Assembly (NCBI RefSeq): GCF_024508335.1
Contig: NZ_CP101988.1
Coordinates: 1,798,001-1,862,000, forward strand
Direction: 5' to 3'
DNA length: 64,000 bases
Origin: Cellulomonas chengniuliangii
Lineage (GTDB): Bacteria; Actinomycetota; Actinomycetes; Actinomycetales; Cellulomonadaceae
Part shown: in pieces, positions 1-64,000 of the stretch
Layout of the letters: each line of letters opens with the position of its first letter
Position numbering within the stretch: the stretch's first letter is position 1
Made by a program: the position numbers and the translations under genes
Notes under the pieces: model-generated
Told to the model about the DNA's origin: nothing
Seen by the model: the letters and a program-made list of their open reading frames with translations, nothing else
Database searches by the model: none

Positions 1-1789
1 GGGACGCCAGACGCTCCCACGGGTCCTCGCCGAGGAAGCGCAGCGCGACGTCGTACGTGGCGCCTCCCCAGGCCTCAACCGAGAGCAGTTGCGGCAGCAC
101 GCGTGCCTCGGTGGCGCTCACCGCGAGCAGGTCGTGCGTGCGGACCCGGGTGGCGAGCAGCGACTGGTGGGCGTCGCGGAAGGTGGTGTCTGTCACCGCG
201 ACGGCCGTCTGCTCGCGCAGCGACCTCGCGAAGCCCTCGGGTCCCAGCTCCAGGAGCCGCTGCCGGCTCCCCGCCGGGGCCGGGCTCGCGAGGTCGACGG
301 TCGGCAGTTTGAGGCGCGGGTCGACGGCGTCGCTCGGACGGGCGCCGTGCGGCCGGTTGACCGTGACGTCACCCAGGTAGGACAGCAGCCGGGTGCCGCG
401 GTCCGCGCTCTCGCGCGCGGCGAGCAGCTCAGGACGCTCGTCGATGAAGGAGGTCGAGATCCGCCCGGCGGCGAACTCCGGGTCGGCGAGGACGGCCTGC
501 AGGAACGGGATGTTGGTCCGGATCCCGCGGATCCGGAACTCGGCGAGGGCGCGACGGGCTCGGCGCACCGCCGTCGGGTAGTCACGGCCACGGCACGTGA
601 GCTTGACCAGCATCGAGTCGAAGTGGCCGGAGATCTCCGAGCCCGCCGACGCCGTCGCGCCGTCGAGCCGCACCCCGGCGCCGCCCGGCGAGCGGTACGC
701 GACGATCCGGCCGGTGTCGGGACGGAAGCCGTTGGACGGGTCCTCGGTGGTGATGCGGGTCTGCAGCGCCGAGCCGTTGATGCGGATCGAGTCCTGGTCG
801 ATGCCGAGGTCCGCCAGCGTCTCCCCCGCGGCGATGCGCATCTGCGACGAGACGAGGTCGATGTCGGTGACCTCCTCGGTCACGGTGTGCTCGACCTGGA
901 TGCGGGGGTTCATCTCGATGAACACGTGCTGGCCCGCGCGCTCGCCGACGGTGTCGAGGAGGAACTCGACGGTGCCGGCATTCTGGTAGCCGATGCTCCG
1001 GGCGAACTTCACCGCGTCGCGGCACAGCGCGTCACGGGTCTCGGGGTCGAGGTCCGGCGCCGGCGCGATCTCGACGACCTTCTGGTGGCGACGCTGCAGC
1101 GAGCAGTCGCGCTCGTAGAGGTGCACCACGTTGCCGGCGCCGTCGGCGAGGATCTGCACCTCGATGTGGCGCGGGCGCAGCACGGCGCGCTCCAGGAACA
1201 CCGTGGGGTCGCCGAACGCGGCGTCCGCCTCGCGCATCGCCGCGGACAGCGCCTCTGGGAGCTCGGCCGGCGTGGCGACCCGGCGCATGCCGCGCCCACC
1301 GCCACCGGCGACGGCCTTGACGAAGATCGGGAATCCGACCTCCTCGGCGGCGGCGATCAGCTCGTCGACGTCAGAGGACGGCGCGGAGGACGGCAGCACG
1401 GGCAGGCCGGCGTCGCGGGCAGCCTTCAGCGCGCGCACCTTGTTGCCGGCGAGCTCCAGGACCTCCGGCGGCGGGCCGATGAAGGTCAGCCCGGCGGCGA
1501 TGGCCGCGCGGGCGAACTCGGGGTTCTCCGAGAGGAAGCCGTAGCCCGGGTAGATGGCGTCCGCGCCGGAGTCGGCGGCGACGCGGATGATCTCGTCGAT
1601 GTCCAGGTAGGCACGGACCGGATGACCAGCGGTCCCGATCGGGTACGCCTCGTCCGCCTTCAACCGGTGCTCGGAGTTCCGGTCCTCTTGGGGGAAGACC
1701 GCTACTGTCCGCGCGCCCAGCTCATAGGCGGCGCGGAATGCGCGCACTGCGATCTCAGCGCGGTTCGCGACGAGCACCTTAGAGAACAC
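1..1789 (-). CDS. pyc: Pyruvate carboxylase, N-terminal part (runs off the window)
   Basis: Biotin-dependent carboxylation of pyruvate to oxaloacetate, an anaplerotic cytosolic reaction. The minus-strand frame opens with GTG at 1789 ([17 protein letters not shown]), the usual start of a biotin carboxylase domain. It contains the glycine-rich ATP loop GGGGRGM and the [13 protein letters not shown] motif. After about 520 residues it enters the carboxyltransferase domain with [19 protein letters not shown] and then [21 protein letters not shown] biotin carboxylase followed directly by this transferase is the pyruvate carboxylase arrangement, as opposed to acetyl/propionyl-CoA carboxylase. About 596 codons are visible; the remaining transferase and biotinyl domains lie upstream of base 1. 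It diverges from the ParA gene across a gap of about 170 bases. The long plus-strand reading frame over the same bases is only its shadow. Confidence 0.95.
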
Positions 1790-1957
1790 GACTCACCCCA
1801 TCCGTTTGGTTCGGGAGCACCGTAGCGGCTGCCCTCCGCACGGGCCGTCGGCAACCGCATGCCGAAACAGCGCCCCGCCCGCTCCCCCGGCAGATCTTGC
1901 CATGTCGGCTTTCGTTCGCGTTTTCGTGCTCAGCCGACGCCCCGCTACCGTGAGCCC

Positions 1958-2734
1958 GTGCTGGTCTTGGGTGTGTGCAGTCTCAAAGGTGGAGTAGGCA
2001 AGACGTCGGTGACGCTGGGGTTGGCCTCAGCCGCCCTGGAGCGTGGTCTACGCACCCTCGTCGTCGACCTCGACCCGCAGGGCGACAGCACCCTCGCCCT
2101 GGGCGTGGCTCCGGGTGAGCACCTGGACGTCGCCGCCGTGCTCGACGACCCGTCGGCCGAGACCGTCCGGGCCGCCACGGCGCCCAGCGGCTGGGCGGAC
2201 GAGGGCCTCGACGTCCTCGCCGGATCCGACCGTTCCGCGCGCCACGACGGCATCGACGCGACCGGCAGCGACGTGGACCGGCTGCGCTTCGCGCTCTCGT
2301 GGGTGGGCGGCTACGACCTCGTCCTCCTCGACTGCCCGCCGTCGCTCGGCGGCCTGACCCGCGCCGGGCTGACCGCGTGCGACCGGGCGGTCGTGGTGAC
2401 CGAGCCCGGCCTGTTCTCCGTCATGGCCGTGGGCCGGGCCATGCGCACGATCGACGAGCTGCGCCGGGGGCCGGCGCCGTCGCTGCAGCCGCTGGGCGTG
2501 GTGGTCAACCGCGTGCGGTCGCGCTCCGTCGAGCAGGCTTTCCGGCTCGAGGAGCTGCGCTCGCTGTACGGGCCGCTGATCCTGTCCCCCATGCTCCCCG
2601 AGCGCGCTGCGCTGCAGCAGGCGCAGGGTGCTGCGCAGCCCGTGCACGCGTGGCCGGGCGCGGCCGCGGGGGAGCTCGCCGACGCGTTCGACCAGCTCCT
2701 GGAGCGCGCGCTCCGGGCTCCCGCCACGCGCTGA
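1958..2734 (+). CDS. ParA/MinD-family ATPase, orphan
   Basis: Deviant Walker-A ATPase of the ParA family, 258 residues from GTG 1958. The start is placed there because the protein then begins VLVLGVCSLKGGVGKTSVT, with the P-loop at residues 9-16 as in other ParA proteins; the upstream ATG at 1859 would add 33 residues of Arg/Pro-rich sequence. A VVDLDPQGD switch motif and LVLLDCPP Walker B motif follow. No ParB or parS-like gene adjoins, so this is an orphan of the type used for positioning cell-envelope or chromosomal cargo; its cargo cannot be told from sequence. No clear Shine-Dalgarno precedes the GTG, so it may be leaderless. It converges on the MerR gene ending at 2850. Confidence 0.85.
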   Translation: MLVLGVCSLKGGVGKTSVTLGLASAALERGLRTLVVDLDPQGDSTLALGVAPGEHLDVAAVLDDPSAETVRAATAPSGWADEGLDVLAGSDRSARHDGIDATGSDVDRLRFALSWVGGYDLVLLDCPPSLGGLTRAGLTACDRAVVVTEPGLFSVMAVGRAMRTIDELRRGPAPSLQPLGVVVNRVRSRSVEQAFRLEELRSLYGPLILSPMLPERAALQQAQGAAQPVHAWPGAAAGELADAFDQLLERALRAPATR

Positions 2735-2849
2735 GGGCCCACCGGGGCGCGTCACGCGGCCGATCAAGCTGCGAAGGGCAGCGCGCTCGTGGCTGTTCCG
2801 ACGCGCGCGGTCAGCCCGGAGAGCGCCTCAGCGTCTCCCGGGACGTCGA

Positions 2850-3488
2850 TCAGCCAGCGCTGCGTGCTCGGCGGCGCGCGGCCAGCTCGTCGTCCGCGCT
2901 CGGCTCCGAGACCACGTCCATGCCGTCGTCCGCGCGCTCGGTGGGCAGTTGGGCGAGCGTGCCCTCCACCTCCCGCCACACACGGCCGACGGCGATGCCG
3001 AAGACTCCCTGGCCGCCTTGCACGAGGTCGATGACCTCGTCCGCGGAGGTGCACTCGTAGACGCTGGCGCCGTCCGACATGAGCGTGATCTGGGCGAGGT
3101 CGTCGACACCGCGCTCGCGCAGGTGGCTGACGGCCGTGCGGATCTGCTGCAGCGAGACGCCAGTGTCGAGGAGCCGCTTGACGACCTTGAGCACCAGGAT
3201 GTCGCGGAAGCTGTACAGCCGCTGCGTGCCCGACCCGGTGGCCGGGCGGATGGTCGGCTCGACCAGGCCGGTACGCGCCCAGTAGTCGAGTTGGCGGTAG
3301 GTGATGCCGGCGGCACGACACGCCGTGGGACCTCGGTAGCCGGTGGTGGTGTCGAGGTCGGGGAGCTCGTCCCCGAACAGCAGGCCCTGGGCCCGCTGGG
3401 GAACGCCGCCAGCAGCCTCCACGCTGTCACCGGTGCCGCTCACGGGTCCTCCACTCATTGCGTCATCCGCCGTGTCGGCGCCCTGCAC
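2850..3488 (-). CDS. MerR-family transcriptional regulator (Rv1830 type)
   Basis: DNA-binding regulator, 212 residues from GTG 3488 (an ATG at 3458 is possible). After a variable first 45 residues comes a MerR winged helix: GYRGPTACRAAGITYRQLDY, then WARTGLVEPTIRPA and RLYSFRDILVLKVVKRLLD. It is the last gene of the pgsA-to-merR operon and sits where mycobacteria carry Rv1830, so an envelope or division role is likely but unproven. It lacks the Cys ligands of metal-sensing MerR proteins. Oddity: directly past its stop, another frame (minus strand, to 2764) encodes a protein-like tail of about 33 residues; see findings. Confidence 0.85.
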   Translation of the reverse strand: MQGADTADDAMSGGPVSGTGDSVEAAGGVPQRAQGLLFGDELPDLDTTTGYRGPTACRAAGITYRQLDYWARTGLVEPTIRPATGSGTQRLYSFRDILVLKVVKRLLDTGVSLQQIRTAVSHLRERGVDDLAQITLMSDGASVYECTSADEVIDLVQGGQGVFGIAVGRVWREVEGTLAQLPTERADDGMDVVSEPSADDELAARRRARSAG

Positions 3489-3628
3489 GCTAGGCGCGAC
3501 CTGGGCTTCGGATGTCCTTCGGTCACGCTAGGCCTGGGGCCCCGGGTCGTCAACGACGTCGCCCGGCGCGCCGCCCGGGAGTGTCGTCTCGGCGAGTCTC
3601 ACCTTCGACCTGAGATCGAAAGTCCTGG

Positions 3629-4141
3629 TCACCGGCCCTCCGCGCCCGGCTCCGGACCCGTGTCGAAGTCCTCCGGAGTCACCTGCTCGAGGAACTCGCG
3701 GAACTTCTCGACCTCTTGCTCGGCGGGGCCGTTCTGCGCCTCGACGCCGGCGATCGCCACCACCTCGGCGGAGCACAGCACCGGGCACCCCACCCGTACC
3801 GCGACGGCGATGGCGTCGGACGCTCGGGAGTCCACCCGGCCGCCCGATCCCAGGACCAGCGCCGCGTGGAACACCCCGTGCTCCAGGCTGGTGATCTCCA
3901 CCCGCCGCAGGGTCGCGCCCACTGCGGTGATGACATCGCACAGCAGGTCGTGCGTCATCGGCCTGCGAGGCACGATGCCCGCCTGCGCGGAGGCGATCGC
4001 GCTGCCCTCGCTGGGGCCGATCACGATGGGCACGAAGAGCTCAGAGGCTGGGTCCAGCAGCAGCACGACGATCTCCTCGTCGACCATGTGCTGCCGCACC
4101 CCGACCACCTCGACCGGAACCAGCTCTTCGTCCTCGCCCAC
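3629..4141 (-). CDS. Bifunctional nuclease family protein (DUF151)
   Basis: 170 residues from GTG 4141. The core shows the DUF151 pattern: VVLLLDPASELFVPIVIG, then GPSEGSAIA, the helix THDLLCDVITAVGATLRRVEI, and the C-terminal RVDSRASDAIAVAVRVGCPV motif. Members are homologous to plant and mycobacterial bifunctional nucleases (Rv1829 type); activity here is inferred. It lies between the two MerR genes of the conserved actinobacterial cluster. About 140 bases separate its end from the next MerR start, so that last gene may have its own promoter. Confidence 0.88.
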   Translation of the reverse strand: MGEDEELVPVEVVGVRQHMVDEEIVVLLLDPASELFVPIVIGPSEGSAIASAQAGIVPRRPMTHDLLCDVITAVGATLRRVEITSLEHGVFHAALVLGSGGRVDSRASDAIAVAVRVGCPVLCSAEVVAIAGVEAQNGPAEQEVEKFREFLEQVTPEDFDTGPEPGAEGR

Positions 4142-4218
4142 GTGACCACGCTACGACGGGCGCGCGCGCTCGGCTTCGCGAGAATGCCGCCGTGTGACGG
4201 CTGCGGAGTACGTCGAGG

Positions 4219-5052
4219 TCAGGGCGTCAACTCGGACACGGCGGCACGCACCAGAGCCGTGTGCAGCTGGGTGCACAGCTCCCCGACCTCCGCCGCCAGC
4301 GTGCCCGCGCGCGCTCGCGAGGACGCCGCCTGACGCCCTCTCCACGGCGCGACGACCTGCTCGACGAGGTCCGCCTGCCGATCGGCGGCGGCGCGGAACG
4401 CCCGCAGGTGCCGCGAGTCGATGCCGTGCTCGCGAAGCGCGACGGCCAGCACGACCACATCGCGGGCCCAGGCGTCGAAGTGCCCCGAGGCCGTGGGCCG
4501 GAGCACTCCGGTGCCGACCAACTCGGTGACGACCTCGACATCGACCCCCGCCTCGCGAGCCAACGACTCCGAGGTCAGACGGGCTCCCGTCACGGCGGTC
4601 TGCCGCACACCGTCACGCGTCGCGAGCTGCGCCCGCGAGGGGGGCTCGTCCTCCGCGCCGGAGTCCAGCGACGCGAGCTGCTCGCCGATCACCTTGAGGG
4701 GGACGTACCGGTCCCTCTGCTGGCGCAGCACGTACCGCAGCCGCTCGATATCAGCCGGGCTGTACTGGCGGTAGCCGGCCGGCGTGCGCACAGGCTGCAC
4801 CAGGCCCTGCTCCTCGAGGAACCGCAGCTTCGAGTTCGTCACCGCCGGGAACTCGATCTGCAACGCGGCCAGCACGTCTGAGATGCGCATCGTCGCCCGG
4901 CGCGAGATGCCGCGCGGCCAGGGCTCGACGCGCTCGGCCGCACCGCCCTGGTGCGCCGACTCGTCCTCCAACGGCTCCTCGACGGCCTGTCGCGCCGTCG
5001 CCTGAGCACTCCCGCCCGTCACGCCTCGTGCTGAGCGGCCCGCCTCTGTCAC
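4219..5052 (-). CDS. ftsR: FtsR-type MerR transcriptional regulator
   Basis: 277 residues from GTG 5052; this GTG overlaps the TGA of the FHA gene (GTGA), implying translational coupling. Residues about 55-120 form the MerR helix-turn-helix: MRISDVLAALQIEFPAVTNS, KLRFLEEQGLVQPVRTPAGY, RQYSPADIERLRYVLRQQRD. The long C-terminal part is helical. Position directly after garA matches Rv1828 and corynebacterial FtsR, an activator of ftsZ. The first ~54 residues are low complexity and poorly conserved, so translation might instead begin at the internal ATG before RISDV; the overlap favours the longer form. Confidence 0.86.
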   Translation of the reverse strand: MTEAGRSARGVTGGSAQATARQAVEEPLEDESAHQGGAAERVEPWPRGISRRATMRISDVLAALQIEFPAVTNSKLRFLEEQGLVQPVRTPAGYRQYSPADIERLRYVLRQQRDRYVPLKVIGEQLASLDSGAEDEPPSRAQLATRDGVRQTAVTGARLTSESLAREAGVDVEVVTELVGTGVLRPTASGHFDAWARDVVVLAVALREHGIDSRHLRAFRAAADRQADLVEQVVAPWRGRQAASSRARAGTLAAEVGELCTQLHTALVRAAVSELTP

Positions 5053-5567
5053 AGCGGGTGGACGGCCGGCTCGCCGCCCGTGGCTCGCGCGGGGCTCGGG
5101 TGGAACGTCATCCGGTACTTGCCGATCTGCACCTCGTCACCGGGCCGCAGCGCTGTCGCGTCGATCCGGTTGCGGTTGACGTACGTGCCGTTCAACGAGC
5201 CGATGTCCCGCACCACGAAGTCGTCGCCCTCACGCACGAACTCCGCGTGCTTGCGCGAGACGGTCACGTCGTCGAGGAAGATGTCCGCGTCAGGGCTGCG
5301 CCCGGCGACGGTGCGCTCCGCGTCCAGGAGGAACCTGGCGCCCACGCTCGGCCCACGCTGCATGATGAGCAGGGCCGAGGTCGGCGGGAGCGCGTACACC
5401 GCGGCGCGCGCGTCGCCGCTCATCCCGGCCGGCGCCACGATCTCCAGCTCGGTCGAGTCGATGCTCGAGAAGACCGTGGTGTCAGACGCCGACGGGGCGC
5501 GCTCCGGACGTCCGTGCTCGTGCTGGGCGCTCCGCTGCTGCTCCGGTAGCTGCCGATCGTCGCTCAT
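5049..5567 (-). CDS. garA: FHA-domain metabolic regulator GarA/OdhI
   Basis: 172-residue forkhead-associated protein. In actinobacteria GarA/OdhI inhibits 2-oxoglutarate dehydrogenase and tunes glutamate metabolism; phosphorylation of a conserved N-terminal Thr pair by PknB/PknG makes it fold on itself and releases the enzyme. Visible here: the phospho-site SDTTVFSS near residue 30 and a full FHA fold, GARFLLDAERTVAGRSPDAD, DVTVSRKHAEFVREGDDF, DIGSLNGTYVNRNRI. It lies two genes downstream of sbp, but the gcvH gene that precedes garA in mycobacteria is absent; about 117 bases separate it from the DUF881 stop. Its TGA overlaps the FtsR start. Confidence 0.93.
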   Translation of the reverse strand: MSDDRQLPEQQRSAQHEHGRPERAPSASDTTVFSSIDSTELEIVAPAGMSGDARAAVYALPPTSALLIMQRGPSVGARFLLDAERTVAGRSPDADIFLDDVTVSRKHAEFVREGDDFVVRDIGSLNGTYVNRNRIDATALRPGDEVQIGKYRMTFHPSPARATGGEPAVHPL

Positions 5568-5684
5568 GCCGCCTCCCGGGCCTGCTGTGACTGCGACCCG
5601 CCTTCGAGGTCACGATGTGTCACCAGCCTATGCGGATGCGCGCCGATGTTGTAGCACCGCGCCGTCGATGCGTCGGCCTGTCGC

Positions 5685-6695
5685 TCAACTCGTCTGTGCT
5701 GGCTGCGGCGTCGCGAACCGCGGGGCGGCGGGCTCGCGGGTAGCCGTGACCTCGACCCGGTCCTCGAGCGTGACCACCGCCTTCGCCCCGGTGTTGCGGA
5801 TCATGGCCAGGGCGCCGCCGTGCATGTCGAGCGCCGTCGCCATCGTCTGCGGGCTCCCGATCACCGCCCATTGGTACGGCGGGCGGACCAGTGCGCCGTC
5901 GACGACGAGGCCGCCGTCGCCAGGCGCGAAGTAACTCGAGGCGGTCAGCCGCCTGTCGTTGAGCTGGATCGCCTCCGCCCCGGCGTTGCGGAGCTCCTCG
6001 AGCATGTTGACCATGTGCTCGTACCCGACCGCGACGGCCGGGTCGGTCAGGTTGACGGTGATCCCCGGGCCCACCGCGGGCAGTCGCCCGGTGAGGATGC
6101 CCTGCATCTCGGCGCTGCGGGTCGCCGCGTCGAGCGCCGCCTGGCGGCTGTCCGTGCCGGACTCGAGCTCCGCCCGCGTGCGCTCCAGCTCGGCGATCTC
6201 CCGCTGCAGGTCGTCGCCTTGGCGCGTGGTCTGGTCGAGGATCCCGACGAGCTCCGACTGCCGCAGGCTCGCGAGCCCGTCGTCGCGGGTCTGCCGGAGC
6301 TGGGCGACGACCGCGAAGCCGAGCAGCGCGCACAGCAGCGCGGTGAGGATCTGGGAGCGGGTGGCGCGAGGTCGCATCAGCCCGCGCAGCGTTGTCCACC
6401 CGCCGCTCCCCGCAGGCGCCGGCTCCTCGTCGTGGTCCGACGACGGCTCGGCGTCCGCGGTGGCCGGCCGCGCCGGCACGGACTCTGCCACGGGCTCTGC
6501 TGGCACAGGCTCTGCTGGCACAGGCTCAGTTGGCACGGGCTCAGATGCAGGTCGGGCGTCTGGCCGGGTAGCGGGCTGCGCTCCGGTACGCGTCTCCGGC
6601 TCGGCCAGCAGGGCGGGCTCCGCGGCGGACGCTTCTGGCGTCACTGTCTCGGGGGCAGGCATGGCCGCGTCGCCACCGGCGTCACGGGCGCTCAT
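5685..6695 (-). CDS. DUF881 membrane protein with Pro/Glu/Ala-rich N-terminus
   Basis: 336 residues from ATG 6695; the ATG overlaps the stop of the small basic protein (ATGA). Residues about 1-105 are acidic and Pro/Ala-rich with imperfect EPVPAEPVPAEPV repeats. A membrane helix follows (ILTALLCALLGFAVVAQLR), then a coiled coil (QTTRQGDDLQREIAELERTR) and the DUF881 domain with GPGITVNLTDP, LRNAGAEAIQLNDRRL, and YQWAVIGSPQTM. It is the second of two DUF881 proteins flanking sbp, as for Rv1823/Rv1825. Function is unknown; co-conservation with pgsA and garA suggests an envelope role. Longer N-terminal extensions in this frame overlap sbp and are rejected. Confidence 0.87.
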   Translation of the reverse strand: MSARDAGGDAAMPAPETVTPEASAAEPALLAEPETRTGAQPATRPDARPASEPVPTEPVPAEPVPAEPVAESVPARPATADAEPSSDHDEEPAPAGSGGWTTLRGLMRPRATRSQILTALLCALLGFAVVAQLRQTRDDGLASLRQSELVGILDQTTRQGDDLQREIAELERTRAELESGTDSRQAALDAATRSAEMQGILTGRLPAVGPGITVNLTDPAVAVGYEHMVNMLEELRNAGAEAIQLNDRRLTASSYFAPGDGGLVVDGALVRPPYQWAVIGSPQTMATALDMHGGALAMIRNTGAKAVVTLEDRVEVTATREPAAPRFATPQPAQTS

Positions 6696-7024
6696 GCCTT
6701 GAACAGGTGCCGGCGAATCGAGGCGGCGTTGGAGAAGATCCGGATGCCGAGCACGACGACCACTCCGGTGGACAGCTGGGCGCCGACCCCGAGCTGGTCG
6801 CCGAGGAACACGATCAGCGCCGCGACGACGACGTTGGACAGGAACGAGACCAGGAACACACGGTCGTCGAAGATGCCGTCCAGCATCGCGCGCAGGCCGC
6901 CGAAGAGGGCGTCCAGCGCCGCGACGACCGCGATCGGGAGGTAGGGCTGGAGGAACAACGGCACGACAGGCTGCACCAGCAGCCCAGCGACGACACCGAC
7001 CACCAGGCCGATCACTGCGATCAC
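6692..7024 (-). CDS. sbp: Small basic membrane protein (DUF1290, Sbp)
   Basis: 110 residues from GTG 7024, chosen because GGGAGGAG lies 9 bases upstream and the GTG overlaps the preceding TGA (GTGA). The protein begins with two membrane helices (VIAVIGLVVGVVAGLLVQPV; PLFLQPYLPIAVVAALDALF), then GGLRAMLDGIFDDRVFLVSF, a third helix and SNAASIRRHLF, the typical DUF1290 sequence. Conserved between two DUF881 genes across Actinobacteria and near division genes in Firmicutes; molecular role unknown. Confidence 0.92.
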   Translation of the reverse strand: MIAVIGLVVGVVAGLLVQPVVPLFLQPYLPIAVVAALDALFGGLRAMLDGIFDDRVFLVSFLSNVVVAALIVFLGDQLGVGAQLSTGVVVVLGIRIFSNAASIRRHLFKA

Positions 7025-7983
7025 GTGCGACCACTCCTCCCATTCGCCGTCGGCGACGACCCTGCCACATGTCCATTGGTGATCAGCGACGTTCCGGGCG
7101 GCACGGTGGCGGACCGGAGTGCCGCCCGGGTGGCCGCGGGCAGGCGGACCTCCGGCTGAGAGCTCACATCGACGTCGATGTCGTACCGGCGAAGGTCGGT
7201 CATCCAGAACCCCGACGCCGATCGCGCCAGGCCGGTCTGCAGTCCCTGCGGGTCGCCGACAGCCTCGACCACGTACGGCCCGATGATCGGGACCAGGTCG
7301 ACCAGGATGGCTCGCCCGGCGCTCCGGATCGAGGTTGTCGCGCTCAGCCGCTGGCCGTTGACGGCGACGGCCTCCGCACCCGCCTGCCACAGCCCGTTCA
7401 CCACGATCTGGAGGTCCCTGTCCTGCAGGCTGGCGAGCGGGTCTGCCTGCCCGCCGTCGTCAGGCGGCGGGTCGGTGAACGTGATCCGTATCCCTGGCCC
7501 CACGACGCCGACGGCGCCTGACGCGATCGCGTCGTCCTCGAGCTGCCCGACGAGACGCGAGTCGCTCGCCGCCAACGCCGACGCGTGCAGCTGGTCGATC
7601 TCCGCGCCGAGGGCGTGGGCGTGCTCGCGGAGCAGGTCGACATCAGCCGTCCGGTCCCGGATCTGCTCCTCGAGGAGATCGCGTGCGGCTATCCCGGACG
7701 GCTCCGGCGCCCGCAGCGACATGGCCGCCGCGGTGGTGCCGAGCCCGAGGCCCATCGCGCACAGGAGGACGACGGCGACCCGCCGCGCTGCGGGGGGCGG
7801 CGCCCCGTGCAGCGCCTTGCGCTCGGCGGCGAGGCGGTAGCCGGGATCCAAGGGCTTGCGGATGACCTCGTTCAGGAGCGTCATCGACGCGTCGAGCGCG
7901 GGGCCGCGCTGGGCGCCCCGCTCCCCAACGCCGCCAGGCCCCTCGCTGTCCAGACCGGCCCCCGGCCGGTTGCCCTGGCTCAC
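7021..7983 (-). CDS. DUF881 membrane protein
   Basis: 320 residues from GTG 7983, which overlaps the TGA of the pgsA-like gene (GTGA). The N-terminal ~30 residues are variable, followed by MTLLNEVIRKPLDPGYRLAA, a helix (VAVVLLCAMGLGLGTTAAA), a coiled coil over HAHALGAEIDQLHA, and the DUF881 core GPGIRITFTDPPPDD, NGLWQAGAEAVAVNGQRL, IIGPYVVEAVGDPQ. Its own stop overlaps the sbp start, so three consecutive genes are stitched by overlaps. The ATG at TLLNEV is an alternative start, but the overlap and operon logic favour 7983. Function unknown. Confidence 0.86.
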   Translation of the reverse strand: MSQGNRPGAGLDSEGPGGVGERGAQRGPALDASMTLLNEVIRKPLDPGYRLAAERKALHGAPPPAARRVAVVLLCAMGLGLGTTAAAMSLRAPEPSGIAARDLLEEQIRDRTADVDLLREHAHALGAEIDQLHASALAASDSRLVGQLEDDAIASGAVGVVGPGIRITFTDPPPDDGGQADPLASLQDRDLQIVVNGLWQAGAEAVAVNGQRLSATTSIRSAGRAILVDLVPIIGPYVVEAVGDPQGLQTGLARSASGFWMTDLRRYDIDVDVSSQPEVRLPAATRAALRSATVPPGTSLITNGHVAGSSPTANGRSGRT

Positions 7984-8603
7984 ACGGGGGCCGAGGAGCG
8001 CGGGGACTCGACGTCGGCGGCGAGGACCTGCTTCGCCTGCACCACGTACAGGCCGCCCGCGAACCAGTACAGCCCGACTCCCCACCAGGCGAACGCCCAG
8101 CCCAGCACGAGGGCCACCGACCCGACGGGGTCAGGCCACTCGGCGAGCAGGAGCAGCGGGAAGGCGTAGAGCAGCGCGAAGGTGCCCGCCTTGCCGGCCA
8201 GATGGACAGGCAGCGGGCCGTAGCCCCGTCGAGCCAGCACCCCGAGCAGCCCGAGCAGCAGGAGGTCGCGGAGCACCAGCACCAGGACGAGCCACCAGGG
8301 CACGACCTCGCGCCAGGCGAGCCCGAGCAGCGTCACCAGGATGAAGAGACGATCGGCGGCGGGGTCGAGCATCTGCCCGAGCCGTGAGACCTGTCCGAGT
8401 CGCCGTGCGAGGACGCCGTCGAGCCAGTCGCTCGCGCCGGAGACCGCGAGGACGATCAGCGCCCACCCGTCCTCGCCCACGCCGATGAGCACGGCGAAGA
8501 CCGGCACCAGCAGGAGCCGCGCGAGGCTGATGACATTCGGGACCGTGAGCACGCGGTCTGAGACGGCGGAACTCTCCGTCACGTCCTCCCCTGTCGTCGA
8601 CAC
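7980..8603 (-). CDS. pgsA: CDP-alcohol phosphatidyltransferase (PgsA2-like)
   Basis: Membrane enzyme that transfers a phosphatidyl group from CDP-diacylglycerol to an alcohol. The family signature DG-x2-AR-x8-G-x3-D-x3-D is complete: DWLDGVLARRLGQVSRL then GQMLDPAADR. Four to five further hydrophobic helices follow. It matches the Rv1822 position at the head of the DUF881-sbp-DUF881-garA cluster; whether the acceptor is glycerol phosphate, inositol phosphate or another alcohol cannot be told. Start uncertain: GTG 8603 or GTG 8582 (200 residues, near the family norm), with a GGGGAGG run between them; an in-frame ATG at 8651 looks too long. Confidence 0.84.
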   Translation of the reverse strand: MSTTGEDVTESSAVSDRVLTVPNVISLARLLLVPVFAVLIGVGEDGWALIVLAVSGASDWLDGVLARRLGQVSRLGQMLDPAADRLFILVTLLGLAWREVVPWWLVLVLVLRDLLLLGLLGVLARRGYGPLPVHLAGKAGTFALLYAFPLLLLAEWPDPVGSVALVLGWAFAWWGVGLYWFAGGLYVVQAKQVLAADVESPRSSAPV

Positions 8604-8727
8604 ACGTTGAGCCTTGATCTTAAGCGTCGCGGGAGGATGCGAAGCCCTCACCGCGCGGGCTGGGCGGTCGCGACGTACGGTCGAACGTCAGGTGAAACGC
8701 ATGTCGCACGGTGAAAGGTGGGTCGAG

Positions 8728-8901
8728 ATGGGTATCGACGACAAGGCCAAGCACGCCGCCGAGGACCTCACGGGCAAGGGCAAGGAGGCGACCGGCAAGG
8801 CGACCGGCGACGAGCAGCTCGAGTCCGAGGGTCGTGGCGACCAGGTCAAGGCCGACCTGAAGAAGGCTGGCGAGAAGATCAAGGACGCGTTCAAGCACTG
8901 A
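8728..8901 (+). CDS. CsbD-family stress protein
   Basis: 57-residue, highly charged, Lys/Glu/Gly-rich protein beginning MGIDDKAKHAAEDLTGKGKE, with repeated GKxKExTGKxTGDE elements and a C-terminal KKAGEKIKDAFKH; this is the CsbD pattern of general-stress proteins (role not understood). Start at ATG 8728 is supported by AAAGGTGGG just upstream; the frame is open further 5' but without family similarity. It is divergent from the pgsA operon, and the next gene follows within about 30 bases, so they may be cotranscribed. Confidence 0.9.
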   Translation: MGIDDKAKHAAEDLTGKGKEATGKATGDEQLESEGRGDQVKADLKKAGEKIKDAFKH

Positions 8902-8933
8902 TCGCCCGCGCGCGGGTGTGGTTCGCTGAGGCG

Positions 8934-9353
8934 GTGTCCCACAGCAACGACCCTGAGGTCATCCGCCGTCTGCTGGCCACGCCCGGCCGGTGGGCCGTGG
9001 TGGGGCTGTCCACGAACCGCGCCCGCGCCGCATGGGGCGTGTCCGCCTATCTGCGCGAGACGCTGGGGCACGAGGTGGTGCCCGTGCATCCGCGCGCCGA
9101 GACGGTCGCCGGCGTAGCCGGTCGTAGGAGTCTGGCGGCAGTCCCAGGCCCGATCGACGTCGTCGACGTCTTCGTCAATTCCACGCGCGCGGGCGCCGTG
9201 GTCGACGACGCCATCCGGGCGGGCGCCGGCGCGGTGTGGCTGCAGTTGGGCGTGGTCGACGAGGCTGCCGCGCAGCGGGCCGCGGACGCCGGCCTCGACG
9301 TCGTGATGAACGCGTGCCCCGCGATCGAGGGGCGGCGGCTGGGAATCATGTGA
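8934..9353 (+). CDS. CoA-binding (succinyl-CoA-synthetase-like) domain protein
   Basis: 139 residues from GTG 8934 (GTG 8916 also possible). Rossmann-type CoA-binding fold of the YccU family: WAVVGLSTNRARAAWGVSAY, LGHEVVPVHPR, IDVVDVFVNSTRAGAVVDDA, AVWLQLGVVDEAAAQRA and a terminal MNACPAIEGRR. The Cys of NxCP is conserved in the family. Small stand-alone members have no defined reaction. It sits 32 bases after csbD. Confidence 0.82.
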   Translation: MSHSNDPEVIRRLLATPGRWAVVGLSTNRARAAWGVSAYLRETLGHEVVPVHPRAETVAGVAGRRSLAAVPGPIDVVDVFVNSTRAGAVVDDAIRAGAGAVWLQLGVVDEAAAQRAADAGLDVVMNACPAIEGRRLGIM

Positions 9354-9563
9354 GGCCGCGGGCCTGCCCGTGTGTGCAGCGTCACCCCCCATGGCCGCTC
9401 CGGCTCCGGTAGACTCAGTTCGAACCTGGAGTTCGTCGCGCCTCCCTCGTGCCTGTGTACCGGCGTCACCGCCGTGGATGTGTTCGGGACTGCGACCTTC
9501 GGGACGGCCCCCCTGGCCGGCCCGCACGCGACTCCCAAGCAATCCGAACGGTGCCATTCACAT
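9354..9563 (+). promoter_or_regulatory. Leader/promoter region of the DEAD-box helicase
   Basis: About 210 bases without a supported gene. A TAGACT hexamer at about 9411-9416 could serve as a -10 element, followed by a short inverted repeat (CGAAC-5-GTTCG) near 9420-9434. Long leaders are common for cold-inducible helicase mRNAs, but nothing here proves regulation. Confidence 0.25.
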
Positions 9564-11405
9564 ATGACGTCCTTGCCTTCTGCTGCGCTGCCCGTGACCG
9601 AGTCGACGGAGGCGGCAGACGCCGCCGTCACCTTCGCGGACCTCGGCCTCCCCGCCTCGCTTGAGCGCGCTGTGGCCGATCTGGGCTTCACGATCCCGTC
9701 CGCCATCCAGGCCGAGGCCATCCCCGCGCTCCTCTCGGGTCGTGACATCACCGGTGTCGCCCAGACCGGCACCGGCAAGACGGCCGCGTTCGGCCTGCCG
9801 CTGCTCGCCGCTGTCGACCCGGAGCTGCGCGAGGTCCAGGCCCTGGTCCTGACACCGACGCGCGAGCTCGCGATGCAGGTCGCCGAGGCCATCGAGACCT
9901 TCGCCAAGCACCTGCCGGGCGTCGAGGTCGTCGCCGTCTACGGCGGTTCCCCGTTCCTGCCGCAGCAGCGGGCGCTGGCCCGCGGTGCGCAGATCGTGGT
10001 CGGCACCCCCGGTCGCGTGATCGACCACCTCGAGCGCCGCACGCTGCGCCCCGACAACGTTCGCTTCCTCGTGCTCGACGAGGCCGACGAGATGCTCCGC
10101 ATGGGCTTCGCCGAGGACGTCGACAAGATCTTCAACACGACGCCCACCAGCCGCCAGGTCGCGCTGTTCTCCGCGACTATGCCCCCGGCGATCCGCCGCG
10201 TGGCCGGCCAGCACCTGAACAACCCGGTCGAGGTCGCGGTGTCGCGCCAGTCGTCGACCGTCACCAGCGTGAACCAGACCTACGCCGTGGTGCCGTACCG
10301 CCACAAGGCCGGCGCGCTGGCCCGCGTGCTCGCTGTGTCCGACGCGGACGCGGCGATCGTGTTCGTCCGCACCCGTGGCGCGGCCGAGGAGGTCGGCAGC
10401 GCGCTGATCGAGCGTGGCATCTCTGCCGCGTACATCTCGGGCGACGTCGCCCAGGGCGAGCGCGAGAAGATCGTCGAGCGCCTTCGCAGCGGAGCCCTCA
10501 ACGTCCTGGTCGCGACGGACGTCGCGGCCCGCGGCCTCGACGTCGACCGCATCGGCCTGGTCGTGAACTTCGACGCGCCGAGCGAGCCCGAGGCCTACGT
10601 GCACCGCATCGGCCGCACGGGCCGCGCGGGCCGGTCCGGCGAGGCCCTGACGTTCGTCACGCCGAGCGAGCAGCACAGGCTCCGCGCGATCGAGCGCACC
10701 ACCCGCCAGAAGCTCGAGGAGATCTCGATCCCCTCCCCCGCCGACGTCTCGGCGCACCGCGTGCAGCGACTGCTGCGCGATGTCGCCACCCGGACCGAGG
10801 CCGGTCGTCTCGACCTGTACCGCACCGCTGTGACGACGTTCCTCGCCGAGAACCCGTCGATCGAGCCGGCCGAGCTCGCCGCCGTCATGGCCGCCCTGGC
10901 CGTCGGCGACACGGGCCCCACGGCCCGCCCGACCCACGGCGACGACATGGACGACGCGCTGAGCCGCGCGTCCCTGTCCGACCGCGGCGACCGCCACGAG
11001 CGCTCGGCACGCCCGTCCTCGGACGGCCCGCGTCGGGCCACGCACCGCGCCGAGGGCGCCGCCCTGCGCTACCGGATCGCGGTGGGCCACACGCACGGCG
11101 CGCAGGCTGGGGCGATCGTCGGCGCCCTCACCAACGAGGGAGGCCTCACGGGCAAGGAACTGGGCAAGATCGACATCTTCCCCAGCTTCTCGCTCGTGGA
11201 GATCCCCGCCGGCCTGAGCCCTGAGGCGTTCGACCGCATCGGCCGCGCCCGGGTCGCTGGCCGCCCGCTGCGCATCCGGGTCGACGAGGGCCCCGGGCCC
11301 CGCGCCGGGCAGGGCGCCTCACGTCCGGCGGGACACCGCCCCGACCCGCGTGGCGAGCGCTCCGACTCCCGCGACCGTCGCCCGCGCTACCCCGCGGCGC
11401 GCTGA
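9564..11405 (+). CDS. deaD: DEAD-box ATP-dependent RNA helicase (DeaD/CsdA type)
   Basis: 613-residue RNA helicase acting in ribosome assembly and mRNA unwinding, typically cold-linked. Motifs in order: Q motif FTIPSAIQAEAIP (~res 42), Walker A AQTGTGKT (~66), PTRELA, GTPGR, LDEADEM (~172), SATMPP, the second RecA domain with DVAARGLDVDR and HRIGRTGRAGR. A C-terminal DbpA/CsdA-type RNA-binding domain follows (RYRIAVGHTHGAQAGAIVGA to RIRVDEGPGP, ~res 500-575), ending in a basic Arg/Gly tail. ATG 9564 is where family similarity begins; the frame stays open 192 bases upstream, but that extension is not protein-like. No Shine-Dalgarno is evident, and a ~210-base leader lies upstream. Confidence 0.93.
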   Translation: MTSLPSAALPVTESTEAADAAVTFADLGLPASLERAVADLGFTIPSAIQAEAIPALLSGRDITGVAQTGTGKTAAFGLPLLAAVDPELREVQALVLTPTRELAMQVAEAIETFAKHLPGVEVVAVYGGSPFLPQQRALARGAQIVVGTPGRVIDHLERRTLRPDNVRFLVLDEADEMLRMGFAEDVDKIFNTTPTSRQVALFSATMPPAIRRVAGQHLNNPVEVAVSRQSSTVTSVNQTYAVVPYRHKAGALARVLAVSDADAAIVFVRTRGAAEEVGSALIERGISAAYISGDVAQGEREKIVERLRSGALNVLVATDVAARGLDVDRIGLVVNFDAPSEPEAYVHRIGRTGRAGRSGEALTFVTPSEQHRLRAIERTTRQKLEEISIPSPADVSAHRVQRLLRDVATRTEAGRLDLYRTAVTTFLAENPSIEPAELAAVMAALAVGDTGPTARPTHGDDMDDALSRASLSDRGDRHERSARPSSDGPRRATHRAEGAALRYRIAVGHTHGAQAGAIVGALTNEGGLTGKELGKIDIFPSFSLVEIPAGLSPEAFDRIGRARVAGRPLRIRVDEGPGPRAGQGASRPAGHRPDPRGERSDSRDRRPRYPAAR

Positions 11406-11449
11406 CCCGCGGCGGCTCCTGGCGACAGGATCCGCACCAGCATCACCGC

Positions 11450-11494
11450 GCGCAGGCGCTCGGCCCCGCTCATCGCAGGGCCGAGCGCCTGCGC
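11450..11494. terminator. Bidirectional terminator, perfect 17-bp stem
   Basis: Left arm 11450-11466 and right arm 11478-11494 are perfectly complementary (GCGCAGGCGCTCGGCCC) around an 11-base loop. It lies between the converging helicase and sensor genes; the stop codon of the minus-strand gene falls in the loop and the right arm is inside its last codons. No U-tract, as is common in high-GC genomes. Confidence 0.75.
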
Positions 11495-14160
11495 GTCTCT
11501 GGTTGGGACTGGGCGCGCAGCAGCGCGATGTCCGCCTCGCGCAGCGCGTCATCCGCGTCGTGGTACCGCTGCACGCTGGCCAGCACCCCCGTGGCCAGAT
11601 CGACGCCGAGGTCGATCTGCAGGCGGGCCAGCAGCTCGTCCATGCGGATCGGGTCGCCGCCCGGGCCGACGTCGTCCATGAGCACCGCGAACTCGTCCTG
11701 GCCCAGCCTCGCGGCGGTGTCGCCCTCCCGCAGCGCCCGGCGCAGACGTCGGACCACCTCGTTGCGCGCGGGAGCGTCGTCACCGGGCTCCTCGCCCCGA
11801 GGAGCGCTCCCCGTCTCGAGCCGGAGCAGCACAACCGAGCAGTCGTAGTCCTCGGAGCGCCTGGCGCGCCTGATCGCCGCTCCGAGCCGTTCCAGGAACA
11901 GCATGCGGTTGGCCAGCCCGGTCTCCGGGTCGCGCAGCGCGTTTCGCCGCAGGGCGAGCTCCTGCTCCTTGCGCTCCGTCATGTCGACGAGGGCGCCGAC
12001 GAGCCGGGCGGGGCAGCCCGCGTCGTCGAGGACGGTCACAGCGCGGCACATCATCCACCGGTAGTCACCGGTCGCGGTCCTCACCCGGTGCTCGAGCTCG
12101 AGCGGCGCCCGGGCGCCCCCGAGCTGGGCCGCGATGGCCGCGGACAACTCGTCCCGGTCGTCGGGGTGGACCCGCTCCAACCACTCGGTGGGCGAGACGC
12201 TGATGTCCTCCTCCTGGTAGCCCAGCACCTGCTTCCACCGTGGGGAGTAGTACACCGTCCCCGCGGACACGTCCCAGTCCCAGGTGCCGTCCTGCGCCGC
12301 CATCGAGGCGAGCGCGTACCGCTCCTCACTAGCCCGGACCTTGTCCGCCAGCGCCCGCTCCCGGGCGGCCGCCTGCTCGAGGGCCCGGCGCTGCTCCCGG
12401 AGCGAGCCGAGCAACCGCTCCTGGTCGAGAGCCACCGCGAGCAGGGCCGCCCAGTGGTTGTACTTGTCCCGCGCGCTGGTCATGCGCGCCTCCACGACCC
12501 CGTCGATCGCCAGCAGTCCCCAGTCGCTCCCCGCGAACGTCACCGGCACCACGAACGTCAGGTCGCTCCCGCCGACGCTCCCAGAGCGGGTCAAGGCCGG
12601 CGGCGGGAACTGGCTCGCGGGCATGCGCGTGCCGATCAGCCGGGTGAGGGTGCCGCTGGTGTCGTAGACGCCGACGATCTCGACCTCGCGATCGCCCGGT
12701 GCCCGCTCGCGCCCGACCCACAATCCGAGGCAGGCGGGCCCGCGCACAGCCCGGGGCAGCCAGGTCAGCGCGCGAGGGCTCGCCCCCTTGCCGCGCAGCA
12801 GGTCCATGTCAACCTCGTACTGATCGGCGATGACCCGCTCGAGGTGGCCGCTGCGGGCCAGCAACGGCCGCACGCAGCCCTTCGTCAACGCCAGCAGCAG
12901 CTCCGTGGCGACCCGGCGGACCACGTCCCCGTGCGGGGACCCGCCGGGCAGCCCGTCGAGTGTCTCCGCCTCGAGGTCGCGCACGACCCCGACCAGCTGC
13001 TCGAGGGCCTCGGGGTGGGGCTGCAGCGCGGACGACAGGTCCGCGAGCCGGGTGAGCGTCTGCGGCGGCGGCGCCGCGCCCCGCTCGGCCGCTGCCAGCA
13101 AGGGGTCCAGCACGCCGTGGCACCACGCCGCCCGGGCGTCGTCGGTGGGCCGGCGGCCATTCCCAGTGACGGGCGATCCGCCGAACGCCACGTCGGACAG
13201 CAGGCGCAGGCGGCTCCGGGCCGGGCTGGCGCCGAGCGGGGAGCCCGCCTGTTCGAGGGGCGCCACCGCCGCGGTCGCCCCGCACCCGCACGACTCCCGC
13301 GTGAGCAGCGTGGCGGGCGAGCGGTGCGCCCCTGGCTCCACCTCCTCGCCGCGCATCCGCGCGAGGAGCAGCGACACCGCGAGCTCGCCCAGGCGGTCGT
13401 TGTGCGGGTCCACGGTGGAGAGGCGGGGTGACAGGCGCGCCCCGCTCTCCGTGTGGTCGAACCCGACCACGGCCTGGTCCCGCGGCAGGACGAGCCCGCC
13501 CGAGCGCAAGGCGCGGGAGAAGCCGATCGCGTTACGGTCCGTCGCCGCGAAGGTCGCCGTGGTGGGCGCGCCGGCTGCGAGGAACCGCGCAGCCGCGTCG
13601 GCGCCCCCTTGCTCGTGGTTGTCGACGGTGTCGAAGAACCACTCCGGCCGGGGCTCGATCCCGTGCTCGGACAGAGTGGCGCGGTACGCCGCGTACCTCT
13701 CCCGCAGGTCACGCTGCGTGATGTTCCCGACGAAGCCGATCGCCGTGTGCCCGTGCTCGATCAGATGGCTCACCGCGGCGCGCACCCCTCCGGCGTTGTC
13801 GGGGACCACCACCGGGACGGGCATGGACGTCTCGTCCTCGCTGATGAGGACGAGCGGCCTGCCCCAGTCCTGGACCGACTCGAGTCGGTCGTGGCGCACC
13901 GCCTTCGCGATCACCACGATCCCGTCGACGGCGCCGAGCGCGACGGGCACCTCGAGGAGCGGCTCGTCCGGGTACCGCTCGCGGTCGAGCCCGGCCGGGT
14001 ACGTCTGCACGGCGACGACTCGGTGCCCGGAGGCGCGAGCCGCGCGTGCCACGCCCGCGATGAGCCCGCCGAAGTAGAAGCCCCCCACTACCGGCGACAG
14101 CACTCCGATCGTCCGCCGTGCGCTGAGCGGTACATGACCGCGCCGGATGGTGGCCACCAT
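11470..14160 (-). CDS. LacI-like ligand-binding / PAS / degenerate GGDEF sensor
   Basis: 896-residue predicted cytoplasmic sensor (no signal peptide or membrane helix seen). From ATG 14160: residues ~15-290 form a LacI/GalR-type periplasmic-binding fold without a helix-turn-helix (TIGVLSPVVGGFYFGGLIAG, LIEHGHTAIGFVGN, FAATDRNAIGFSRALR, VVGFDHTESGARLSP), closed by LLTRESCGCGAT. Residues ~310-590 are a helical, GAF-like region with a coiled coil (REQRRALEQAAARERALADK). Then a PAS/PAC domain (QDGTWDWDVSAGTVYYSPRW to LVGALVDMTERKEQE) and a GGDEF-type domain starting RDPETGLANRMLFLERL. The active-site motif reads RLGQDEFAVL, i.e. GQDEF, so cyclase activity is doubtful. A GAGGTG six bases before ATG 14160 decides the start over 14202. 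It diverges from the LacI gene. Confidence 0.85.
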   Translation of the reverse strand: MVATIRRGHVPLSARRTIGVLSPVVGGFYFGGLIAGVARAARASGHRVVAVQTYPAGLDRERYPDEPLLEVPVALGAVDGIVVIAKAVRHDRLESVQDWGRPLVLISEDETSMPVPVVVPDNAGGVRAAVSHLIEHGHTAIGFVGNITQRDLRERYAAYRATLSEHGIEPRPEWFFDTVDNHEQGGADAAARFLAAGAPTTATFAATDRNAIGFSRALRSGGLVLPRDQAVVGFDHTESGARLSPRLSTVDPHNDRLGELAVSLLLARMRGEEVEPGAHRSPATLLTRESCGCGATAAVAPLEQAGSPLGASPARSRLRLLSDVAFGGSPVTGNGRRPTDDARAAWCHGVLDPLLAAAERGAAPPPQTLTRLADLSSALQPHPEALEQLVGVVRDLEAETLDGLPGGSPHGDVVRRVATELLLALTKGCVRPLLARSGHLERVIADQYEVDMDLLRGKGASPRALTWLPRAVRGPACLGLWVGRERAPGDREVEIVGVYDTSGTLTRLIGTRMPASQFPPPALTRSGSVGGSDLTFVVPVTFAGSDWGLLAIDGVVEARMTSARDKYNHWAALLAVALDQERLLGSLREQRRALEQAAARERALADKVRASEERYALASMAAQDGTWDWDVSAGTVYYSPRWKQVLGYQEEDISVSPTEWLERVHPDDRDELSAAIAAQLGGARAPLELEHRVRTATGDYRWMMCRAVTVLDDAGCPARLVGALVDMTERKEQELALRRNALRDPETGLANRMLFLERLGAAIRRARRSEDYDCSVVLLRLETGSAPRGEEPGDDAPARNEVVRRLRRALREGDTAARLGQDEFAVLMDDVGPGGDPIRMDELLARLQIDLGVDLATGVLASVQRYHDADDALREADIALLRAQSQPETRRRSALR

Positions 14161-14227
14161 TGCCCACACCTCGCCTACGTCGTCGGAGCCGAGTCGGTGC
14201 ATTCGCGCGCACCGGGCGACACACTAG

Positions 14228-15280
14228 GTGATCATGGACATACCCGCAGCAGACGGATCAGGTTCTCTCACCCGCCGACCGACCATCTCGGATGTCGCCA
14301 AAGCCGCCGGCGTCTCGATCGCCGTGGTGTCCTACGCGCTCAACGGCAGGCCGGGGGTCTCGGCGGCCACCCGCGAACGCGTGTTGAGGGTGGCCGACGA
14401 GTTCGGCTGGCGCCCGAGCGCGGCGGCCCGGTCGATGCGGACCGGGCCCCGGGCCGTCGGCCTGGTGCTGGGTCGTGGGGCGGACGCGACGGCCCACGCA
14501 ACGTCGTTCCTCGACTTCGTGACCGCGACACAGGACGTTGTGGCCGCCCGCGGGCTCGCCCTCGTGCTCCAGATCGTGGGCTCGGTCGACGAGGCCGTGG
14601 CCACGTACCGCACCTGGTGGGCCGAGCGGCGGTTCGACGTGATGATCGTCGCCGACCCGTTGACCCGCGATCCCCGTGTCGAGGCGTTGGCCCGCATGCG
14701 CGCTCCCGCGGTGGTGCTCGGGCCGCCCGAGGTGGCGCAGGGCCTGGCGACCGTGTGGCTCGACGACCGGGAGGCGTTCACCCGGGTCGGCACCTACCTG
14801 CTCGAGCTGGGGCATCGGGAGGTGGCTCTGGTGACAGGGCCCGCGGCGTCGCACCGCACCCAGGTCCGGCTCGACTCGCTGACGGCGGCGTTGGGCAGGG
14901 CGGGAGGCACGGTGGCGCACGAGCCGACGAACGCGACGGCCGAGGAGGCCGCGGCTGCCACCCGCAGGCTGCTCACCTCCCCGCTCCCCCCGTCGGCGAT
15001 CGTGTACGACTCGGACCAGATGGCGGTCGCCGCCCTGGACGTGGCCCGCCGGACCGGCCTCGAGGTCCCGTGGGACCTGTCGGTCCTGGCGGGCAGCGAC
15101 TCCGCGCTGTGCCGGCTCGCTACGCCGTCGATCACCACGCTCCCGGCCCCGCTGAGCGCGTTGGGCACGGCGGTGGGCGAGGCTGTGCTGGCCGTGCTCG
15201 ACGGGGACCACGATGCGAGTCGCATGGTTCCGATGGGTGGAATCGCCGTCCGGGGTAGCACCGGCCCCCGGGCCCGATAA
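14228..15280 (+). CDS. LacI-family transcriptional regulator
   Basis: 350 residues from GTG 14228 (ATG 14234 equally possible). N-terminal LacI helix-turn-helix TISDVAKAAGVSIAVVSYAL with hinge NGRPGVSAATRERVLRVADE, then a sugar-binding domain (VGLVLGRGADATA, LGHREVALVTGPA, AIVYDSDQMAVAALDVARRT, TTLPAPLSALGTAVGEAVL). It lies immediately upstream of a secreted GH6 cellulase in the same direction, so control of cellulase expression by a soluble sugar such as cellobiose is a reasonable inference. No CebR-type palindrome was recognised in either flanking gap. Confidence 0.88.
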   Translation: MIMDIPAADGSGSLTRRPTISDVAKAAGVSIAVVSYALNGRPGVSAATRERVLRVADEFGWRPSAAARSMRTGPRAVGLVLGRGADATAHATSFLDFVTATQDVVAARGLALVLQIVGSVDEAVATYRTWWAERRFDVMIVADPLTRDPRVEALARMRAPAVVLGPPEVAQGLATVWLDDREAFTRVGTYLLELGHREVALVTGPAASHRTQVRLDSLTAALGRAGGTVAHEPTNATAEEAAAATRRLLTSPLPPSAIVYDSDQMAVAALDVARRTGLEVPWDLSVLAGSDSALCRLATPSITTLPAPLSALGTAVGEAVLAVLDGDHDASRMVPMGGIAVRGSTGPRAR

Positions 15281-15485
15281 CCCGTCGGCACGCGGTTTCC
15301 CGGCACATCCGCCAGCTCCGACGCCGGTCACGATCAGGTAACGGCGAGTTGCCTAAAGGATTCACGCCGTGCCGGGGCCAGACGCCGCCGTGCCACGTTC
15401 CGGGTAGTCGCCGTGGACTGATCGCCGGCGACTGTCGCCTCGGCGGATCGACCAGGGCGGCGTGCCGATCCCACCGGAGGACCGC
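15281..15485 (+). promoter_or_regulatory. Upstream region of the GH6 cellulase gene
   Basis: 205 bases between the LacI gene and the cellulase, presumably holding the cellulase promoter. The clearest element is GGAGG six to ten bases before GTG 15486. I found no confident -35/-10 pair or LacI operator by eye. Confidence 0.3.
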
Positions 15486-17324
15486 GTGTCCAAGATCTCC
15501 ACGAGGCTGAGAGTCACCGCCGCAGCAGCGACGGCGACGGCTCTGGTCGCCCTGCCACTGACGTTGATGTCGACGGGGGCCAGCGCCGCGCCCACCCACG
15601 TCGACAACCCGTACGCCGGCGCGACGCAGTACGTGAACCCCACCTGGTCGGCCGCCGTCGAGGCGTCTGCCGCCAGCGCCGGGGACCCGACTCTCGCCGC
15701 GAAGATGCGCGCGATCAAGAACGAGCCCACCGCGGTCTGGATGGACCGGATCAGCGCGATCACCGGCAACGCCGACGGCAACGGGCTGAAGTTCCATCTG
15801 GACGAGGCCCTCAAGCAGCGGCAGGGCAGCACGCCCCTCGTGTTCAACCTGGTCATCTACGACTTGCCCGGCCGGGACTGCTACGCCCTCGCGTCCAACG
15901 GGGAGCTGCCGGCCACCGACGCCGGCATGGCCCGATACAAGACCGAGTACATCGACCCGATCGCCGCGCTGCTCAGCGACCCCAAGTACCAGGACATCCG
16001 GATCTCGGCGACGATCGAGCCCGACTCGCTGCCGAACCTCATCACCAACACCTCAGAGCCCGCCTGCCAGCAAGCCGCCCCGTACTACCGCGAGGGCGTG
16101 AAGTACGCGCTCGACAAGCTGCACGCCATCCCGAACGTCTACACCTACATCGACGCCGCCCACAGCGGCTGGCTCGGCTGGCCGTCCAACGCCGCGCCCG
16201 CCGCGAAGCTGTTCGCTGACGTCGCCCGCAGCACCGTCGCGGGGCTCGCCTCGGTGGACGGCTTCGTCACGAACACCGCGAACACCACGCCGCTCGTCGA
16301 GCCCTTCTTGACGAACCCGACGCTCCAGGTCGGCGGCAACCCCGTGAAGTCGGCCTCGTTCTACGAGTGGAACGACGACTTCGACGAGATCGACTGGACC
16401 GCCCACCTGCACTCGCTGCTCGTGGCGGAGGGCTTCCCGGCCAGCACCGGCATGCTGATCGACACCTCGCGCAACGGCTGGGGCGGATCCGCGCGTCCCA
16501 CGGCCGCGTCGACCAGCACCACGCTCAACACCTATGTCGACCAGTCCCGCATCGACAAGCGCGTGCACCGTGGCGCGTGGTGCAACCCGCTGGGCGCCGG
16601 CATCGGCGAGCGGCCCCAGGCCACGCCGTCGGGCTACGCGAGCTCGCACCTCGACGCGTTCGTCTGGATCAAGCCCCCGGGCGAGTCGGACGGCGCCTCG
16701 TCGGAGATCCCCAACGACCAGGGCAAGCGGTTCGACCGGATGTGCGACCCGACGTTCGTCGCGTCCAAGCTGTCCAACCAGCTGACCGGGGCCACGCCGA
16801 ACGCGCCCCTGGCCGGCCAGTGGTTCGACGCGCAGTTCCGGACCCTCGTCGAGAACGCCTACCCGGTGATCTCCACGAACGGCACGACGCCGCCGCCCAC
16901 CACGCCCCCGCCGACGACGCCGCCGCCGACCACGCCCCCGCCCACGACTCCGCCGCCCACCACGCCCCCGCCGACGACGCCGCCGCCGACCACGCCCCCG
17001 CCTGCCGGGGCCTGCGCGGTCACCTACACGGCGAACAGCTGGAACACGGGCTTCACGGGCTCGGTGCGGGTCACCAACACGGGAAGCTCGGCGCTCAGCG
17101 CATGGAGCCTGACCTTCTCGTTCCCCTCGGGCCAGCAGGTCACGCAGGGGTGGAGCGCCACCTGGTCGCAGTCCGGCTCGGTTGTGACCGCGTCCAACGC
17201 GGCCTGGAACGGCTCGCTGGCTCCGAACGCCAGCGTGGAGATCGGCTTCAACGGCACCCACTCGGGGACCAACACGGCGCCGACCGCGTTCTCGCTCAAC
17301 GGGCAGGCCTGCTCGGTGAGGTGA
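15486..17324 (+). CDS. Secreted GH6 cellulase (exo-type) with C-terminal CBM2
   Basis: 612 residues. Hydrolyses beta-1,4 bonds of cellulose, releasing cellobiose; secreted. Start GTG 15486 is set by GGAGGA just upstream. Residues 1-34 are a signal peptide ([20 protein letters not shown], cleavage near GASA-AP). The GH6 catalytic domain spans ~40-460, with [11 protein letters not shown] (~res 130) and IEPDSLPNL, where Asp180 is the likely general acid, plus [21 protein letters not shown] and [11 protein letters not shown], where loops are typical of exo-acting members. A PPPTTP-repeat linker (467-506) joins a CBM2 cellulose-binding module ([20 protein letters not shown] to [10 protein letters not shown]) with its flanking Cys pair. 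Architecture matches cellobiohydrolases of Cellulomonas. Confidence 0.95.
16884..17004 (+). repeat. Tandem repeat encoding the Thr-Pro linker
   Basis: About seven copies of an 18-base unit coding PPPTTP in the cellulase linker. Codon choice varies between copies (acg/acc/act, ccg/ccc), with a longer two- to three-unit period repeating almost exactly, as expected for copy-number change by unequal exchange. In-frame length change alters only the spacing between catalytic and binding modules. Confidence 0.9.
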
Positions 17325-17335
17325 CCGCCACCTGA

Positions 17336-17371
17336 CCGGTGGCCCTCGTCCGGACGGGCGGGGGCCACCGG
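17336..17371 (+). terminator. Terminator hairpin after the cellulase
   Basis: Ten-base perfect stem CCGGTGGCCC/GGGCCACCGG (17336-17345 with 17362-17371) starting 11 bases after the cellulase stop codon. Confidence 0.75.
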
Positions 17372-17450
17372 CTCATCACCGCACGGCCAGGGCCAGCGTC
17401 CCCGGCCTGTCCACCCAGGCGTCGGCCCGTGCCCGCCTGCCCCCCCAGCA

Positions 17451-17488
17451 CAGGTGCGGGGAGCGCGACCACCCGCTCCCCGCACCTG
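17451..17488. terminator. Perfect 15-bp inverted repeat between convergent genes
   Basis: CAGGTGCGGGGAGCG at 17451-17465 pairs perfectly with 17474-17488 around an 8-base loop, 34 bases past the end of the minus-strand aldolase. Most likely its terminator, with a second barrier to cellulase read-through. Confidence 0.7.
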
Positions 17489-17522
17489 TCTCCACGTCGA
17501 CCAGGCGCCGCCCCGGTGGGCG

Positions 17523-18569
17523 TCAGGCGACCGCGGCCCGCAGGGCGTCGAGGAAGTCGTCCACGTCCTGCGGGGTCGTGTCGAACGCGCACATCCAGCG
17601 CACCTCGCCGGTGGCGGGGTTCCAGTCGTAGAACCGGCGGTACTCGCGCAGCCGGTCGGCGGCGCCAGGCGGCAGCACGGCGAAGACCGCGTTCGACTGC
17701 GTGGGCTGCGTGATCCGCACCCCGGCGACGGCACGCGCGCCCTCGCTCAGGCGGGCAGCCATCGCGTTGGCGTGCGAGGCCGATCGCTGCCACAGGTCCC
17801 CGTCGAACAGGGCCACCAGCTGCGCCGAGACGAAGCGCATCTTCGAGGCGAGCTGCATGTCGAGCTTGCGCAGGTAGTCGATGCCCGTGACGGCCTCGGG
17901 ATCGAGGACGACGACGGCCTCCCCCATCATCAGCCCGTTCTTGGTGCCGCCAAGCGACAGCACGTCGACCCCGACGTCCGTGGTCAACGCCCGCAGGGGG
18001 ACGCCGAGGGAGGCGGCCGCGTTGGCCAGCCGCGAGCCGTCGAGGTGCAGGCGCATCCCCAGGCTGTGCGCCTGGTCGGCCAGGTCGCGGATCTCCTGCG
18101 GGGTGTACACCGTGCCGAGCTCGGTGGCTTGGGTGATCGACACCACGCCGGGCTGGGCGCGGTGCGTGTCGCCCCAGCCCCAGGCCTGCCGGGCGACGAG
18201 CTCGGGGGTGAGCTTGCCGTCGGGCGACGGCGTGGTCAGCAGCTTGAGTCCGCCAACGCGCTCGGGGGCGCCGTTCTCATCGGTGTTGATGTGCGCGCTG
18301 TCCGCGCACACCACCGCTCCCCACCGCGGGAGCATCGACTGCAGAGACAGCACATTCGCCCCGGTCCCGTTGAACACCGGGTAGCCGAGGGCAGCGGACC
18401 CGAACTGACGTCGCAGGACGTCCTGGAGTCGCGCGGTCCATTCGTCGTCGCCGTAAGCCACCTGGTGCCCGCCGTTGGCCTCGGCCAGGAGGTCCATCAC
18501 CTCGGGGTGGACACCCGCGTAGTTGTCGGAGGCGAAGTCGCGTCGGGCGGTGTCGTGGGTCGCTGTCAC
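17523..18569 (-). CDS. Low-specificity threonine aldolase / beta-eliminating lyase family
   Basis: 348-residue PLP enzyme of fold type I, expected to cleave threonine or allo-threonine to glycine and acetaldehyde. Begins at GTG 18569 (MTATHDTARRDFASDNYAGV). Seen: ASDNYAGVHPEVM, YGDDEWTARLQD, VFNGTGANVLSLQSM, ADSAHINTDE, the Asp motif LHLDGSRLANAAASLGV, and the PLP lysine in LSLGGTKNGLMMGEAVV. Length and motifs fit the aldolase family; substrate preference is not visible. It starts 35 bases after the Zur gene on the same strand, so the two may be cotranscribed. Confidence 0.87.
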   Translation of the reverse strand: MTATHDTARRDFASDNYAGVHPEVMDLLAEANGGHQVAYGDDEWTARLQDVLRRQFGSAALGYPVFNGTGANVLSLQSMLPRWGAVVCADSAHINTDENGAPERVGGLKLLTTPSPDGKLTPELVARQAWGWGDTHRAQPGVVSITQATELGTVYTPQEIRDLADQAHSLGMRLHLDGSRLANAAASLGVPLRALTTDVGVDVLSLGGTKNGLMMGEAVVVLDPEAVTGIDYLRKLDMQLASKMRFVSAQLVALFDGDLWQRSASHANAMAARLSEGARAVAGVRITQPTQSNAVFAVLPPGAADRLREYRRFYDWNPATGEVRWMCAFDTTPQDVDDFLDALRAAVA

Positions 18570-18604
18570 CGGGTCATTGTGCCGGAGACGCGTGGGCGAT
18601 GGGC

Positions 18605-19066
18605 TCAGGCCCGGCCCTCGGGGGCCGGTGGCGCCGCCAGCTCTGCCGAGGCGCGCGCCCGTGCCTCGGCCTCCGCGGCGCGGCACTCCGCGCAGGTGCC
18701 GACCAACTCGATCGTGTGCTCGACGTCGGCGAAGTCGTGCGACGCGGCGACCTGGTCGGCCCAGGCCTCGGTGCCCGGCCCGTCGATCTCGACCGCGCGC
18801 CCGCAGTGCCGGCAGACGAGGTGGTGATGGTGGCTGCGGCGCTCGCACCGGCGGTAGACCGCCTCGCCGTCCGGCGACCGGAGGACGTCGACCTCGCCGC
18901 TCTCGCTCAGCGTCTGCACCGCGCGGTACACGGTGGCCAGGCCCACGCTCGAACCGCGCGCCCGAAGCAGCTCATGAAGCTGCTGCGCGCTGCGGAACTC
19001 GTCGAGCCCGTCGAGCAGTGCGATCACCTCGGCGCGCTGCCGCGTGTTGCGCTGCACCACCGTCAT
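18605..19066 (-). CDS. zur: Fur-family zinc-type repressor (Zur-like)
   Basis: 153 residues from ATG 19066, chosen because GGAGGT lies five bases upstream; the frame runs 14 codons further without similarity. DNA-binding part: TRQRAEVIALLDGLDEFRSA, LHELLRARGSSVGLATVYRA. Metal sites: RRSHHHHLVCRHCGRAVEI (His-rich stretch and CxxC) and a second GTCAECRA CxxC pair for the structural zinc. The HHHH-LVC-x2-C pattern is typical of actinobacterial Zur rather than iron Fur, but metal identity is inferred. No znu transporter lies nearby. Confidence 0.85.
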   Translation of the reverse strand: MTVVQRNTRQRAEVIALLDGLDEFRSAQQLHELLRARGSSVGLATVYRAVQTLSESGEVDVLRSPDGEAVYRRCERRSHHHHLVCRHCGRAVEIDGPGTEAWADQVAASHDFADVEHTIELVGTCAECRAAEAEARARASAELAAPPAPEGRA

Positions 19067-19167
19067 CAGACCTCCGCTTGACTGCCACCGCTCGACGCGC
19101 CCTCGCACGTGCCCGGCCAGTCTAGGCGACCCTTCCGCGGCGCCACGGCCTGGCTGCCAGACGTGAG

Positions 19168-19201
19168 GAAGCCCCCCACCGCGACTGCGGCGAGGGGCTT
19201 C
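19168..19201 (-). terminator. Terminator of the HU gene
   Basis: GAAGCCCC (19168-19175) pairs with GGGGCTTC (19194-19201), with an inner CCGC/GCGG extension. It lies 17 bases beyond the HU stop codon on the minus strand. Confidence 0.7.
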
Positions 19202-19218
19202 GTCAGAGTGCTGCTGCC

Positions 19219-19503
19219 TTACTTGGCGGCCACGGCGCGCTTGAGGGCGCTGCCCGCCGTCAGCTTCACGCGGAAGCCGGCGGGGATCTCGAGCTTCTCA
19301 CCCGTCTGCGGGTTGATGCCCGTGCGCGCGGCACGGTCGGCGCGCGACACCGCGAGCAGGCCGGGGATGGTGACGCTCTCGCCGGCGGCAAGCTGCTCGA
19401 CCAGGACCTCCTGGAAGGCCTTGAGCGCCGCGTCGGCGGCGGTGTTGGTCAGGCCGGCCTTGGCGGCGATGGCCTGGACGAGCTCGGTGCGGTTGACGCT
19501 CAC
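19219..19503 (-). CDS. hup: HU-family nucleoid protein
   Basis: 94-residue histone-like DNA-bending protein from GTG 19503, preceded by AAGGAG. Sequence VNRTELVQAIAAKAGLTNTA, LAAGESVTIPGLLAVSRADR, ARTGINPQTGEKLEIPAGFR and VKLTAGSALKRAV is a complete HU fold with the GRNPQTG-type DNA-binding arm (here RTGINPQTG). It lacks the long Lys/Ala-rich tail of mycobacterial HupB, so this is the short form. Confidence 0.93.
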   Translation of the reverse strand: MSVNRTELVQAIAAKAGLTNTAADAALKAFQEVLVEQLAAGESVTIPGLLAVSRADRAARTGINPQTGEKLEIPAGFRVKLTAGSALKRAVAAK

Positions 19504-19672
19504 GGGGATTGTGCTCCTTGTCGGTCGGGACGTGCGTGCCCGGGTGAGTGCCCCGGGCGACGGCGGAGACGGAAGGTAGAGAGTCCCGGACGGGCTCATC
19601 GACGCGTGTCCACCGCGGACGACCCTAACGGCCGTGGCGGTGTGCTCGCTGCCACGGCACGCCTGATCCTGC

Positions 19673-20722
19673 TCACACTCGGGCGGAGAGCCTGTCCAGC
19701 AGCTCGTCGAGCGGCCACGCGTCGATGACCCGATCCGCGTCCAGTCCGTGCGTGGCGGCGCGGTCGCACCCCGCGATCTGCCAGTCGAGTTGTCCGGGAG
19801 CGTGGGCGTCGGAGTCGATGGTGAACAGGCAGCCGAGCTCGATCGCCTGCTCGAACAGGGCGTGCGGCGGGTCGAGCCGGTCAGGGCGGCAGTTGACCTC
19901 GACCGCCACGCCGTTCTCCGCGCACGCGGACAGCACGGCCTCGGCGTCGAACTCGCTCGCCGGGCGCTGCCGCCGGCCGGTGAGCTGGCGGCCCGTGAGG
20001 TGCCCGAGCACGTCCACGTGCGGGTTGCCGACCGCGGCGACCATCCTCCGTGTCATGGCCGCCCGGTCCATCCGCAGCTTGGAGTGCACCGAGGCGACCA
20101 CCACGTCGAGCCTCGCGAGGAGTTCTGGGTCCTGGTCGAGCGAACCGTCGTCGAGGATGTCGACCTCGATCCCGGTGAGCACCCGGAACGGGGCGACCGC
20201 GCGGTTGAGCGCGGCGATCTGGTCGAGCTGGGCCCGCAGCCGCGCCGCGGACAGCCCGTTGGCCACCGTCAGGCGTGGCGAGTGGTCGGTGACCGCCATG
20301 TACTCATGCCCGATCTCGATCGCCGCGAGCACCATCTCCTGTATCGGTGACCCGCCGTCGCTGGCGTCGGTGTGAGTGTGCAGGTCGCCGCGCAGTCGCG
20401 CCCGCAGCGCGTCGCCCGGCCGAGGCTCACGACTGGCGGCGTCCTCCGCCTCGAGCCGTTCGAGGTACTCCACCGGCTCCCCGCGCGCCGCGGCCACCGC
20501 GATCGACGCCGTGCGGTCCCCGATCCCGGGCAGGTCGGTGAGCGAGTTCCCGTCGAGCCGAGCCTGCAACTCGTCGGCGTCCATCCGCTCGATGGCTCGT
20601 GCCGCGTGCCGGAACGCGTCGCTGCGGTAGGCGCTGGCCTGCGCCCGCTCGAGCAAGAAGGCAACGCGGCGGAGGGCGGCGACGGCGTCGGCCTGCGACG
20701 CGACCGCCTGCTTCGATCCCAT
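19673..20722 (-). CDS. PHP-domain phosphoesterase with HhH N-terminus (PolX C-half-like)
   Basis: 349 residues. N-terminal ~95 residues resemble the helix-hairpin-helix region of family-X polymerases (YRSDAFRHAARAIERMDADE, LTDLPGIGDRTASIAVAAAR). A PHP metal-dependent phosphoesterase domain follows, with the GDLHTHTDASDGG, AVTDHSPRL, GIEVDILDDG, VVASVHSKLRMD, EVNCRPDRLDPP and IDSDAHAPGQLDW motifs intact. The central polymerase palm is absent. The start lies 6 bases after the Ku stop on the same strand, so it is probably expressed with ku; a DNA-end processing role is inferred from that placement only. Confidence 0.82.
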   Translation of the reverse strand: MGSKQAVASQADAVAALRRVAFLLERAQASAYRSDAFRHAARAIERMDADELQARLDGNSLTDLPGIGDRTASIAVAAARGEPVEYLERLEAEDAASREPRPGDALRARLRGDLHTHTDASDGGSPIQEMVLAAIEIGHEYMAVTDHSPRLTVANGLSAARLRAQLDQIAALNRAVAPFRVLTGIEVDILDDGSLDQDPELLARLDVVVASVHSKLRMDRAAMTRRMVAAVGNPHVDVLGHLTGRQLTGRRQRPASEFDAEAVLSACAENGVAVEVNCRPDRLDPPHALFEQAIELGCLFTIDSDAHAPGQLDWQIAGCDRAATHGLDADRVIDAWPLDELLDRLSARV

Positions 20723-20728
20723 CGCAGG

Positions 20729-21841
20729 TCAGGATGCCCGGCGCTTGGCGCGCCGCGCTGTGCTGGAGGAGGCGCCGTCTCCCTCGTCCTGCTTCGCCGA
20801 ACTGCGGGACGCGGCGGGCTTGCCGGAGGCGGCCGCCTTCTTCCGCCCGCTGCCCCCACCGCGTCCTCCCCCGCGGGCCGGCGCTGCGCCCTCCGTGCCC
20901 GTGGCGCGCTCCTCGGCGGCCGTGTCCCCATCGGCGGAGGCCCCGGCGGACGTCTTCGCGCGACTGCCCCTCTTGGCCGTCGCGCGCTCCTTCGGCTCGG
21001 CGCCGGAGCCGCGGCCGCGGGACGTCCCCGCGGCCTGCTTCTCGGGACGCCCGCCCCGGGCCTTCTCGACGCTGCGCTGCAAGGCGGCGAGCAGGTCGAC
21101 CACCTCGGCGCCGTCGGAGTCCCGACGCCCAGCGCCCTCGACCTCGGGGACGCCCTGCGTGCTGCCAGCCGCGACCTTCGCCTCGATGAGGCTCTCGAGC
21201 GCGCCCTCGTACGAGTCCTCGAACCCGGAGGGGTCGAAGTCCGCGGCGAGGGACTCCACGAGGGAGGACGCCATCGCGAGCTCCTGGGGCCTGACCTGCA
21301 CGTCCCCCTCGAGCACGGGGAAGTCGGCGGCCCGCACCTCGTCCGGCCACAGGAGCGTCTGCAGGCAGATCACGTCGTCACGCACCCGCAGCACAGCCAT
21401 CGACTCGCGCTGCCGCAGGGCGACCTTGACCACCGCCATCCGCTCCGTGGTCGCCAGCGCCTCGCGCAGCAGCGCGTACGGCTTCACCGCGGTCCGCTCA
21501 GGCTCGAGGTAGTACGTCTTGGCCAGCAAGATCGGGTCGACCTGCTCCTGGGGGACGAACTCGACGACCTCGATCTCCCGCTCGGTGGCGAGCGGCAGCT
21601 GGGCTAAATCCTCGTCGGTGAGAATCACCAGCTCGCCGTCGGCCGTCTCGTAACCCTTGGCGATGTCCGTCATCTCCACCGACTCGCCGCACACGCTGCA
21701 GGTCTTGCGGTACCGGATGCGCCCACCGTCGGCGCGGTGCACCTGGTGCAGTGGAACCTGGTGCTCGCCGGTGGCGGCGTACAGCTTGACGGGGACGTTG
21801 ACCAGCCCGAAGGCCACCGCGCCCTTCCAGATCGCGCGCAC
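20729..21841 (-). CDS. ku: Non-homologous end-joining protein Ku
   Basis: 370 residues from GTG 21841 with GGGAGGTGG just upstream. Ku binds broken DNA ends and recruits LigD. The core begins VRAIWKGAVAFGLVNVPVKL and includes TCSVCGESVEMTDIAKGYE, LAKTYYLEPERTAVKPYALL, TERMAVVKVALRQRESMAVL and QTLLWPDEVRA. After ~260 residues a long Lys/Arg/Ala/Ser-rich tail extends to the end (KKAAASGKPAASRSSAKQ, TARRAKRRAS), as in actinobacterial Ku with DNA-binding C-terminal extensions. Divergent from the LigD-type genes across 91 bases. Confidence 0.95.
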   Translation of the reverse strand: MRAIWKGAVAFGLVNVPVKLYAATGEHQVPLHQVHRADGGRIRYRKTCSVCGESVEMTDIAKGYETADGELVILTDEDLAQLPLATEREIEVVEFVPQEQVDPILLAKTYYLEPERTAVKPYALLREALATTERMAVVKVALRQRESMAVLRVRDDVICLQTLLWPDEVRAADFPVLEGDVQVRPQELAMASSLVESLAADFDPSGFEDSYEGALESLIEAKVAAGSTQGVPEVEGAGRRDSDGAEVVDLLAALQRSVEKARGGRPEKQAAGTSRGRGSGAEPKERATAKRGSRAKTSAGASADGDTAAEERATGTEGAAPARGGGRGGGSGRKKAAASGKPAASRSSAKQDEGDGASSSTARRAKRRAS

Positions 21842-21932
21842 CGACGACCACCTCCCACTCAGCCCGCCGGGCGATCGCGCGGAGGAGGGCCCGAACGCGC
21901 GACGTCCCGGGTCATCTGGGCAGGATGGACCC

Positions 21933-22868
21933 GTGCAGCCCATGCTCGCCACCGGAGCGGACCCCAGCGCCGGACTCCCGTCCGGTCCCGAGTGGGCCTT
22001 CGAGGTCAAGTGGGACGGCGTGCGCGCGCTCGCGGACACCACCCGCGGGACGCTGCGGCTGCTCAGCCGCACGGAGCGGGACATCACCGTCGCCTACCCG
22101 GAGCTCGCGTCCCTGGCCTCCGTCCAAGGCGCCGTCCTGGACGGGGAAGTGGTCGCCATGTCCGGCGGCGTGCCGTCCTTCGAGGCGCTCGCGGAGCGCA
22201 TGCACGTGCGCGATCCCGCCCGCGCCGAGCGCCTCGCCCACGAGCTCCCCGTCTCCTACCTCGTGTTCGACGTCCTGAGCCTGTACGGCGTCGACGTCAC
22301 CCGACGGTCCTTCGACGAGCGCCGCGCCACGCTGGAGCGGATCACGCTGCCCCCGCCCGCGCAGCTCTCCCCCGTGTACGACGACGGCGACGAGCTCTGG
22401 CAGGTCACCCGGGAGCACGGCCTCGAAGGAGTCGTCGCCAAACGCCGGGCGTCCGTCTACCAGCCCGGCCGCCGGTCCCGCGACTGGGTCAAGGCCGCCC
22501 ACCGCACCACCCGCACGGCCCTCGTCGCAGGCTGGCGGCCGCCGACCGCCGGCGCCGGGGTCATCGGGGCGGTGCTGCTCGCCGCCCCCGACGAGGAGGG
22601 CCGGCTGCGGTACCTGGGCCGGGCAGGCAGCGGCATCGCCGGGCCGCTCGAGCGGCAGCTCGCCCACCTGCTCGGGCCGCTGCGCCAGGCCGCCAGCCCT
22701 CTCGACGACGCCGTCCCGCCGGTCGACGCGCGGGGCACGGTGTGGTGCGATCCGGTGGTGGGCGTCGACGTCGCGTACCTGCACCGCACCGCCGCGGGCC
22801 GGCTGCGCCACCCCGTCGTCCGCGGAGTGCGCGACGACACCGGCATCGACCCCTGGGAGGACCTGTGA
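21933..22868 (+). CDS. ligD: ATP-dependent DNA ligase (LigD ligase module as separate protein)
   Basis: 311 residues from GTG 21933 (ATG 21942 possible). Seals nicks in end joining. Motif I lysine is in FEVKWDGVRALAD; further motifs: LLSRTERDIT, LDGEVVAM, YLVFDVLSLYG, GLEGVVAKRRASVYQPGRRS, DWVKAAHR, then the OB-fold C-terminal part. In many bacteria ligase, polymerase and nuclease modules are one LigD chain; here ligase and polymerase are separate genes joined by a GTGA overlap, and no nuclease module is present in this locus. Confidence 0.92.
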   Translation: MQPMLATGADPSAGLPSGPEWAFEVKWDGVRALADTTRGTLRLLSRTERDITVAYPELASLASVQGAVLDGEVVAMSGGVPSFEALAERMHVRDPARAERLAHELPVSYLVFDVLSLYGVDVTRRSFDERRATLERITLPPPAQLSPVYDDGDELWQVTREHGLEGVVAKRRASVYQPGRRSRDWVKAAHRTTRTALVAGWRPPTAGAGVIGAVLLAAPDEEGRLRYLGRAGSGIAGPLERQLAHLLGPLRQAASPLDDAVPPVDARGTVWCDPVVGVDVAYLHRTAAGRLRHPVVRGVRDDTGIDPWEDL

Positions 22869-23749
22869 GCCCCGCAGACGACGTGCAAACCGTCGACGTC
22901 GACGGCCAGCGGGTGCGGCTGACGCACCTGGACCGTGTCATGTACCCGTCAGTCCAGATGACGAAGGCCGAGGTGATCCAGTACGTCACGCAGGTCGCGC
23001 CCGCGCTGCTCGGCCAGCTGCGCGACCGGCCGGTCACGAGGATCCGCTTCCCCGAGGGCGTCGACGGCGAGCGGTTCTTCGAGAAGAACATCCCCGCGGG
23101 CGCCCCGGAGTGGGTCCGCCGGCAGACGCTGCCCGCCGCCCCCGGCACGGACGACGAGGGCAAGGACCTCACCTACCCCTTCCTCGACGACCTGGCCGGG
23201 CTCGTCTGGGCCGCCAACCAGGGCGCCCTCGAGCTCCACACCCCGCAGTGGCAGGTCGGCCCCCGCGGCGGGATACGCCCGCCCGACCGCCTCGTCATCG
23301 ACCTCGACCCCGGCCCGCCCGCCGGACTCGACGAGTGCGCCCGGGTGGCCCACATCGTCGCCGACCGACTCGCTGAGGACGGGCTGACCACTGTTCCCGT
23401 CACCTCCGGCAGCAAGGGCATGCAGCTGTACGCCCCGCTGCCGGGCCGGCGCGGAGCGATGGAGGTGCGGGAGTACGCCAAGGCGCTCGCGCACGAGCTC
23501 GCGTCTGCCCACCCCCGCCTGATCGTGGCCCTGATGCGCAAGGACATCCGCGGCGGCAAGGTGCTCCTGGACTGGTCGCAGAACCACCCGTCGAAGACCA
23601 CGATCACCCCCTACTCACTGCGGGGCAGGGAGTTGCCGGCCGTCGCCGCTCCGCGCCGCTGGGAGGAGATCGAGCCCGGCCTGGCCCAGCTCGGCCCCGA
23701 CGAGGTCGTGCGCCGTCTGGCGGAGGACGGCGACCCGCTGGCGCCCTGA
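22865..23749 (+). CDS. ligD: LigD-type polymerase/primase (AEP) module
   Basis: 294 residues from GTG 22865, overlapping the ligase stop (GTGA). Archaeo-eukaryotic primase fold that fills gaps, often with ribonucleotides, at NHEJ ends. Seen: LTHLDRVMYPSVQMTKAEVI, RFPEGVDGERFFEKNIPAGA, the catalytic VIDLDPGPPAGLDE (DxD), SGSKGMQLYAPLPG, and KVLLDWSQNHPSKTTITPYS with the third metal Asp. Completes a three-gene NHEJ set with ku and the ligase. Confidence 0.92.
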   Translation: MSPADDVQTVDVDGQRVRLTHLDRVMYPSVQMTKAEVIQYVTQVAPALLGQLRDRPVTRIRFPEGVDGERFFEKNIPAGAPEWVRRQTLPAAPGTDDEGKDLTYPFLDDLAGLVWAANQGALELHTPQWQVGPRGGIRPPDRLVIDLDPGPPAGLDECARVAHIVADRLAEDGLTTVPVTSGSKGMQLYAPLPGRRGAMEVREYAKALAHELASAHPRLIVALMRKDIRGGKVLLDWSQNHPSKTTITPYSLRGRELPAVAAPRRWEEIEPGLAQLGPDEVVRRLAEDGDPLAP

Positions 23750-23797
23750 GCGGCCAGATCGCACGCGCCGCCGCATCGGCGCTGGCATGCTCGCCCT

Positions 23798-24481
23798 ATG
23801 TTCGAGATCCTCGCCGGGACGGGCCTCGCCACCGCGGCGGGCCTCAACGCCTACGTGCCGCTGCTCGTGCTCGGCGCGTTGGCCCGCTGGACCGACCTGA
23901 TCAGCACGCCCTCCGGTTGGGAGTGGCTCACCGACGGCTGGGTCCTCACCGCGCTGGGCGCCCTGCTCCTGCTGGAGGTCGTCGCGGACAAGATCCCCGG
24001 CGTGGACCACGTCAACGACGTGGTGCAGACGATCGTGCGACCTGGCGCCGGCGGCATCGCCTTCGGCGCCGGCATGGGCACCCAAGATGTCGTCGTCACC
24101 GACCCAGGTGGGTTCGTGGCCTCCGGGCAGTGGGTCCCGGTGGCCGTGGGGATCGCCCTGGCGCTCGCGGTCCATGCCGCGAAGGCGCTTGCACGGCCGT
24201 TGGTCAACGCGGCGACGTTCGGGCTGGGCGCCCCGCTGCTCAGCGCCGCCGAGGACGCGGCCAGCGTCACGCTCTCGCTGGCCGCGCTGCTAGCGCCGCT
24301 GCTGGTCGTGGGCCTGATCGCGACAGGCGTCCTGGCCTGGTGGCGCTGGCGCCGCTCCCGGGCCTCGGCAGCCCAGGGCGAGCCGCCAGCGGATGCGCCT
24401 TCCGCGAAGGTGCGGCAGCGTGGGGGCCGCACGGTCCCGCCACCCGCGGTGGCCGAGAACGCGAAGGAAGGATCCACATGA
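23798..24481 (+). CDS. DUF4126 membrane protein
   Basis: 227 residues, mostly hydrophobic: MFEILAGTGLATAAGLNAYV, PLLVLGALARWTDLI, VLTALGALLLLEVVADKIPG, VDHVNDVVQTIVRPGAGGIA, two to three further helices, then a hydrophilic tail from about residue 185. The DKIPGVDHVNDxVQTxVRP signature is typical of DUF4126 proteins; function unknown. Its last codons overlap the Dps start (ATGA), so the two are translationally coupled. Confidence 0.85.
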   Translation: MFEILAGTGLATAAGLNAYVPLLVLGALARWTDLISTPSGWEWLTDGWVLTALGALLLLEVVADKIPGVDHVNDVVQTIVRPGAGGIAFGAGMGTQDVVVTDPGGFVASGQWVPVAVGIALALAVHAAKALARPLVNAATFGLGAPLLSAAEDAASVTLSLAALLAPLLVVGLIATGVLAWWRWRRSRASAAQGEPPADAPSAKVRQRGGRTVPPPAVAENAKEGST

Positions 24482-25050
24482 TGGCCCGCTCCGACCTGCC
24501 CAAGTACACCGTCCCCGGCCTCACCCCCGAGGAGGGCGCCGCCACGGCCGCGATCTTGCAGGATCGGCTGAACTCTCTGAACGACCTGGCGTTGACGCTC
24601 AAGCACATCCACTGGAACGTCGTCGGCCCCCAGTTCATCGCGGTGCACGAGATGCTCGACCCGCAGGTGGACGCGGTGCGGGAGATGGTCGACGAGACGG
24701 CTGAGCGGATCGCCACGCTCGGGGTCGCGCCCGAGGGCACGCCCGGGTTCATCGTCAAGAACCGCACGTGGGACGACTACGCGATCGGTCGCGCTGGGGC
24801 GATCGATCACCTGGGCGCCCTCGACGAGGTGTACGACGGCGTTATCTCCTCGCACCGCACGGCCATGGAGGAGACGGAGAAGCTCGACGACGTGACGAAC
24901 GACCTGATCGTCGGCCAGCTTCGCCAGCTCGAGTTGTTCCAGTGGTTCGTCCGCGCCCACCTGGAATCGGCGGGCGGCCGTCTCAGCACACAGGGCGCCG
25001 AGACGGAGAAGCAGGCGGCCAGCAAGGCGGGGGCCGCCGCGAAGCGCTGA
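24478..25050 (+). CDS. dps: Dps-family ferritin-like DNA-protection protein
   Basis: 190 residues from ATG 24478 (ATG 24481 next to it), with GAAGGAAGG upstream. Oxidises and stores iron, protecting DNA in starvation. The ferroxidase motif at the dimer interface is present: LKHIHWNVVGPQFIAVHEML with the following DPQVDAVREMVDETAERIA. Helices LGALDEVYDGVISSHRTAME and LDDVTNDLIVGQLRQLELFQ complete the four-helix bundle. The Lys/Ala-rich C-terminus (EKQAASKAGAAAKR) could bind DNA. Confidence 0.92.
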   Translation: MMARSDLPKYTVPGLTPEEGAATAAILQDRLNSLNDLALTLKHIHWNVVGPQFIAVHEMLDPQVDAVREMVDETAERIATLGVAPEGTPGFIVKNRTWDDYAIGRAGAIDHLGALDEVYDGVISSHRTAMEETEKLDDVTNDLIVGQLRQLELFQWFVRAHLESAGGRLSTQGAETEKQAASKAGAAAKR

Positions 25051-25065
25051 CCTCGCACAGTCGGA

Positions 25066-25106
25066 GGGCCCGGCCGCTCCCCTTTCGGGGGCGGCCGGGC
25101 CCTTTC
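25066..25106 (+). terminator. Rho-independent terminator after dps
   Basis: GGGCCCGGCCGCTCCCC (25066-25082), loop TTTC, then GGGGGCGGCCGGGCCC (25087-25102), followed by TTTCT. One mismatch in a 16-17 bp stem; the strongest canonical terminator in the window. Confidence 0.85.
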
Positions 25107-25178
25107 TCGTGTGCTGGCACCTTGGGCCGTGGAGCGCGGCGGAGGCGGCACGGGCACGAGCCGGCGCCGCGCCCGGCG

Positions 25179-25388
25179 TCACAGGCGCTCGGGGTCGTCC
25201 CACTCGTCGTTGCTCGAGATCGACTCGTCATCCGGTCGGAGCTCGACCGCGCGCAGGGATCGGGGGGCTCCGGCGGGGTCGCCACCCGAGCGGGCGTCCT
25301 CTGCGTGGACCTCGTCCTCTGACGGGCGGCGGACGGCGATCCGCTCGGCTGCCGGGTCGGACGTGAGGTTCCTCTGGTCGCGCGTCAT
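25179..25388 (-). CDS. Small acidic hypothetical protein
   Basis: 69 residues from ATG 25388, hydrophilic, rich in Asp/Glu/Arg/Ser, ending DDESISSNDEWDDPERL. No domain recognised. Support is limited: the composition is protein-like, it does not overlap another gene, and it sits in an otherwise empty 430-base stretch, divergent from pirin. Could be spurious. Confidence 0.45.
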   Translation of the reverse strand: MTRDQRNLTSDPAAERIAVRRPSEDEVHAEDARSGGDPAGAPRSLRAVELRPDDESISSNDEWDDPERL

Positions 25389-25479
25389 GCTGAGGTTCTA
25401 CCCCGTGCGCCTGGGCGTCGCATCCCGGCGCGGGGCGCTGCGGGCCTGTGGCCCGACTCCCCAATGGCACAGTGGTCGG

Positions 25480-26445
25480 GTGACGAACCTCGAGACGCAG
25501 CCTCAGGAGTCCGAGCTCCACGCCGACCAGCCCGGGCAACAGGGCTCGGGCGTCCAGCTCCTCGAGCCCCGGGAGGTGCCGCTCGGTGGCGTCCGGGGGA
25601 TGCGCGTGCGACGCACGCTCCCCCAGCGCGGCCTGCCCATGGTCGGCGCGTGGTGCTTCCTGGACGAGTTCGGGCCGGTGGACGTCGATATGCGGGTGCT
25701 GCCGCATCCGCACACCGGCCTGCAGACCGTCACCTGGCCGCTCGTCGGGGAGATCCGCCACCGTGACAGCGCGGGCAGCGACGTGGTGGTCCGGCCCGGC
25801 CAGCTCAACCTGATGACGGCGGGCCGCGGGGTCGCGCACTCCGAGATGTCCCTGGGCGACCGGCCCCTCCTGCACGGCGTCCAGTTGTGGATCGCGCTGC
25901 CGTCCGCGGCCGCGGACATCACCCCCCGGTTCGAGCAGCACACCGACCTCCCGGTGCTGGCCCACGACGGGCTGCGCGCGACGGTGCTCGTCGGGGAGCT
26001 CGAGGGGGCGCGCTCAGCCGCGACCGTGCACAGCCCTCTGATTGGCGTGGAGCTGGCGTTGTCCCCGGGGGCCTCGACCGCGCTGCCGTTGCGGCCCGGG
26101 TTCGAGCACGCGCTCCTCGTGCTCGACGGCGCCCTCGAGGCGGACGGGGTCCGCCAGGCGCCGGGGCCACTGCGCCACCTCGCCACCGGGCTAGGCCGGT
26201 TGGCTCTGCGCTCGGAGCACGGCGCGCGGGCGCTGCTGATCGGCGGCGAGCCCTTCGCGGAAGACCTCGTCATGTGGTGGAACTTCCTGGGGCGCAGCCA
26301 CGCCGACATCCTCGAGGCCCGCGACGACTGGGAGCGGCGCGACGGGACGAGGTTCGGCGCGGTGGCCGGCCACGGCGACGCGCGCATCCCCGCGCCGGAC
26401 CTCCCCCGCGTCCGGCTGACCCCGCGCCGCCGGCGCCGCCCCTGA
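25480..26445 (+). CDS. Pirin-family cupin protein
   Basis: 321 residues from GTG 25480. Two cupin folds: the N-terminal pirin domain has RTLPQRGLPMVGAWCFLDEF, the metal-binding HPHTGLQTVTWPLVGEIRHRD and LNLMTAGRGVAHSE; the C-terminal half shows LALSPGASTALPLRPGFEHA and LLIGGEPFAEDLVMWWNFLG. Pirins are iron-binding; some act as quercetinases or bind enzymes to regulate metabolism, but no partner is indicated here. Confidence 0.88.
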   Translation: MTNLETQPQESELHADQPGQQGSGVQLLEPREVPLGGVRGMRVRRTLPQRGLPMVGAWCFLDEFGPVDVDMRVLPHPHTGLQTVTWPLVGEIRHRDSAGSDVVVRPGQLNLMTAGRGVAHSEMSLGDRPLLHGVQLWIALPSAAADITPRFEQHTDLPVLAHDGLRATVLVGELEGARSAATVHSPLIGVELALSPGASTALPLRPGFEHALLVLDGALEADGVRQAPGPLRHLATGLGRLALRSEHGARALLIGGEPFAEDLVMWWNFLGRSHADILEARDDWERRDGTRFGAVAGHGDARIPAPDLPRVRLTPRRRRRP

Positions 26446-26497
26446 CGCCTCGACCTCACGATCGCCCGCGCCGATGACGGAGGCCGGTCGTGCGGCG

Positions 26498-27571
26498 TCA
26501 GCGGCGGTGCAGACCCACCTCGGTCGCCTTCACGGACAGCCACACCTCGGAGCCCGGAGCCAGGCCCAGCTCGGCCACCGCCGCGGGAGTGAGGTCGGCC
26601 ACGACCTCGGGGCTGCCCGCTGTGCGGACCCGGATCACGGCCTGCCCTGGCTCGAGCGCGACGACGTGGGTGCGCCACACGTTGCGCGGGCTGGCTCCCG
26701 CAGGCGGACGGGTGTGCACCGCCACCGCCGAGGGCGCGAACACCGCGGCGGCCTGGCCGCCCGGCTCGATGGGCTCGCGCCCGGCGACGTGCCGACCGTC
26801 CGGAGCCCGCACTCCACCGTCCCGCGCCTCGCCGACCACCAGGTTCACCCCCGCCAGCGTCGCCGTGAACGGATCGCGCGGCGCGGCCAGCACCTGCGCG
26901 GTGAGCCCTTCGTCGACCACCGCTCCCCCGTCGAGGACGATCACCCGGTCCGCCAGGACAACGGCGTCGAGCACGTCATGGGTGACGAGGACTGTCGTGG
27001 TGCCGGTACGGGCGACCTGCTCCCGCAGGACCTGGCGGAGCTGGGGGGCCACGCCGACGTCGAGTGCGGCGAGCGGCTCGTCGAGCAGCAGCACCCGCGG
27101 CTCGGCGGCCAACGCCCGCGCCAGGGCAACACGCTGGCGCTGGCCGCCGGACAGCTCGGCGGGGCGCCGCAAGGCCATGCCCGCCAGGCCGACGGCCTCG
27201 AGCCACCCGGTGGCCCGTCGCGCCGCCTCAGCGCGCCGCACCCCCACCGAGCGAGGGCCGAAGGCGACGTTCTCCAGGGCCGTCAGGTGGGGGAACACCA
27301 GGCCGTCCTGGCCTAGGAGGCCCACGGCCCGGTGCTCGGGCGCGACCAGCCGCGCACGGCCGGCGACGGGCACGTCGGTGAGCACCTGGTCGCCCACCCG
27401 CACGAATCCCTCGCTGGGCCGCAGCAGCCCTGCGAGCACCGCGAGCAGCGTGGACTTCCCGGCGCCGTTGGGCCCGAGCACGGCGAGCACCTCGCCCTCG
27501 GCGGCGGCCAGGTCCAGGTCCAGCTCGAAGTCGCCGCGGCGCACCGAGAAGCGCGCCTCCAGATCGCTCAT
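26498..27571 (-). CDS. modC: Molybdate ABC transporter ATP-binding protein ModC
   Basis: 357 residues from ATG 27571, overlapping the ModB stop (ATGA). ATPase motifs: Walker A LGPNGAGKSTLLAVLAGL, Q-loop (VGLLGQDG), signature LSGGQRQRVALARALA, Walker B VLLLDEPLAALD, H-loop VLVTHDVLDAV. The C-terminal ~70 residues form a Mop/TOBE-type oxyanion-binding domain (ASPRNVWRTHVVALEPGQAV, VADLTPAAVAELGLAPGSEV), typical of ModC. Supplies molybdate for molybdenum cofactor. Confidence 0.9.
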   Translation of the reverse strand: MSDLEARFSVRRGDFELDLDLAAAEGEVLAVLGPNGAGKSTLLAVLAGLLRPSEGFVRVGDQVLTDVPVAGRARLVAPEHRAVGLLGQDGLVFPHLTALENVAFGPRSVGVRRAEAARRATGWLEAVGLAGMALRRPAELSGGQRQRVALARALAAEPRVLLLDEPLAALDVGVAPQLRQVLREQVARTGTTTVLVTHDVLDAVVLADRVIVLDGGAVVDEGLTAQVLAAPRDPFTATLAGVNLVVGEARDGGVRAPDGRHVAGREPIEPGGQAAAVFAPSAVAVHTRPPAGASPRNVWRTHVVALEPGQAVIRVRTAGSPEVVADLTPAAVAELGLAPGSEVWLSVKATEVGLHRR

Positions 27572-28434
27572 CCGCGGCCACCGGGCTTCCAGGCGCGCGC
27601 CAGCACGAGGATGACCACCGCCACCACGACCAGCAGCAGCGACAGCGCGACAGCGGAGTCTTGGGTGACGCCCGCGCCGTTGAACGCGGTGTAGATGGCC
27701 AGCGGCATGGTGCGGGTCACGCCAGCGCTGTTGCCCGCGAACAACGCGGTGGCGCCGAACTCGCCGAGCGCCCGCGCGAAGCACAGCACCGTGCCGCTCA
27801 CCAGCCCCGGCGCGGCCAGCGGCAGCGTGATGCGCCGCAGCACGGTCCACCGCCCGGCGCCGAGGGTCGCCGCGACGACCTCGTAGCGGTCGCCCGCGCT
27901 GCGCAGCGCGCCCTCGAGCGCGATCACGAGGAACGGCAGGGCGACGAAGGCCTGGGCGATGACCACGGCAGTGGTCGTGAAGGGGATCCGGATCCCGAAG
28001 AGCAGGTCCAGCTGCTCTCCCACCAGCCCGCGGCGGCCGAGCAGGTAGAGCAGCGCGATACCGCCCACGGTGGGTGGCAGCACGAGCGGGAGCGTCACCA
28101 GAGCGCGCACGACGTCCGCCGCCCGCGTGGGCGTCCGGGCGAGCACCACGGCCAGCGGCACCCCCAGCAGCAGGCACAGAGCGGTGGCGGCGAGGGCTGT
28201 GCGCAGCGACAGGCCGAGCGCGGACAACGCCTCGGGAGAGGTGATCGCCGCGGGGACCCCGGGCCAGTCCGCGCGCACCAGCAGCGCGAGCACCGGCAAC
28301 GTCAGCAGCGCGAGGCCGGCGAGGGCCAGCACGTACAGCAGGCGCGGCACCCCGACGGCGACCGCCCGCGGTGGCTGCGCCGGACGCGGGCCAGGGGCGG
28401 CGCGGGTCGTGGCGCGGCGCTCGGTGACCGTCAT
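27568..28434 (-). CDS. modB: Molybdate ABC transporter permease ModB
   Basis: 288 residues from ATG 28434, overlapping the ModA stop. Five to six membrane helices; the permease signature for ATPase docking is EGALRSAGDRYEVVAATLGA and GRWTVLRRITLPLAAPGLVS. TLPLVLPPTVGGIALLYLLG and ARALGEFGATALFAGNSAGV are typical of ModB. Confidence 0.9.
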   Translation of the reverse strand: MTVTERRATTRAAPGPRPAQPPRAVAVGVPRLLYVLALAGLALLTLPVLALLVRADWPGVPAAITSPEALSALGLSLRTALAATALCLLLGVPLAVVLARTPTRAADVVRALVTLPLVLPPTVGGIALLYLLGRRGLVGEQLDLLFGIRIPFTTTAVVIAQAFVALPFLVIALEGALRSAGDRYEVVAATLGAGRWTVLRRITLPLAAPGLVSGTVLCFARALGEFGATALFAGNSAGVTRTMPLAIYTAFNGAGVTQDSAVALSLLLVVVAVVILVLARAWKPGGRG

Positions 28435-29276
28435 GCCGGGCCGAACCCGTGCGCCGCGAGGACCCGCTGGCCGGCCGGGGACAGCACGAGGTCGACGAAG
28501 GCCCGCGCGTCGGGGCTCGACGCGCGGTCGAGCTCACCGATCACGTACCTGTTGACCGCTGTGGCCTGCTCCTCGAAGGCGACGCCGTCCACCCCGCCGT
28601 GGGTCACCAGGACGTCCGTGGCGTAGACCAGCCCGGCGTCGGCCTCGCCGAGCACGACCTTCGTGAGCACCGCCGTGACGTTCTGCTCCTCGCTGGCCGG
28701 CGCGACGCTCACCCCTGCCGCCGCGAACGCGGTGGCTGACGCGGCGCCGCAGGGGACCTCGGGGGCGCACAGGACCACCTGCAACGCCGGGTCGGCGAGG
28801 TCGGCCAAGGACTCGATGCCGGCCGGGTTGCCCGGCGCGACGGCGATCTGCAGCACGTTCGTGGCGAAGACGGCCGGGGCGCCCTGGACGAGGCCCGCCT
28901 CGACCGCCTTGGCCATGTTCGCCTGGTCGGCGGAGGCGAAGACCTCGGCTTCCGCGCCCTCGATGAGCTGGGTGACGAGGGTCGACGAGCCGTCGTAGGT
29001 GATCACGGGCGCCTCGGCGCCGGGGTTCTCGGCGACGTACAGCGCCGCCAGCTCGTCGAAGACGGCCGCCAGCGACGCGGCGGCCATGACGCGCAGCTCG
29101 CCCGTGGCGGCGGTGGCCGGGTCCTCGTCCGGTCCTCCCCCAGGGCCGGTTGGCTGGCTGGCGCAGGCGCCGAGGGCGAGCGCGAGCGTGGCGATCGCGA
29201 CGACTCCACTGCCCCAGCGGCGTCCGCCGCCCGTGAGGGCGGTCGAGCGGGCCCTTCTGGACGTGGTCGTGCGCAT
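28431..29276 (-). CDS. modA: Molybdate-binding lipoprotein ModA
   Basis: 281 residues. Signal peptide with lipobox LALGAC near residue 38, so lipid-anchored outside the membrane. Binding-protein motifs: LRVMAAASLAAVFDELAALY, ITYDGSSTLVTQLIEGAEAE, VFASADQANMAKAVEAGLV, VLGEADAGLVYATDVL. First gene of the modABC operon; the 125-base gap upstream presumably carries its promoter. Confidence 0.92.
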   Translation of the reverse strand: MRTTTSRRARSTALTGGGRRWGSGVVAIATLALALGACASQPTGPGGGPDEDPATAATGELRVMAAASLAAVFDELAALYVAENPGAEAPVITYDGSSTLVTQLIEGAEAEVFASADQANMAKAVEAGLVQGAPAVFATNVLQIAVAPGNPAGIESLADLADPALQVVLCAPEVPCGAASATAFAAAGVSVAPASEEQNVTAVLTKVVLGEADAGLVYATDVLVTHGGVDGVAFEEQATAVNRYVIGELDRASSPDARAFVDLVLSPAGQRVLAAHGFGPA

Positions 29277-29401
29277 GGCTCGGACGCTAGCAGCCGCCCC
29301 GGGAGGCGGTCGGGACGATCAACCCACCGACGCCCGGTCTCAGGGGGTCTGCGCCCGTGTCCGTCACGCGCGTCACGAGGGCGAGGCGCCCGACTTCTCG
29401 G

Positions 29402-30583
29402 TCAGCGTCCTGGCCGGGCGGGCGCCGCGCCCGTGGGCGCGCGCCGTCCTGCCGCGGCCAGCGCCCGCGCGTAGTGCCCGAGCACCGCCTGGCCGACCAC
29501 CTCCACGTCGAACTGCTCGGCCGCCGCGGCCTGCCGGTCGCTGGCCTCGCGGCGACGGCCCGCGTCTGCCAGGTGCGCGGAGAGGACGGCGGCGAACGCC
29601 TGCGCGTCCCGCGGGTCGACGAGCTGGTCCTCGAGCCCTGCCATCACCGAGCGGTAGCCCGGGTTGTCCCCGGCGAGCACGACGCCGCGACTCGCGGCGA
29701 GGGCCTCGACGACGCTGATGCCGAAGCTCTCCCCGCCCAGGCTGGGCAGCGCGACGATGTCGGCGGAGGCCAGCAGCGCGGCCTTGTCCTCCTCGGCGAC
29801 GAACCCGGGGAACGCGACGACGTCCGCCAGGCCGTGCTCGGCGGCCGAGCGCACCAGTCGCTCGCGTTGCGGGCCCGTTCCGGCGAGGACCACCTCGAGC
29901 CCGGCGGGCAGGGCTCCCTGGCGCGCGAGGACGCCGAGGGCGTCAAGCAGGGCGCCGGCGCCCTTGCGCTCGACGAGCCGGCCCAGGAAGACGACACGAG
30001 GACCCGCGCCGTCGGACGGCGCGTCGGCGAGGGCGGCGCGCCGGGCCGCGCGGAACGGCGCCAGGTCCACGGGGTTAGGCACGACCTGCCCGCCGACCCC
30101 GAAGGCGCCGCGCATGAACTCCTCCGCCGCCCCGGAGACGGCGAGCACCGCGTCGAAGCGGCGCGTCTGGCGGCGCTGCACGGCCCCGAGCAGATGCGTG
30201 GCTGCCCTCGCGGCGAAGGTGAGCGGCAGGATGTGGAAGGTCACCACCACGGCGCTGCCCCGCGGCGCGCGTCGGATCACCCGGCCCGCGAGGAAAGGGC
30301 TGTACGGCATCTGGACGTGCACCACGTCGAGGCCCAAGGAGAGCGCCGCGTCGACCTCGCGGCCGGACGCCCATCCGGGCGTGCTCAACCGGTTGCCGTT
30401 GAAGCGGACACTGACGTTGCGGGCCAGGTTGCGCACCTGGGGCAGGTCGTCCCGTGTGGTGGTGGACGTCAGGTAGTGCACGTCATGGCCCTGGGCGGCG
30501 AGCCACCGGCCGAGCGTCAGGACGTTCTGCTGGACGCCGTCGGGCCGGTCCAAGGAGTCGTCGATGACCAGGCCGACGCGCAA
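29402..30583 (-). CDS. GT4-type glycosyltransferase
   Basis: 393 residues from a TTG at 30583 (LRVGLVIDDSLDRPDGVQQN), which is where family similarity begins. GT-B fold: GVQQNVLTLGRWLAAQGHDV, HVQMPYSPFLAGRVI; C-terminal nucleotide-sugar site RVVFLGRLVERKGAGALLDA, LVLAGTGPQRER-type segment, ADIVALPSLGGESFGISVVE with the conserved Glu pair. Resembles PimA-like mannosyltransferases, but donor and acceptor cannot be assigned. It starts 64 bases after the dehydrogenase on the same strand. Confidence 0.85.
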   Translation of the reverse strand: MRVGLVIDDSLDRPDGVQQNVLTLGRWLAAQGHDVHYLTSTTTRDDLPQVRNLARNVSVRFNGNRLSTPGWASGREVDAALSLGLDVVHVQMPYSPFLAGRVIRRAPRGSAVVVTFHILPLTFAARAATHLLGAVQRRQTRRFDAVLAVSGAAEEFMRGAFGVGGQVVPNPVDLAPFRAARRAALADAPSDGAGPRVVFLGRLVERKGAGALLDALGVLARQGALPAGLEVVLAGTGPQRERLVRSAAEHGLADVVAFPGFVAEEDKAALLASADIVALPSLGGESFGISVVEALAASRGVVLAGDNPGYRSVMAGLEDQLVDPRDAQAFAAVLSAHLADAGRRREASDRQAAAAEQFDVEVVGQAVLGHYARALAAAGRRAPTGAAPARPGR

Positions 30584-30647
30584 TGGGCGGGGCGGCAGAG
30601 CGGGGTGGGACGGCGACTCGGCGATGACCAGATGCTAGCAAGGCCGC

Positions 30648-31676
30648 TCACTCGAGCGTGATCACAGCGGCGCCTGCCACGGAGTCCTCGCGGAGCGCGT
30701 CGAGGCACTCGGCGACCTGGTGGAACGGGTAGGCGGTGGCCAGGAGCTCGAGCCGGCCGGTCGCGGCCAGCGCGATGACCTGGCGCAGGTCGCCAGGGGT
30801 GAAGCCGGTGGACCCGACCAAGCCCCCGTTGACCGGCAGCCTCTCCCACCCGAGCGGCACCATGCCGCCCTCGGCCCCCGCGACGTGCACGCGGCCGCCG
30901 TTGCCCAGGGCGCCCACCGAGATCTCCAGCGTCGACGTGGACCCCACGAAGTCGAGCACCGCCTCGGCGCCCGTCCCGGTCAGCTCGCGCACCAGTGCCG
31001 CGGCGTCGCCATCGGCGGGGAACGCGTCGTCGGCGCCGAGCCTGCGCGCGTCCGCCAGCCTGGCCTCCCGAGGGTCCAGGGCGATGATCCGGGCGCCGGT
31101 GAACTGGCGCAGGTACTGCACCGCGAACCCGCCCGCGGCGTCCATCCCCACCACGACGGCGGTGGTTCCTGGCGCGAGCAGGGGCACAGCCCCCCGGACC
31201 ACGTGGTACGCGGTCGCCCCGGCGTCGGCGAGCGGGGCCGCGGCGACCGGGTCGAGCGTGCCCAGCGGGACGACGTGCCGGACCTCCGCGAGGAGGTACT
31301 CGGCGAGTCCGCCGTCGTCGCCCGCGCCCGATCCCGCCGTCACCAGCGTCCGGCACTCGTCCTGGCGACCGCGCACGCACCGGTCGCAGCTGCCGCAGAA
31401 CAGGACGCCCGACACGACCACCCCGTCCCCGACGGCGAGGTGCTCGACGCCAGCCCCCAGCACGGCCACACGCCCGGTGCTCTCGTGGCCCAGCGTGAAG
31501 GGGACCCGGCTCCAGGGGTCGGGCGGCCCGTCCACCAGCCGCACGTCCGCGCCGCACAACCCCGAGGCCGCGACCCTCACCAGGACCTGGCCCGGCCCTG
31601 GGTCGGGCACCGGGACGTCGTGGAAGCGCGGCGGCTCCCCCCACTCCGCGATCCGGAACGCCTGCATGGTCGCCAT
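30648..31676 (-). CDS. Zinc-dependent alcohol dehydrogenase (MDR family)
   Basis: 342 residues from ATG 31676, with GGGGGAGGTGG upstream. Catalytic zinc ligands in GLCGADV and LGHEST; structural zinc cysteines in CGSCDRCVRGRQDEC; Rossmann segment TTAVVVGMDAAGGFAVQYLR, where the usual GxGxxG is GMDAAG. Oxidises a primary or secondary alcohol with NAD(P); substrate unknown. Divergent from glgX. Confidence 0.88.
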   Translation of the reverse strand: MATMQAFRIAEWGEPPRFHDVPVPDPGPGQVLVRVAASGLCGADVRLVDGPPDPWSRVPFTLGHESTGRVAVLGAGVEHLAVGDGVVVSGVLFCGSCDRCVRGRQDECRTLVTAGSGAGDDGGLAEYLLAEVRHVVPLGTLDPVAAAPLADAGATAYHVVRGAVPLLAPGTTAVVVGMDAAGGFAVQYLRQFTGARIIALDPREARLADARRLGADDAFPADGDAAALVRELTGTGAEAVLDFVGSTSTLEISVGALGNGGRVHVAGAEGGMVPLGWERLPVNGGLVGSTGFTPGDLRQVIALAATGRLELLATAYPFHQVAECLDALREDSVAGAAVITLE

Positions 31677-31770
31677 CGGCGCCACCTCCCCCGTGTCGTC
31701 GGCGACGAAACCGCCGACAAGCCCCGATGTCATCCTGCGCTCCGCAACGAGCGCTGGCACTCTTGGGCGC

Positions 31771-33963
31771 ATGCAGATCTGGCCAGGTCGTCCGTACCCC
31801 CTCGGCGCGACCTTCGATGGAACGGGGACGAACTTCGCGCTGTTCTCGGAGGTCGCCGAGCGGGTGGAGCTATGCCTGCTCGACGCCGACGGGAGCGAGA
31901 CCCGGGTGGACCTGCCCGAGGTCGACGCGTTCGTGTGGCACGGGTACGTGCCCGCGCTGCAACCAGGGCAGCGCTACGGGTTCCGGGTCCACGGCCCGTA
32001 CGAGCCCTCGGAAGGGCATCGGTGCAACCCGGCCAAGCTCCTCCTCGACCCGTACGCGAAGGCGATCGACGGGCAGGTGGACGGCGACCCGTCGCTGTTC
32101 TCCTACCGGTTCGGCGCGGAGGGCGAGCGCAACGACGACGACTCCGCGGGCCACACCATGACGTCGGTGGTGGTCAACCCGTTCTTCGACTGGGGCCACG
32201 ACCGCCCGCCGCGCCACGAGTACCACGACAGCGTGATCTACGAGGCGCACGTGCGCGGCCTGACCCAGCTCCACCCGGCGGTGCCCGAGGAACTCCGCGG
32301 CACCTACAGCGCGATAGGCCATCCGGCCATCATCGAGCACCTCACCTCCCTGGGGGTGACCGCCGTCGAGCTCATGCCCGTGCACCAGTTCGTCATCGAC
32401 CCGGGGCTCGTCGACCAAGGGCTGAGCAACTACTGGGGCTACAACACGATCGGCTTCTTCGCCCCGCACAACGGCTACGCCGCCTTCCCCGAGGCCGGGC
32501 AGCAGGTGCAGGAGTTCAAGTCGATGGTCAAGGCCCTGCACGAGGCGGGCATCGAGGTGATCCTCGACGTGGTCTACAACCACACGGCCGAAGGGAACCA
32601 CCTAGGCCCGACGCTCGGCTTTCGCGGCATCGACAACGCCAACTACTACCGCCTGGTGGACGACGACCCGACCCATTACTTCGACACCACCGGCACGGGG
32701 AACTCGCTGCTGATGCGCTCGCCGCACGTGCTGCAGCTGATCATGGACTCGCTGCGCTACTGGGTCCAGGAGATGCACGTCGACGGCTTCCGCTTCGACC
32801 TGGCGGCCACCCTGGCCCGCCAGTTCCACGAGGTCGACCGGCTGTCGGCATTCTTCGACATCGTGCAGCAGGACCCGGTCATCTCCCAGGTCAAACTCAT
32901 CGCCGAGCCGTGGGACCTGGGCGACGGCGGCTACCAGGTGGGCGGCTTCCCGCCGCTGTGGTCGGAGTGGAACGGCAAGTACCGCGACACGGTGCGCGAC
33001 TTCTGGCGAGGCGAGCCCTCGACCCTCGGGGAGTTCGCCAGCCGGCTCTCCGGCTCCTCCGACCTGTACGAGCACACCGGCCGCCGGCCGATCGCCTCCG
33101 TCAACTTCATCACCGCGCACGACGGGTTCACCCTGGCCGACCTGGTGTCCTACAACGAGAAGCACAACGAGGCGAACGGCGAGGGCAACCGGGACGGGGA
33201 GAGCCACAACCGGTCCTGGAACTGCGGGGTCGAGGGCGCCACGTCCGACCGCAAGGTGCTCGCGCTGCGCGCCCGCCAGCAGCGCAACTTCCTCACCACC
33301 CTGATGCTGTCCCAAGGGGTGCCGATGATCTCCCACGGGGACGAGCTCGGCCGCACCCAGCAGGGCAACAACAACGTGTACTGCCAGGACTCCCCGTTGT
33401 CGTGGGTGGACTGGGACCTCGACCCCCAGCGCTCCTCGCTGCTGGACTTCACCCGCATGCTCGTCCGGCTCCGCCGAGAGCACCCGGTGCTGCGCCGCAG
33501 GCGGTTCTTCGCCGGCGCCGCCGAGCACGGCGGCGAGTCCGAACTGCGGGACATCGCCTGGCTGACCCCGGCCGGCGAGCACATGGAGGAGTCCGCCTGG
33601 CACGCCGACCAGGCGCGGGCCGTGTCGGTGTTCCTCAACGGCGAGGCGATCGCCGAGCCGGACCCGCGCGGCGAGGAGATCATCGACGACAGCTTCCTGG
33701 TCCTGTTCAACGCCCAGGCGCACCCGATGTCCTTCACCCTGCCGCCCGAGGGGTACGGGCCCACCTGGACGGTGCTGGTCAACACCGGCGCGCGCTCCGG
33801 CCTGGGCGCCCCCGTCGAGGCCGGAGCCTCCTTCGAGGTGGCGGCCCGCTCAGTGGTCCTGCTCACCCGGCCCCCGGTCGCCGAGACGCTCAGCGCCGAG
33901 GGCGAGGGCCCCGTGGCCAAGGCGAGCGCCAACGCCCGCACCGCCAGGCGGCGGCGCGCATGA
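31771..33963 (+). CDS. glgX: Glycogen debranching enzyme GlgX
   Basis: 730 residues from ATG 31771. Isoamylase-type GH13 enzyme that removes alpha-1,6 branches from glycogen. N-terminal CBM48 (YPLGATFDGTGTNFALFSEV), then the TIM barrel: VYNHTAEGNHLGPTL, DGFRFDLAATLARQ (nucleophile Asp), LIAEPWDLGDGGYQVG (acid/base Glu), INFITAHDGF-type motif as VNFITAHDGFTL. YEAHVRGLT and GNNNVYCQDSPLSWVDWDL are GlgX-specific. First of three overlapping genes for trehalose formation. The open frame extends far upstream, but only as antisense to the dehydrogenase. Confidence 0.95.
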   Translation: MQIWPGRPYPLGATFDGTGTNFALFSEVAERVELCLLDADGSETRVDLPEVDAFVWHGYVPALQPGQRYGFRVHGPYEPSEGHRCNPAKLLLDPYAKAIDGQVDGDPSLFSYRFGAEGERNDDDSAGHTMTSVVVNPFFDWGHDRPPRHEYHDSVIYEAHVRGLTQLHPAVPEELRGTYSAIGHPAIIEHLTSLGVTAVELMPVHQFVIDPGLVDQGLSNYWGYNTIGFFAPHNGYAAFPEAGQQVQEFKSMVKALHEAGIEVILDVVYNHTAEGNHLGPTLGFRGIDNANYYRLVDDDPTHYFDTTGTGNSLLMRSPHVLQLIMDSLRYWVQEMHVDGFRFDLAATLARQFHEVDRLSAFFDIVQQDPVISQVKLIAEPWDLGDGGYQVGGFPPLWSEWNGKYRDTVRDFWRGEPSTLGEFASRLSGSSDLYEHTGRRPIASVNFITAHDGFTLADLVSYNEKHNEANGEGNRDGESHNRSWNCGVEGATSDRKVLALRARQQRNFLTTLMLSQGVPMISHGDELGRTQQGNNNVYCQDSPLSWVDWDLDPQRSSLLDFTRMLVRLRREHPVLRRRRFFAGAAEHGGESELRDIAWLTPAGEHMEESAWHADQARAVSVFLNGEAIAEPDPRGEEIIDDSFLVLFNAQAHPMSFTLPPEGYGPTWTVLVNTGARSGLGAPVEAGASFEVAARSVVLLTRPPVAETLSAEGEGPVAKASANARTARRRRA

Positions 33964-36491
33964 CCACGCACGGCGCCGCCGACGAGTGGGCGGGCACCCC
34001 CGCGCGCCACCTGCCCGCGCCCGGCCGCCCTGTGCCCGTCTCCACCTACCGGCTGCAGCTCGGGCCGTCCCTGACCTTCCCCGACGCCGCGGCCCAGGTC
34101 CCCTACCTCGCCGACCTCGGCGCCACCCATTTGTACCTGTCGCCCGTGCTCACGGCCGCGCCCGGATCCGAACACGGCTACGACGTGGTCGACCACAGCA
34201 CCATCTCCGAGGCGCTGGGCGGGATCGAAGGGCTGCGGGCGCTCGCGGCCACCGCCCACGCGGCAGGGCTGGGCCTGGTGCTGGACATCGTGCCCAACCA
34301 CATGGCGGTGCCCACCCCGGCGTGGCACAACACCGCGTTGTGGTCGGTGCTGGCCGAGGGCCCCTCCTCGCCCTACGCGCGGTGGTTCGACGTGGACTGG
34401 TCCGCGGGCGAGGGCGTGCTGCTCATGCCGGTGCTGGGCGACCGGATCGGCGCGATCCTGGCAGACGGACAGCTGACGATCGACGAGGTGGACGTGCCGG
34501 GCGCCGGCCGGCAGCAGGTGCTGCGCTACCACGATCACGTCTTCCCCCTGCGCCAGGGCACCGAGCACCTGCCGTTGTCCGAGCTGGTCGAGCGGCAGCA
34601 CTACCGCCTGGCCTACTGGCGTGTCGCGGACGAGGAGCTTAACTACCGGCGGTTCTTCGACATCGACACCCTGGCGGCGGTCCGCGTGGAGGACCCGGAG
34701 GTGTTCGACGCGACGCACGCGCTGGTGCTGGACCTGGTGCGGGAGGGCGTCGTGGACGGCCTGCGGGTGGACCACCCCGACGGGCTGGCCGACCCCGCCG
34801 GCTACCTGGAGCGGCTGCGCGAGCGGACCGGCGGGGCCTGGGTGGTCGTGGAGAAGATCCTCGAGGGCGACGAGGAGCTGCCCGCGGGGTGGGCGACCGC
34901 AGGCTCCACGGGGTACGACGCGCTCTGGCGGGTGCAGCAGACGTTCGTCGACCCCGGCGGCGCCGCGGAGCTCGGGGCGCTCATGCACCGCATCGCCGGC
35001 GACACCGCCGACGAGCTGCCGGCCATCGTGGACGAGGCCAAGCGGGAGGTCGTGGCCGGCCCCCTGTACGCCGAGGTGCACCGGATCACCGACCTCGCGG
35101 CCGACATCTGCCACGACGACCTCCGGCTGCGGGACCACACTTGGCGAGCCCTGCACGACTGCCTGGTTGAGCTGCTCGTCGCGTTCGACCGCTACCGGGC
35201 GTACGTGGCGCCGGGCCAGCCCGTGGACGACGCGTCCCTGCGCGCGATGCAGGCCGCTGCCCGCGTCGCCGCCGAGCGGCTTCCCGCCGAGCGGAAGCCG
35301 ACCTTGGACGTCGTCGTGGAGCTGCTGCTCGGCAGGGAGGCCGGCAGCGCGGGCCGCACTGGCGAGGCGCAGCGCGACGAGCTCGTGGTGCGGTTCCAGC
35401 AGACATGCGGCGCCGTGATGGCCAAGGGCGTCGAGGACACCGCGTACTACCGGTGGACCCAGCTCGTGTCGTTGTGCGAGGTCGGGGGCGAGCCGGAGCG
35501 GTTCGCGCTGGCGCCCGCCGAGCTGGCCTCCTGGGCCGCCCGCGCCTCGCGGTGGACCCCGCTGGGCATGACGGCGGCGACCACCCACGACACGAAGCGC
35601 ACTGAGGACGCGCGCACCCGCATCGACGTGCTGTCCGAGCTGCCGCAGGAGTGGGCTGCGCTCGTCGAGGACCTCAGGGAGCGGTCCGCCGCGTTCCGCA
35701 GCGCGCTGCTCGACGGCCGCACTGAGAACTTGATGTGGCAGACCCTCGCGGGGACATGGACGGAGGACGGGCCGCTGGCGGTGGACCGGTTGACGGACTA
35801 CCTGCTCAAGGCGGTGAGAGAGGCCAAGACGCGCACGTCATGGGTGGCTCCCGACGCCGAGTACGAGGACGCCGTCCTGGTGACCGCCCGGGCCGCGCGC
35901 GCCGATCCGGCTGTCGCCGTGTTGCTCACCGCGTGGGAGGAGCGCACCCGGTCCGCGGTGCGGGCCGCCACGCTCGGCGCGAAGCTGGTGCAGTTGATGC
36001 TGCCGGGCGTCGCCGACGTCTACCAGGGCACCGAGGCGCCGGTGGTGGCGCTCGTCGACCCCGACAACCGGCGCCCCGTGCCCGTCCAGGAGCTCGCCGA
36101 CCGTCTGCGCAGGCTCGACCAGGGCGCGGGGCCCCACGACCTCGCCGACGAGAAGCTCTGGGTCACCGCCCAGGCGCTGCGCACCCGACGCTCCATGGCT
36201 GAGGCGTTCACGGGCCCACGGGCCGGATTCGTGCCGCTCGCCCACTCCTCCGAGCACTCGCTCACCTTCGCCCGCACGGTGGGCGGCGAGGCTGCTGTGG
36301 TGATGGTCGCCACGCGGCTCGCGGCGGCGCTCGAACGGCTCGGAGGCTGGGGCGAGCACACCGTCGCCGTGCCCGAGGGCAGGTGGCGCGACGTGCTCAC
36401 CGACCGGCCCGTCGACGGCGGCGGCCTTCGCCGAGTCGCCGACCTCCTGGACCGCCTGCCAGTTGCCCTCCTGGTCCGGGAGGAGCCCTAG
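33960..36491 (+). CDS. treY: Maltooligosyl trehalose synthase TreY
   Basis: 843 residues from ATG 33960, overlapping the glgX stop (ATGA). Converts the reducing end of maltooligosaccharides to an alpha,alpha-1,1 linkage. Motifs: STYRLQLGPSLTFPDAAAQV, YLADLGATHLYLSPVLTAAP, GSEHGYDVVDHSTISEALGG, DIVPNHMAVP, VDGLRVDHPDGLADP (nucleophile), WVVVEKILEGDEELP (acid/base), TTHDTKRTEDARTRIDVLSE and LPGVADVYQGTE. Confidence 0.95.
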   Translation: MTTHGAADEWAGTPARHLPAPGRPVPVSTYRLQLGPSLTFPDAAAQVPYLADLGATHLYLSPVLTAAPGSEHGYDVVDHSTISEALGGIEGLRALAATAHAAGLGLVLDIVPNHMAVPTPAWHNTALWSVLAEGPSSPYARWFDVDWSAGEGVLLMPVLGDRIGAILADGQLTIDEVDVPGAGRQQVLRYHDHVFPLRQGTEHLPLSELVERQHYRLAYWRVADEELNYRRFFDIDTLAAVRVEDPEVFDATHALVLDLVREGVVDGLRVDHPDGLADPAGYLERLRERTGGAWVVVEKILEGDEELPAGWATAGSTGYDALWRVQQTFVDPGGAAELGALMHRIAGDTADELPAIVDEAKREVVAGPLYAEVHRITDLAADICHDDLRLRDHTWRALHDCLVELLVAFDRYRAYVAPGQPVDDASLRAMQAAARVAAERLPAERKPTLDVVVELLLGREAGSAGRTGEAQRDELVVRFQQTCGAVMAKGVEDTAYYRWTQLVSLCEVGGEPERFALAPAELASWAARASRWTPLGMTAATTHDTKRTEDARTRIDVLSELPQEWAALVEDLRERSAAFRSALLDGRTENLMWQTLAGTWTEDGPLAVDRLTDYLLKAVREAKTRTSWVAPDAEYEDAVLVTARAARADPAVAVLLTAWEERTRSAVRAATLGAKLVQLMLPGVADVYQGTEAPVVALVDPDNRRPVPVQELADRLRRLDQGAGPHDLADEKLWVTAQALRTRRSMAEAFTGPRAGFVPLAHSSEHSLTFARTVGGEAAVVMVATRLAAALERLGGWGEHTVAVPEGRWRDVLTDRPVDGGGLRRVADLLDRLPVALLVREEP

Positions 36492-38278
36492 TGCGGCCCC
36501 GGGTGTGGGCGCCTGCCGCGCGCGAGATCGTGCTCGACCTGCCCCCGGACGGCCGGCGTGTGGCGCTGCGGGCTACTGCCGGCGGCTGGTGGGAGGCCGA
36601 TGTGGACCTCCCCCCGGGCGCCGACCACGCCTACGCGGTGGACGGCGGTCCGCCGCACGCCGACCCGCGGGCGCAGCGGCTGCCCTCCGGCGTGCACGGC
36701 CCCGGCCAGGTGTTCGATGCCACGGGCTTCGCCTGGACGGACGACTCATGGCTGGGCGTGGATGCCCGTGGCGCCGTGCTCTACGAGCTGCACGTCGGCA
36801 CCTTCACCGAGGAGGGCACGCTGGACGCCGCCGCCCAGCGCCTCGACGACCTCGTCGCGCTCGGCGTCGACATGGTCGAGCTCATGCCGCTGGCGTCGTT
36901 CAACGGCGTGCACGGGTGGGGCTACGACGGAGTGTCCCTGTTCTCGGTGCACGAGCCCTACGGCGGCCCCCCCGCCCTGCAGCGGTTCGTGGACGCCGCG
37001 CACGCCCGCGGGATCGGCGTGTGCCTGGACGTGGTGCACAACCACCTGGGCCCGTCCGGCAACTACCTGGGCGCCTTCGGCCCGTACCTCACCGAGGCCC
37101 ACCACACACCCTGGGGCGCCGCGGTCAACCTGGACCAGGACGGCTCCGCCGAGGTGCGCCGCTGGATCTGCGACAGCGCGTTGCGCTGGTTCCGGGACTT
37201 CCACCTGGACGCCCTCCGCCTGGACGCCGTGCACGCGCTGGTGGACGACTCACCGCAGCACCTGCTCGCCCAGCTCTCCCAAGAGGTCGCCGACCTGTCC
37301 CGCGAGCTCGGGCGGCCCCTGTCCCTCATCGCCGAGAGCGACCTCAACGATCCCGTCGTCACCCAGCCGGTCGAACAGGGCGGCTGGGGCATGACGGCCC
37401 AGTGGGCCGACGACGTGCACCACGCCATCCACGCCCTCGTGACCGGGGAACGGCACGGCTACTACGTCGACTTCGGCTCCCCCCAGACACTGCGCACCGC
37501 GTTCACCCGCGTCTTCGTGCACGCCGGCGACTGGTCGACCTTCCGCGGACGCCCCTGGGGGCTGCCGCTGCCCCCAGGGGCGGACGGCCACCAGTTCGTC
37601 GTCTTCGCGTCCAACCACGACCAGGTCGGCAACCGGGCCCTGGGCGACCGGCCCTCGGCCCGGCTCGACGCGGGGGCGCTCGCGGCCGAGGCCGCGCTGG
37701 TGCTGCTCTCGCCTTTCACGCCGCTGCTGTTCATGGGCGAGGAGTGGGGCGCCCGGACGCCGTGGTTGTTCTTCACCGACCACCCCGAGCCCGAGCTGGC
37801 CGACGCCGTCCGCACCGGCAGGCGCGGCGAGTTCGGAGGGCATGGCTGGTCCGCGCTGTACGGCGGCGACGTCGAACCGCCTGATCCGCAGGCCGCCTCC
37901 ACGTTCGAGCGCAGCCGCCTGGACTGGGACGAGCCGCGCGGCGGCGACCATGCCCGGCTGCTGGACTGGCACCGGCAGCTCATCGCGCTGCGCCGCGCCG
38001 AGCCGGACCTCGGGTCGGGGTCCCTGGCGGCCACCGAGGTGCGCTTCGAGGAGTCCGCCGACGAGCGCGACGGGTGGCGCGGCTGGCTCGTGGTCGAGCG
38101 CGGCGGCGCCCGCGTGGTGGTGAACCTGTCCGACGACGAGCGCCGCATCCCGCTCCGGGCGGACCGGCCGCTCACCGTCCGGGCCGCGTGGTCTCCGGTG
38201 CTCCTGGACCCGCCGGGCGGCGACGACGCGGCGGCGCACGTCACCCTGCCGGGGCGCAGCGTCGCGGTGCTGGCCTGA
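36491..38278 (+). CDS. treZ: Maltooligosyl trehalose trehalohydrolase TreZ
   Basis: 595 residues from GTG 36491; its G is shared with the treY TAG (TAGTG). Releases trehalose from maltooligosyl trehalose. N-terminal CBM48-like domain, then YELHVGTFTEEGTLDAA, HGWGYDGVSLFSVHEPYGGP, DVVHNHLGPSGNY, FHLDALRLDAVHAL, LIAESDLNDP, FVVFASNHDQVGNRALGDR and PLLFMGEEWGARTPWLFFTD. With GlgX and TreY it completes the TreY-TreZ route from glycogen to trehalose, an osmo-protectant. No terminator was recognised after it; the region beyond is the decayed island. Confidence 0.95.
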   Translation: MRPRVWAPAAREIVLDLPPDGRRVALRATAGGWWEADVDLPPGADHAYAVDGGPPHADPRAQRLPSGVHGPGQVFDATGFAWTDDSWLGVDARGAVLYELHVGTFTEEGTLDAAAQRLDDLVALGVDMVELMPLASFNGVHGWGYDGVSLFSVHEPYGGPPALQRFVDAAHARGIGVCLDVVHNHLGPSGNYLGAFGPYLTEAHHTPWGAAVNLDQDGSAEVRRWICDSALRWFRDFHLDALRLDAVHALVDDSPQHLLAQLSQEVADLSRELGRPLSLIAESDLNDPVVTQPVEQGGWGMTAQWADDVHHAIHALVTGERHGYYVDFGSPQTLRTAFTRVFVHAGDWSTFRGRPWGLPLPPGADGHQFVVFASNHDQVGNRALGDRPSARLDAGALAAEAALVLLSPFTPLLFMGEEWGARTPWLFFTDHPEPELADAVRTGRRGEFGGHGWSALYGGDVEPPDPQAASTFERSRLDWDEPRGGDHARLLDWHRQLIALRRAEPDLGSGSLAATEVRFEESADERDGWRGWLVVERGGARVVVNLSDDERRIPLRADRPLTVRAAWSPVLLDPPGGDDAAAHVTLPGRSVAVLA

Positions 38279-38417
38279 CCCTCCTTGTCCGGTCTGGGCG
38301 ATGGGATGGCAGGCTCCCCGGCGCACTCGGCAACTGCCCTTCGATCCGCCTGACAAACTCCTCTCATCAGCCAGGAACAGGGCGAGTCGACCCGAGCGCT
38401 GGCTCGCCGGAAGCGTT

Positions 38418-38489
38418 ATGGCGGAACGTGTCGCGCAAAACGCCGAGCGGCTCAGAGAGCGTGCTCGGGTGGGGCCCACGAATAGATGA
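38418..38489 (+). pseudogene. Possible N-terminal stump of an XRE-type repressor
   Basis: A 23-codon ORF starts MAERVAQNAERLRERAR, which resembles the first helix of XRE-family regulators; similarity then stops abruptly (VGPTNR, TGA) about 15 bases before the IS3 transposase scrap. I read it as the 5' end of a repressor gene cut by an insertion or deletion. Very short, so it may be chance. The rest of 38279-38503 shows nothing I can assign. Confidence 0.3.
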
Positions 38490-38503
38490 CAGTCGGTCTC
38501 GTC

Positions 38504-38705
38504 TCAGGCATCGAGTGCGACCTGAGCGGTGTGATGTTCCGTACTCCGCGGGGTATCAGGCGACCGAGGGGCTTGGCATCGGTGGCGATAGACAGGGGGA
38601 TGTTCAATCCAGGTGATGATTGCCAGACGCAGGTCATCGCGAGTGGCCGAGCGGCGCTCCAGGACGTTCTTCTGCCGCAGCGACAAGTACAACTCCATCG
38701 CGGCC
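38504..38705 (-). pseudogene. IS3-family transposase (OrfB) C-terminal remnant
   Basis: The minus strand reads AAMELYLSLRQKNVLERRSA, then TRDDLRLAIITWIEH, close to the C-terminal part of IS3-type integrase/transposase (typically NAAMESFFSLLQKNVL...RDELRLAIITWIERTYH). After WIEH the frame shifts: LGRL is seen in the next frame before returning to a QVALDA end. Everything upstream, including the first DDE acids, is missing. Marks a past insertion at the left edge of the island. Confidence 0.75.
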
Positions 38706-38800
38706 TTCACCCGCGAAGGCGAAGTGGCGCATCGACCCGACCCGCATGACGGCGCAGCTCTGCCGCCGCGCCGGAACCCGCCACGTTGCAAGGAGGGCAC

Positions 38801-39395
38801 ATGCGCAGAGACGCACGTCGACTCCTGCGCTGCGTGGCACTTGTGGCCAAGTTCGTCCTCCTCCTGGCGGGGCTAGGCGGGGCTAACGCCGCCCCCTAGG
38901 ACCTGACGTCGACGAGCCTCGACAGCTTCAGCTACTTCCACCCGTGCCCGCACCTCATCACCGCGACGTCGGGGAGTTCCGGCGCCCTCGTGGACACGGA
39001 CGGTGTCGTTCGCTTCGGACGCGTGTTCGGGGCAGCAGCTGACGGTGGAGGCGCTGGACTCCACCGGCGCCGTCGTGGCCACCGGTAGCGGGCCCGTCTT
39101 CGGACGTGGCGCCACGGTACCGATGACCGGGTTCGTCACCACTGCCGGGACGACCCTTCGGGTGTCCACTGGCGGGTGGGTGATCCCCACCGCGTGGCAG
39201 ATGCCGTCCATGGACGGCCCGGTGACGGCGACTTCTGCGGGTACCGAGATGTCGGCCATCTCCTGGTAGCTGCTGACGAACAAGCCCGTGCAGGCGTGGG
39301 CGCTGACGAGGACGCCCGATCCCTCCGTGGGGCCCCATGCGTTCACGGTCAAGTCCAAGAGTCCGATCGCGACGAAGCACGCGAAGAGCAGATGA
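38801..39395 (+). pseudogene. Decayed secreted protein gene (two ambers, one frameshift)
   Basis: AAGGAGG lies six bases before ATG 38801, the best ribosome site in the island. Codons 1-32 encode a signal peptide (MRRDARRLLRCVALVAKF, VLLLAGLGGANAAP), then TAG at 38897. The same frame continues protein-like (DLTSTSLDSFSYFHPCPHLI) to about 39000, where it shifts by +1 into SFASDACSGQQLTVEALDST... ending at TAG 39267; after that TAG the same frame continues 41 more sense codons (LLTNKPVQAWALTRTPDPSV...) to TGA 39393-39395. The remainder looks like a ~190-residue secreted beta-rich protein of unknown function with two Cys. The final TGA overlaps the ATG of the next ORF. Confidence 0.6.
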
Positions 39396-39682
39396 CCATC
39401 CAGGCGACACTCGAGCGCAACCTGGAAACATGGGTGTGCCCGCCGACCCCCGTGGCGCTCCCCGCAGGCAACGACAGGCTCCACGACGGCGCGGGCTCGG
39501 TGCCGAGGCGGCCGGCCATGGCGCATGCCGCAGCGTTCCGCGCCGGTGCGGGGATCGTCGCAAGCATCCACGCGACAAGCGCCGTCGCCCGAGCAGCCCT
39601 GCAGGAGGCGGAGTTCGCCCTCATGCGGGAGGCGGACCTCTTGGAGAAGGCGATCACCGGCGTCGCACCGGCGTCGCGTTGA
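39392..39682 (+). CDS. Small hypothetical protein coupled to the decayed gene
   Basis: 96 residues from ATG 39392, which overlaps the terminal TGA of the preceding pseudogene (ATGA). Sequence MTIQATLERNLETWVCPPTP, then an Ala-rich helical half (AFRAGAGIVASIHATSAVAR, ALQEAEFALMREADLLEKAI). No signal peptide, no recognised family. Intact frame and coupling suggest a former two-gene operon. Expression is doubtful if the upstream gene is dead. Confidence 0.5.
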   Translation: MTIQATLERNLETWVCPPTPVALPAGNDRLHDGAGSVPRRPAMAHAAAFRAGAGIVASIHATSAVARAALQEAEFALMREADLLEKAITGVAPASR

Positions 39683-39841
39683 CGCGATAGCCACCGAAGG
39701 CTCACTCGCCCCGCCCAGGCGCCATGCGACCCCGAGCCCTGGCACCAACTCGACGGCTGATTTCGGAACACACCCGCTGCACTACTCATGCCGCGGTGCT
39801 CGGCGCCCGATTGCAGTAAGGACCACCTCGAAGGAGAAGCA

Positions 39842-40636
39842 ATGACCCAGCAGTCCCCCGGGCACGAGCCGCTGCCCGGCTCGAACCAGCCGTCCCCGTA
39901 CCAGGGGCAGGCTCCCGGCGACACCCCGCCTCCCTACGGCCAGCGGCCTGCAGGTGACGCCAGTTTGCATTCGGACCCGAACGCGGGGACCGGACCTGCC
40001 CCGGCGCGCGCCTGGTACAAGAAGAAGCGCTTCATCCTTCCCGGCGCCTTCCTCCTCTTCTTCATCATCGTCGGAGCGTTTGGCGACGGCGACGCCGGCG
40101 AGCAGAAGCCCGCCGCCGCGGCAAGCCCGTCCGCGGCAGCCAAGGAGAAGACCGCCGATGAGGTAGCCGCGGAGAAGAAGGCCGAGGAGAAGCGCCAGGC
40201 GCAGAAGGCGGCGGACGGGGCGGCGAAGGCCGAGGAGAAGCGCCTGGAGGAGGAAGCGCGAGTCGCAGCAGAGGCTGCTGCCGCTGAAGCGGCGGCCGCT
40301 GAGGCTGCGCGGGCGGGAACCGTCTCCCAGCAGAACGCCTACCGGAGCGCACTCACCTACCTGGACTTCTCGTCCTTCTCGCGAGCAGGCCTCATCCGGC
40401 AGCTCACGAGCGAGTACGCCGATGCCTTCCCCCGTGAAGACGCGGAGTTCGCGATCGCCCGACTCGAGGCCGAGGGCGGCGTGGACTGGAACGAACAGGC
40501 GGCCAAGTCGGCGAAGACCTACATGGAGCTCATGTCCTACTCGCGGGCCGGCCTCATCCAGCAGCTCACGAGCGAGTACGGCGAAGGCTTCACCAGGGAG
40601 CAGGCCGAGTACGGCGTCAGCCAGACCGGCCTGTGA
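39842..40636 (+). CDS. Ltp-family (superinfection-exclusion type) membrane protein
   Basis: 264 residues from ATG 39842 with GAAGGAGAAG upstream. Residues 1-55 are Pro/Gly/Gln-rich; a basic patch YKKKR precedes one membrane helix (FILPGAFLLFFIIVGAFG). Residues ~80-155 are a highly charged Ala/Glu/Lys coiled coil. Two Ltp (PF07553-type) repeats follow: SALTYLDFSSFSRAGLIRQL with TSEYADAFPREDAEFAI, and TYMELMSYSRAGLIQQLTSE with GEGFTREQAEYGV. Ltp domains occur in a streptococcal prophage lipoprotein that blocks phage DNA entry, and in many Gram-positive surface proteins. Here anchoring is by a helix; there is no lipobox. A phage-defence role is inference. A strong hairpin follows at 40724. Confidence 0.85.
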   Translation: MTQQSPGHEPLPGSNQPSPYQGQAPGDTPPPYGQRPAGDASLHSDPNAGTGPAPARAWYKKKRFILPGAFLLFFIIVGAFGDGDAGEQKPAAAASPSAAAKEKTADEVAAEKKAEEKRQAQKAADGAAKAEEKRLEEEARVAAEAAAAEAAAAEAARAGTVSQQNAYRSALTYLDFSSFSRAGLIRQLTSEYADAFPREDAEFAIARLEAEGGVDWNEQAAKSAKTYMELMSYSRAGLIQQLTSEYGEGFTREQAEYGVSQTGL

Positions 40637-40723
40637 CCGCCGGACGCTCGCTGAGCCCCGTCCAGCTGGGGTAGGCAGCCGCCTGCGATGCCCGGCCGAC
40701 CTGGACGTCCTGGATCAAGACTG

Positions 40724-40755
40724 CAGCCCCCCACGTTCTAACGTGGGGGGCTGCG
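40724..40755 (+). terminator. Perfect 15-bp hairpin downstream of the Ltp gene
   Basis: GCAGCCCCCCACGTT (40724-40738) and its exact complement (40741-40755) around a 2-base gap. It lies 88 bases past the Ltp stop. Likely its terminator; no T-run follows. Confidence 0.7.
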
Positions 40756-41116
40756 GGCGCGTCAGCGCCAGAAGTGAGTTCTGCCAGGCTTCTGCGTCGG
40801 CGTGGGCCATCAGGGCTTGTCCAGCCCCAACGGGCACTATGCGAGCAGCGCATGGCAGGTCGGCCTGTGATGACAGGTCGGTCAGGAGAATGTGAGGTGG
40901 GGTCCGCGCCGGGAAAGGCGCGGCGCTGACGTCTCCGTCAGCGGCAAATACACTCGAGCATCATCTTCCTCCGGGTGCTGAGGCGGTCTGTACGGCACAC
41001 CCTCGCGGCGCCCGCTCGCGCCGCAAGCCCCGCTTCCACATTCGCAGGGCAGTGCCCCCAGTGCCATGGGCTTCCATCGCGGCACAGTGGAGCGCACACC
41101 CACTCGAGGAGGGCGC
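40756..41116. other. Gap with two adjacent stem-loops, no gene seen
   Basis: No convincing coding frame. Two stem-loops stand side by side: CCGCGCC-gggaaa-GGCGCGG at 40904-40923 and CGCTGACG-tctc-CGTCAGCG at 40924-40943. They could be a terminator pair, a small structured RNA, or a protein-binding site. A minus-strand frame covering 40882-41193 has no family resemblance and was not called. Confidence 0.4.
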
Positions 41117-41461
41117 ATGTGCTCCCAGCACCCCGCCGCTGAGCGTTCGGCGGATGCCCACACGCCGCTTGCGGAGAGCAAGGCTGACGACATCGCCAGT
41201 GCGCTGCGCTACCTTCGCCGCGTCCGAGGGATGCTCCCGAGCACGACGGCGCTGCGGCTCATCGCCATCGAGGAGGCCGAGCTTCGCGCCCGCGGCGTCG
41301 CACTGGCCGCAGCGACGTCCGACCTCCCGCACCACCACGACACCCACCACCGCTGGCGCTCCCCCGCGACCGCACCCCAAGACCCCATGGAGGCCCCACA
41401 GATGCCCGGTCACGCACCACGCTGGAAGCTGCGATCGTCGACGCCGGCGGGCCTGCCCTGA
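41117..41461 (+). CDS. Hypothetical protein
   Basis: 114 residues from ATG 41117, preceded by GAGGAGGG. The first ~75 residues look real and helical (DDIASALRYLRRVRGMLPST, TALRLIAIEEAELRARGVAL); from HHHDTHHRWRSP onward composition becomes shadow-like, and a protein-like segment appears in the next frame (TTLEAAIVDAGGPALTRDQ), so the 3' part may be frameshifted into the following ORF. No family recognised. Confidence 0.45.
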   Translation: MCSQHPAAERSADAHTPLAESKADDIASALRYLRRVRGMLPSTTALRLIAIEEAELRARGVALAAATSDLPHHHDTHHRWRSPATAPQDPMEAPQMPGHAPRWKLRSSTPAGLP

Positions 41462-41536
41462 CCCGGGACCAGGGTCGAGCGGATCGCTGACGCTGTACAG
41501 GCGCTGGACGTCGCGACCGTCGACGCCGGCGGCTGC

Positions 41537-41950
41537 GTGTTCTGTAATGCGACGCCGGCTATGGGTGGTCAGGCTCCCGGCTTCACCCAGGGGTGGACCG
41601 CGGCCATGCGCGCCGCGCACCTCGCCCACACCGAGTGCACGGGCCCGGGCGGACACATGTCCGCGAACGGTGTGCTGGGAGCCGGTCCAGACGCGGTCAT
41701 CGTGGGTGGCGACTGGCTCGAGCACAACCTCCGCGCCGCCGAGGCGGGCGACGACGCGGCCCTTAGCGAGAGCCTCGCCCTCAAGCTGGAGGCGGCAGCC
41801 GCGGAAATCACGGCCGTCCCGGAGCTCGACACCACCGCACGGGTCATGCGCCTCATCCGCGCGGAGCACTACGTGCAGGCAGCGGGCATCATCCGCGGGA
41901 ACCCCGACCAAGCGACGTCGGTGAGCACCTCGGCGACGAGTGGCCCCTAG
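41537..41950 (+). CDS. Hypothetical protein with possible zinc site
   Basis: 137 residues from GTG 41537, but the protein-like frame extends upstream without a start (ERIADAVQALDVATVDAGG), back to a likely one-base insertion near 41471-41474. A Cys pair (CVFC) at the start and HLAHTEC ~30 residues later could bind zinc. The rest is helical (ALSESLALKLEAAAAEITAV, ARVMRLIRAEHYVQAAGIIR). No known family. Probably the 3' part of a larger gene whose 5' end is damaged. Confidence 0.5.
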   Translation: MFCNATPAMGGQAPGFTQGWTAAMRAAHLAHTECTGPGGHMSANGVLGAGPDAVIVGGDWLEHNLRAAEAGDDAALSESLALKLEAAAAEITAVPELDTTARVMRLIRAEHYVQAAGIIRGNPDQATSVSTSATSGP

Positions 41951-42149
41951 TGGGTCCACGTCGCCCGGGCGGGCCGCTCGCGCCGCCGTAGAGGCCTTGA
42001 CCGATGCCGGGTTGCGAGCGCCCGGCGCCACCGGGCTCGAGCGGCTCGAGGCCCATGCGGCGCACCCGCGGCGGCCCTGCCACATGCCGGCGGCGCACCC
42101 CAGCGATGTGCGTCGTCACGCTGGCGGCGCGGTGACGTCCCCGGCGTGA
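41940..42149 (+). CDS. Short hypothetical ORF
   Basis: 69 codons from GTG 41940, overlapping the previous gene end by 11 bases. Reads MAPSGSTSPGRAARAAVEAL, TDAGLRAPGATGLERLEAHA and a His/Arg/Pro-rich end. The N-terminal half is plausible; nothing else supports it. 42150-42408 contains no gene I can support. Confidence 0.25.
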   Translation: MAPSGSTSPGRAARAAVEALTDAGLRAPGATGLERLEAHAAHPRRPCHMPAAHPSDVRRHAGGAVTSPA

Positions 42150-42408
42150 CATCAGGCCGAGCCCGGACGAACCGCAACGGGTGACGGAAGGACGTCCCCG
42201 ACCATGCGACGTCGGCGAGGACCTCGACAACGATCGGCTCGACACGCGTCAACGGACACCGGCTCCCGGTCGCGGCCGAACCCGTTGACAGCCGGTTACG
42301 CTCGGCCTGGCACCTCGACGTCTGGCTCCACACCTGCCCACAGCGGCTGCCCGCACGAGGATCACCGCCTTCCACCCACGCCCGGCACGTTGCTGCTACG
42401 TCCCGCCC

Positions 42409-42738
42409 ATGGCCAAAGGCGCATCCGTCACACGCGTGTGGGAGCTCGACCTCAAGGCCGCAGAGATGACAGGCCAGCGCGGGGTCTTCACCGGCCTGGC
42501 AGTCCTCGCTGAGGGCGGTGACGCCGCGCACCTCTGCGCCAGGTTCAAGGAGCTGACGAAGGTCACCGTGAACATCCGTGAGCTTCGTCAGATCGCCCAC
42601 CTGAACACCAAGCAGGTGGCCAAGCAGGTGCAGAAGCGCAAGTTCAAGGAGCGGTACGCACGCCAGTTCCGCCAGGCCCCTGGCAGCAGCTCGGTGCGGA
42701 CAGTCTCCGGAGGGCTGCCCACCCTCGGCCAGCGGTAG
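42409..42738 (+). CDS. Hypothetical basic protein
   Basis: 109 residues from ATG 42409. Sequence KGASVTRVWELDLKAAEMTG, FTGLAVLAEGGDAAHLCARF, LTKVTVNIRELRQIAHLNTK, then a strongly basic stretch QVAKQVQKRKFKERYARQFR. Codon usage is normal for the genome. Could bind nucleic acid through the basic helix, but no family is recognised and no Shine-Dalgarno is evident. Confidence 0.6.
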   Translation: MAKGASVTRVWELDLKAAEMTGQRGVFTGLAVLAEGGDAAHLCARFKELTKVTVNIRELRQIAHLNTKQVAKQVQKRKFKERYARQFRQAPGSSSVRTVSGGLPTLGQR

Positions 42739-42775
42739 CCACTGCGCCGCGGGCGGTGCCCGGCACCGTGGTGGC

Positions 42776-43273
42776 ATGCACGACACGCGACCGCGTAGAA
42801 ACGACGCGGCTACCGCCGCCAGCCGGGCCGGTGTTTCGTTTCCGGCTGTCTCGTTCCTCGCCGCGGCGGTGCTCGACGCAACAGCCGCGCTCACCGGCAG
42901 GTCGCCCGCGCATGGCGCCGCGGCGCTCGCGGCTGCTGCAGCGGCCATCGGCGCCTGGCGGGCTGGCCGTCCGACCCCTGTCCGCAAGACGCTGACCGCA
43001 GCAGCGGCGACAGCAGCGGGCGTGCTCCTCCTGCTGACCACCGTGAGAGGCAGGAGTCCGCAGCAGAGACACGCAGACGCAGCCGGCGGACCCCGTGGGA
43101 CGCCGACCGTCGACAACGGCAGGCGGGCAACCCCGAATACCAGCGGATCGCCGCCGACGCCGCCGTCCGCCGGATGCTCACCCGGCAGAAGGCCGCACGG
43201 GAAGCACAGCTCACCACCCTTGACGCGGCAGGTCGCCACGGAGGTGTCCAGAGCGTTGAGGTGTCCGACCTGA
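42776..43273 (+). pseudogene. Frameshifted membrane protein gene
   Basis: From ATG 42776 the first ~85 codons encode two hydrophobic segments (GVSFPAVSFLAAAVLDATAA; LTAAAATAAGVLLLLTTVRG). Beyond about 43045 this frame becomes Pro/Arg/Ser-rich, while the frame of 43021 carries a convincing helical sequence (WDADRRQRQAGNPEYQRIAA, DAAVRRMLTRQKAAREAQLT) to about 43270. A third frame then takes over (AAWRAAARAAATDHRRTKTL) up to about 43380. At least two indels therefore broke one gene for a membrane protein with a long charged cytoplasmic tail. No family recognised. Confidence 0.45.
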
Positions 43274-43375
43274 GACTCCGCACCTCTACGACCGCGACAG
43301 GCGGCGTGGCGCGCTGCGGCACGGGCTGCGGCCACCGACCACCGCCGGACCAAGACGCTTGCCCGGGAGCGCGGG

Positions 43376-44413
43376 CTACAGCAGTGCCCGTCCGGCCTCA
43401 GCCAGGGCTTCGAGGCGGGACAGTGCCCGGTGGTACTTCTTGCGGTACCCGCCGGCCAGCATCTCGGCGGTGAACAGCCGTTCGGGGCCGCCTCCGCCCA
43501 GCAGCACCGGCACGTCCCGGTCGTAGAGGCGGTCCACGAGGACCACAAGGCGCAGGGCGACGTCCTGCGCCTCGACCGGGCCGACGCCGGTCACGGCGAC
43601 CAGGCGCACGCCGTCGAGCAGGGCGCCGTAGCGGCTGGGGTGCACGGTGGCCAGGTGCGCCACCAGGTCGGCCAGGGGGTCGATCGTCGCGCCCGGCACC
43701 GTGGCGGCGGCGGCCCGCACGGCGTCGTCCTCCAGGCTCGGCGCGTCGGTCGTGAGGGCGCGGTGGCGGTAGTCCTCCCCGTCGACCCGCACCACCTCGA
43801 AGCGGTCCGAGAGCGCCTGGATCTCGCGGAGGAAGTCCTCGGCCGCGAAGCGCCCCTCCCCGAGCGAGCCGGGCAGCGTGTTGGACGTCGCGGCCAGCGC
43901 GACCCCGCGGTCGGCGAGCTCCCGCAGCAGGCGCGCCATCAGCACCGTGTCGCCCGGGTCGTCGAGCTCGAACTCGTCGATGCACACCAGGGCCCGCCCG
44001 GCGAGCGCCTCGACGGTGGGCAGGAATCCGAGGGCCCCCACCAGGTTCGTGTACTCGACGAACGTGCCGTAGGCGGCGCCCTCTCCCACCGCGTGCGCGA
44101 GCGAGGCGAGCAGGTGCGTCTTGCCGACGCCGAAGCCACCGTCGAGGTAGACCGCGGGCGGCGGCGATGCGCGGCGACGCCGCCACCACGAGCCGCTCCG
44201 TTGTGCGCCTGTCAGCTCGCCGGCGACTCCCCGGAGCCGGTCTAGCGCTGCCTGCTGGCTGGGGTGCGAGGAGTCGGGCCGGTACGTGTCGAACGACTCG
44301 TCCGCGAAGTGGCGCGGGGGCACGAGCTCGGCCAGGAGGCGCTCGGCGGGGACGTGGGGCCGGCGCGCCGTGAGGCTCGCGGGGTGGGCGGGCGCGGCGT
44401 CCGTCGATGTCAC
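43376..44413 (-). CDS. zapE: ZapE/AFG1-like ATPase
   Basis: 345 residues from GTG 44413 (the frame is open further upstream without similarity). AAA+ type ATPase linked to cell division in proteobacteria and to mitochondrial AFG1. Motifs: FDTYRPDSSHPSQQAALDRL, Walker A YLDGGFGVGKTHLLASLAH, TFVEYTNLVGALG, Walker B ALVCIDEFELDDPGDTVLMA, LLRELADRGVALAATSNTLP, FDRFEVVRVDG-type segment as DRFEVVRVDGEDYRHR. Core gene bordering the right edge of the decayed island. Confidence 0.88.
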   Translation of the reverse strand: MTSTDAAPAHPASLTARRPHVPAERLLAELVPPRHFADESFDTYRPDSSHPSQQAALDRLRGVAGELTGAQRSGSWWRRRRASPPPAVYLDGGFGVGKTHLLASLAHAVGEGAAYGTFVEYTNLVGALGFLPTVEALAGRALVCIDEFELDDPGDTVLMARLLRELADRGVALAATSNTLPGSLGEGRFAAEDFLREIQALSDRFEVVRVDGEDYRHRALTTDAPSLEDDAVRAAAATVPGATIDPLADLVAHLATVHPSRYGALLDGVRLVAVTGVGPVEAQDVALRLVVLVDRLYDRDVPVLLGGGGPERLFTAEMLAGGYRKKYHRALSRLEALAEAGRALL

Positions 44414-44630
44414 GACGCCTGAGCCTACGGGGGCGGGACGGCCTGCCCGAACGGCGCCCACCGGCCCGCCGGGCGGGGCCGCCCGTGTCCCAGTCACCGG
44501 GCACTCGGTCTCACCATGCGGTCCGGGGCTGTCGTCACCCGTTCGGACCTGTCAGCCTCAGATGGTGCATTCGTCCCAGTGTGTCCGTGGCTGCCGCCCC
44601 CGTGCGGCGGCCGCCAGCGCGCCCGTCGGC

Positions 44631-44741
44631 ATGACGGCGCACGCGGACACCCGGGCCGCGGGGCAGCGCCAGGCGGCGCCCTGTCCTCGCCGCCACTGTC
44701 GTGGCCTGTGCTGTCCGGGCGCCTGCCCCCGGAGCGCGTGA
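44631..44741 (+). CDS. Cysteine-rich leader peptide upstream of the sulfur operon
   Basis: 36 codons from ATG 44631 (an in-frame ATG at 44562 would give 59 residues with two more Cys). The last 19 codons contain five Cys: residues 18-32 read CPRRHCRGLCCPGAC, then PRSA and TGA at 44739-44741. Cys is otherwise rare in this proteome. The ORF ends 101 bases before the sulfite reductase ATG. In mycobacteria, short Cys-rich leader ORFs control downstream sulfur genes according to cysteine supply; this ORF has the same placement and composition. No Shine-Dalgarno precedes it, which fits a leaderless start, but no transcription start is known. Confidence 0.6.
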   Translation: MTAHADTRAAGQRQAAPCPRRHCRGLCCPGACPRSA

Positions 44742-44842
44742 CCGCTCGTCCCTGCTGATGGGCGCGCGGCGCCCGCCACCGCCACCCCATGTGGGTGGCC
44801 GGACGAGCCTGCACGTCCCCGAGACACCGGAGGAGGCGCCTG
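44717..44842 (+). promoter_or_regulatory. Possible attenuator between the Cys-rich ORF and sulfite reductase
   Basis: Three mutually pairable GGCGCC elements: in the last Cys codons of the leader (GGGCGCC, 44717-44723), in the spacer (GGCGCCC, 44768-44774, exact complement of the first) and within the ribosome site of the reductase (GGAGGAGGCGCC, 44829-44840). Pairing one versus the other would expose or hide the Shine-Dalgarno. GGCGCC is common in such GC-rich DNA, so the structure is a hypothesis. 44414-44630 shows nothing else assignable and probably includes the operon promoter. Confidence 0.4.
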
Positions 44843-46501
44843 ATGGCGCACACACGGATCGCCCCGCCGGCGGCCAAAGACGAAGGCCAGTGGGCCTTCG
44901 GCTCACGCGAGCCGCAGAACGCCAACGAGCGGTTCAAGCAGGAGGACGACGGGCTCAACGTGCGCCACCGCATCGAGCACGTCTACTCCCAGCAGGGCTT
45001 CGCCTCGATCGCCCCCGACGACCTGCGCGGCCGGATGCGCTGGTGGGGCCTGTACACCCAGCGCCGCCCCGGCATCGACGGCGGCCGCACCGCCACCATG
45101 GAGCCGCACGAGCTCGACGACGAGTACTTCATGCTGCGTGTGCGGTGCGACGGCGGCTCCCTGAGCACCGACCAGCTGCGGACGATCGCCGAGGTCTCCG
45201 TCGAGCACGCGCGCGGCACCGCCGACATCACCGACCGGCAGAACCTGCAGCTCCACTGGGTGCGCATCGAGGACGTCCCGGAGATCTGGCGCCGGCTCGA
45301 GGCCGTGGGCCTGACCACCCAGGAGGCCTGTGGCGACACCCCGCGCGTGATCCTCGGCTCCCCCGTGGCCGGCGTCGCGGCGGACGAGATCATCGACGGC
45401 ACCCCGGCCGTCGCGGCCGTCAGCGCCCGCTTCGTGGGCAACCCCGACTTCTCGAACCTGCCGCGCAAGTTCAAGACGGCCATCAGCGGCTCCCCGCACC
45501 AGGACGTCGCCCACGAGATCAACGACGTCTCGTTCATCGGTGTGCTCCACCCCGAGCTCGGCCCCGGTTTCGACCTGTGGGTGGGCGGCGGACTGTCGAC
45601 CAACCCGCGGCTGGCCGTCCGCCTGGGGGCCTTCGTCACCCTCGAGCAGGTCCCCGACGTGTGGGCCGGCGTCGCGGGGATCTTCCGGGACTACGGCTAC
45701 CGCCGGCTGCGCTCCCGCGCCCGGTTGAAGTTCCTCGTCGCCGACTGGGGGCCCGAGCTCTTCCGCGAGGTGCTCGAGGGCGAGTACCTCGGGTTCACCC
45801 TCCCTGACGGCCCCGAGCCTCCCCCGCCGCCGTTCGCCCGCCGCGACCACGTGGGCGTCCACCCGCAGAAGGACGGCCGGTTCTACGTCGGAGCCGCGCC
45901 GCTGGTCGGCCGGACGCCAGGAGCGGTCCTCGCCGCCCTCGCCGACCTCGCGGAGGCCTGCGGGTCCCGCCGGGTCCGCCTGACCGCCGAGCAGAAGATC
46001 GTCGTCCTCGACGTCCCCGCCGACCAGGTCGACGCGCTCGTCGACGGCCTGGAGGCCCTCGGCCTGGCGGTGCGCAGTGCGTCCACGTTCCGGCGCGGCA
46101 CCATGGCGTGCACCGGCATCGAGTTCTGCAAGTTGGCGATCGTCGAGACGAAGGCCCGAGGTGCGCAGCTGGTCGCCGAACTGGAGTCCCGCCTGCCGAC
46201 GTTCGACCACCCGCTCACCATCAACCTCAACGGCTGCCCGAACTCCTGCGCCCGCATCCAGGTGGCCGATGTCGGCCTCAAGGGCGCGCTCGCGGGTGGC
46301 GAGGACGGCTACCAGGTGCACCTCGGCGGCGGCCTCGGCCTCACCGGCGGGATCGGCCGCACCCTGCGCGGGCTGCGCGTGCCCGCGGACGACCTGCCCG
46401 ACTACGTGGAACGGGTCGCGCGGCGGTTCGACGCGCAGCGGCACGAGGGCGAGCTGTTCGCGCAGTGGGCCGTGCGCGCCGACGACCAGGACCTCCGATG
46501 A
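44843..46501 (+). CDS. cysI: Ferredoxin-dependent sulfite reductase
   Basis: 552 residues from ATG 44843 with GGAGGAGG upstream. Reduces sulfite to sulfide with six electrons using siroheme and a 4Fe-4S cluster. Two ferredoxin-like and two siroheme-binding halves are visible: LRGRMRWWGLYTQRRPGIDG, DITDRQNLQLHWVRIEDVPE, then the cluster cysteines in TGIEFCKLA (preceded by MAC) and NLNGCPNSCARIQVADVG. Nitrite reductases of the family are similar; adjacency to cysH/D/N decides for sulfite. First main gene of the operon. Confidence 0.93.
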   Translation: MAHTRIAPPAAKDEGQWAFGSREPQNANERFKQEDDGLNVRHRIEHVYSQQGFASIAPDDLRGRMRWWGLYTQRRPGIDGGRTATMEPHELDDEYFMLRVRCDGGSLSTDQLRTIAEVSVEHARGTADITDRQNLQLHWVRIEDVPEIWRRLEAVGLTTQEACGDTPRVILGSPVAGVAADEIIDGTPAVAAVSARFVGNPDFSNLPRKFKTAISGSPHQDVAHEINDVSFIGVLHPELGPGFDLWVGGGLSTNPRLAVRLGAFVTLEQVPDVWAGVAGIFRDYGYRRLRSRARLKFLVADWGPELFREVLEGEYLGFTLPDGPEPPPPPFARRDHVGVHPQKDGRFYVGAAPLVGRTPGAVLAALADLAEACGSRRVRLTAEQKIVVLDVPADQVDALVDGLEALGLAVRSASTFRRGTMACTGIEFCKLAIVETKARGAQLVAELESRLPTFDHPLTINLNGCPNSCARIQVADVGLKGALAGGEDGYQVHLGGGLGLTGGIGRTLRGLRVPADDLPDYVERVARRFDAQRHEGELFAQWAVRADDQDLR

Positions 46502-46659
46502 GCGGCGCCGACGCGGGTCAGCGAGCCGTGCCGTACTACTGCCCGTTCTGCGCCGGGGAGGACCTGCGCCCCGCGGGCGAGCGGCACGGGGAGTGGGAGT
46601 GCCGCACCTGCGCCCGGGTGTTCGCGGTGCGGTTCCTCGCCCTGGCGGGGCCACGATGA
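46498..46659 (+). CDS. Zinc-ribbon mini-protein of the sulfur operon
   Basis: 53 residues from ATG 46498, overlapping the reductase stop (ATGA). Two Cys pairs, YYCPFCAGEDL and WECRTCARVFAV, form a compact zinc ribbon. Similar tiny proteins occur between the sulfite reductase and APS reductase genes of other actinobacteria; function unknown, perhaps an electron-transfer or assembly helper. Its stop overlaps the cysH start. Too short for many gene finders. Confidence 0.8.
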   Translation: MSGADAGQRAVPYYCPFCAGEDLRPAGERHGEWECRTCARVFAVRFLALAGPR

Positions 46660-47354
46660 CCGGGGCTGCCCCGCCCACCCTGCGGGACCTCGCCCGGGAC
46701 GCCGGCGCCACGTGGGAGGGCGCGCACCCCCTCGACGTGCTCCGGTGGGCGCACGACGTCTTCGGACCCGGGCTCGTGGTCGCGTCGTCGATGGGCGACG
46801 AGGTCTTGGTGCACCTCGCGGGGCGCGCGGCGCCCGGCGTGGACGTGCTGTTCCTCGACACCGGCTACCACTTCCCGGAGACCATCGGCACCCGCGACGC
46901 CTATGCGGCGACGACCCCCATCACGGTGCGGACCGTGCTTCCCCGCCAGACCGTCGCCGAGCAGGACGCCGAGCACGGCCCACGCCTGCACGAGCGCCGT
47001 CCCGACCTGTGCTGCGCGCTGCGCAAGGTCGAGCCGCTCGAGCGCGGACTCTCCCCCTACAGCGCCTGGGCAACCGGCATGCGCCGCGAGGACGCCCCGA
47101 CCCGCACCGACATCCCCGTCGTCGGATGGGACGAGCGTCGCGCCAAGGTCAAGCTCAATCCCCTAGCCGCCTGGACCCAGGCGGACGTGGACGCCTACGC
47201 CGAGGAGCACGGGATCCTGCTGAACCCCCTGCGCCAAATCGGCTACACCTCGATCGGGTGCGCCCCGTGCACCCGGCCCGTGGCGCCCGGCGAGGACGCC
47301 CGAGCCGGGCGCTGGTCGGGCCAGGACAAGACGGAATGCGGGTTGCACCTATGA
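46656..47354 (+). CDS. cysH: Adenylyl-sulfate (APS) reductase
   Basis: 232 residues from ATG 46656 (ATGA overlap). Reduces APS to sulfite with thioredoxin. Seen: VVASSMGDEVLVHL, VLFLDTGYHFPETIGTRD, and the four cysteines of the 4Fe-4S cluster in DLCCALRKVEPL and GCAPCTRP; the catalytic C-terminal ECGLH is present. The double-Cys clusters mark an APS rather than a PAPS reductase. Confidence 0.94.
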   Translation: MTGAAPPTLRDLARDAGATWEGAHPLDVLRWAHDVFGPGLVVASSMGDEVLVHLAGRAAPGVDVLFLDTGYHFPETIGTRDAYAATTPITVRTVLPRQTVAEQDAEHGPRLHERRPDLCCALRKVEPLERGLSPYSAWATGMRREDAPTRTDIPVVGWDERRAKVKLNPLAAWTQADVDAYAEEHGILLNPLRQIGYTSIGCAPCTRPVAPGEDARAGRWSGQDKTECGLHL

Positions 47355-48304
47355 CGTCCACGACTTCCATCCCTGCGCCCTCCGCGCCGACGGGCGGCAC
47401 GGCGCCGGCACCGGCGCTGACCCAGCTCGACGTCCTCGAGTCCGAGGCGGTGCACATCTTCCGCGAGGTCGCCGGCGAGCTCGAGCGCCCTGTCCTGCTC
47501 TTCAGCGGGGGCAAGGACTCCATCGTCATGCTGCACCTGGCCCGCAAGGCGTTCTGGCCCGCGCCCGTGCCGTTCCCCGTCATGCATGTCGACACGGGGC
47601 ACAACTTCCCCGAGGTCATCGCCTACCGCGACGACGTCGTCGCGCGGCTCCGGCTCCGGCTCGTGGTCGCGAGCGTCCAGGACGCCATCGACGAAGGGCG
47701 CGTGCGCGAGCTGCCCGGCGGCTCCCGCAACCCCCTGCAGACGGTCCCGCTGCTCGACGCGATCACCGCCCACCGCTTCGACGCGGTCTTCGGCGGAGGG
47801 CGGCGCGACGAGGAGAAGGCCCGCGCGAAAGAACGGGTCTTCAGCCTGCGCGACGCGCACGGCCAGTGGGACCCCCGCCGCCAGCGCCCCGAGCTCTGGG
47901 ACCTGTACAACGGCCGGCACAGCCCCGGCGAGCACGTGCGCGTTTTCCCGCTCTCCAACTGGACCGAGCTCGACGTGTGGCGCTACATCGAGCGGGAGCA
48001 GATCGGGCTACCGCCCATCTACTACGCGCACGAGCGCGACGTGTTCTCCCGCGACGGCATGTGGCTCACCGCCGGGGACTGGGGCGGCCCGCGGCCGGAC
48101 GAGGCGGTGGCCCGCCGCACGGTCCGCTACCGCACCGTCGGGGACATGAGCTGCACGGGCGCCGTCGACTCCACGGCCCGGACGGTCGCGGACGTCATCC
48201 TCGAGGTCGCCGCGAGCCGGCTCACCGAACGCGGCGCCACCCGAGCCGACGACCGCGCCTCGGAGGCCGCCATGGAGGACCGCAAACGCGAGGGGTACTT
48301 CTGA
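47351..48304 (+). CDS. cysD: Sulfate adenylyltransferase subunit 2
   Basis: 317 residues from ATG 47351 (overlap with the cysH stop). PP-loop ATP pyrophosphatase fold that adenylates sulfate. Motifs: LLFSGGKDSIVMLHLARKAF, VMHVDTGHNFPEVIAYRD, FDAVFGGGRRDEEKARAKER, VFPLSNWTELDVWRYIE, LPPIYYAHER, and the C-terminal MEDRKREGYF. Works as a heterodimer with CysN. Confidence 0.95.
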   Translation: MTSTTSIPAPSAPTGGTAPAPALTQLDVLESEAVHIFREVAGELERPVLLFSGGKDSIVMLHLARKAFWPAPVPFPVMHVDTGHNFPEVIAYRDDVVARLRLRLVVASVQDAIDEGRVRELPGGSRNPLQTVPLLDAITAHRFDAVFGGGRRDEEKARAKERVFSLRDAHGQWDPRRQRPELWDLYNGRHSPGEHVRVFPLSNWTELDVWRYIEREQIGLPPIYYAHERDVFSRDGMWLTAGDWGGPRPDEAVARRTVRYRTVGDMSCTGAVDSTARTVADVILEVAASRLTERGATRADDRASEAAMEDRKREGYF

Positions 48305-49653
48305 TGGGCACGCACACCGCACACACCACGGAGCCGAGCACGCCTGGCGCCCACCACGAGCGCGACCTGCTGCGCCTGGCGACCGCCGGATCCGTGGACG
48401 ACGGGAAGAGCACCCTCATCGGCAGGCTGCTCTACGACACCAAGTCCGTCCTCGCCGACCAGCTCGCGGCCGTCGAGCGGGCCAGCCAGGCTCGCGGAGG
48501 CGACGCCGTCGACCTCGCACTGCTCACCGACGGCCTCCGCGCCGAGCGGGAGCAGGGCATCACGATCGACGTCGCGTACCGGTACTTCTCCACCGCGACC
48601 CGGGCCTTCGTGCTCGCCGACACCCCCGGGCACGTCCAGTACACGAGGAACATGGTGACCGGCGCCTCCACCGCCGAGCTCGCCATCGTGCTCGTCGACG
48701 CCCGCCACGGCGTGGTCCAGCAAACCCGCCGGCACGCCGCCCTCGCCGCGCTGCTGCGCGTCCCGCACGTGGTCCTCGCCGTCAACAAGATGGACCTGGT
48801 CGACTACTCCCAGGAAGCGTTCACGGCCATCGCGGAGGAGTTCTCCGCCTACGCGGCCCAGCTCGGCGTCACCGCCGTGCGCGCCATCCCGGTCTCCGCG
48901 CTCACGGGCGACAACGTGGTCGAGCGCTCGACGCGGATGCCGTGGCACGCCGGGCCCACCCTCCTGGAGCACCTCGAGCAGGTCCCAGTCCACCGGGACG
49001 CCGCCACGGAGCCCTTCCGGTTCCCCGTGCAGTACGTGATCCGGCCCAGGACGGCCGAGCACCCGGACTACCGCGGCTACGCGGGCCGGATCACCTCGGG
49101 CAGCGTGCGGGTGGGCGACGAGGTGGCCACCGTGCCCGGCGGTGTGCGCAGCCGGGTGGCGGGTATCGACACGTTCGACGGGCCGTTGGCGCAGGCCCAC
49201 GCGCCGCGCTCCGTCACGTTGCGGCTCGAGGACGACGTGGACGTCGCGCGCGGCGACACGCTCGTGGCCACGCACCCGGCGACAACCGTCGGCACGGACC
49301 TGGCCGGCACCGTCTGCTGGCTCGCGCAGGCGCCCGGCGCGCCCGGCGCCCGGGTGCTGGTCCGCACCGGCACCCGCACCGTCCGTGGCGTGCTGCAGGA
49401 GGTCGGGCCGCTGCTCGACGTGGACACCTTGAGGCTCGAGCCGGTGTCCGGGCCGCTGGCCCTCAACGCGATCGCGCGCGTGCGGCTCCACCTCGCCGAG
49501 CCGGTGCTGCTGGACGAGTTCGCCGACCACCGCCGGACGGGCACGTTCCTGCTGATCGACCCGCTCGACGGCGCCACGCTCGCCGCGGGCATGGCGGGCC
49601 GCTCGCCGTTGGCAAGTTCCGTCGAGGTCCCGGGCCGATGTCGGGCGCAGTGA
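48304..49653 (+). CDS. cysN: Sulfate adenylyltransferase subunit 1 (GTPase)
   Basis: 449 residues from ATG 48304 (TGATG junction with cysD). EF-Tu-like GTPase that drives APS synthesis. G1 GSVDDGKSTLIGRLLYD, G2 region EQGITIDVAYRYF, G3 LADTPGHVQYTRNM, G4 VNKMDLVD, then two beta-barrel domains. No APS kinase (CysC) domain is fused, consistent with an APS reductase pathway that needs no PAPS. Confidence 0.94.
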   Translation: MGTHTAHTTEPSTPGAHHERDLLRLATAGSVDDGKSTLIGRLLYDTKSVLADQLAAVERASQARGGDAVDLALLTDGLRAEREQGITIDVAYRYFSTATRAFVLADTPGHVQYTRNMVTGASTAELAIVLVDARHGVVQQTRRHAALAALLRVPHVVLAVNKMDLVDYSQEAFTAIAEEFSAYAAQLGVTAVRAIPVSALTGDNVVERSTRMPWHAGPTLLEHLEQVPVHRDAATEPFRFPVQYVIRPRTAEHPDYRGYAGRITSGSVRVGDEVATVPGGVRSRVAGIDTFDGPLAQAHAPRSVTLRLEDDVDVARGDTLVATHPATTVGTDLAGTVCWLAQAPGAPGARVLVRTGTRTVRGVLQEVGPLLDVDTLRLEPVSGPLALNAIARVRLHLAEPVLLDEFADHRRTGTFLLIDPLDGATLAAGMAGRSPLASSVEVPGRCRAQ

Positions 49654-49689
49654 TGCTGCGCCCCATCGACGCCCTCGAGAGGAACCGAC

Positions 49690-50793
49690 ATGCCCACGAC
49701 CCCGCACGCCCGCACCCGAGCCCGCCGCGCCGCGCTCTCCACCCTCCTGATCGCCTCCGCCGCTGTGCTGGCCGCCTGCGCGGCGCTCGACACGCCCCGC
49801 GCTCAGGAGGTCGACGCGGGCGCGAGTGGTGAGGCCGCCGAGCTGCGGCTCGGCTACTTCGCGAACATCACCCACGCGATCCCGCTGATCGGCGTGGCAG
49901 ACGGCACGTATGCCGACGCGCTGGGCGAGACCACCCTCACCACGGAGATCTTCAACGCCGGCCCGGCGGCCGTCGAGGCGCTGTTCGCCGACGGCCTCGA
50001 CGCGACGTACATCGGCCCGAACCCCGCCATCAACGCCTTCGCCAAGTCAGACGGCGAGGCCGTGCGGATCATCGCCGGCGCGACGTCGGGTGGCGCGCAG
50101 CTCGTGGTGCGGGATGGCATCACGTCCGTCGAGGACCTGCGCGGCGCCACACTCGCCACACCTCAGGTCGGCAACACGCAGGACGTGGCGCTGCGGGCCT
50201 GGCTGCTCGACAACGGCCTGCGGACCTCGGTCACCGGCGGTGACAACGACGTGCTGATCGCGCCGCAGGAGAACGCCCAGACCCTCGACCTGTTCCGCCA
50301 AGGCGCGCTGGACGGCGCCTGGCTCCCGGAGCCCTGGGCCTCGCGCCTGGTCGTGGAGGGCGGGGGGAACGTGCTCCTGGACGAGAAGGAGCTGTGGCCC
50401 GGCGGCGACTTCGTGACCACGCACCTGATCGTGCGCACCGAGTTCCTGGCGCAATACCCCGAGACGGTCGCGCGACTGCTCGAGGCGCATGTCGCGACCG
50501 GCGAGTGGATCGCCGCCCACGACCAGGAGGCGGCGCAGGCGGCCAACTCCGCCATCGAGGGCCTGACCAGCAAGAAGCTCGGCGACGACGTCCTGCTGCG
50601 CGCCTGGTCGAACCTGCGGTCCACCAACGACCCGGTGGCGGGCTCGTTGCAGACCTCCGCCGACCACGCGGCCGAGACCGGGGTCTCGGACAAGGTGGAC
50701 CTGAGCGGCATCTACGAGCTGGGCCCGCTCAACGCGGTCCTCGCCGCACGCGGGCACGCCCCCGTGTCCGCCGCCGGGCTCGGCTCCGAATGA
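49690..50793 (+). CDS. Sulfonate/sulfur-ester ABC substrate-binding lipoprotein
   Basis: 367 residues from ATG 49690. Lipobox VLAACA near residue 30. SsuA/TauA-type binding fold: LRLGYFANITHAIPLIGVAD, FNAGPAAVEALFADGLDATY, IGPNPAINAFAKSDGEAVRI, GATLATPQVGNTQDVALRAW, GALDGAWLPEPWASRLV. Placement after cysN supports a sulfur substrate such as a sulfonate or sulfate ester; a nitrate role is unlikely. No SsuD monooxygenase lies in the window. Confidence 0.85.
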   Translation: MPTTPHARTRARRAALSTLLIASAAVLAACAALDTPRAQEVDAGASGEAAELRLGYFANITHAIPLIGVADGTYADALGETTLTTEIFNAGPAAVEALFADGLDATYIGPNPAINAFAKSDGEAVRIIAGATSGGAQLVVRDGITSVEDLRGATLATPQVGNTQDVALRAWLLDNGLRTSVTGGDNDVLIAPQENAQTLDLFRQGALDGAWLPEPWASRLVVEGGGNVLLDEKELWPGGDFVTTHLIVRTEFLAQYPETVARLLEAHVATGEWIAAHDQEAAQAANSAIEGLTSKKLGDDVLLRAWSNLRSTNDPVAGSLQTSADHAAETGVSDKVDLSGIYELGPLNAVLAARGHAPVSAAGLGSE

Positions 50794-51593
50794 GGGTGCG
50801 GGAGGCCGCGCCCACGGGGGCCTCGGCCAGTACGCCCGCCGGGGAGCAGCACCGCCCCGCGGTGCGGCTCACTCAGGTGAGCCACCACTTCGGCGACGCC
50901 ACCCGGCCGCCGGTGCTCGACCGCATCGACCTGGTGGTCGCGCCGGGCGAGTTCGTCTGCCTGCTCGGCGCCTCGGGGTGCGGCAAGTCCACCCTGCTGT
51001 CGCTGATCGCGGGCCTGGACACCCCCACCGGCGGCGCGGTGCAGGTCGGGCCTCGGCGCCCTGCCCTCATGTTCCAGGAGCCGGCCCTCTACCCCTGGCT
51101 CAGCGCGGGGCAGAACGTCGAGCTCGCGTTGCGGCTGCGTGGCATGCCTCGCGCGGACAGGCGCCGGGAGGCCGACCGGCTGCTGAGCCTGGTGCACCTC
51201 GACGGCGCGCACCGCCGGCGCGTGCACGAGCTCTCCGGAGGGATGCGCCAGCGGGTCGCGCTGGCCCGCGCCCTCGCGCAAGAGGGGGACGTGCTGCTCA
51301 TGGACGAGCCGTTCGCCGCTCTCGACGCGATCACCCGGGACGTGATGCACGGCGAGCTGACCCGCATCTGGCAAGAGACCGGCCGGTCGGTCGTGTTCGT
51401 GACCCACAACGTCCGCGAGGCGGTGCGGCTCGGGCAGCGGGTCGTCCTGCTGTCCTCGCGTCCGGGGCGGATCGTGCGGGAGTGGACGGTGGCGATCGCG
51501 CAGCCTCGCCGCATCGAGGACCCGGCGGTCGCGGAGCTGTCCGTCGAGATCACCGATCACCTGCGAGCGGAGATCGCCAGCCATGCCCGTTGA
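50790..51593 (+). CDS. ssuB: Sulfonate-type ABC transporter ATP-binding protein
   Basis: 267 residues from ATG 50790 (ATGA overlap). Walker A LLGASGCGKSTLLSLIAGLD, Q-loop MFQEPALYPWL, signature LSGGMRQRVALARALAQ, Walker B VLLMDEPFAALD, H-loop VFVTHNVREAVRLG. The SsuB/TauB-like subgroup fits the neighbouring binding protein and permease. Confidence 0.88.
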   Translation: MRVREAAPTGASASTPAGEQHRPAVRLTQVSHHFGDATRPPVLDRIDLVVAPGEFVCLLGASGCGKSTLLSLIAGLDTPTGGAVQVGPRRPALMFQEPALYPWLSAGQNVELALRLRGMPRADRRREADRLLSLVHLDGAHRRRVHELSGGMRQRVALARALAQEGDVLLMDEPFAALDAITRDVMHGELTRIWQETGRSVVFVTHNVREAVRLGQRVVLLSSRPGRIVREWTVAIAQPRRIEDPAVAELSVEITDHLRAEIASHAR

Positions 51594-52488
51594 CCGTGAG
51601 ACCACCACCGCGTCGGCGCCGCCGACTGGCGTCCGCGACCTGGAGGCAGGGCTCGACGCCCTCGAGACCGCCGTCGAGACGACGCGCACCCCCTGGTGGA
51701 CGACGACATGGCGCGCGTTCTGGCCGACGGCCCTCGCGCTGCTCGTGCTGCTCGGAGCCTGGCAGCTCGTCGCCCAGTCCGGCGTCAAACCCTCCTACGC
51801 GCTCCCCCGGCCCGTGGACGTCTGGCGCACGCTGGTCGCCGCGACCCAGGACGGCTCAGCCGTGCGCGCCGCCTGGCTGAGCGTCCAGCGCGGCGGCATC
51901 GGGTTCCTGGCGTCCGTGGTCATCGGCGTCGCCCTCGGAACGGCGATGGCGACCCTCCCGCTCCTGCGTCGCGCCCTCGGACCTCTGGTGACAGGGCTTC
52001 AGTCGCTGCCGTCGATCGCCTGGGTGCCGGCCGCGATCATCTGGTTCCAGCTGAGCAACGCCGCGATCTTCACGGTGGTGCTGCTGGGCGCCGTGCCCTC
52101 GATCGTCAACGGCCTGCTGGCGGGGGTGGACCAGGTCCCGCCGCTGTACCTGCGGGTGGGGCGGGTCCTGGGCGCGTCCGGGTGGACCCGCATCCGGCAC
52201 GTCCTGCTGCCCGCCGCACTGCCCGGGTTCCTGGGCGGGCTCAAGCAGGGCTGGGCGTTCGCGTGGCGCTCGCTCATGGCCGCCGAGCTCATCACCAACA
52301 CCCCGCGCCTTGGCGCCGGCCTCGGCCAGCTGCTCAACCTGGGCCGCGACACCAGCGACATGTCCCTGGTCATCGCGGCGATCCTGGTGATCTTCGCGGT
52401 GGGCATCCTCATCGAGCTGGCCGTGTTCACCCCGCTGGAACGGCGCATCCTGCACGCCCGGGGCCTGACCGGCCTGAGCGGAGGCTGA
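51583..52488 (+). CDS. ssuC: Sulfonate-type ABC transporter permease
   Basis: 301 residues from ATG 51583, overlapping the ATPase gene by 11 bases. Six helices; TALALLVLLGAWQLVAQSG first, then IGVALGTAMATLPLLRRALG, LQSLPSIAWVPAAIIWFQLS (permease signature region), RVLGASGWTRIRHVLLPAAL docking loop, and AWRSLMAAELITNTPRLGAG typical of SsuC/TauC. Confidence 0.9.
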   Translation: MPVDRETTTASAPPTGVRDLEAGLDALETAVETTRTPWWTTTWRAFWPTALALLVLLGAWQLVAQSGVKPSYALPRPVDVWRTLVAATQDGSAVRAAWLSVQRGGIGFLASVVIGVALGTAMATLPLLRRALGPLVTGLQSLPSIAWVPAAIIWFQLSNAAIFTVVLLGAVPSIVNGLLAGVDQVPPLYLRVGRVLGASGWTRIRHVLLPAALPGFLGGLKQGWAFAWRSLMAAELITNTPRLGAGLGQLLNLGRDTSDMSLVIAAILVIFAVGILIELAVFTPLERRILHARGLTGLSGG

Positions 52489-52491
52489 CCG

Positions 52492-53784
52492 ATGCCCACC
52501 AACGACGAGACGAACGCCCACAGGCGCCCGGTGATGCTGGACCTGCGCGGCCGCGACGTCCTGGTCGTCGGCGGCGGGCCTGTCGCCGCCCGCCGCGCCG
52601 CGTCGCTCGTGCAGGACGGCGCGAGCGTGCGGGTCGTCGCCCCCGAGCTGTGCGAGGACCTCGCCGCCCAGGCGGCGAGCGGCGCCGTGCGCCACGAGCG
52701 CCGCGACTACCAGCCCGGGGACGTCGCCGGCGCCTGGCTCGTGCACACGGCCACCGGTGATCGCCGCACCGACGACGCCGTCGCCGCCGAGGCCGAGACG
52801 GCGCGCGTCTGGTGCGTCCACGCCGGCGACGCCGCCCGCGCGACGGCGTGGACCCCGGCCGTCGCCCGGGCGGGCGACGTCACGGTGGCCGTCAGCGCCG
52901 GCGGCGATCCCCGGCGCGCCGCAGCCCTGCGCTCGGCCATCTCGACGCTCCTCGACGCGGGCGAGCTGCCCCTGCGGCGCCACCGCCCCGGCGCCGGGCA
53001 CGTGGCGCTGGTCGGTGGCGGGCCCGGCGCCCCCGACCTGATCACGGTCCGAGGACGGCGCCTGCTCGCCGAGGCCGACGTCGTCGTCACCGACCGCCTG
53101 GGACCCCGACAGCTTCTCGAGGGCCTCGCGCACGGCGTCGAGGTCATCGAGGCGGGCAAGGCGCCCCACGCGCACACCCTCACGCAGGCGCAGATCAACG
53201 ACCTGCTCGTCGAGCGCGCCACCGCCGGCCAGCGCGTCGTGCGCCTCAAGGGCGGCGACCCCTATCTGCTCGGCCGGGGCGGCGAGGAGGCGCTCGCCTG
53301 CCGGGCCGCCGGGATCGACGTCGAGGTCGTCCCCGGCGTCACCAGCGCCTTCGCCGTGCCCGCGGCAGCCGGGATCCCGGTGACCCATCGGGGCCTCGCC
53401 CGCCAGGTGACGGTGGCCTCAGCGCACGACGGCGCCACCGACTGGGCGACTCTCGCGCGAGTCGAGGGCACCCTGGTCCTGCTGATGGCGGTCGCCGACC
53501 TCGCCGCGCGGACGGCAGCCCTGATCGCGCACGGGCGGTCCCCGCAGACACCCGTCGCGATCGTGGAGCGCGGGACCCTGCCCGAGCAACGGACCACCGT
53601 GGGCGTCCTGGCCGACATCGCCGAGAAGGCCGTCGCCCGCGGAGTCACCTCGCCCGCGGTCGTCGTCGTCGGGGAGGTCGTCACGATCGCCGCCGAGCTC
53701 GGGGACGCCGCCGAGCGTGGGGGCCACCTCGCGGGCCACGGCGGCGCCGACAGCCCCGCTGCCGACCCACGGCCGCGCCGCTAG
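52492..53784 (+). CDS. cysG: Siroheme synthase (precorrin-2 dehydrogenase + SUMT fusion)
   Basis: 430 residues from ATG 52492, three bases after the permease stop. N-terminal ~155 residues: NAD-binding precorrin-2 dehydrogenase/ferrochelatase domain (MLDLRGRDVLVVGGGPVAAR, VAVSAGGDPRRAAALRSAI). C-terminal: uroporphyrinogen-III methyltransferase with LVGGGPGAPDLITVRGRRLL, ADVVVTDRL, VRLKGGDPYLLGRGGEEALA, VPGVTSAFAVPAAAGIPVTH. Makes siroheme for the sulfite reductase at the head of the operon. Confidence 0.94.
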   Translation: MPTNDETNAHRRPVMLDLRGRDVLVVGGGPVAARRAASLVQDGASVRVVAPELCEDLAAQAASGAVRHERRDYQPGDVAGAWLVHTATGDRRTDDAVAAEAETARVWCVHAGDAARATAWTPAVARAGDVTVAVSAGGDPRRAAALRSAISTLLDAGELPLRRHRPGAGHVALVGGGPGAPDLITVRGRRLLAEADVVVTDRLGPRQLLEGLAHGVEVIEAGKAPHAHTLTQAQINDLLVERATAGQRVVRLKGGDPYLLGRGGEEALACRAAGIDVEVVPGVTSAFAVPAAAGIPVTHRGLARQVTVASAHDGATDWATLARVEGTLVLLMAVADLAARTAALIAHGRSPQTPVAIVERGTLPEQRTTVGVLADIAEKAVARGVTSPAVVVVGEVVTIAAELGDAAERGGHLAGHGGADSPAADPRPRR

Positions 53785-53793
53785 CCTGGCCCG

Positions 53794-54603
53794 ATGCCCG
53801 TGCCCACCCTCGACGTCCTGCTGCCGGTCGAGCGCGCGGGCCAACGCATCTCCCCGCACGACGACGCGGCGCTCAGCGCCCTCTACGAGCACCCCGACCC
53901 CGGGGCCGGCGGAGGCCCCTATGTGCGCGCCAACATGATCAGCACCCTCGACGGCGCCGCCACCGGCGCCGACCGCGTCTCCGGCTCGATCAACAACCCC
54001 GCCGACCACCGCGCCTTCGAGGCCCAGCGTGGATGGGCCGACGTCGTCCTGATCGGCGCCGGCACCGCGCGCGCCGAGGGGTACCTCGCGCTCGCGGTCC
54101 CCGCCTCCTCGAGCGATGCCCGGGCCGCCCGCGGCCAGCTCCCCGGGCTCGAGCTGGCCGTGGTGTCCGCCAACGGCGCGCTGCCCGCGGAGCTGCTCGA
54201 CGGGCCGCGGCCGCCTCTGGTGGTCACCATCTCCGACCGGCCCGACCTCGACGGCCTGCGGGGCCGCATCGGCCCGGACAGGGTGCTGGTCGCCGGGACG
54301 GGGGCGGTCGACCTCCATCAGGCGATCGCAGGTCTCGCGCGCCGCGGGCTGCGCCGCGTGCTGGCGGAGGGAGGGCCACGCCTGCTCGCCCAGTTGGTCG
54401 CCCGCGGCCTGGTCGACGAGCTGTGCCTGACCACCAGCCCGATGCTGGTCGCCGGGAGCGGGCCCCGGGTGCTGGACTCCGAACGCTGGATCACCCCGGC
54501 GGTCGAGGCCCGTCCCGTGCACCTGCTGCACAGCGGCGGCGTGCTGCTGGGGCGGTGGCTGCTGAGCGGGCCAGAGGACCCGCTACTAGGCTCGCAGCCG
54601 TGA
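53794..54603 (+). CDS. RibD C-terminal-type pyrimidine reductase family protein
   Basis: 269 residues from ATG 53794, nine bases past cysG. Dihydrofolate-reductase-like fold: YVRANMISTLDGAATGADRV, GWADVVLIGAGTARAEGY, VLAEGGPRLLAQLVARGLVD, ELCLTTSPMLVAGSGPRVL. Stand-alone members reduce riboflavin-pathway pyrimidines or related substrates; the exact substrate is open. Why it travels with the sulfur genes is unclear. Confidence 0.83.
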   Translation: MPVPTLDVLLPVERAGQRISPHDDAALSALYEHPDPGAGGGPYVRANMISTLDGAATGADRVSGSINNPADHRAFEAQRGWADVVLIGAGTARAEGYLALAVPASSSDARAARGQLPGLELAVVSANGALPAELLDGPRPPLVVTISDRPDLDGLRGRIGPDRVLVAGTGAVDLHQAIAGLARRGLRRVLAEGGPRLLAQLVARGLVDELCLTTSPMLVAGSGPRVLDSERWITPAVEARPVHLLHSGGVLLGRWLLSGPEDPLLGSQP

Positions 54604-55088
54604 TAGACACCGTGCTGGTCCTGACCGAGGACTCCCTGGCCCCCGTCGACGTCGCCCACATCCTGCAGCTGCACAACGACGAGCAGTTCGCCTACCGGGT
54701 GCTCGTGCCCGCGGACACGGAGCGCAACATGCTGGTGTCCCTCGTGGACAACCTGAGCATGGGTGAGCTGCGTGACGCCCTGGACGTGGTGCTTGGCCGC
54801 GAGCCCTCGCCGACGCAGGCGAAGGCCACGGCAGCCGAGCAGCTCGCCTCCAGCCTGGCCGCGTTCGCCGACGCCGGCCGCGACGCCACCGGCGCCGTCG
54901 TCGAGGACGATCCGCTCCCGGCGCTGCGGGCCGCGGTGGAGGCGGGCGGCGTCCGGGAGATCGTCGTCGTCACCTACCCGCACGCGCTGGAGGACACGTT
55001 CCGCCGCGACTGGGCGTCCCGGGCGCGCGAGGAGCTGAAGGTGCCGGTGCTGCACATGTACTCGGGGACCAGCGAGATCGTGGACTGA
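54600..55088 (+). CDS. Conserved hypothetical protein
   Basis: 162 residues from GTG 54600, overlapping the previous TGA (GTGA). Alternating hydrophobic strands and helices (IDTVLVLTEDSLAPVDVAHI, QFAYRVLVPADTERNMLVSL, IREIVVVTYPHALED-type end) suggest an alpha/beta fold, somewhat like universal stress proteins, but lacking an obvious ATP loop. Last gene of the unit; 55089-55274 shows no gene. Confidence 0.7.
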   Translation: MIDTVLVLTEDSLAPVDVAHILQLHNDEQFAYRVLVPADTERNMLVSLVDNLSMGELRDALDVVLGREPSPTQAKATAAEQLASSLAAFADAGRDATGAVVEDDPLPALRAAVEAGGVREIVVVTYPHALEDTFRRDWASRAREELKVPVLHMYSGTSEIVD

Positions 55089-55274
55089 GCGTCCGGCAAC
55101 CGCAGACCCCACCGGATGGGCCCACCCACAATGTTCGACTTCCCAACCCCCCGAGCCTGCCAGGTCCAGAGGACGAGGGGATCCGAGCCGCCCCGGGTTG
55201 CGCACACGGGCCGGCCAACCGTGCGGCCACGTCGCTCGAACTACCCGCGCGACATGAGGCACGAGCCCGAGCCC

Positions 55275-55763
55275 CTATCCCGCGCTGGCCGTCACGGTGA
55301 CGACGGTGCTGCCCTCGGCAGGCAAGGCGAAGTCGGACCTCTCTGAGTCGGGGAGTTCCACCGTGGTTCCCACACGCACCGAGACAACGATCTCGCCGCT
55401 GGAGCCGACCAAGGTGATGGGGTCGCGCGAGGACCGCGCCTTGAGCCCGTACTGGCGGCCGTATGCCTGAGTCCAGGCACTGACCGCCTCTTCTGGTGTG
55501 CCGGCAACTTGGTACGCGATATCGACGAACGCGTGCGAGTCCGGGAGCCCGAGACCCCATTGGGACTGCTGCTCACGGCGGCCGAGCTCCGCCGCGGGGA
55601 CGGGCGCGACGAGGATCGCCTCGGTGCGCACCTCGTCCAGCCGCGGGCCCGGCCCCCCGGTCAACAGTTCGGCGCCCCCCGCAACGGCGCCGACAACAAG
55701 GAGCGCCACCACGGTGATCCGCACCCGGCTCCACGTCTGACGACGTGAAGGCGGGCTACTCAC
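55275..55763 (-). CDS. Membrane-anchored hypothetical protein
   Basis: 162 residues from GTG 55763, which overlaps the TGA of the surface-protein gene (GTGA). One N-terminal helix (VRITVVALLVVGAVAGGAEL) after a basic start, then an extracellular beta-rich part (QWGLGLPDSHAFVDIAYQVA, GTPEEAVSAWTQAYGRQYGL, GEIVVSVRVGTTVELPDSER). No family recognised. Coupled expression suggests it works with the upstream surface protein. Confidence 0.65.
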   Translation of the reverse strand: MSSPPSRRQTWSRVRITVVALLVVGAVAGGAELLTGGPGPRLDEVRTEAILVAPVPAAELGRREQQSQWGLGLPDSHAFVDIAYQVAGTPEEAVSAWTQAYGRQYGLKARSSRDPITLVGSSGEIVVSVRVGTTVELPDSERSDFALPAEGSTVVTVTASAG

Positions 55764-57496
55764 GGGACACCCGGTGTCGTTCGCACGAGCGCCACCGAGC
55801 CGCTTGCCGCGAGGCACCCGGCATCGACGCGCATGTTGAGAGCCACGGGACCGTTGAGCGACACGCGTGCGGCTGCGGCGATCTGCACGTCGATCTCAGG
55901 GTCGGCAACCAGGCCGTTGCGCACGTCCACCGACGGGGCCCCAGTGCACTGGGCGGAGCCCGCGGGGCTAAGAACCCGCAGGACGTGGCTCTGGCCGTCG
56001 AGCGACATGACCCGCAGCCCATTGATGACAGAGAGCTGATCGGTGTAAATGACCAGGTCGGCACCGAGGGCGAGCGTCATGCCCTGGAGTGTGACGCCGT
56101 CCGCACAACCGCTCGCGCCATGCCGGGTGTCGATGAGCGTCGCGTCGGTGACGACGACCTCCGCGCTGTTGACCGATGCGGCCCAAGGGGCCATGACACA
56201 CCCCGGGCTCGAACTCAGCCCGGGGGACCACGCGGGCGCGGCGTTCGCGGTAGCCGTCTGGTTCATCCACTGACGCCACGTCAGTTGCCCGAAGCTCGAC
56301 CACGCGGGGTCCTCAGGGCTGGGGATGATGGAGGCTGCCGGCAGCGTGGGGGCGTCCACAGTGGCAGCCTCCACAATCTCTCCTCCCACAACCTTCGCGT
56401 CCTGCAGGTCGGCGAGCGAGCGGGAGTCGATCGATCTGACCGATCCACCTGAGGTGATGGCGCCGGTGATGGTGACCGTTGACTGCAGCCTCACGTCGCC
56501 GACAGCGATGATGTCGCCGCCCACTGATGCGCGCGAGTCCATCACGACTGCGCCTCCCGCGTGGACGTCACCCTCGATGCGGCACTCGTTGGTCATCCGA
56601 ACGTCACCGGCCGCGATCACGCTTCCGCTGATGTGGACCTCGGAGTCGCAGGCGAAGTCCTGCTCCGTCACGACATCGCCGCGCGCCCCAGTGGTTCGGA
56701 ACTGGTTGGTCAACGTCAGAGATCTCGCCGTGCGGACGGTCGGGTTAGCGTCCTCGCCGGGCTCGCCGGGCTCGCCGGGCTCTGCCAAGTCGTAGCTCGC
56801 AGGGCGGGCCAGGGCCTCCTCATCAAGTTCCTCGGCGTTGACAATGGCCAGATCGCTGACGGTGTACGTCCCCGCCGCGAGGCCCGTGGCGTTGAAGCTC
56901 ACCGCCACGTCCGAGGTGCCGGCCGGAAGCTCGACGTCGACGGATTCCACGTCGAGTGACTGCCCGTCAGGCCCTGTGAGCGTCCCGGCGACCCGGTAGA
57001 CCCCGGGACGCACAACGCTGGCGCTGGCGCTGGCGCTGGCGCTGGCGACGAGGGTCATGGCCCCCCGGTCCAGCTCGAGCCTCGTGCGGTACAGGCCCAG
57101 CTGGTCGACCGGCAAGGAGCTGACCGGGTACGCGCCGGCTGTGCCGAGGTTGTCCATGACCGCCACACGCGCCCGACCGTCCGAGGTGCGCGTCATCACA
57201 CCATGGGTCAACGTGTACGGGCCGTCCACACCGCCAGCGAGGAGCGCGGCAAGCGGCGCCTGGAGGGTCATCACGCCGGCGCCCTGGTCCAACGTCGCAG
57301 CGCCCGGGGCACTGAATGCCAGACCGTCACCGGTCGTGAAGTCGACGGCGAGCTCGTAGTCACCGGGCTGGTCCACCTCGACTGCGATGTCGACGACCAG
57401 CGCGTCAACGTCGCCGTCGCCATTGGTGTCGGCCAGCCGGTCGCCGGTGGCGCCGAGGATGCGTGCCGACTCGTCCGCGGCGATCCGAGGTCGCAC
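55760..57496 (-). CDS. Surface-type protein gene, 5'-truncated
   Basis: About 578 codons from GTG 57496, the first start at which the sequence is protein-like; the frame stays open to 57760, but that part is Arg-rich antisense of a PIN gene. From ADESARILGATGDRL it holds a calcium-loop-like ADTNGDGDVDALVVDI, two beta-sandwich-like domains, a Ser/Ala repeat (ASASASASAS), a collagen-like EPGEPGEPGE stretch, and a beta-helix-like series (ISGSVIAAGDVRMTNECRIE, GDVHAGGAVVMDSRASVGGD, IIAVGDVRLQSTVTITGAIT) resembling polymer-forming/bactofilin-like repeats; six or more Cys in the last 350 residues. No signal peptide remains, so it is probably inactive or mislocalised. Confidence 0.6.
   Translation of the reverse strand: MRPRIAADESARILGATGDRLADTNGDGDVDALVVDIAVEVDQPGDYELAVDFTTGDGLAFSAPGAATLDQGAGVMTLQAPLAALLAGGVDGPYTLTHGVMTRTSDGRARVAVMDNLGTAGAYPVSSLPVDQLGLYRTRLELDRGAMTLVASASASASASVVRPGVYRVAGTLTGPDGQSLDVESVDVELPAGTSDVAVSFNATGLAAGTYTVSDLAIVNAEELDEEALARPASYDLAEPGEPGEPGEDANPTVRTARSLTLTNQFRTTGARGDVVTEQDFACDSEVHISGSVIAAGDVRMTNECRIEGDVHAGGAVVMDSRASVGGDIIAVGDVRLQSTVTITGAITSGGSVRSIDSRSLADLQDAKVVGGEIVEAATVDAPTLPAASIIPSPEDPAWSSFGQLTWRQWMNQTATANAAPAWSPGLSSSPGCVMAPWAASVNSAEVVVTDATLIDTRHGASGCADGVTLQGMTLALGADLVIYTDQLSVINGLRVMSLDGQSHVLRVLSPAGSAQCTGAPSVDVRNGLVADPEIDVQIAAAARVSLNGPVALNMRVDAGCLAASGSVALVRTTPGVP
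56758..56785. repeat. 9-base repeat encoding GlyGluPro
   Basis: Three tandem copies of GGGCTCGCC on the plus strand, coding EPGEPGEPGE in the minus-strand surface gene. Nine-base units keep the frame when copy number changes. Confidence 0.75.
57017..57046. repeat. 6-base repeat encoding Ser-Ala
   Basis: Five tandem GCTGGC units on the plus strand, coding alternating Ala-Ser in the surface gene (57017-57046). Six-base units preserve frame. Confidence 0.75.
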
Positions 57497-57738
57497 AGAA
57501 GGTCCGCGCCGGCGGCGGGGACTGGTCCGTCGCCTCCGCCCTGCTCGCCAGCTACGGCCTGTCCCCCCTCGACGCAACCGCCCAGGACGGCGAGACCGCA
57601 GCCGCGCTGTGGCAGCGCGGATCCGGACTCTCGCTCGCAGACCGCTTCTGCCTCGCGCTCGCCACCCGGCTCGACGTCGTCGCCCTGACAGCCGACACCG
57701 CCTGGGGCACATCCGAACGGGTGCGGCAGATTCGCTGA
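57484..57738 (+). pseudogene. PIN-domain (VapC-like) toxin, 5'-truncated
   Basis: The plus strand encodes SEVAQKVRAGGGDW, LASYGLSPLDATAQDGETAA, ALWQRGSGLSLADRFCLALA, TADTAWGTSERVRQIR and a stop at 57736-57738: the C-terminal two-thirds of a VapC-type PIN nuclease, with the LSLADR acidic site and TAD. The N-terminal strand with the first catalytic Asp is missing, cut at about 57480, where the surface-protein gene on the other strand also loses its 5' end. No antitoxin gene lies upstream. Confidence 0.75.
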
Positions 57739-57919
57739 ACGATTGTCGAGCCATCCCCAAACTCCCCTCGGCGAGGGCCGACCAGCTCCATGATGACGAT
57801 CATCTCGCCCTACTAGAAGCACTCCCTGTGGGCTTCGCGCCAACACAGCGCCACCACCTGAGCCACGCCACCCCGCTGGACACGTGTTTCGACGCCCTGT
57901 TCCCTCCCGTGGAGCCCTG

Positions 57920-58341
57920 ATGACCAAGTACGAGCTGGAACCCGACGTCCCCGGCGGCTTCGGGGAAGCCACGGTCCTCGACATGGCTTCCTCCCCGCCG
58001 AGCGTTCAGGAGCCTGGACTTCATATTCGACGGGTTCGGCGACGACCTCGTGACCAGCGACCCGGTGTTCCTCGTCACCGACCGGCTGCGGACCGCGCTC
58101 GAAGCCGCACAGGTCACCGGCTTCCAGTTCGACCACGTGGACGTCAGCACCTCCGAGGAGTTCGACGCGTTTTTCCCCGGAGTGGAGCTGCCACCCTGGC
58201 ACGATGCGCATCACCGGCGCGCCCGGACGTGACGACGCCTGGTCAGCGCGCCAACGCACGCTGACGGCCTCCCAGCGGTTCATGGACATCCTCGCCGGGT
58301 TCAACCTGACGGGGTGCACCATCACCCCCGACCCGCGCTGA
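57920..58341 (+). pseudogene. Frameshifted copy A of a duplicated gene
   Basis: Begins at ATG 57920 (MTKYELEPDVPGGFGEATVL), parallel to copy B at 58424. A one-base insertion near 58010 moves the sequence to the frame LDFIFDGFGDDLVTSDPVFL, VTDRLRTALEAAQVTGFQFD, and a two-base loss near 58205 moves it again into ASQRFMDILAGFNLTGCTIT, ending PDPR and TGA at 58339-58341. With these two indels undone it is a ~140-residue homologue of copy B. Family unrecognised. Confidence 0.8.
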
Positions 58342-59170
58342 CACGCCCGCGCGCACTGCGCCGCCAACTGGATGCCGCCCACCGTGGAGCCAGACTGCCT
58401 CCCACACCCCCCATGGAGCCCCGATGACCGCGTACGAGCTCGAGCCTGAAGTCCCGGGCAGATATGGGGACGCCACCGTCTTCGACACGACCTTCTACCC
58501 GCCGCTCGTCACACGCCTGGACTTCATCTTCGACGGGTGGATGGGCGACGACCTGGTGAGGAGCTACCCGGTCTACCTCGTCACCGACCGGCTGCGTACC
58601 GCATTGGAAGCCGCGGAGATCACCGGGATCAACTTCGACCACGTGGACGTCACCACCTCCGACGAGTTCAACGAGGACTTCCCCGACACCGAGCTGCCGA
58701 CTTGGCACTGGCTGCGAGTGCCAGGCTTCGCCGGGCACGATGACGCCTGGACCGGACTCCAGGGCAGGCTCACCGTCTCCCAGCGGTTCATGGACGTCCT
58801 CACCGGCTTCAACCTGACGATGTGCAGCATCACCCCGACCCACGCTGACACGCCCGCGCACACCGCGCCGGCAGCAGCCCCGCAAGTCGAGATGAAGGGC
58901 AGGGGCACAGGGCACTACCTGGCCAACCGCGGCGTCCAAGCCTCGACCATGGCCGGCGTGACCATCGCATCCCTCGCCATCGTCGCGGACGAGCACCGGC
59001 CCGCGTGGGTCGCGCTGCTCATCGCCTGGGCTGTGGCGAGCGCGGTGGCGGTGACTCGAGCACGGCGACGAGCTGACCGCCCCTGACCGCAAGACCTCGG
59101 CGCACCGCGGCAGGGCGCCCCCAGCCGCCGACCGGACGTCACCCCCGACCCGAGCTGACACTCCCGCGCG
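58317..59170 (+). repeat. Three scattered copies of a ~33-base gene-end repeat
   Basis: Near-identical sequence ATCACCCC(C)GACCC-x-GCTGACAC-x-CCCGCGC occurs at 58320-58352, 58829-58859 and 59139-59169 (third with GTC for ATC). The second and third flank the membrane-tail segment behind copy B, as though a segment was inserted by, or left from, a tandem duplication. Confidence 0.65.
58424..59086 (+). CDS. Copy B: unknown protein fused to a membrane tail by stop loss
   Basis: 220 residues from ATG 58424. Residues 1-140 (TAYELEPEVPGRYGDATVFD, LDFIFDGWMGDDLVRSYPVY, VTDRLRTALEAAEITGINFD, LTVSQRFMDVLTGFNLTMCS) match copy A and look like an intact cytoplasmic protein; no function known. Copy A ends here at TGA, but B has CCCC where A has CCCCC (ACCCCG at about 58832-58837), so the stop is bypassed and the frame runs on through a linker into two hydrophobic helices (ASTMAGVTIASLAIVADEHR, VALLIAWAVASAVAVTRARR). 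The fusion is intact to TGA 59084-59086; whether it is functional is unknown. Confidence 0.7.
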   Translation: MTAYELEPEVPGRYGDATVFDTTFYPPLVTRLDFIFDGWMGDDLVRSYPVYLVTDRLRTALEAAEITGINFDHVDVTTSDEFNEDFPDTELPTWHWLRVPGFAGHDDAWTGLQGRLTVSQRFMDVLTGFNLTMCSITPTHADTPAHTAPAAAPQVEMKGRGTGHYLANRGVQASTMAGVTIASLAIVADEHRPAWVALLIAWAVASAVAVTRARRRADRP

Positions 59171-59206
59171 AGGGGGACTCGTCCCGTCGGCTCGCTGGCG
59201 ACACGT

Positions 59207-59244
59207 GAGAAGGGCCGAGTCGCGATGGCGGCCCGGCCCTTCTC
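59207..59244. terminator. Terminator between convergent genes
   Basis: GAGAAGGGCCG (59207-59217) pairs with CGGCCCTTCTC (59234-59244) with a 16-base loop, between copy B and the end of the ATP-grasp gene. Works for either strand. Confidence 0.75.
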
Positions 59245-59277
59245 CTGTGGTGCGGCGCCCGTGGGGGCGTCTGGGTG

Positions 59278-60516
59278 TCAGAACCCGGTGCCCGTGACCT
59301 CCGGGTAGTACCGGCGGAACTTGCGCACCTGGTTGATCAGCGCGGCGGCGACGTAGGCGAGCCGCCGGGGGGACCCGTCCTTGGCGTAGCGCAGCGGGTG
59401 CGCGACCTTGCCAGCCCGGATGAGGCCCTGCACCTGGGACCGCAGCGCCGGGTCGAGCACGTACTTCAGCAGCAGGCTGTTCGGCAGGATCGAGTACAGC
59501 ACCTGCTCGTCGACCACCACGGGCTCAACGGCGCGGCCCTCGACGCGGTCCGCCACGAGGAACCGCATGGGGTTGGCGCCCGCCGCGGTCACGTAGTAGT
59601 TGTTGCGCCCGATCCGCGGGTTGACCTCGAAGAAGCGGTACGAGCCGTCGCGCGGGTCGACCTTTACGTCGAAGTTCGCGAAGCCGACGTACCCGGTGGA
59701 CTTCAGGAAGTGGCGCGCCTGGTCGAGCATCGGCTCGATCCGGGTGGTGACCATCGCCGCGGGGTTTCCGAGCCCGGACGGCGTGTGCTCCTCGAGCAGC
59801 ACGTGCGCCGAGCAGAGGAGGGTCGTGGCCCCACGGCTGTCGACGTACGCGGTGATCGAGCGCATCTGCGTGTCGTCGCCCGGGATCAGCTCCTGGACGA
59901 CGAACCGGCCCCGGAACCCGGTGCCACGCAGCGAGGCCCACAGCTCGTCCAGCTCGCCGGGGGTCTGGATCTCGAAGACCTTCTTCTTGCCGGCGAACTC
60001 GACGTCCTGGTAGTCGGCGCTGCTCGCGGCCTTCGCGATGAGCGGGTAGGAGATGTCAACGGGCACGGGGGCCCACTCCTCCTCCCCCGCCTGCGCGAAG
60101 TCCTGGACGATCGTGCGCGGGACGCTGATGCCGAGGTCCTGGCAGATCTCCGCGAACGTGGCCTTGTCGGAGATCCGCTCGAGCAGGTCCTCGGAGAGGA
60201 ACGGCACGACGTAGTGCGGCTCGAGCTCGGCCCGGTGCTGCACCACGACGCGGACCAGCCAGTCGGAGTTGGCCATGAGCACCAGGCGCTTGCCCGGCAG
60301 CTCGGCCGCGAGGCTGACCAGCCGGTCCACGAGCTGCCTCGGGTCGTGCCCGTCCTCGACGAGGACGTTGTCGATGATCTGCGAGTGGGCGACGGGGCCG
60401 AGCGCGGCGCCGCTCACCACGACGGAGCGCACGCCATAGGCCTCGTGAAAGGACCGCGCCAGCGCGTAGACACCGATGTCGGCGCCCAGGATGACGGGCT
60501 GGATCTGCTCGCTCAC
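59278..60516 (-). CDS. ATP-grasp carboxylate-amine ligase (peptidoglycan D-amino-acid ligase-like)
   Basis: 412 residues from GTG 60516, overlapping the gnd stop (GTGA). Starts PVILGADIGVYALARSFHEA, then LLERISDKATFAEICQDLGI, the ATP-grasp core YPLIAKAASSADYQDVEFAG, RFVVQELIPGDDTQM, and metal-binding FFEVNPRIGRNNYYVTAAGA. This resembles the D-aspartate ligase family that builds peptidoglycan cross-bridges; the Orn-D-Glu bridges reported for Cellulomonas would need such an enzyme. Substrate is inferred from family memory only; a different peptide ligase is possible. Confidence 0.7.
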   Translation of the reverse strand: MSEQIQPVILGADIGVYALARSFHEAYGVRSVVVSGAALGPVAHSQIIDNVLVEDGHDPRQLVDRLVSLAAELPGKRLVLMANSDWLVRVVVQHRAELEPHYVVPFLSEDLLERISDKATFAEICQDLGISVPRTIVQDFAQAGEEEWAPVPVDISYPLIAKAASSADYQDVEFAGKKKVFEIQTPGELDELWASLRGTGFRGRFVVQELIPGDDTQMRSITAYVDSRGATTLLCSAHVLLEEHTPSGLGNPAAMVTTRIEPMLDQARHFLKSTGYVGFANFDVKVDPRDGSYRFFEVNPRIGRNNYYVTAAGANPMRFLVADRVEGRAVEPVVVDEQVLYSILPNSLLLKYVLDPALRSQVQGLIRAGKVAHPLRYAKDGSPRRLAYVAAALINQVRKFRRYYPEVTGTGF

Positions 60517-61970
60517 GCGTCGTGCTCGGCGCGGTCGCCGGACCACTCGGTGTGGAACGTGCCGTGCTTGTCGGTGCGCCGGTAGGTGTGCGCGCCGAAG
60601 AAGTCGCGCTGCGCCTGGATCAGCGAAGCGGGCAGCCGCTCGGCGCGGACCCCGTCGTAGTAGGCGAGCGAGGACGAGAACGCGGGCGTCGGCACGCCGG
60701 CCAGCGCTGCCTGGGACACCACGCGGCGCCAGGCGGCCACGCCGTTGCCCACCGCGCCCGCGAAGTACTCGTCGGCCAGCAGCAGCGGCAGCTCGGCCTC
60801 ACGCTCGTACGCCTCGGTGATGCGGTTGAGGAACCGGGCGCGGATGATGCAGCCGCCCCGCCAGATGCGGGCCATGGCGCCGCGGTCGATGTCCCAGCCG
60901 AACTCGGCGCTGGCCGCGGCGATCTGGTCGAAGCCCTGCGAGTACGCGACGACCTTGGACGCGTAGAGCGCCAGCCGGACGTCCTCGATGAACGCGTCGC
61001 GGTCGGCGACCTCGAAGGGCGTGGTCTCGGCGGGCAGGACGCCCACCGCGGCGGTCCGCTGCGGGACCGAGCCGGAGAGCGCGCGCGCGAACGTGGCCTC
61101 GGCGATTCCGGTGATCGGCACGCCCAGGTCGAGGGCGTTCTGCACGGTCCAGCGGCCGGTGCCCTTCTGCTCGGCCTGGTCGAGCACGATGTCGACGAAC
61201 GCCTGGCCGGTCTCGGCGTCGACGTGGCTGAGCACGTCGGCGGTGATCTCGATGAGGAAGGACTCGAGGTCGCCCTCGTTCCAGGTGCGGAAGATGTCGC
61301 CGATCTCGGCAGCGGAGGCGCCCAGCCCCTGCTTGAGCAGGTCGTAGGCCTCGGCGATGAGCTGCATGTCGGCGTACTCGATGCCGTTGTGCACCATCTT
61401 GACGAAGTGGCCGGCGCCGTCGGGGCCCACGTACGTGCAGCAGGGCGTGCCGTCGACCTTGGCGGAGATGTCCTCGAGGATCGGGCCGAGCACCTCGTAG
61501 GAGTCGCGCGAGCCCCCGGGCATGATGGAGGGGCCGAGCAGCGCGCCCTCCTCGCCGCCCGAGACGCCTGTGCCGACGAAGTGCAGGCCGTGGGCCTTGA
61601 GCTCCGCCTCACGGCGGCGCGTGTCCGGGAAGTGGGCGTTGCCGGCGTCGATGACGATGTCGCCCTCGTCGAGGAGCGGGACCAGCTCGGAGATGACGGC
61701 GTCGGTGGGGCCGCCCGCCTTGACCATGATGACGACCTTGCGGGGCCGCTCCAGGGAGGCGACGAAGTCGGCCATCGACTCCGACGGCACGAAGGCGCCC
61801 TCGTCGCCGTTCTCCTCGATCAGCGACCGGGTCTTCGCGTACGACCGGTTGTGCACGGCGACCGTGTAGCCGTGCCGCGCGAAGTTCCGCGCGAGGTTGC
61901 GCCCCATCACTGCCAGCCCGGTGACGCCGATCTGGGCCGTTCCTGCGGGGGCGGTTCCTGCTGCCGTCAT
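60513..61970 (-). CDS. gnd: 6-phosphogluconate dehydrogenase, decarboxylating
   Basis: 485 residues from ATG 61970. Oxidative pentose phosphate pathway: 6-phosphogluconate to ribulose 5-phosphate plus NADPH. Motifs: IGVTGLAVMGRNLARNFARH (NADP fold), MVKAGGPTDAVI, VIDAGNAHFPDTRRRE, FVGTGVSGGEEGALLGPSIM, GAGHFVKMVHNGIEYADMQL (catalytic Lys), IWRGGCIIRA, and the C-terminal AQRDFFGAHTYRRTDKHGTF. Length matches the long (~470-490) form. The ATP-grasp gene follows with a 4-base overlap. Confidence 0.96.
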   Translation of the reverse strand: MTAAGTAPAGTAQIGVTGLAVMGRNLARNFARHGYTVAVHNRSYAKTRSLIEENGDEGAFVPSESMADFVASLERPRKVVIMVKAGGPTDAVISELVPLLDEGDIVIDAGNAHFPDTRRREAELKAHGLHFVGTGVSGGEEGALLGPSIMPGGSRDSYEVLGPILEDISAKVDGTPCCTYVGPDGAGHFVKMVHNGIEYADMQLIAEAYDLLKQGLGASAAEIGDIFRTWNEGDLESFLIEITADVLSHVDAETGQAFVDIVLDQAEQKGTGRWTVQNALDLGVPITGIAEATFARALSGSVPQRTAAVGVLPAETTPFEVADRDAFIEDVRLALYASKVVAYSQGFDQIAAASAEFGWDIDRGAMARIWRGGCIIRARFLNRITEAYEREAELPLLLADEYFAGAVGNGVAAWRRVVSQAALAGVPTPAFSSSLAYYDGVRAERLPASLIQAQRDFFGAHTYRRTDKHGTFHTEWSGDRAEHDA

Positions 61971-62125
61971 GCGCGGTTGCTCCACTTCGTCGCCTGCCGC
62001 CCGGCGGGTTCGGGCAGCGCGTTGGGGGTTTTTCTTGCCGGACGCCAGCCTAGCCGCGCACATGCGCGCACTGTGCGGCGTGCCGTACCGCAAGACCGCC
62101 TGGGTCCGCCCGTACGCTCGCAGAC

Positions 62126-62710
62126 GTGATCCCCCCTGGTCCGGACGGCGCCCCTGTCGAGTTCGTCCGAGCGCTGAGGTCGTTGCGCGGCGTGCGGATG
62201 CGGCCCGAGATCGCGCTCGAGGAGGTCCCCGGCCCCTCGCGCATCGCGCCGTTCAGCGCGGCGCTGACGGCCGAGGTCCGCTCGGCGCGACGCGACCCCG
62301 ACGCCGCCGAGCTCGCCTCGGGCCGCTTCGTGGTGCTGCACGACCCGGACGGCCAGGTGGCGTGGGACGGCCGATTCCGGCTCGTGACCCTGGTGCGCGC
62401 GTCCCTCGAGGCGGAGGTCGGCGCGGACCCGATGCTCGCCGACGTCGCCTGGAGCTGGTTCAACGAGTCCTTCACAGGTGTGGGCGCCAACCCGCACGCT
62501 GCGGGCGGCACGGTGACGCGAGTGCACTCCCAGAGCTTCGGCGCCCTCGAAGGGCGCCCCGACCAGGTGGACCTCGAGCTGCGCTTCAGCTGGACCGCGC
62601 TGGAGGACGACCTGGCCCCACACCTGCGCGCCTGGAGCGTGCTGCTCTGCACGACGGCAGGACTCCCCCCGCTGCCCGCGGGCGTGGTGCCCCTGCCCCG
62701 TCGTCGCTGA
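62126..62710 (+). CDS. DUF3000 protein
   Basis: 194 residues from GTG 62126. Conserved actinobacterial family of unknown role: FVRALRSLRGVRMRPEIALE, ELASGRFVVLHDPDGQVAWD, RFRLVTLVRASLEAEVGADP, MLADVAWSWFNESFTGVGAN, GGTVTRVHSQSFGALEGRP. Usually lies just upstream of a ribonuclease D gene, as here, with a LuxR-type gene interposed. Confidence 0.88.
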   Translation: MIPPGPDGAPVEFVRALRSLRGVRMRPEIALEEVPGPSRIAPFSAALTAEVRSARRDPDAAELASGRFVVLHDPDGQVAWDGRFRLVTLVRASLEAEVGADPMLADVAWSWFNESFTGVGANPHAAGGTVTRVHSQSFGALEGRPDQVDLELRFSWTALEDDLAPHLRAWSVLLCTTAGLPPLPAGVVPLPRRR

Positions 62711-62858
62711 CCGTCCGCGACACCGGGCAGGCTCCCGGTCGCATGTGCGTGCACCGCCGTGACGGGACGCTGTGACGACCTGCCCCTGGCGGCTCAAGAT
62801 CCACGCCCGCGCTGCCGATGGCTGGGATACGTACCGAACCCGTCGCCAGGAGAACCAC

Positions 62859-63386
62859 GTGAGCATCGAGCCGTTGCGCAGGAGCGCGACCGTCGTGCGC
62901 GGAGCGCCGCCTGTCGCGCGCCGGTCGCCCTTGGCTGCGCCCGAGCCGCCCCCGGGCCGCCGCGGGATCGGTCAGATGTGCGTGGTCGTCACCGACCTCG
63001 CGGACGGCGACGGCCAGATCCTGGTGCGCAACGTGCGCCGTCGGGGATCGGGCCGGGTGATCCTGCTCGCACGGCGCGCGGCGCGACGCGAGCTGGTCGG
63101 CCTGCTGGCCGGGGGCTTGCGCGGGGCGGTCGCCGGTGAGGCGCACCCGTCGGTGCCGCAGTCCGTCCCCGCCGCGGTGGCTCCTGTCCGAGCCGACCTG
63201 ACGGCCCGGGAGCTCGGTGTCCTGGCCCTGGTCGCGGACGGGTGCAGCAACCGCCGGATCGGCGAGCTGCTGGGCTTGTCGGCGTTGACCGTGAAGAGCC
63301 ACCTGGCCCGCATCTCGCGCAAGCTCGGCACGGGTGATCGCGCCGCGCTGGTCGCCCTCGCCATCCGCTCGGGCCTGATCCCCTGA
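62859..63386 (+). CDS. LuxR-type regulator with degenerate N-terminus
   Basis: 175 residues from GTG 62859, preceded by AGGAGAA; the open frame 29 codons further upstream lacks similarity. C-terminal GerE/LuxR helix-turn-helix: LTARELGVLALVADGCSNRR, IGELLGLSALTVKSHLARIS, RKLGTGDRAALVALAIRSG. The N-terminal ~105 residues keep strand-helix elements of a receiver (CVVVTDLADGDGQILVRNVR, RVILLARRAARRELVGLLAG), but no phospho-accepting Asp with the acidic pair is recognisable, so it is probably phosphorylation-independent. Confidence 0.8.
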   Translation: MSIEPLRRSATVVRGAPPVARRSPLAAPEPPPGRRGIGQMCVVVTDLADGDGQILVRNVRRRGSGRVILLARRAARRELVGLLAGGLRGAVAGEAHPSVPQSVPAAVAPVRADLTARELGVLALVADGCSNRRIGELLGLSALTVKSHLARISRKLGTGDRAALVALAIRSGLIP

Positions 63387-63486
63387 TCCCCTGACGCACG
63401 ACGCGCATCGCCCGGATCACGCGTCCACGCGCAGGCCATGCGCGGCGTGCGCACCGCGACCGGCTGGAGCGCCTACGGTGGAGGTC

Positions 63487-64000
63487 ATGCTCCCCGATCC
63501 ACCGGGCGCCGACGGCGCCACGCACGACCCCGAACAGCCCGACCTGCCTGAGGACCCCCTCCCCGCCTTGACGGTGAGTGATGACGTGCCGGCCGCCCTC
63601 GAGGTGGTCCCGTTGACCGAGCCGGCCGACGGGGTCCCTCCTGTGGTCGACACACCGGAGGGGTTGGCGCGTGTCGTCGAGGCCTTCGGCGCTGGGACCG
63701 GGCCTGTCGCGGTGGACGCGGAACGGGCCTCGGGATACCGCTACGGCCAGCGAACGTACCTGGTGCAACTGCGCCGGGAGGGCGCCGGGACAGCGCTGAT
63801 CGACCCGATCGCCCTGCCCGACCTGTCGTCGCTGTCGGAGGCCCTCGTCGGGGTGGAGTGGGTGCTGCACGCCGCGTCCCAGGACCTGCCCGGGCTGGCT
63901 GAGCAGGGCCTCCGCCCCTCGCGCGTCTTCGACACCGAGCTGGGCGCCCGGCTGCTGGGCCTCGAGCGGGTCGGCCTGGCGGCTGTCGTCGCCGAGCTGT
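63487..64000 (+). CDS. rnd: Ribonuclease D (HRDC-type 3'-5' exonuclease), 5' part
   Basis: 171 codons visible from ATG 63487; runs off the window. After a variable ~50-residue start, the DEDD exonuclease domain begins: PVAVDAERASGYRYGQRTYL (Exo I, Asp and Glu), VQLRREGAGTALIDPIALPD, VEWVLHAASQDLPGLAEQG (Exo II), RVFDTELGARLLGLERVGLA. Processes 3' ends of stable RNAs. Confidence 0.9.
   Translation, partial: MLPDPPGADGATHDPEQPDLPEDPLPALTVSDDVPAALEVVPLTEPADGVPPVVDTPEGLARVVEAFGAGTGPVAVDAERASGYRYGQRTYLVQLRREGAGTALIDPIALPDLSSLSEALVGVEWVLHAASQDLPGLAEQGLRPSRVFDTELGARLLGLERVGLAAVVAEL

Follow-up and report, generated by a model that had tools for sequence, protein, structure and literature searches.

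Polycysteine short ORFs on leaderless mRNAs were reportedly described in mycobacteria, in M. smegmatis, by Canestrari et al. in 2020. Cysteine-responsive leaders of M. smegmatis are also cited in the portions of three papers on which we draw (PMC9031893, PMC13236596, PMC9094748). As far as the excerpt of Seliverstov et al. 2005 (PMC1262725) extends, candidate Cys leaders precede cys operons of Mycobacterium and Propionibacterium acnes and the cbs gene of Bifidobacterium longum. For Streptomyces lividans, the part of a re-annotation available to us gives eight leader peptides, none of which is assigned to cysteine (PMC8079986). Among the papers listed by a literature search, which left most subscription papers outside its scope, there was no report of a Cys leader in Cellulomonas, or of one by name.

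Here we analyse a Cys-rich leader ORF ahead of the sulfate-assimilation genes of Cellulomonas chengniuliangii, within a stretch of 64,000 nucleotides that we call the window. At a probability of about 75%, we read it as a cysteine-sensing leader peptide of the cysI-headed operon. Set beside the mycobacterial polycysteine ORFs, as these appear in the portions of the papers cited above, it is likewise a short Cys-rich ORF at the head of a cysteine operon, predicted to be leaderless, and one of more than one such ORF per genome. The cysI leader differs in its peptide and in its last Cys, which is locked four codons before a TGA stop; the Cellulomonas cysK leader, unlike the leaderless mycobacterial ORFs, has a Shine-Dalgarno (SD)-like sequence and is not predicted to be leaderless. 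A cysteine response and control of a ribosome site are reported in those portions for mycobacteria; for the Cellulomonas leader both are proposals made from sequence. With the candidates in the excerpted part of Seliverstov et al. 2005 (PMC1262725), it shares runs of Cys codons near the leader stop and the lack of an intrinsic terminator; it differs in coming from other genera, and Cellulomonas offers a large comparative set together with promoter and spacer elements. The leader also resembles the candidates of Shell et al. 2015, as given in the part of that paper used here (PMC4633059).

Unlike a classical attenuator, the window spacer has no GC-rich hairpin followed by a T run. A further kind of short leader precedes the homologous gene in Streptomyces and relatives, where we take an RRHVDL core to be its mark; we found this type in 64 of 69 Streptomyces-type loci. 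Both lie ahead of a homologous cysI, but the RRHVDL type has a fixed core and, in the examples shown, one or two Cys. The core is absent from the window leader and from the 54 script-matched leaders described below.

The leader ORF and its operon

The first large gene of the operon, cysI (44843..46501, plus strand), encodes a member of the nitrite/sulfite reductase family (PF01077; Pfam, 9.6e-59). Since no NCBIfam model scores above its cut-off for this product, the name cysI rests on the family and on the operon context. The operon also holds a PAPS reductase gene 3′ of cysI (NF002537, 8.5e-74) and genes for CysD (TIGR02039, 2.4e-137) and CysN (TIGR02034, 2.7e-164), each matching above the model's cut-off, as well as genes for an SsuA-type binding protein, an ABC ATPase and a permease. 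Ahead of cysI, an SD sequence, GGAGGAGG, can be read at 44829..44836 on the plus strand, and it is conserved in an alignment of 49 loci. Upstream of the leader, a ZapE/AFG1-type ATPase gene, whose longest form starts near 44500, runs on the minus strand, which places the leader in a divergent intergenic region.

The leader ORF occupies 44565..44741 on the plus strand, with 58 codons and seven Cys, or 59 codons if counted from the ATG at 44562 that directly precedes GTG 44565. The frame stays open upstream as far as 44286. A cluster of Cys near the C-terminus spans 44682..44726; its last Cys codon, a TGC at 44724–44726, stands four codons ahead of the TGA stop at 44739–44741, and 101 bases separate this stop from the cysI ATG at 44843. 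An earlier interpretation, made from the letters of the window and hereafter the sequence-only reading, had described a 36-codon version beginning at ATG 44631 (44631..44741, plus strand), with five Cys in its last 19 codons, a CC pair and a stop 101 bases before the reductase gene, followed by the genes for cysteine-directed sulfate reduction. All of these features of the ORF are confirmed, the Cys falling at codons 18, 23, 27, 28 and 32 of that version, and the profile matches identify the reductase-family gene, PAPS reductase, CysD and CysN downstream. Its start codon was not supported. The two nearest relatives (L002 and L003) have no in-frame start at ATG 44631, and the aligned loci have RTG at the position of 44565; GTG 44565, the start common to relatives, is therefore probably the leader start on this comparison, and ATG 44631 probably the wrong one. 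In frame, the window leader exceeds those of L002 and L003 by 25 codons (58 against 33), and the extra part, at 44586–44690 relative to these two loci, contains ATG 44631.

Among window ORFs of at least 20 codons, five or more Cys in the last 25 codons occur in 1 of 253 on the plus strand and 1 of 277 on the minus strand. The minus-strand case is the only one besides the leader: it lies at 4021–4149 and has five Cys in that stretch, with a CCC run among them. No NCBIfam or Pfam model matches the window leader peptides, and the ORFs may for this reason escape annotation pipelines. An Rfam scan of 43500–45500 gave mir-375 as its sole match up to an E value of 10, on the other strand and below the gathering score.

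Two promoter-like elements stand at constant distances from the start codon in an ungapped alignment of 17 Cellulomonas loci. Box A (TCTCACCATGCGG, 44509..44521, plus strand) is a candidate regulator site 56 bases upstream of the predicted start, with the consensus TCTCAtcATsCGGa at −56 to −43 relative to RTG. An extended −10-like element (TGTCAGCCT, 44550..44558, plus strand) follows, with the consensus TGtCArCCT at −15 to −7; A at −11, T at −7 and the RTG itself are identical in 17 of 17 loci. The RTG anchor of this alignment was picked by eye and a later script scored the same features, so it is the constant spacing, not the number of matches, that counts as evidence. From the distance between the −10-like element and the RTG, transcription is predicted to start at the start codon, and the leader mRNA is thus probably leaderless, beginning at GTG 44565. 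The exact sequence TCTCANNATSCGG has one site in the organism's own genome, at box A, and seven other sites in relatives precede no Cys-rich ORF at a matching distance; box A was accordingly rejected as the signature of a wide regulon. Near base 1500 of two relatives, L126 and L128, a box A-like site that is conserved between them lies beside an alcohol-dehydrogenase-like frame, without a Cys leader.

Conservation across the family

A search for cysI over 221 family genomes gave matches in 159 at E ≤ 1e-200. The 57 best matches, all at 77% identity or above and counting the window itself, form the close set. Upstream sequence sufficed in 56 of them, which were examined; the contig of the other (G093, L159) was too short. 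A Cys-rich ORF lies ahead of cysI in all 56, and the Cys-rich leader seen in the window is thus kept in its close relatives. By script, the leader was found with box A and the −10 element at fixed spacing in 54 of them; L152 and L164 make up the rest and carry these elements too, with a single additional base.

Each of the 54 script-matched leaders contains 5 to 8 Cys, and the residues between them are highly variable. All 54 end in a TGA stop with the last Cys codon exactly four codons ahead of it, and their spacers to cysI measure 96–128 nt. Cys codons are concentrated in the leader frame (348 of 1638 codons, compared with 125 and 47 Cys codons in the other two forward frames), and another forward frame is open across the span in 53 of the 54. 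Between related leaders, 266 of 527 gaps have a length divisible by three, whereas the spacer has 149 such gaps out of 1542 (counted over 314 pairs, which are non-independent). TGT is strongly over-represented, above all at the last Cys: it makes up 154 of the 348 Cys codons in leaders versus 2 of 211 in cysI genes (loci longer than 4 kb), a bias for which Fisher values ignore the relatedness of the loci. Among the remaining leader codons with T or C in third position, 48 of 686 have T. In 50 of the 54 leaders TGT is the last Cys codon, and in 51 the Cys codon before it is TGC. The window leader, with TGC as its last Cys codon, is an exception to this preference. Either codon choice or RNA pairing could explain the TGT bias.

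Ten named Cellulomonas loci carry the same kind of Cys-rich ORF; they are excluded from the counts, and at least four of them possibly overlap counted loci. Cellulomonas cellasea ET82 is the nearest named relative among those listed, with 91% CysI identity.

The distant set consists of 39 loci (L009–L030 and L181–L197). At 23 of these, in other genera of the family, the best match is an ORF that has three or more Cys among its final 25 codons and follows a loosely defined −10 element; at four it is an RRHVDL-type leader. The script's own tally of Cys leaders is 24, one RRHVDL locus being counted also via an inner start. It found neither type of leader in 12 of the 39; the sequence of L184 is incomplete, and L012 has a leader just beyond the script's limits. 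Within the family, the leaders of L181 and L182 (72% CysI identity) are RRHVDL-like, contain an additional CC and resemble the Streptomyces type.

Reading by eye the 12 distant loci shown, we found a related box, CC(A/G)..AT.(C/T)GGAC, ahead of the leader start in 11. It stands about 56 bases before the Cys leader start in L014, L016, L018–L020, L023–L026, L028 and L029, which belong to other genera. In some loci it takes the form of a dyad, TCCACTATGTGGA, a candidate regulator site. Tried in Streptomyces-type loci, the dyad form showed no enrichment (28 of 69 loci against 112 of 345 shuffled) and was dropped.

Spacer RNA and the proposed mechanism

The 101-base spacer of the window has no two adjacent T, as read from the sequence, and with no T run it contains no intrinsic terminator. 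In its minimum-energy fold (z −2.55, a stability equalled by 3 of 200 shuffles), a stem at 44744..44808 on the plus strand pairs GCTCGTCC (44744–44751) with GGACGAGC (44801–44808) around two inner hairpins. The element GGGCGCGYGGUC is found in the spacers of most of 49 non-redundant loci; the form in the window is GGGCGCGCGGCGCCC (44760..44774, plus strand). Duplexes between this element and the 3′ spacer arm have native means of −29.8 (clade A, 29 loci), −31.5 (clade B, 14 loci) and −31.0 kcal/mol (clade P, 2 loci), compared with −21.8 to −27.8 kcal/mol for partners from other clades and −16.5 to −22.1 kcal/mol for shuffled partners. Clade O, which holds the window (3 loci), gave no such compensation (−26.1 native against −28.6 and −23.7 swapped), and the single locus Q was mixed (−28.7 native against −21.4 and −36.7 swapped). 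When all 49 loci were pooled without clades, the element and the 3′ arm were the only pair that clearly beat swapped partners (0.60 of swaps).

Other pairings fared less well. For the element and the cysI coding start, the native pairing outdid shuffled partners (−21.8 against −16.0) yet had no edge over swapped ones (0.51). An RNAalifold consensus of the 49 loci, weak (−10.19 kcal/mol) and having a double change in 3 of 20 pairs, pointed to pairing between the last Cys codons and the 3′ spacer arm; when scored, that pairing differed from shuffled controls by no more than about 1 SD in clades A and B, and in O, P and Q it had no advantage over them. Both pairings and the consensus were rejected. 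Per-clade consensus folds contain a helix between the stop-codon region and GGGCGCGYGGUC, with zero double changes. Because the clade B fold holds this helix and that with the 3′ arm together, on different halves of the element, the two are only partly exclusive.

We modelled the cost of opening the region from the cysI SD to the AUG in four states: no ribosome, or one placed at the last Cys, the third-last Cys or the stop. Across the 49 sequences the model gave no consistent switch: the cost with no ribosome minus that with one at the last Cys averages 0.04 kcal/mol, exceeding 0.5 in 15 sequences and falling below −0.5 in 16. For the window, opening costs 16.3 without a ribosome, 14.7 with one at the stop, 15.7 at the third-last Cys and 17.8 at the last Cys, which is the costliest state; for L002 and L003, a ribosome at any of the three places cuts the cost by 6 to 9. 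The sequence-only reading had suggested that GGCGCC elements pair alternatively. GGCGCC is present in the leader, in the spacer and beside the cysI SD, but just three of the 49 aligned loci, L001–L003 (the window with its two closest relatives), have the spacer element. With this restriction and the lack of a consistent change in the folding model, we rejected the switch. Aligning the region upstream of cysI, as had been proposed, gave a Cys-rich leader ORF in every close locus examined and stem compensation in some clades, though not in the clade of the window. What stands of the leader-peptide reading is thus the ORF, the Cys frame, the position of the last Cys, the promoter-like elements and the cysK counterpart; the start codon and the GGCGCC pairing found no support.

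On these sequence comparisons, ribosomes that translate the leader probably sense cysteine shortage. A leaderless mRNA would begin at GTG 44565 and, being leaderless, would take up ribosomes at its 5′ end, and these would move on through the Cys-rich leader as they translate it. In a shortage of charged tRNA-Cys, they would pause in the Cys codons near the leader end, and the paused ribosomes would raise expression of cysI and the genes that follow. The Cys leader of cysK-cysE, an independent one, would answer the same signal. Three parts of this reading are inferred: where transcription starts, that ribosomes stall, and which way expression responds. The step from stalling to cysI might run through folding around the cysI ribosome site, transcription termination or coupling; by analogy with mycobacteria, we lean towards translational control.

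A more specific version is possible, though we hold it tentatively and would sooner doubt than accept it: cysteine synthesis may be run by a ribosome-directed regulon of at least two leaders, in which the cysI leader is a position-locked sensor whose ribosome footprint sets the spacer fold. With a ribosome waiting at the last Cys codon, UGU in most relatives, the stop-codon region would stay exposed and could pair with GGGCGCGYGGUC; a ribosome at the stop would cover that region. Against this version, the helices are only partly exclusive in one clade, and the element is changed in the clade of the window.

The same leader might instead have a transcriptional output, its translation deciding whether Rho terminates before cysI and the C-rich stretch after the stop serving as the loading site. 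Over the 54 loci the 22 bases after the leader stop are 64% C and 19% G, the window spacer has no T run and no intrinsic terminator, and Rho is proposed for mycobacterial cys leaders in the excerpted part of Seliverstov et al. 2005 (PMC1262725). In the window, however, the post-stop stretch is just 41% C and 32% G, and the mycobacterial case is called translation attenuation in the part of PMC13236596 drawn on here; we judge Rho control rather unlikely, and translational control remains our preferred route. The signal, too, could be of another kind, with the nascent Cys-rich peptide sensed (metal, redox or arrest) in place of the supply of charged tRNA-Cys. The many closely spaced Cys would suit such a peptide, as would the fixed amino-acid core in 64 of 69 loci of the Streptomyces leader before the homologous gene. 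The 54 Cellulomonas-type leaders nevertheless vary between their Cys, yet keep 5 to 8 of them, and since the residues between vary while the Cys are kept, codon-based sensing fits better and peptide sensing seems improbable.

It is more improbable still that the Cys are incidental, in an ORF whose whole role is to supply cysI with ribosomes, or one that arises simply from GC-rich DNA. Open frames do abound in such DNA (the 253 and 277 ORFs of at least 20 codons counted above), and a second forward frame is open in 53 of the 54 leaders, but the ORF is kept in 56 of 56 loci with its Cys mostly confined to one frame (348 against 125 and 47), the last Cys is locked in position, and a similar leader precedes cysK. 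Codon-based sensing by leader-translating ribosomes would extend to Cellulomonas and its family the kind of ribosome-based sensing of cysteine that the passages of the citing papers used here report for mycobacteria. The leader set amounts to many natural variants, with a locked last Cys, a UGU preference, promoter-like elements and partly compensating helices, so that the passing of stalling to the next gene without a terminator can be tested by comparison or with reporters.

A second leader ahead of cysK and cysE

We searched the organism's own genome and four congeners for cysK (TIGR01136) and scanned the upstream regions. A Cys-rich ORF, with 3 to 6 Cys in its last 25 codons, precedes the above-cut-off cysK in 5 of 5 genomes, and cysE directly follows cysK in all five. 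Several Cys leaders per genome are thus found, cysI and cysK-cysE both being led in each of the five. The next group of cysK matches (L203–L207) has 3-Cys ORFs in two of five, at unrelated places. In the organism's own genome, where the cysK match runs from 2314179 (L200, G000:C1), the leader reads MRTRTHATSARPVVSGSTPRRHDAVCCRTLCCR. An SD-like sequence precedes the start of the cysK leader, which is for this reason not predicted to be leaderless. In all five genomes (L198–L202), the leader stop is followed by AGCGCTGGC...GCCAGCGCT, a 9-base inverted repeat.
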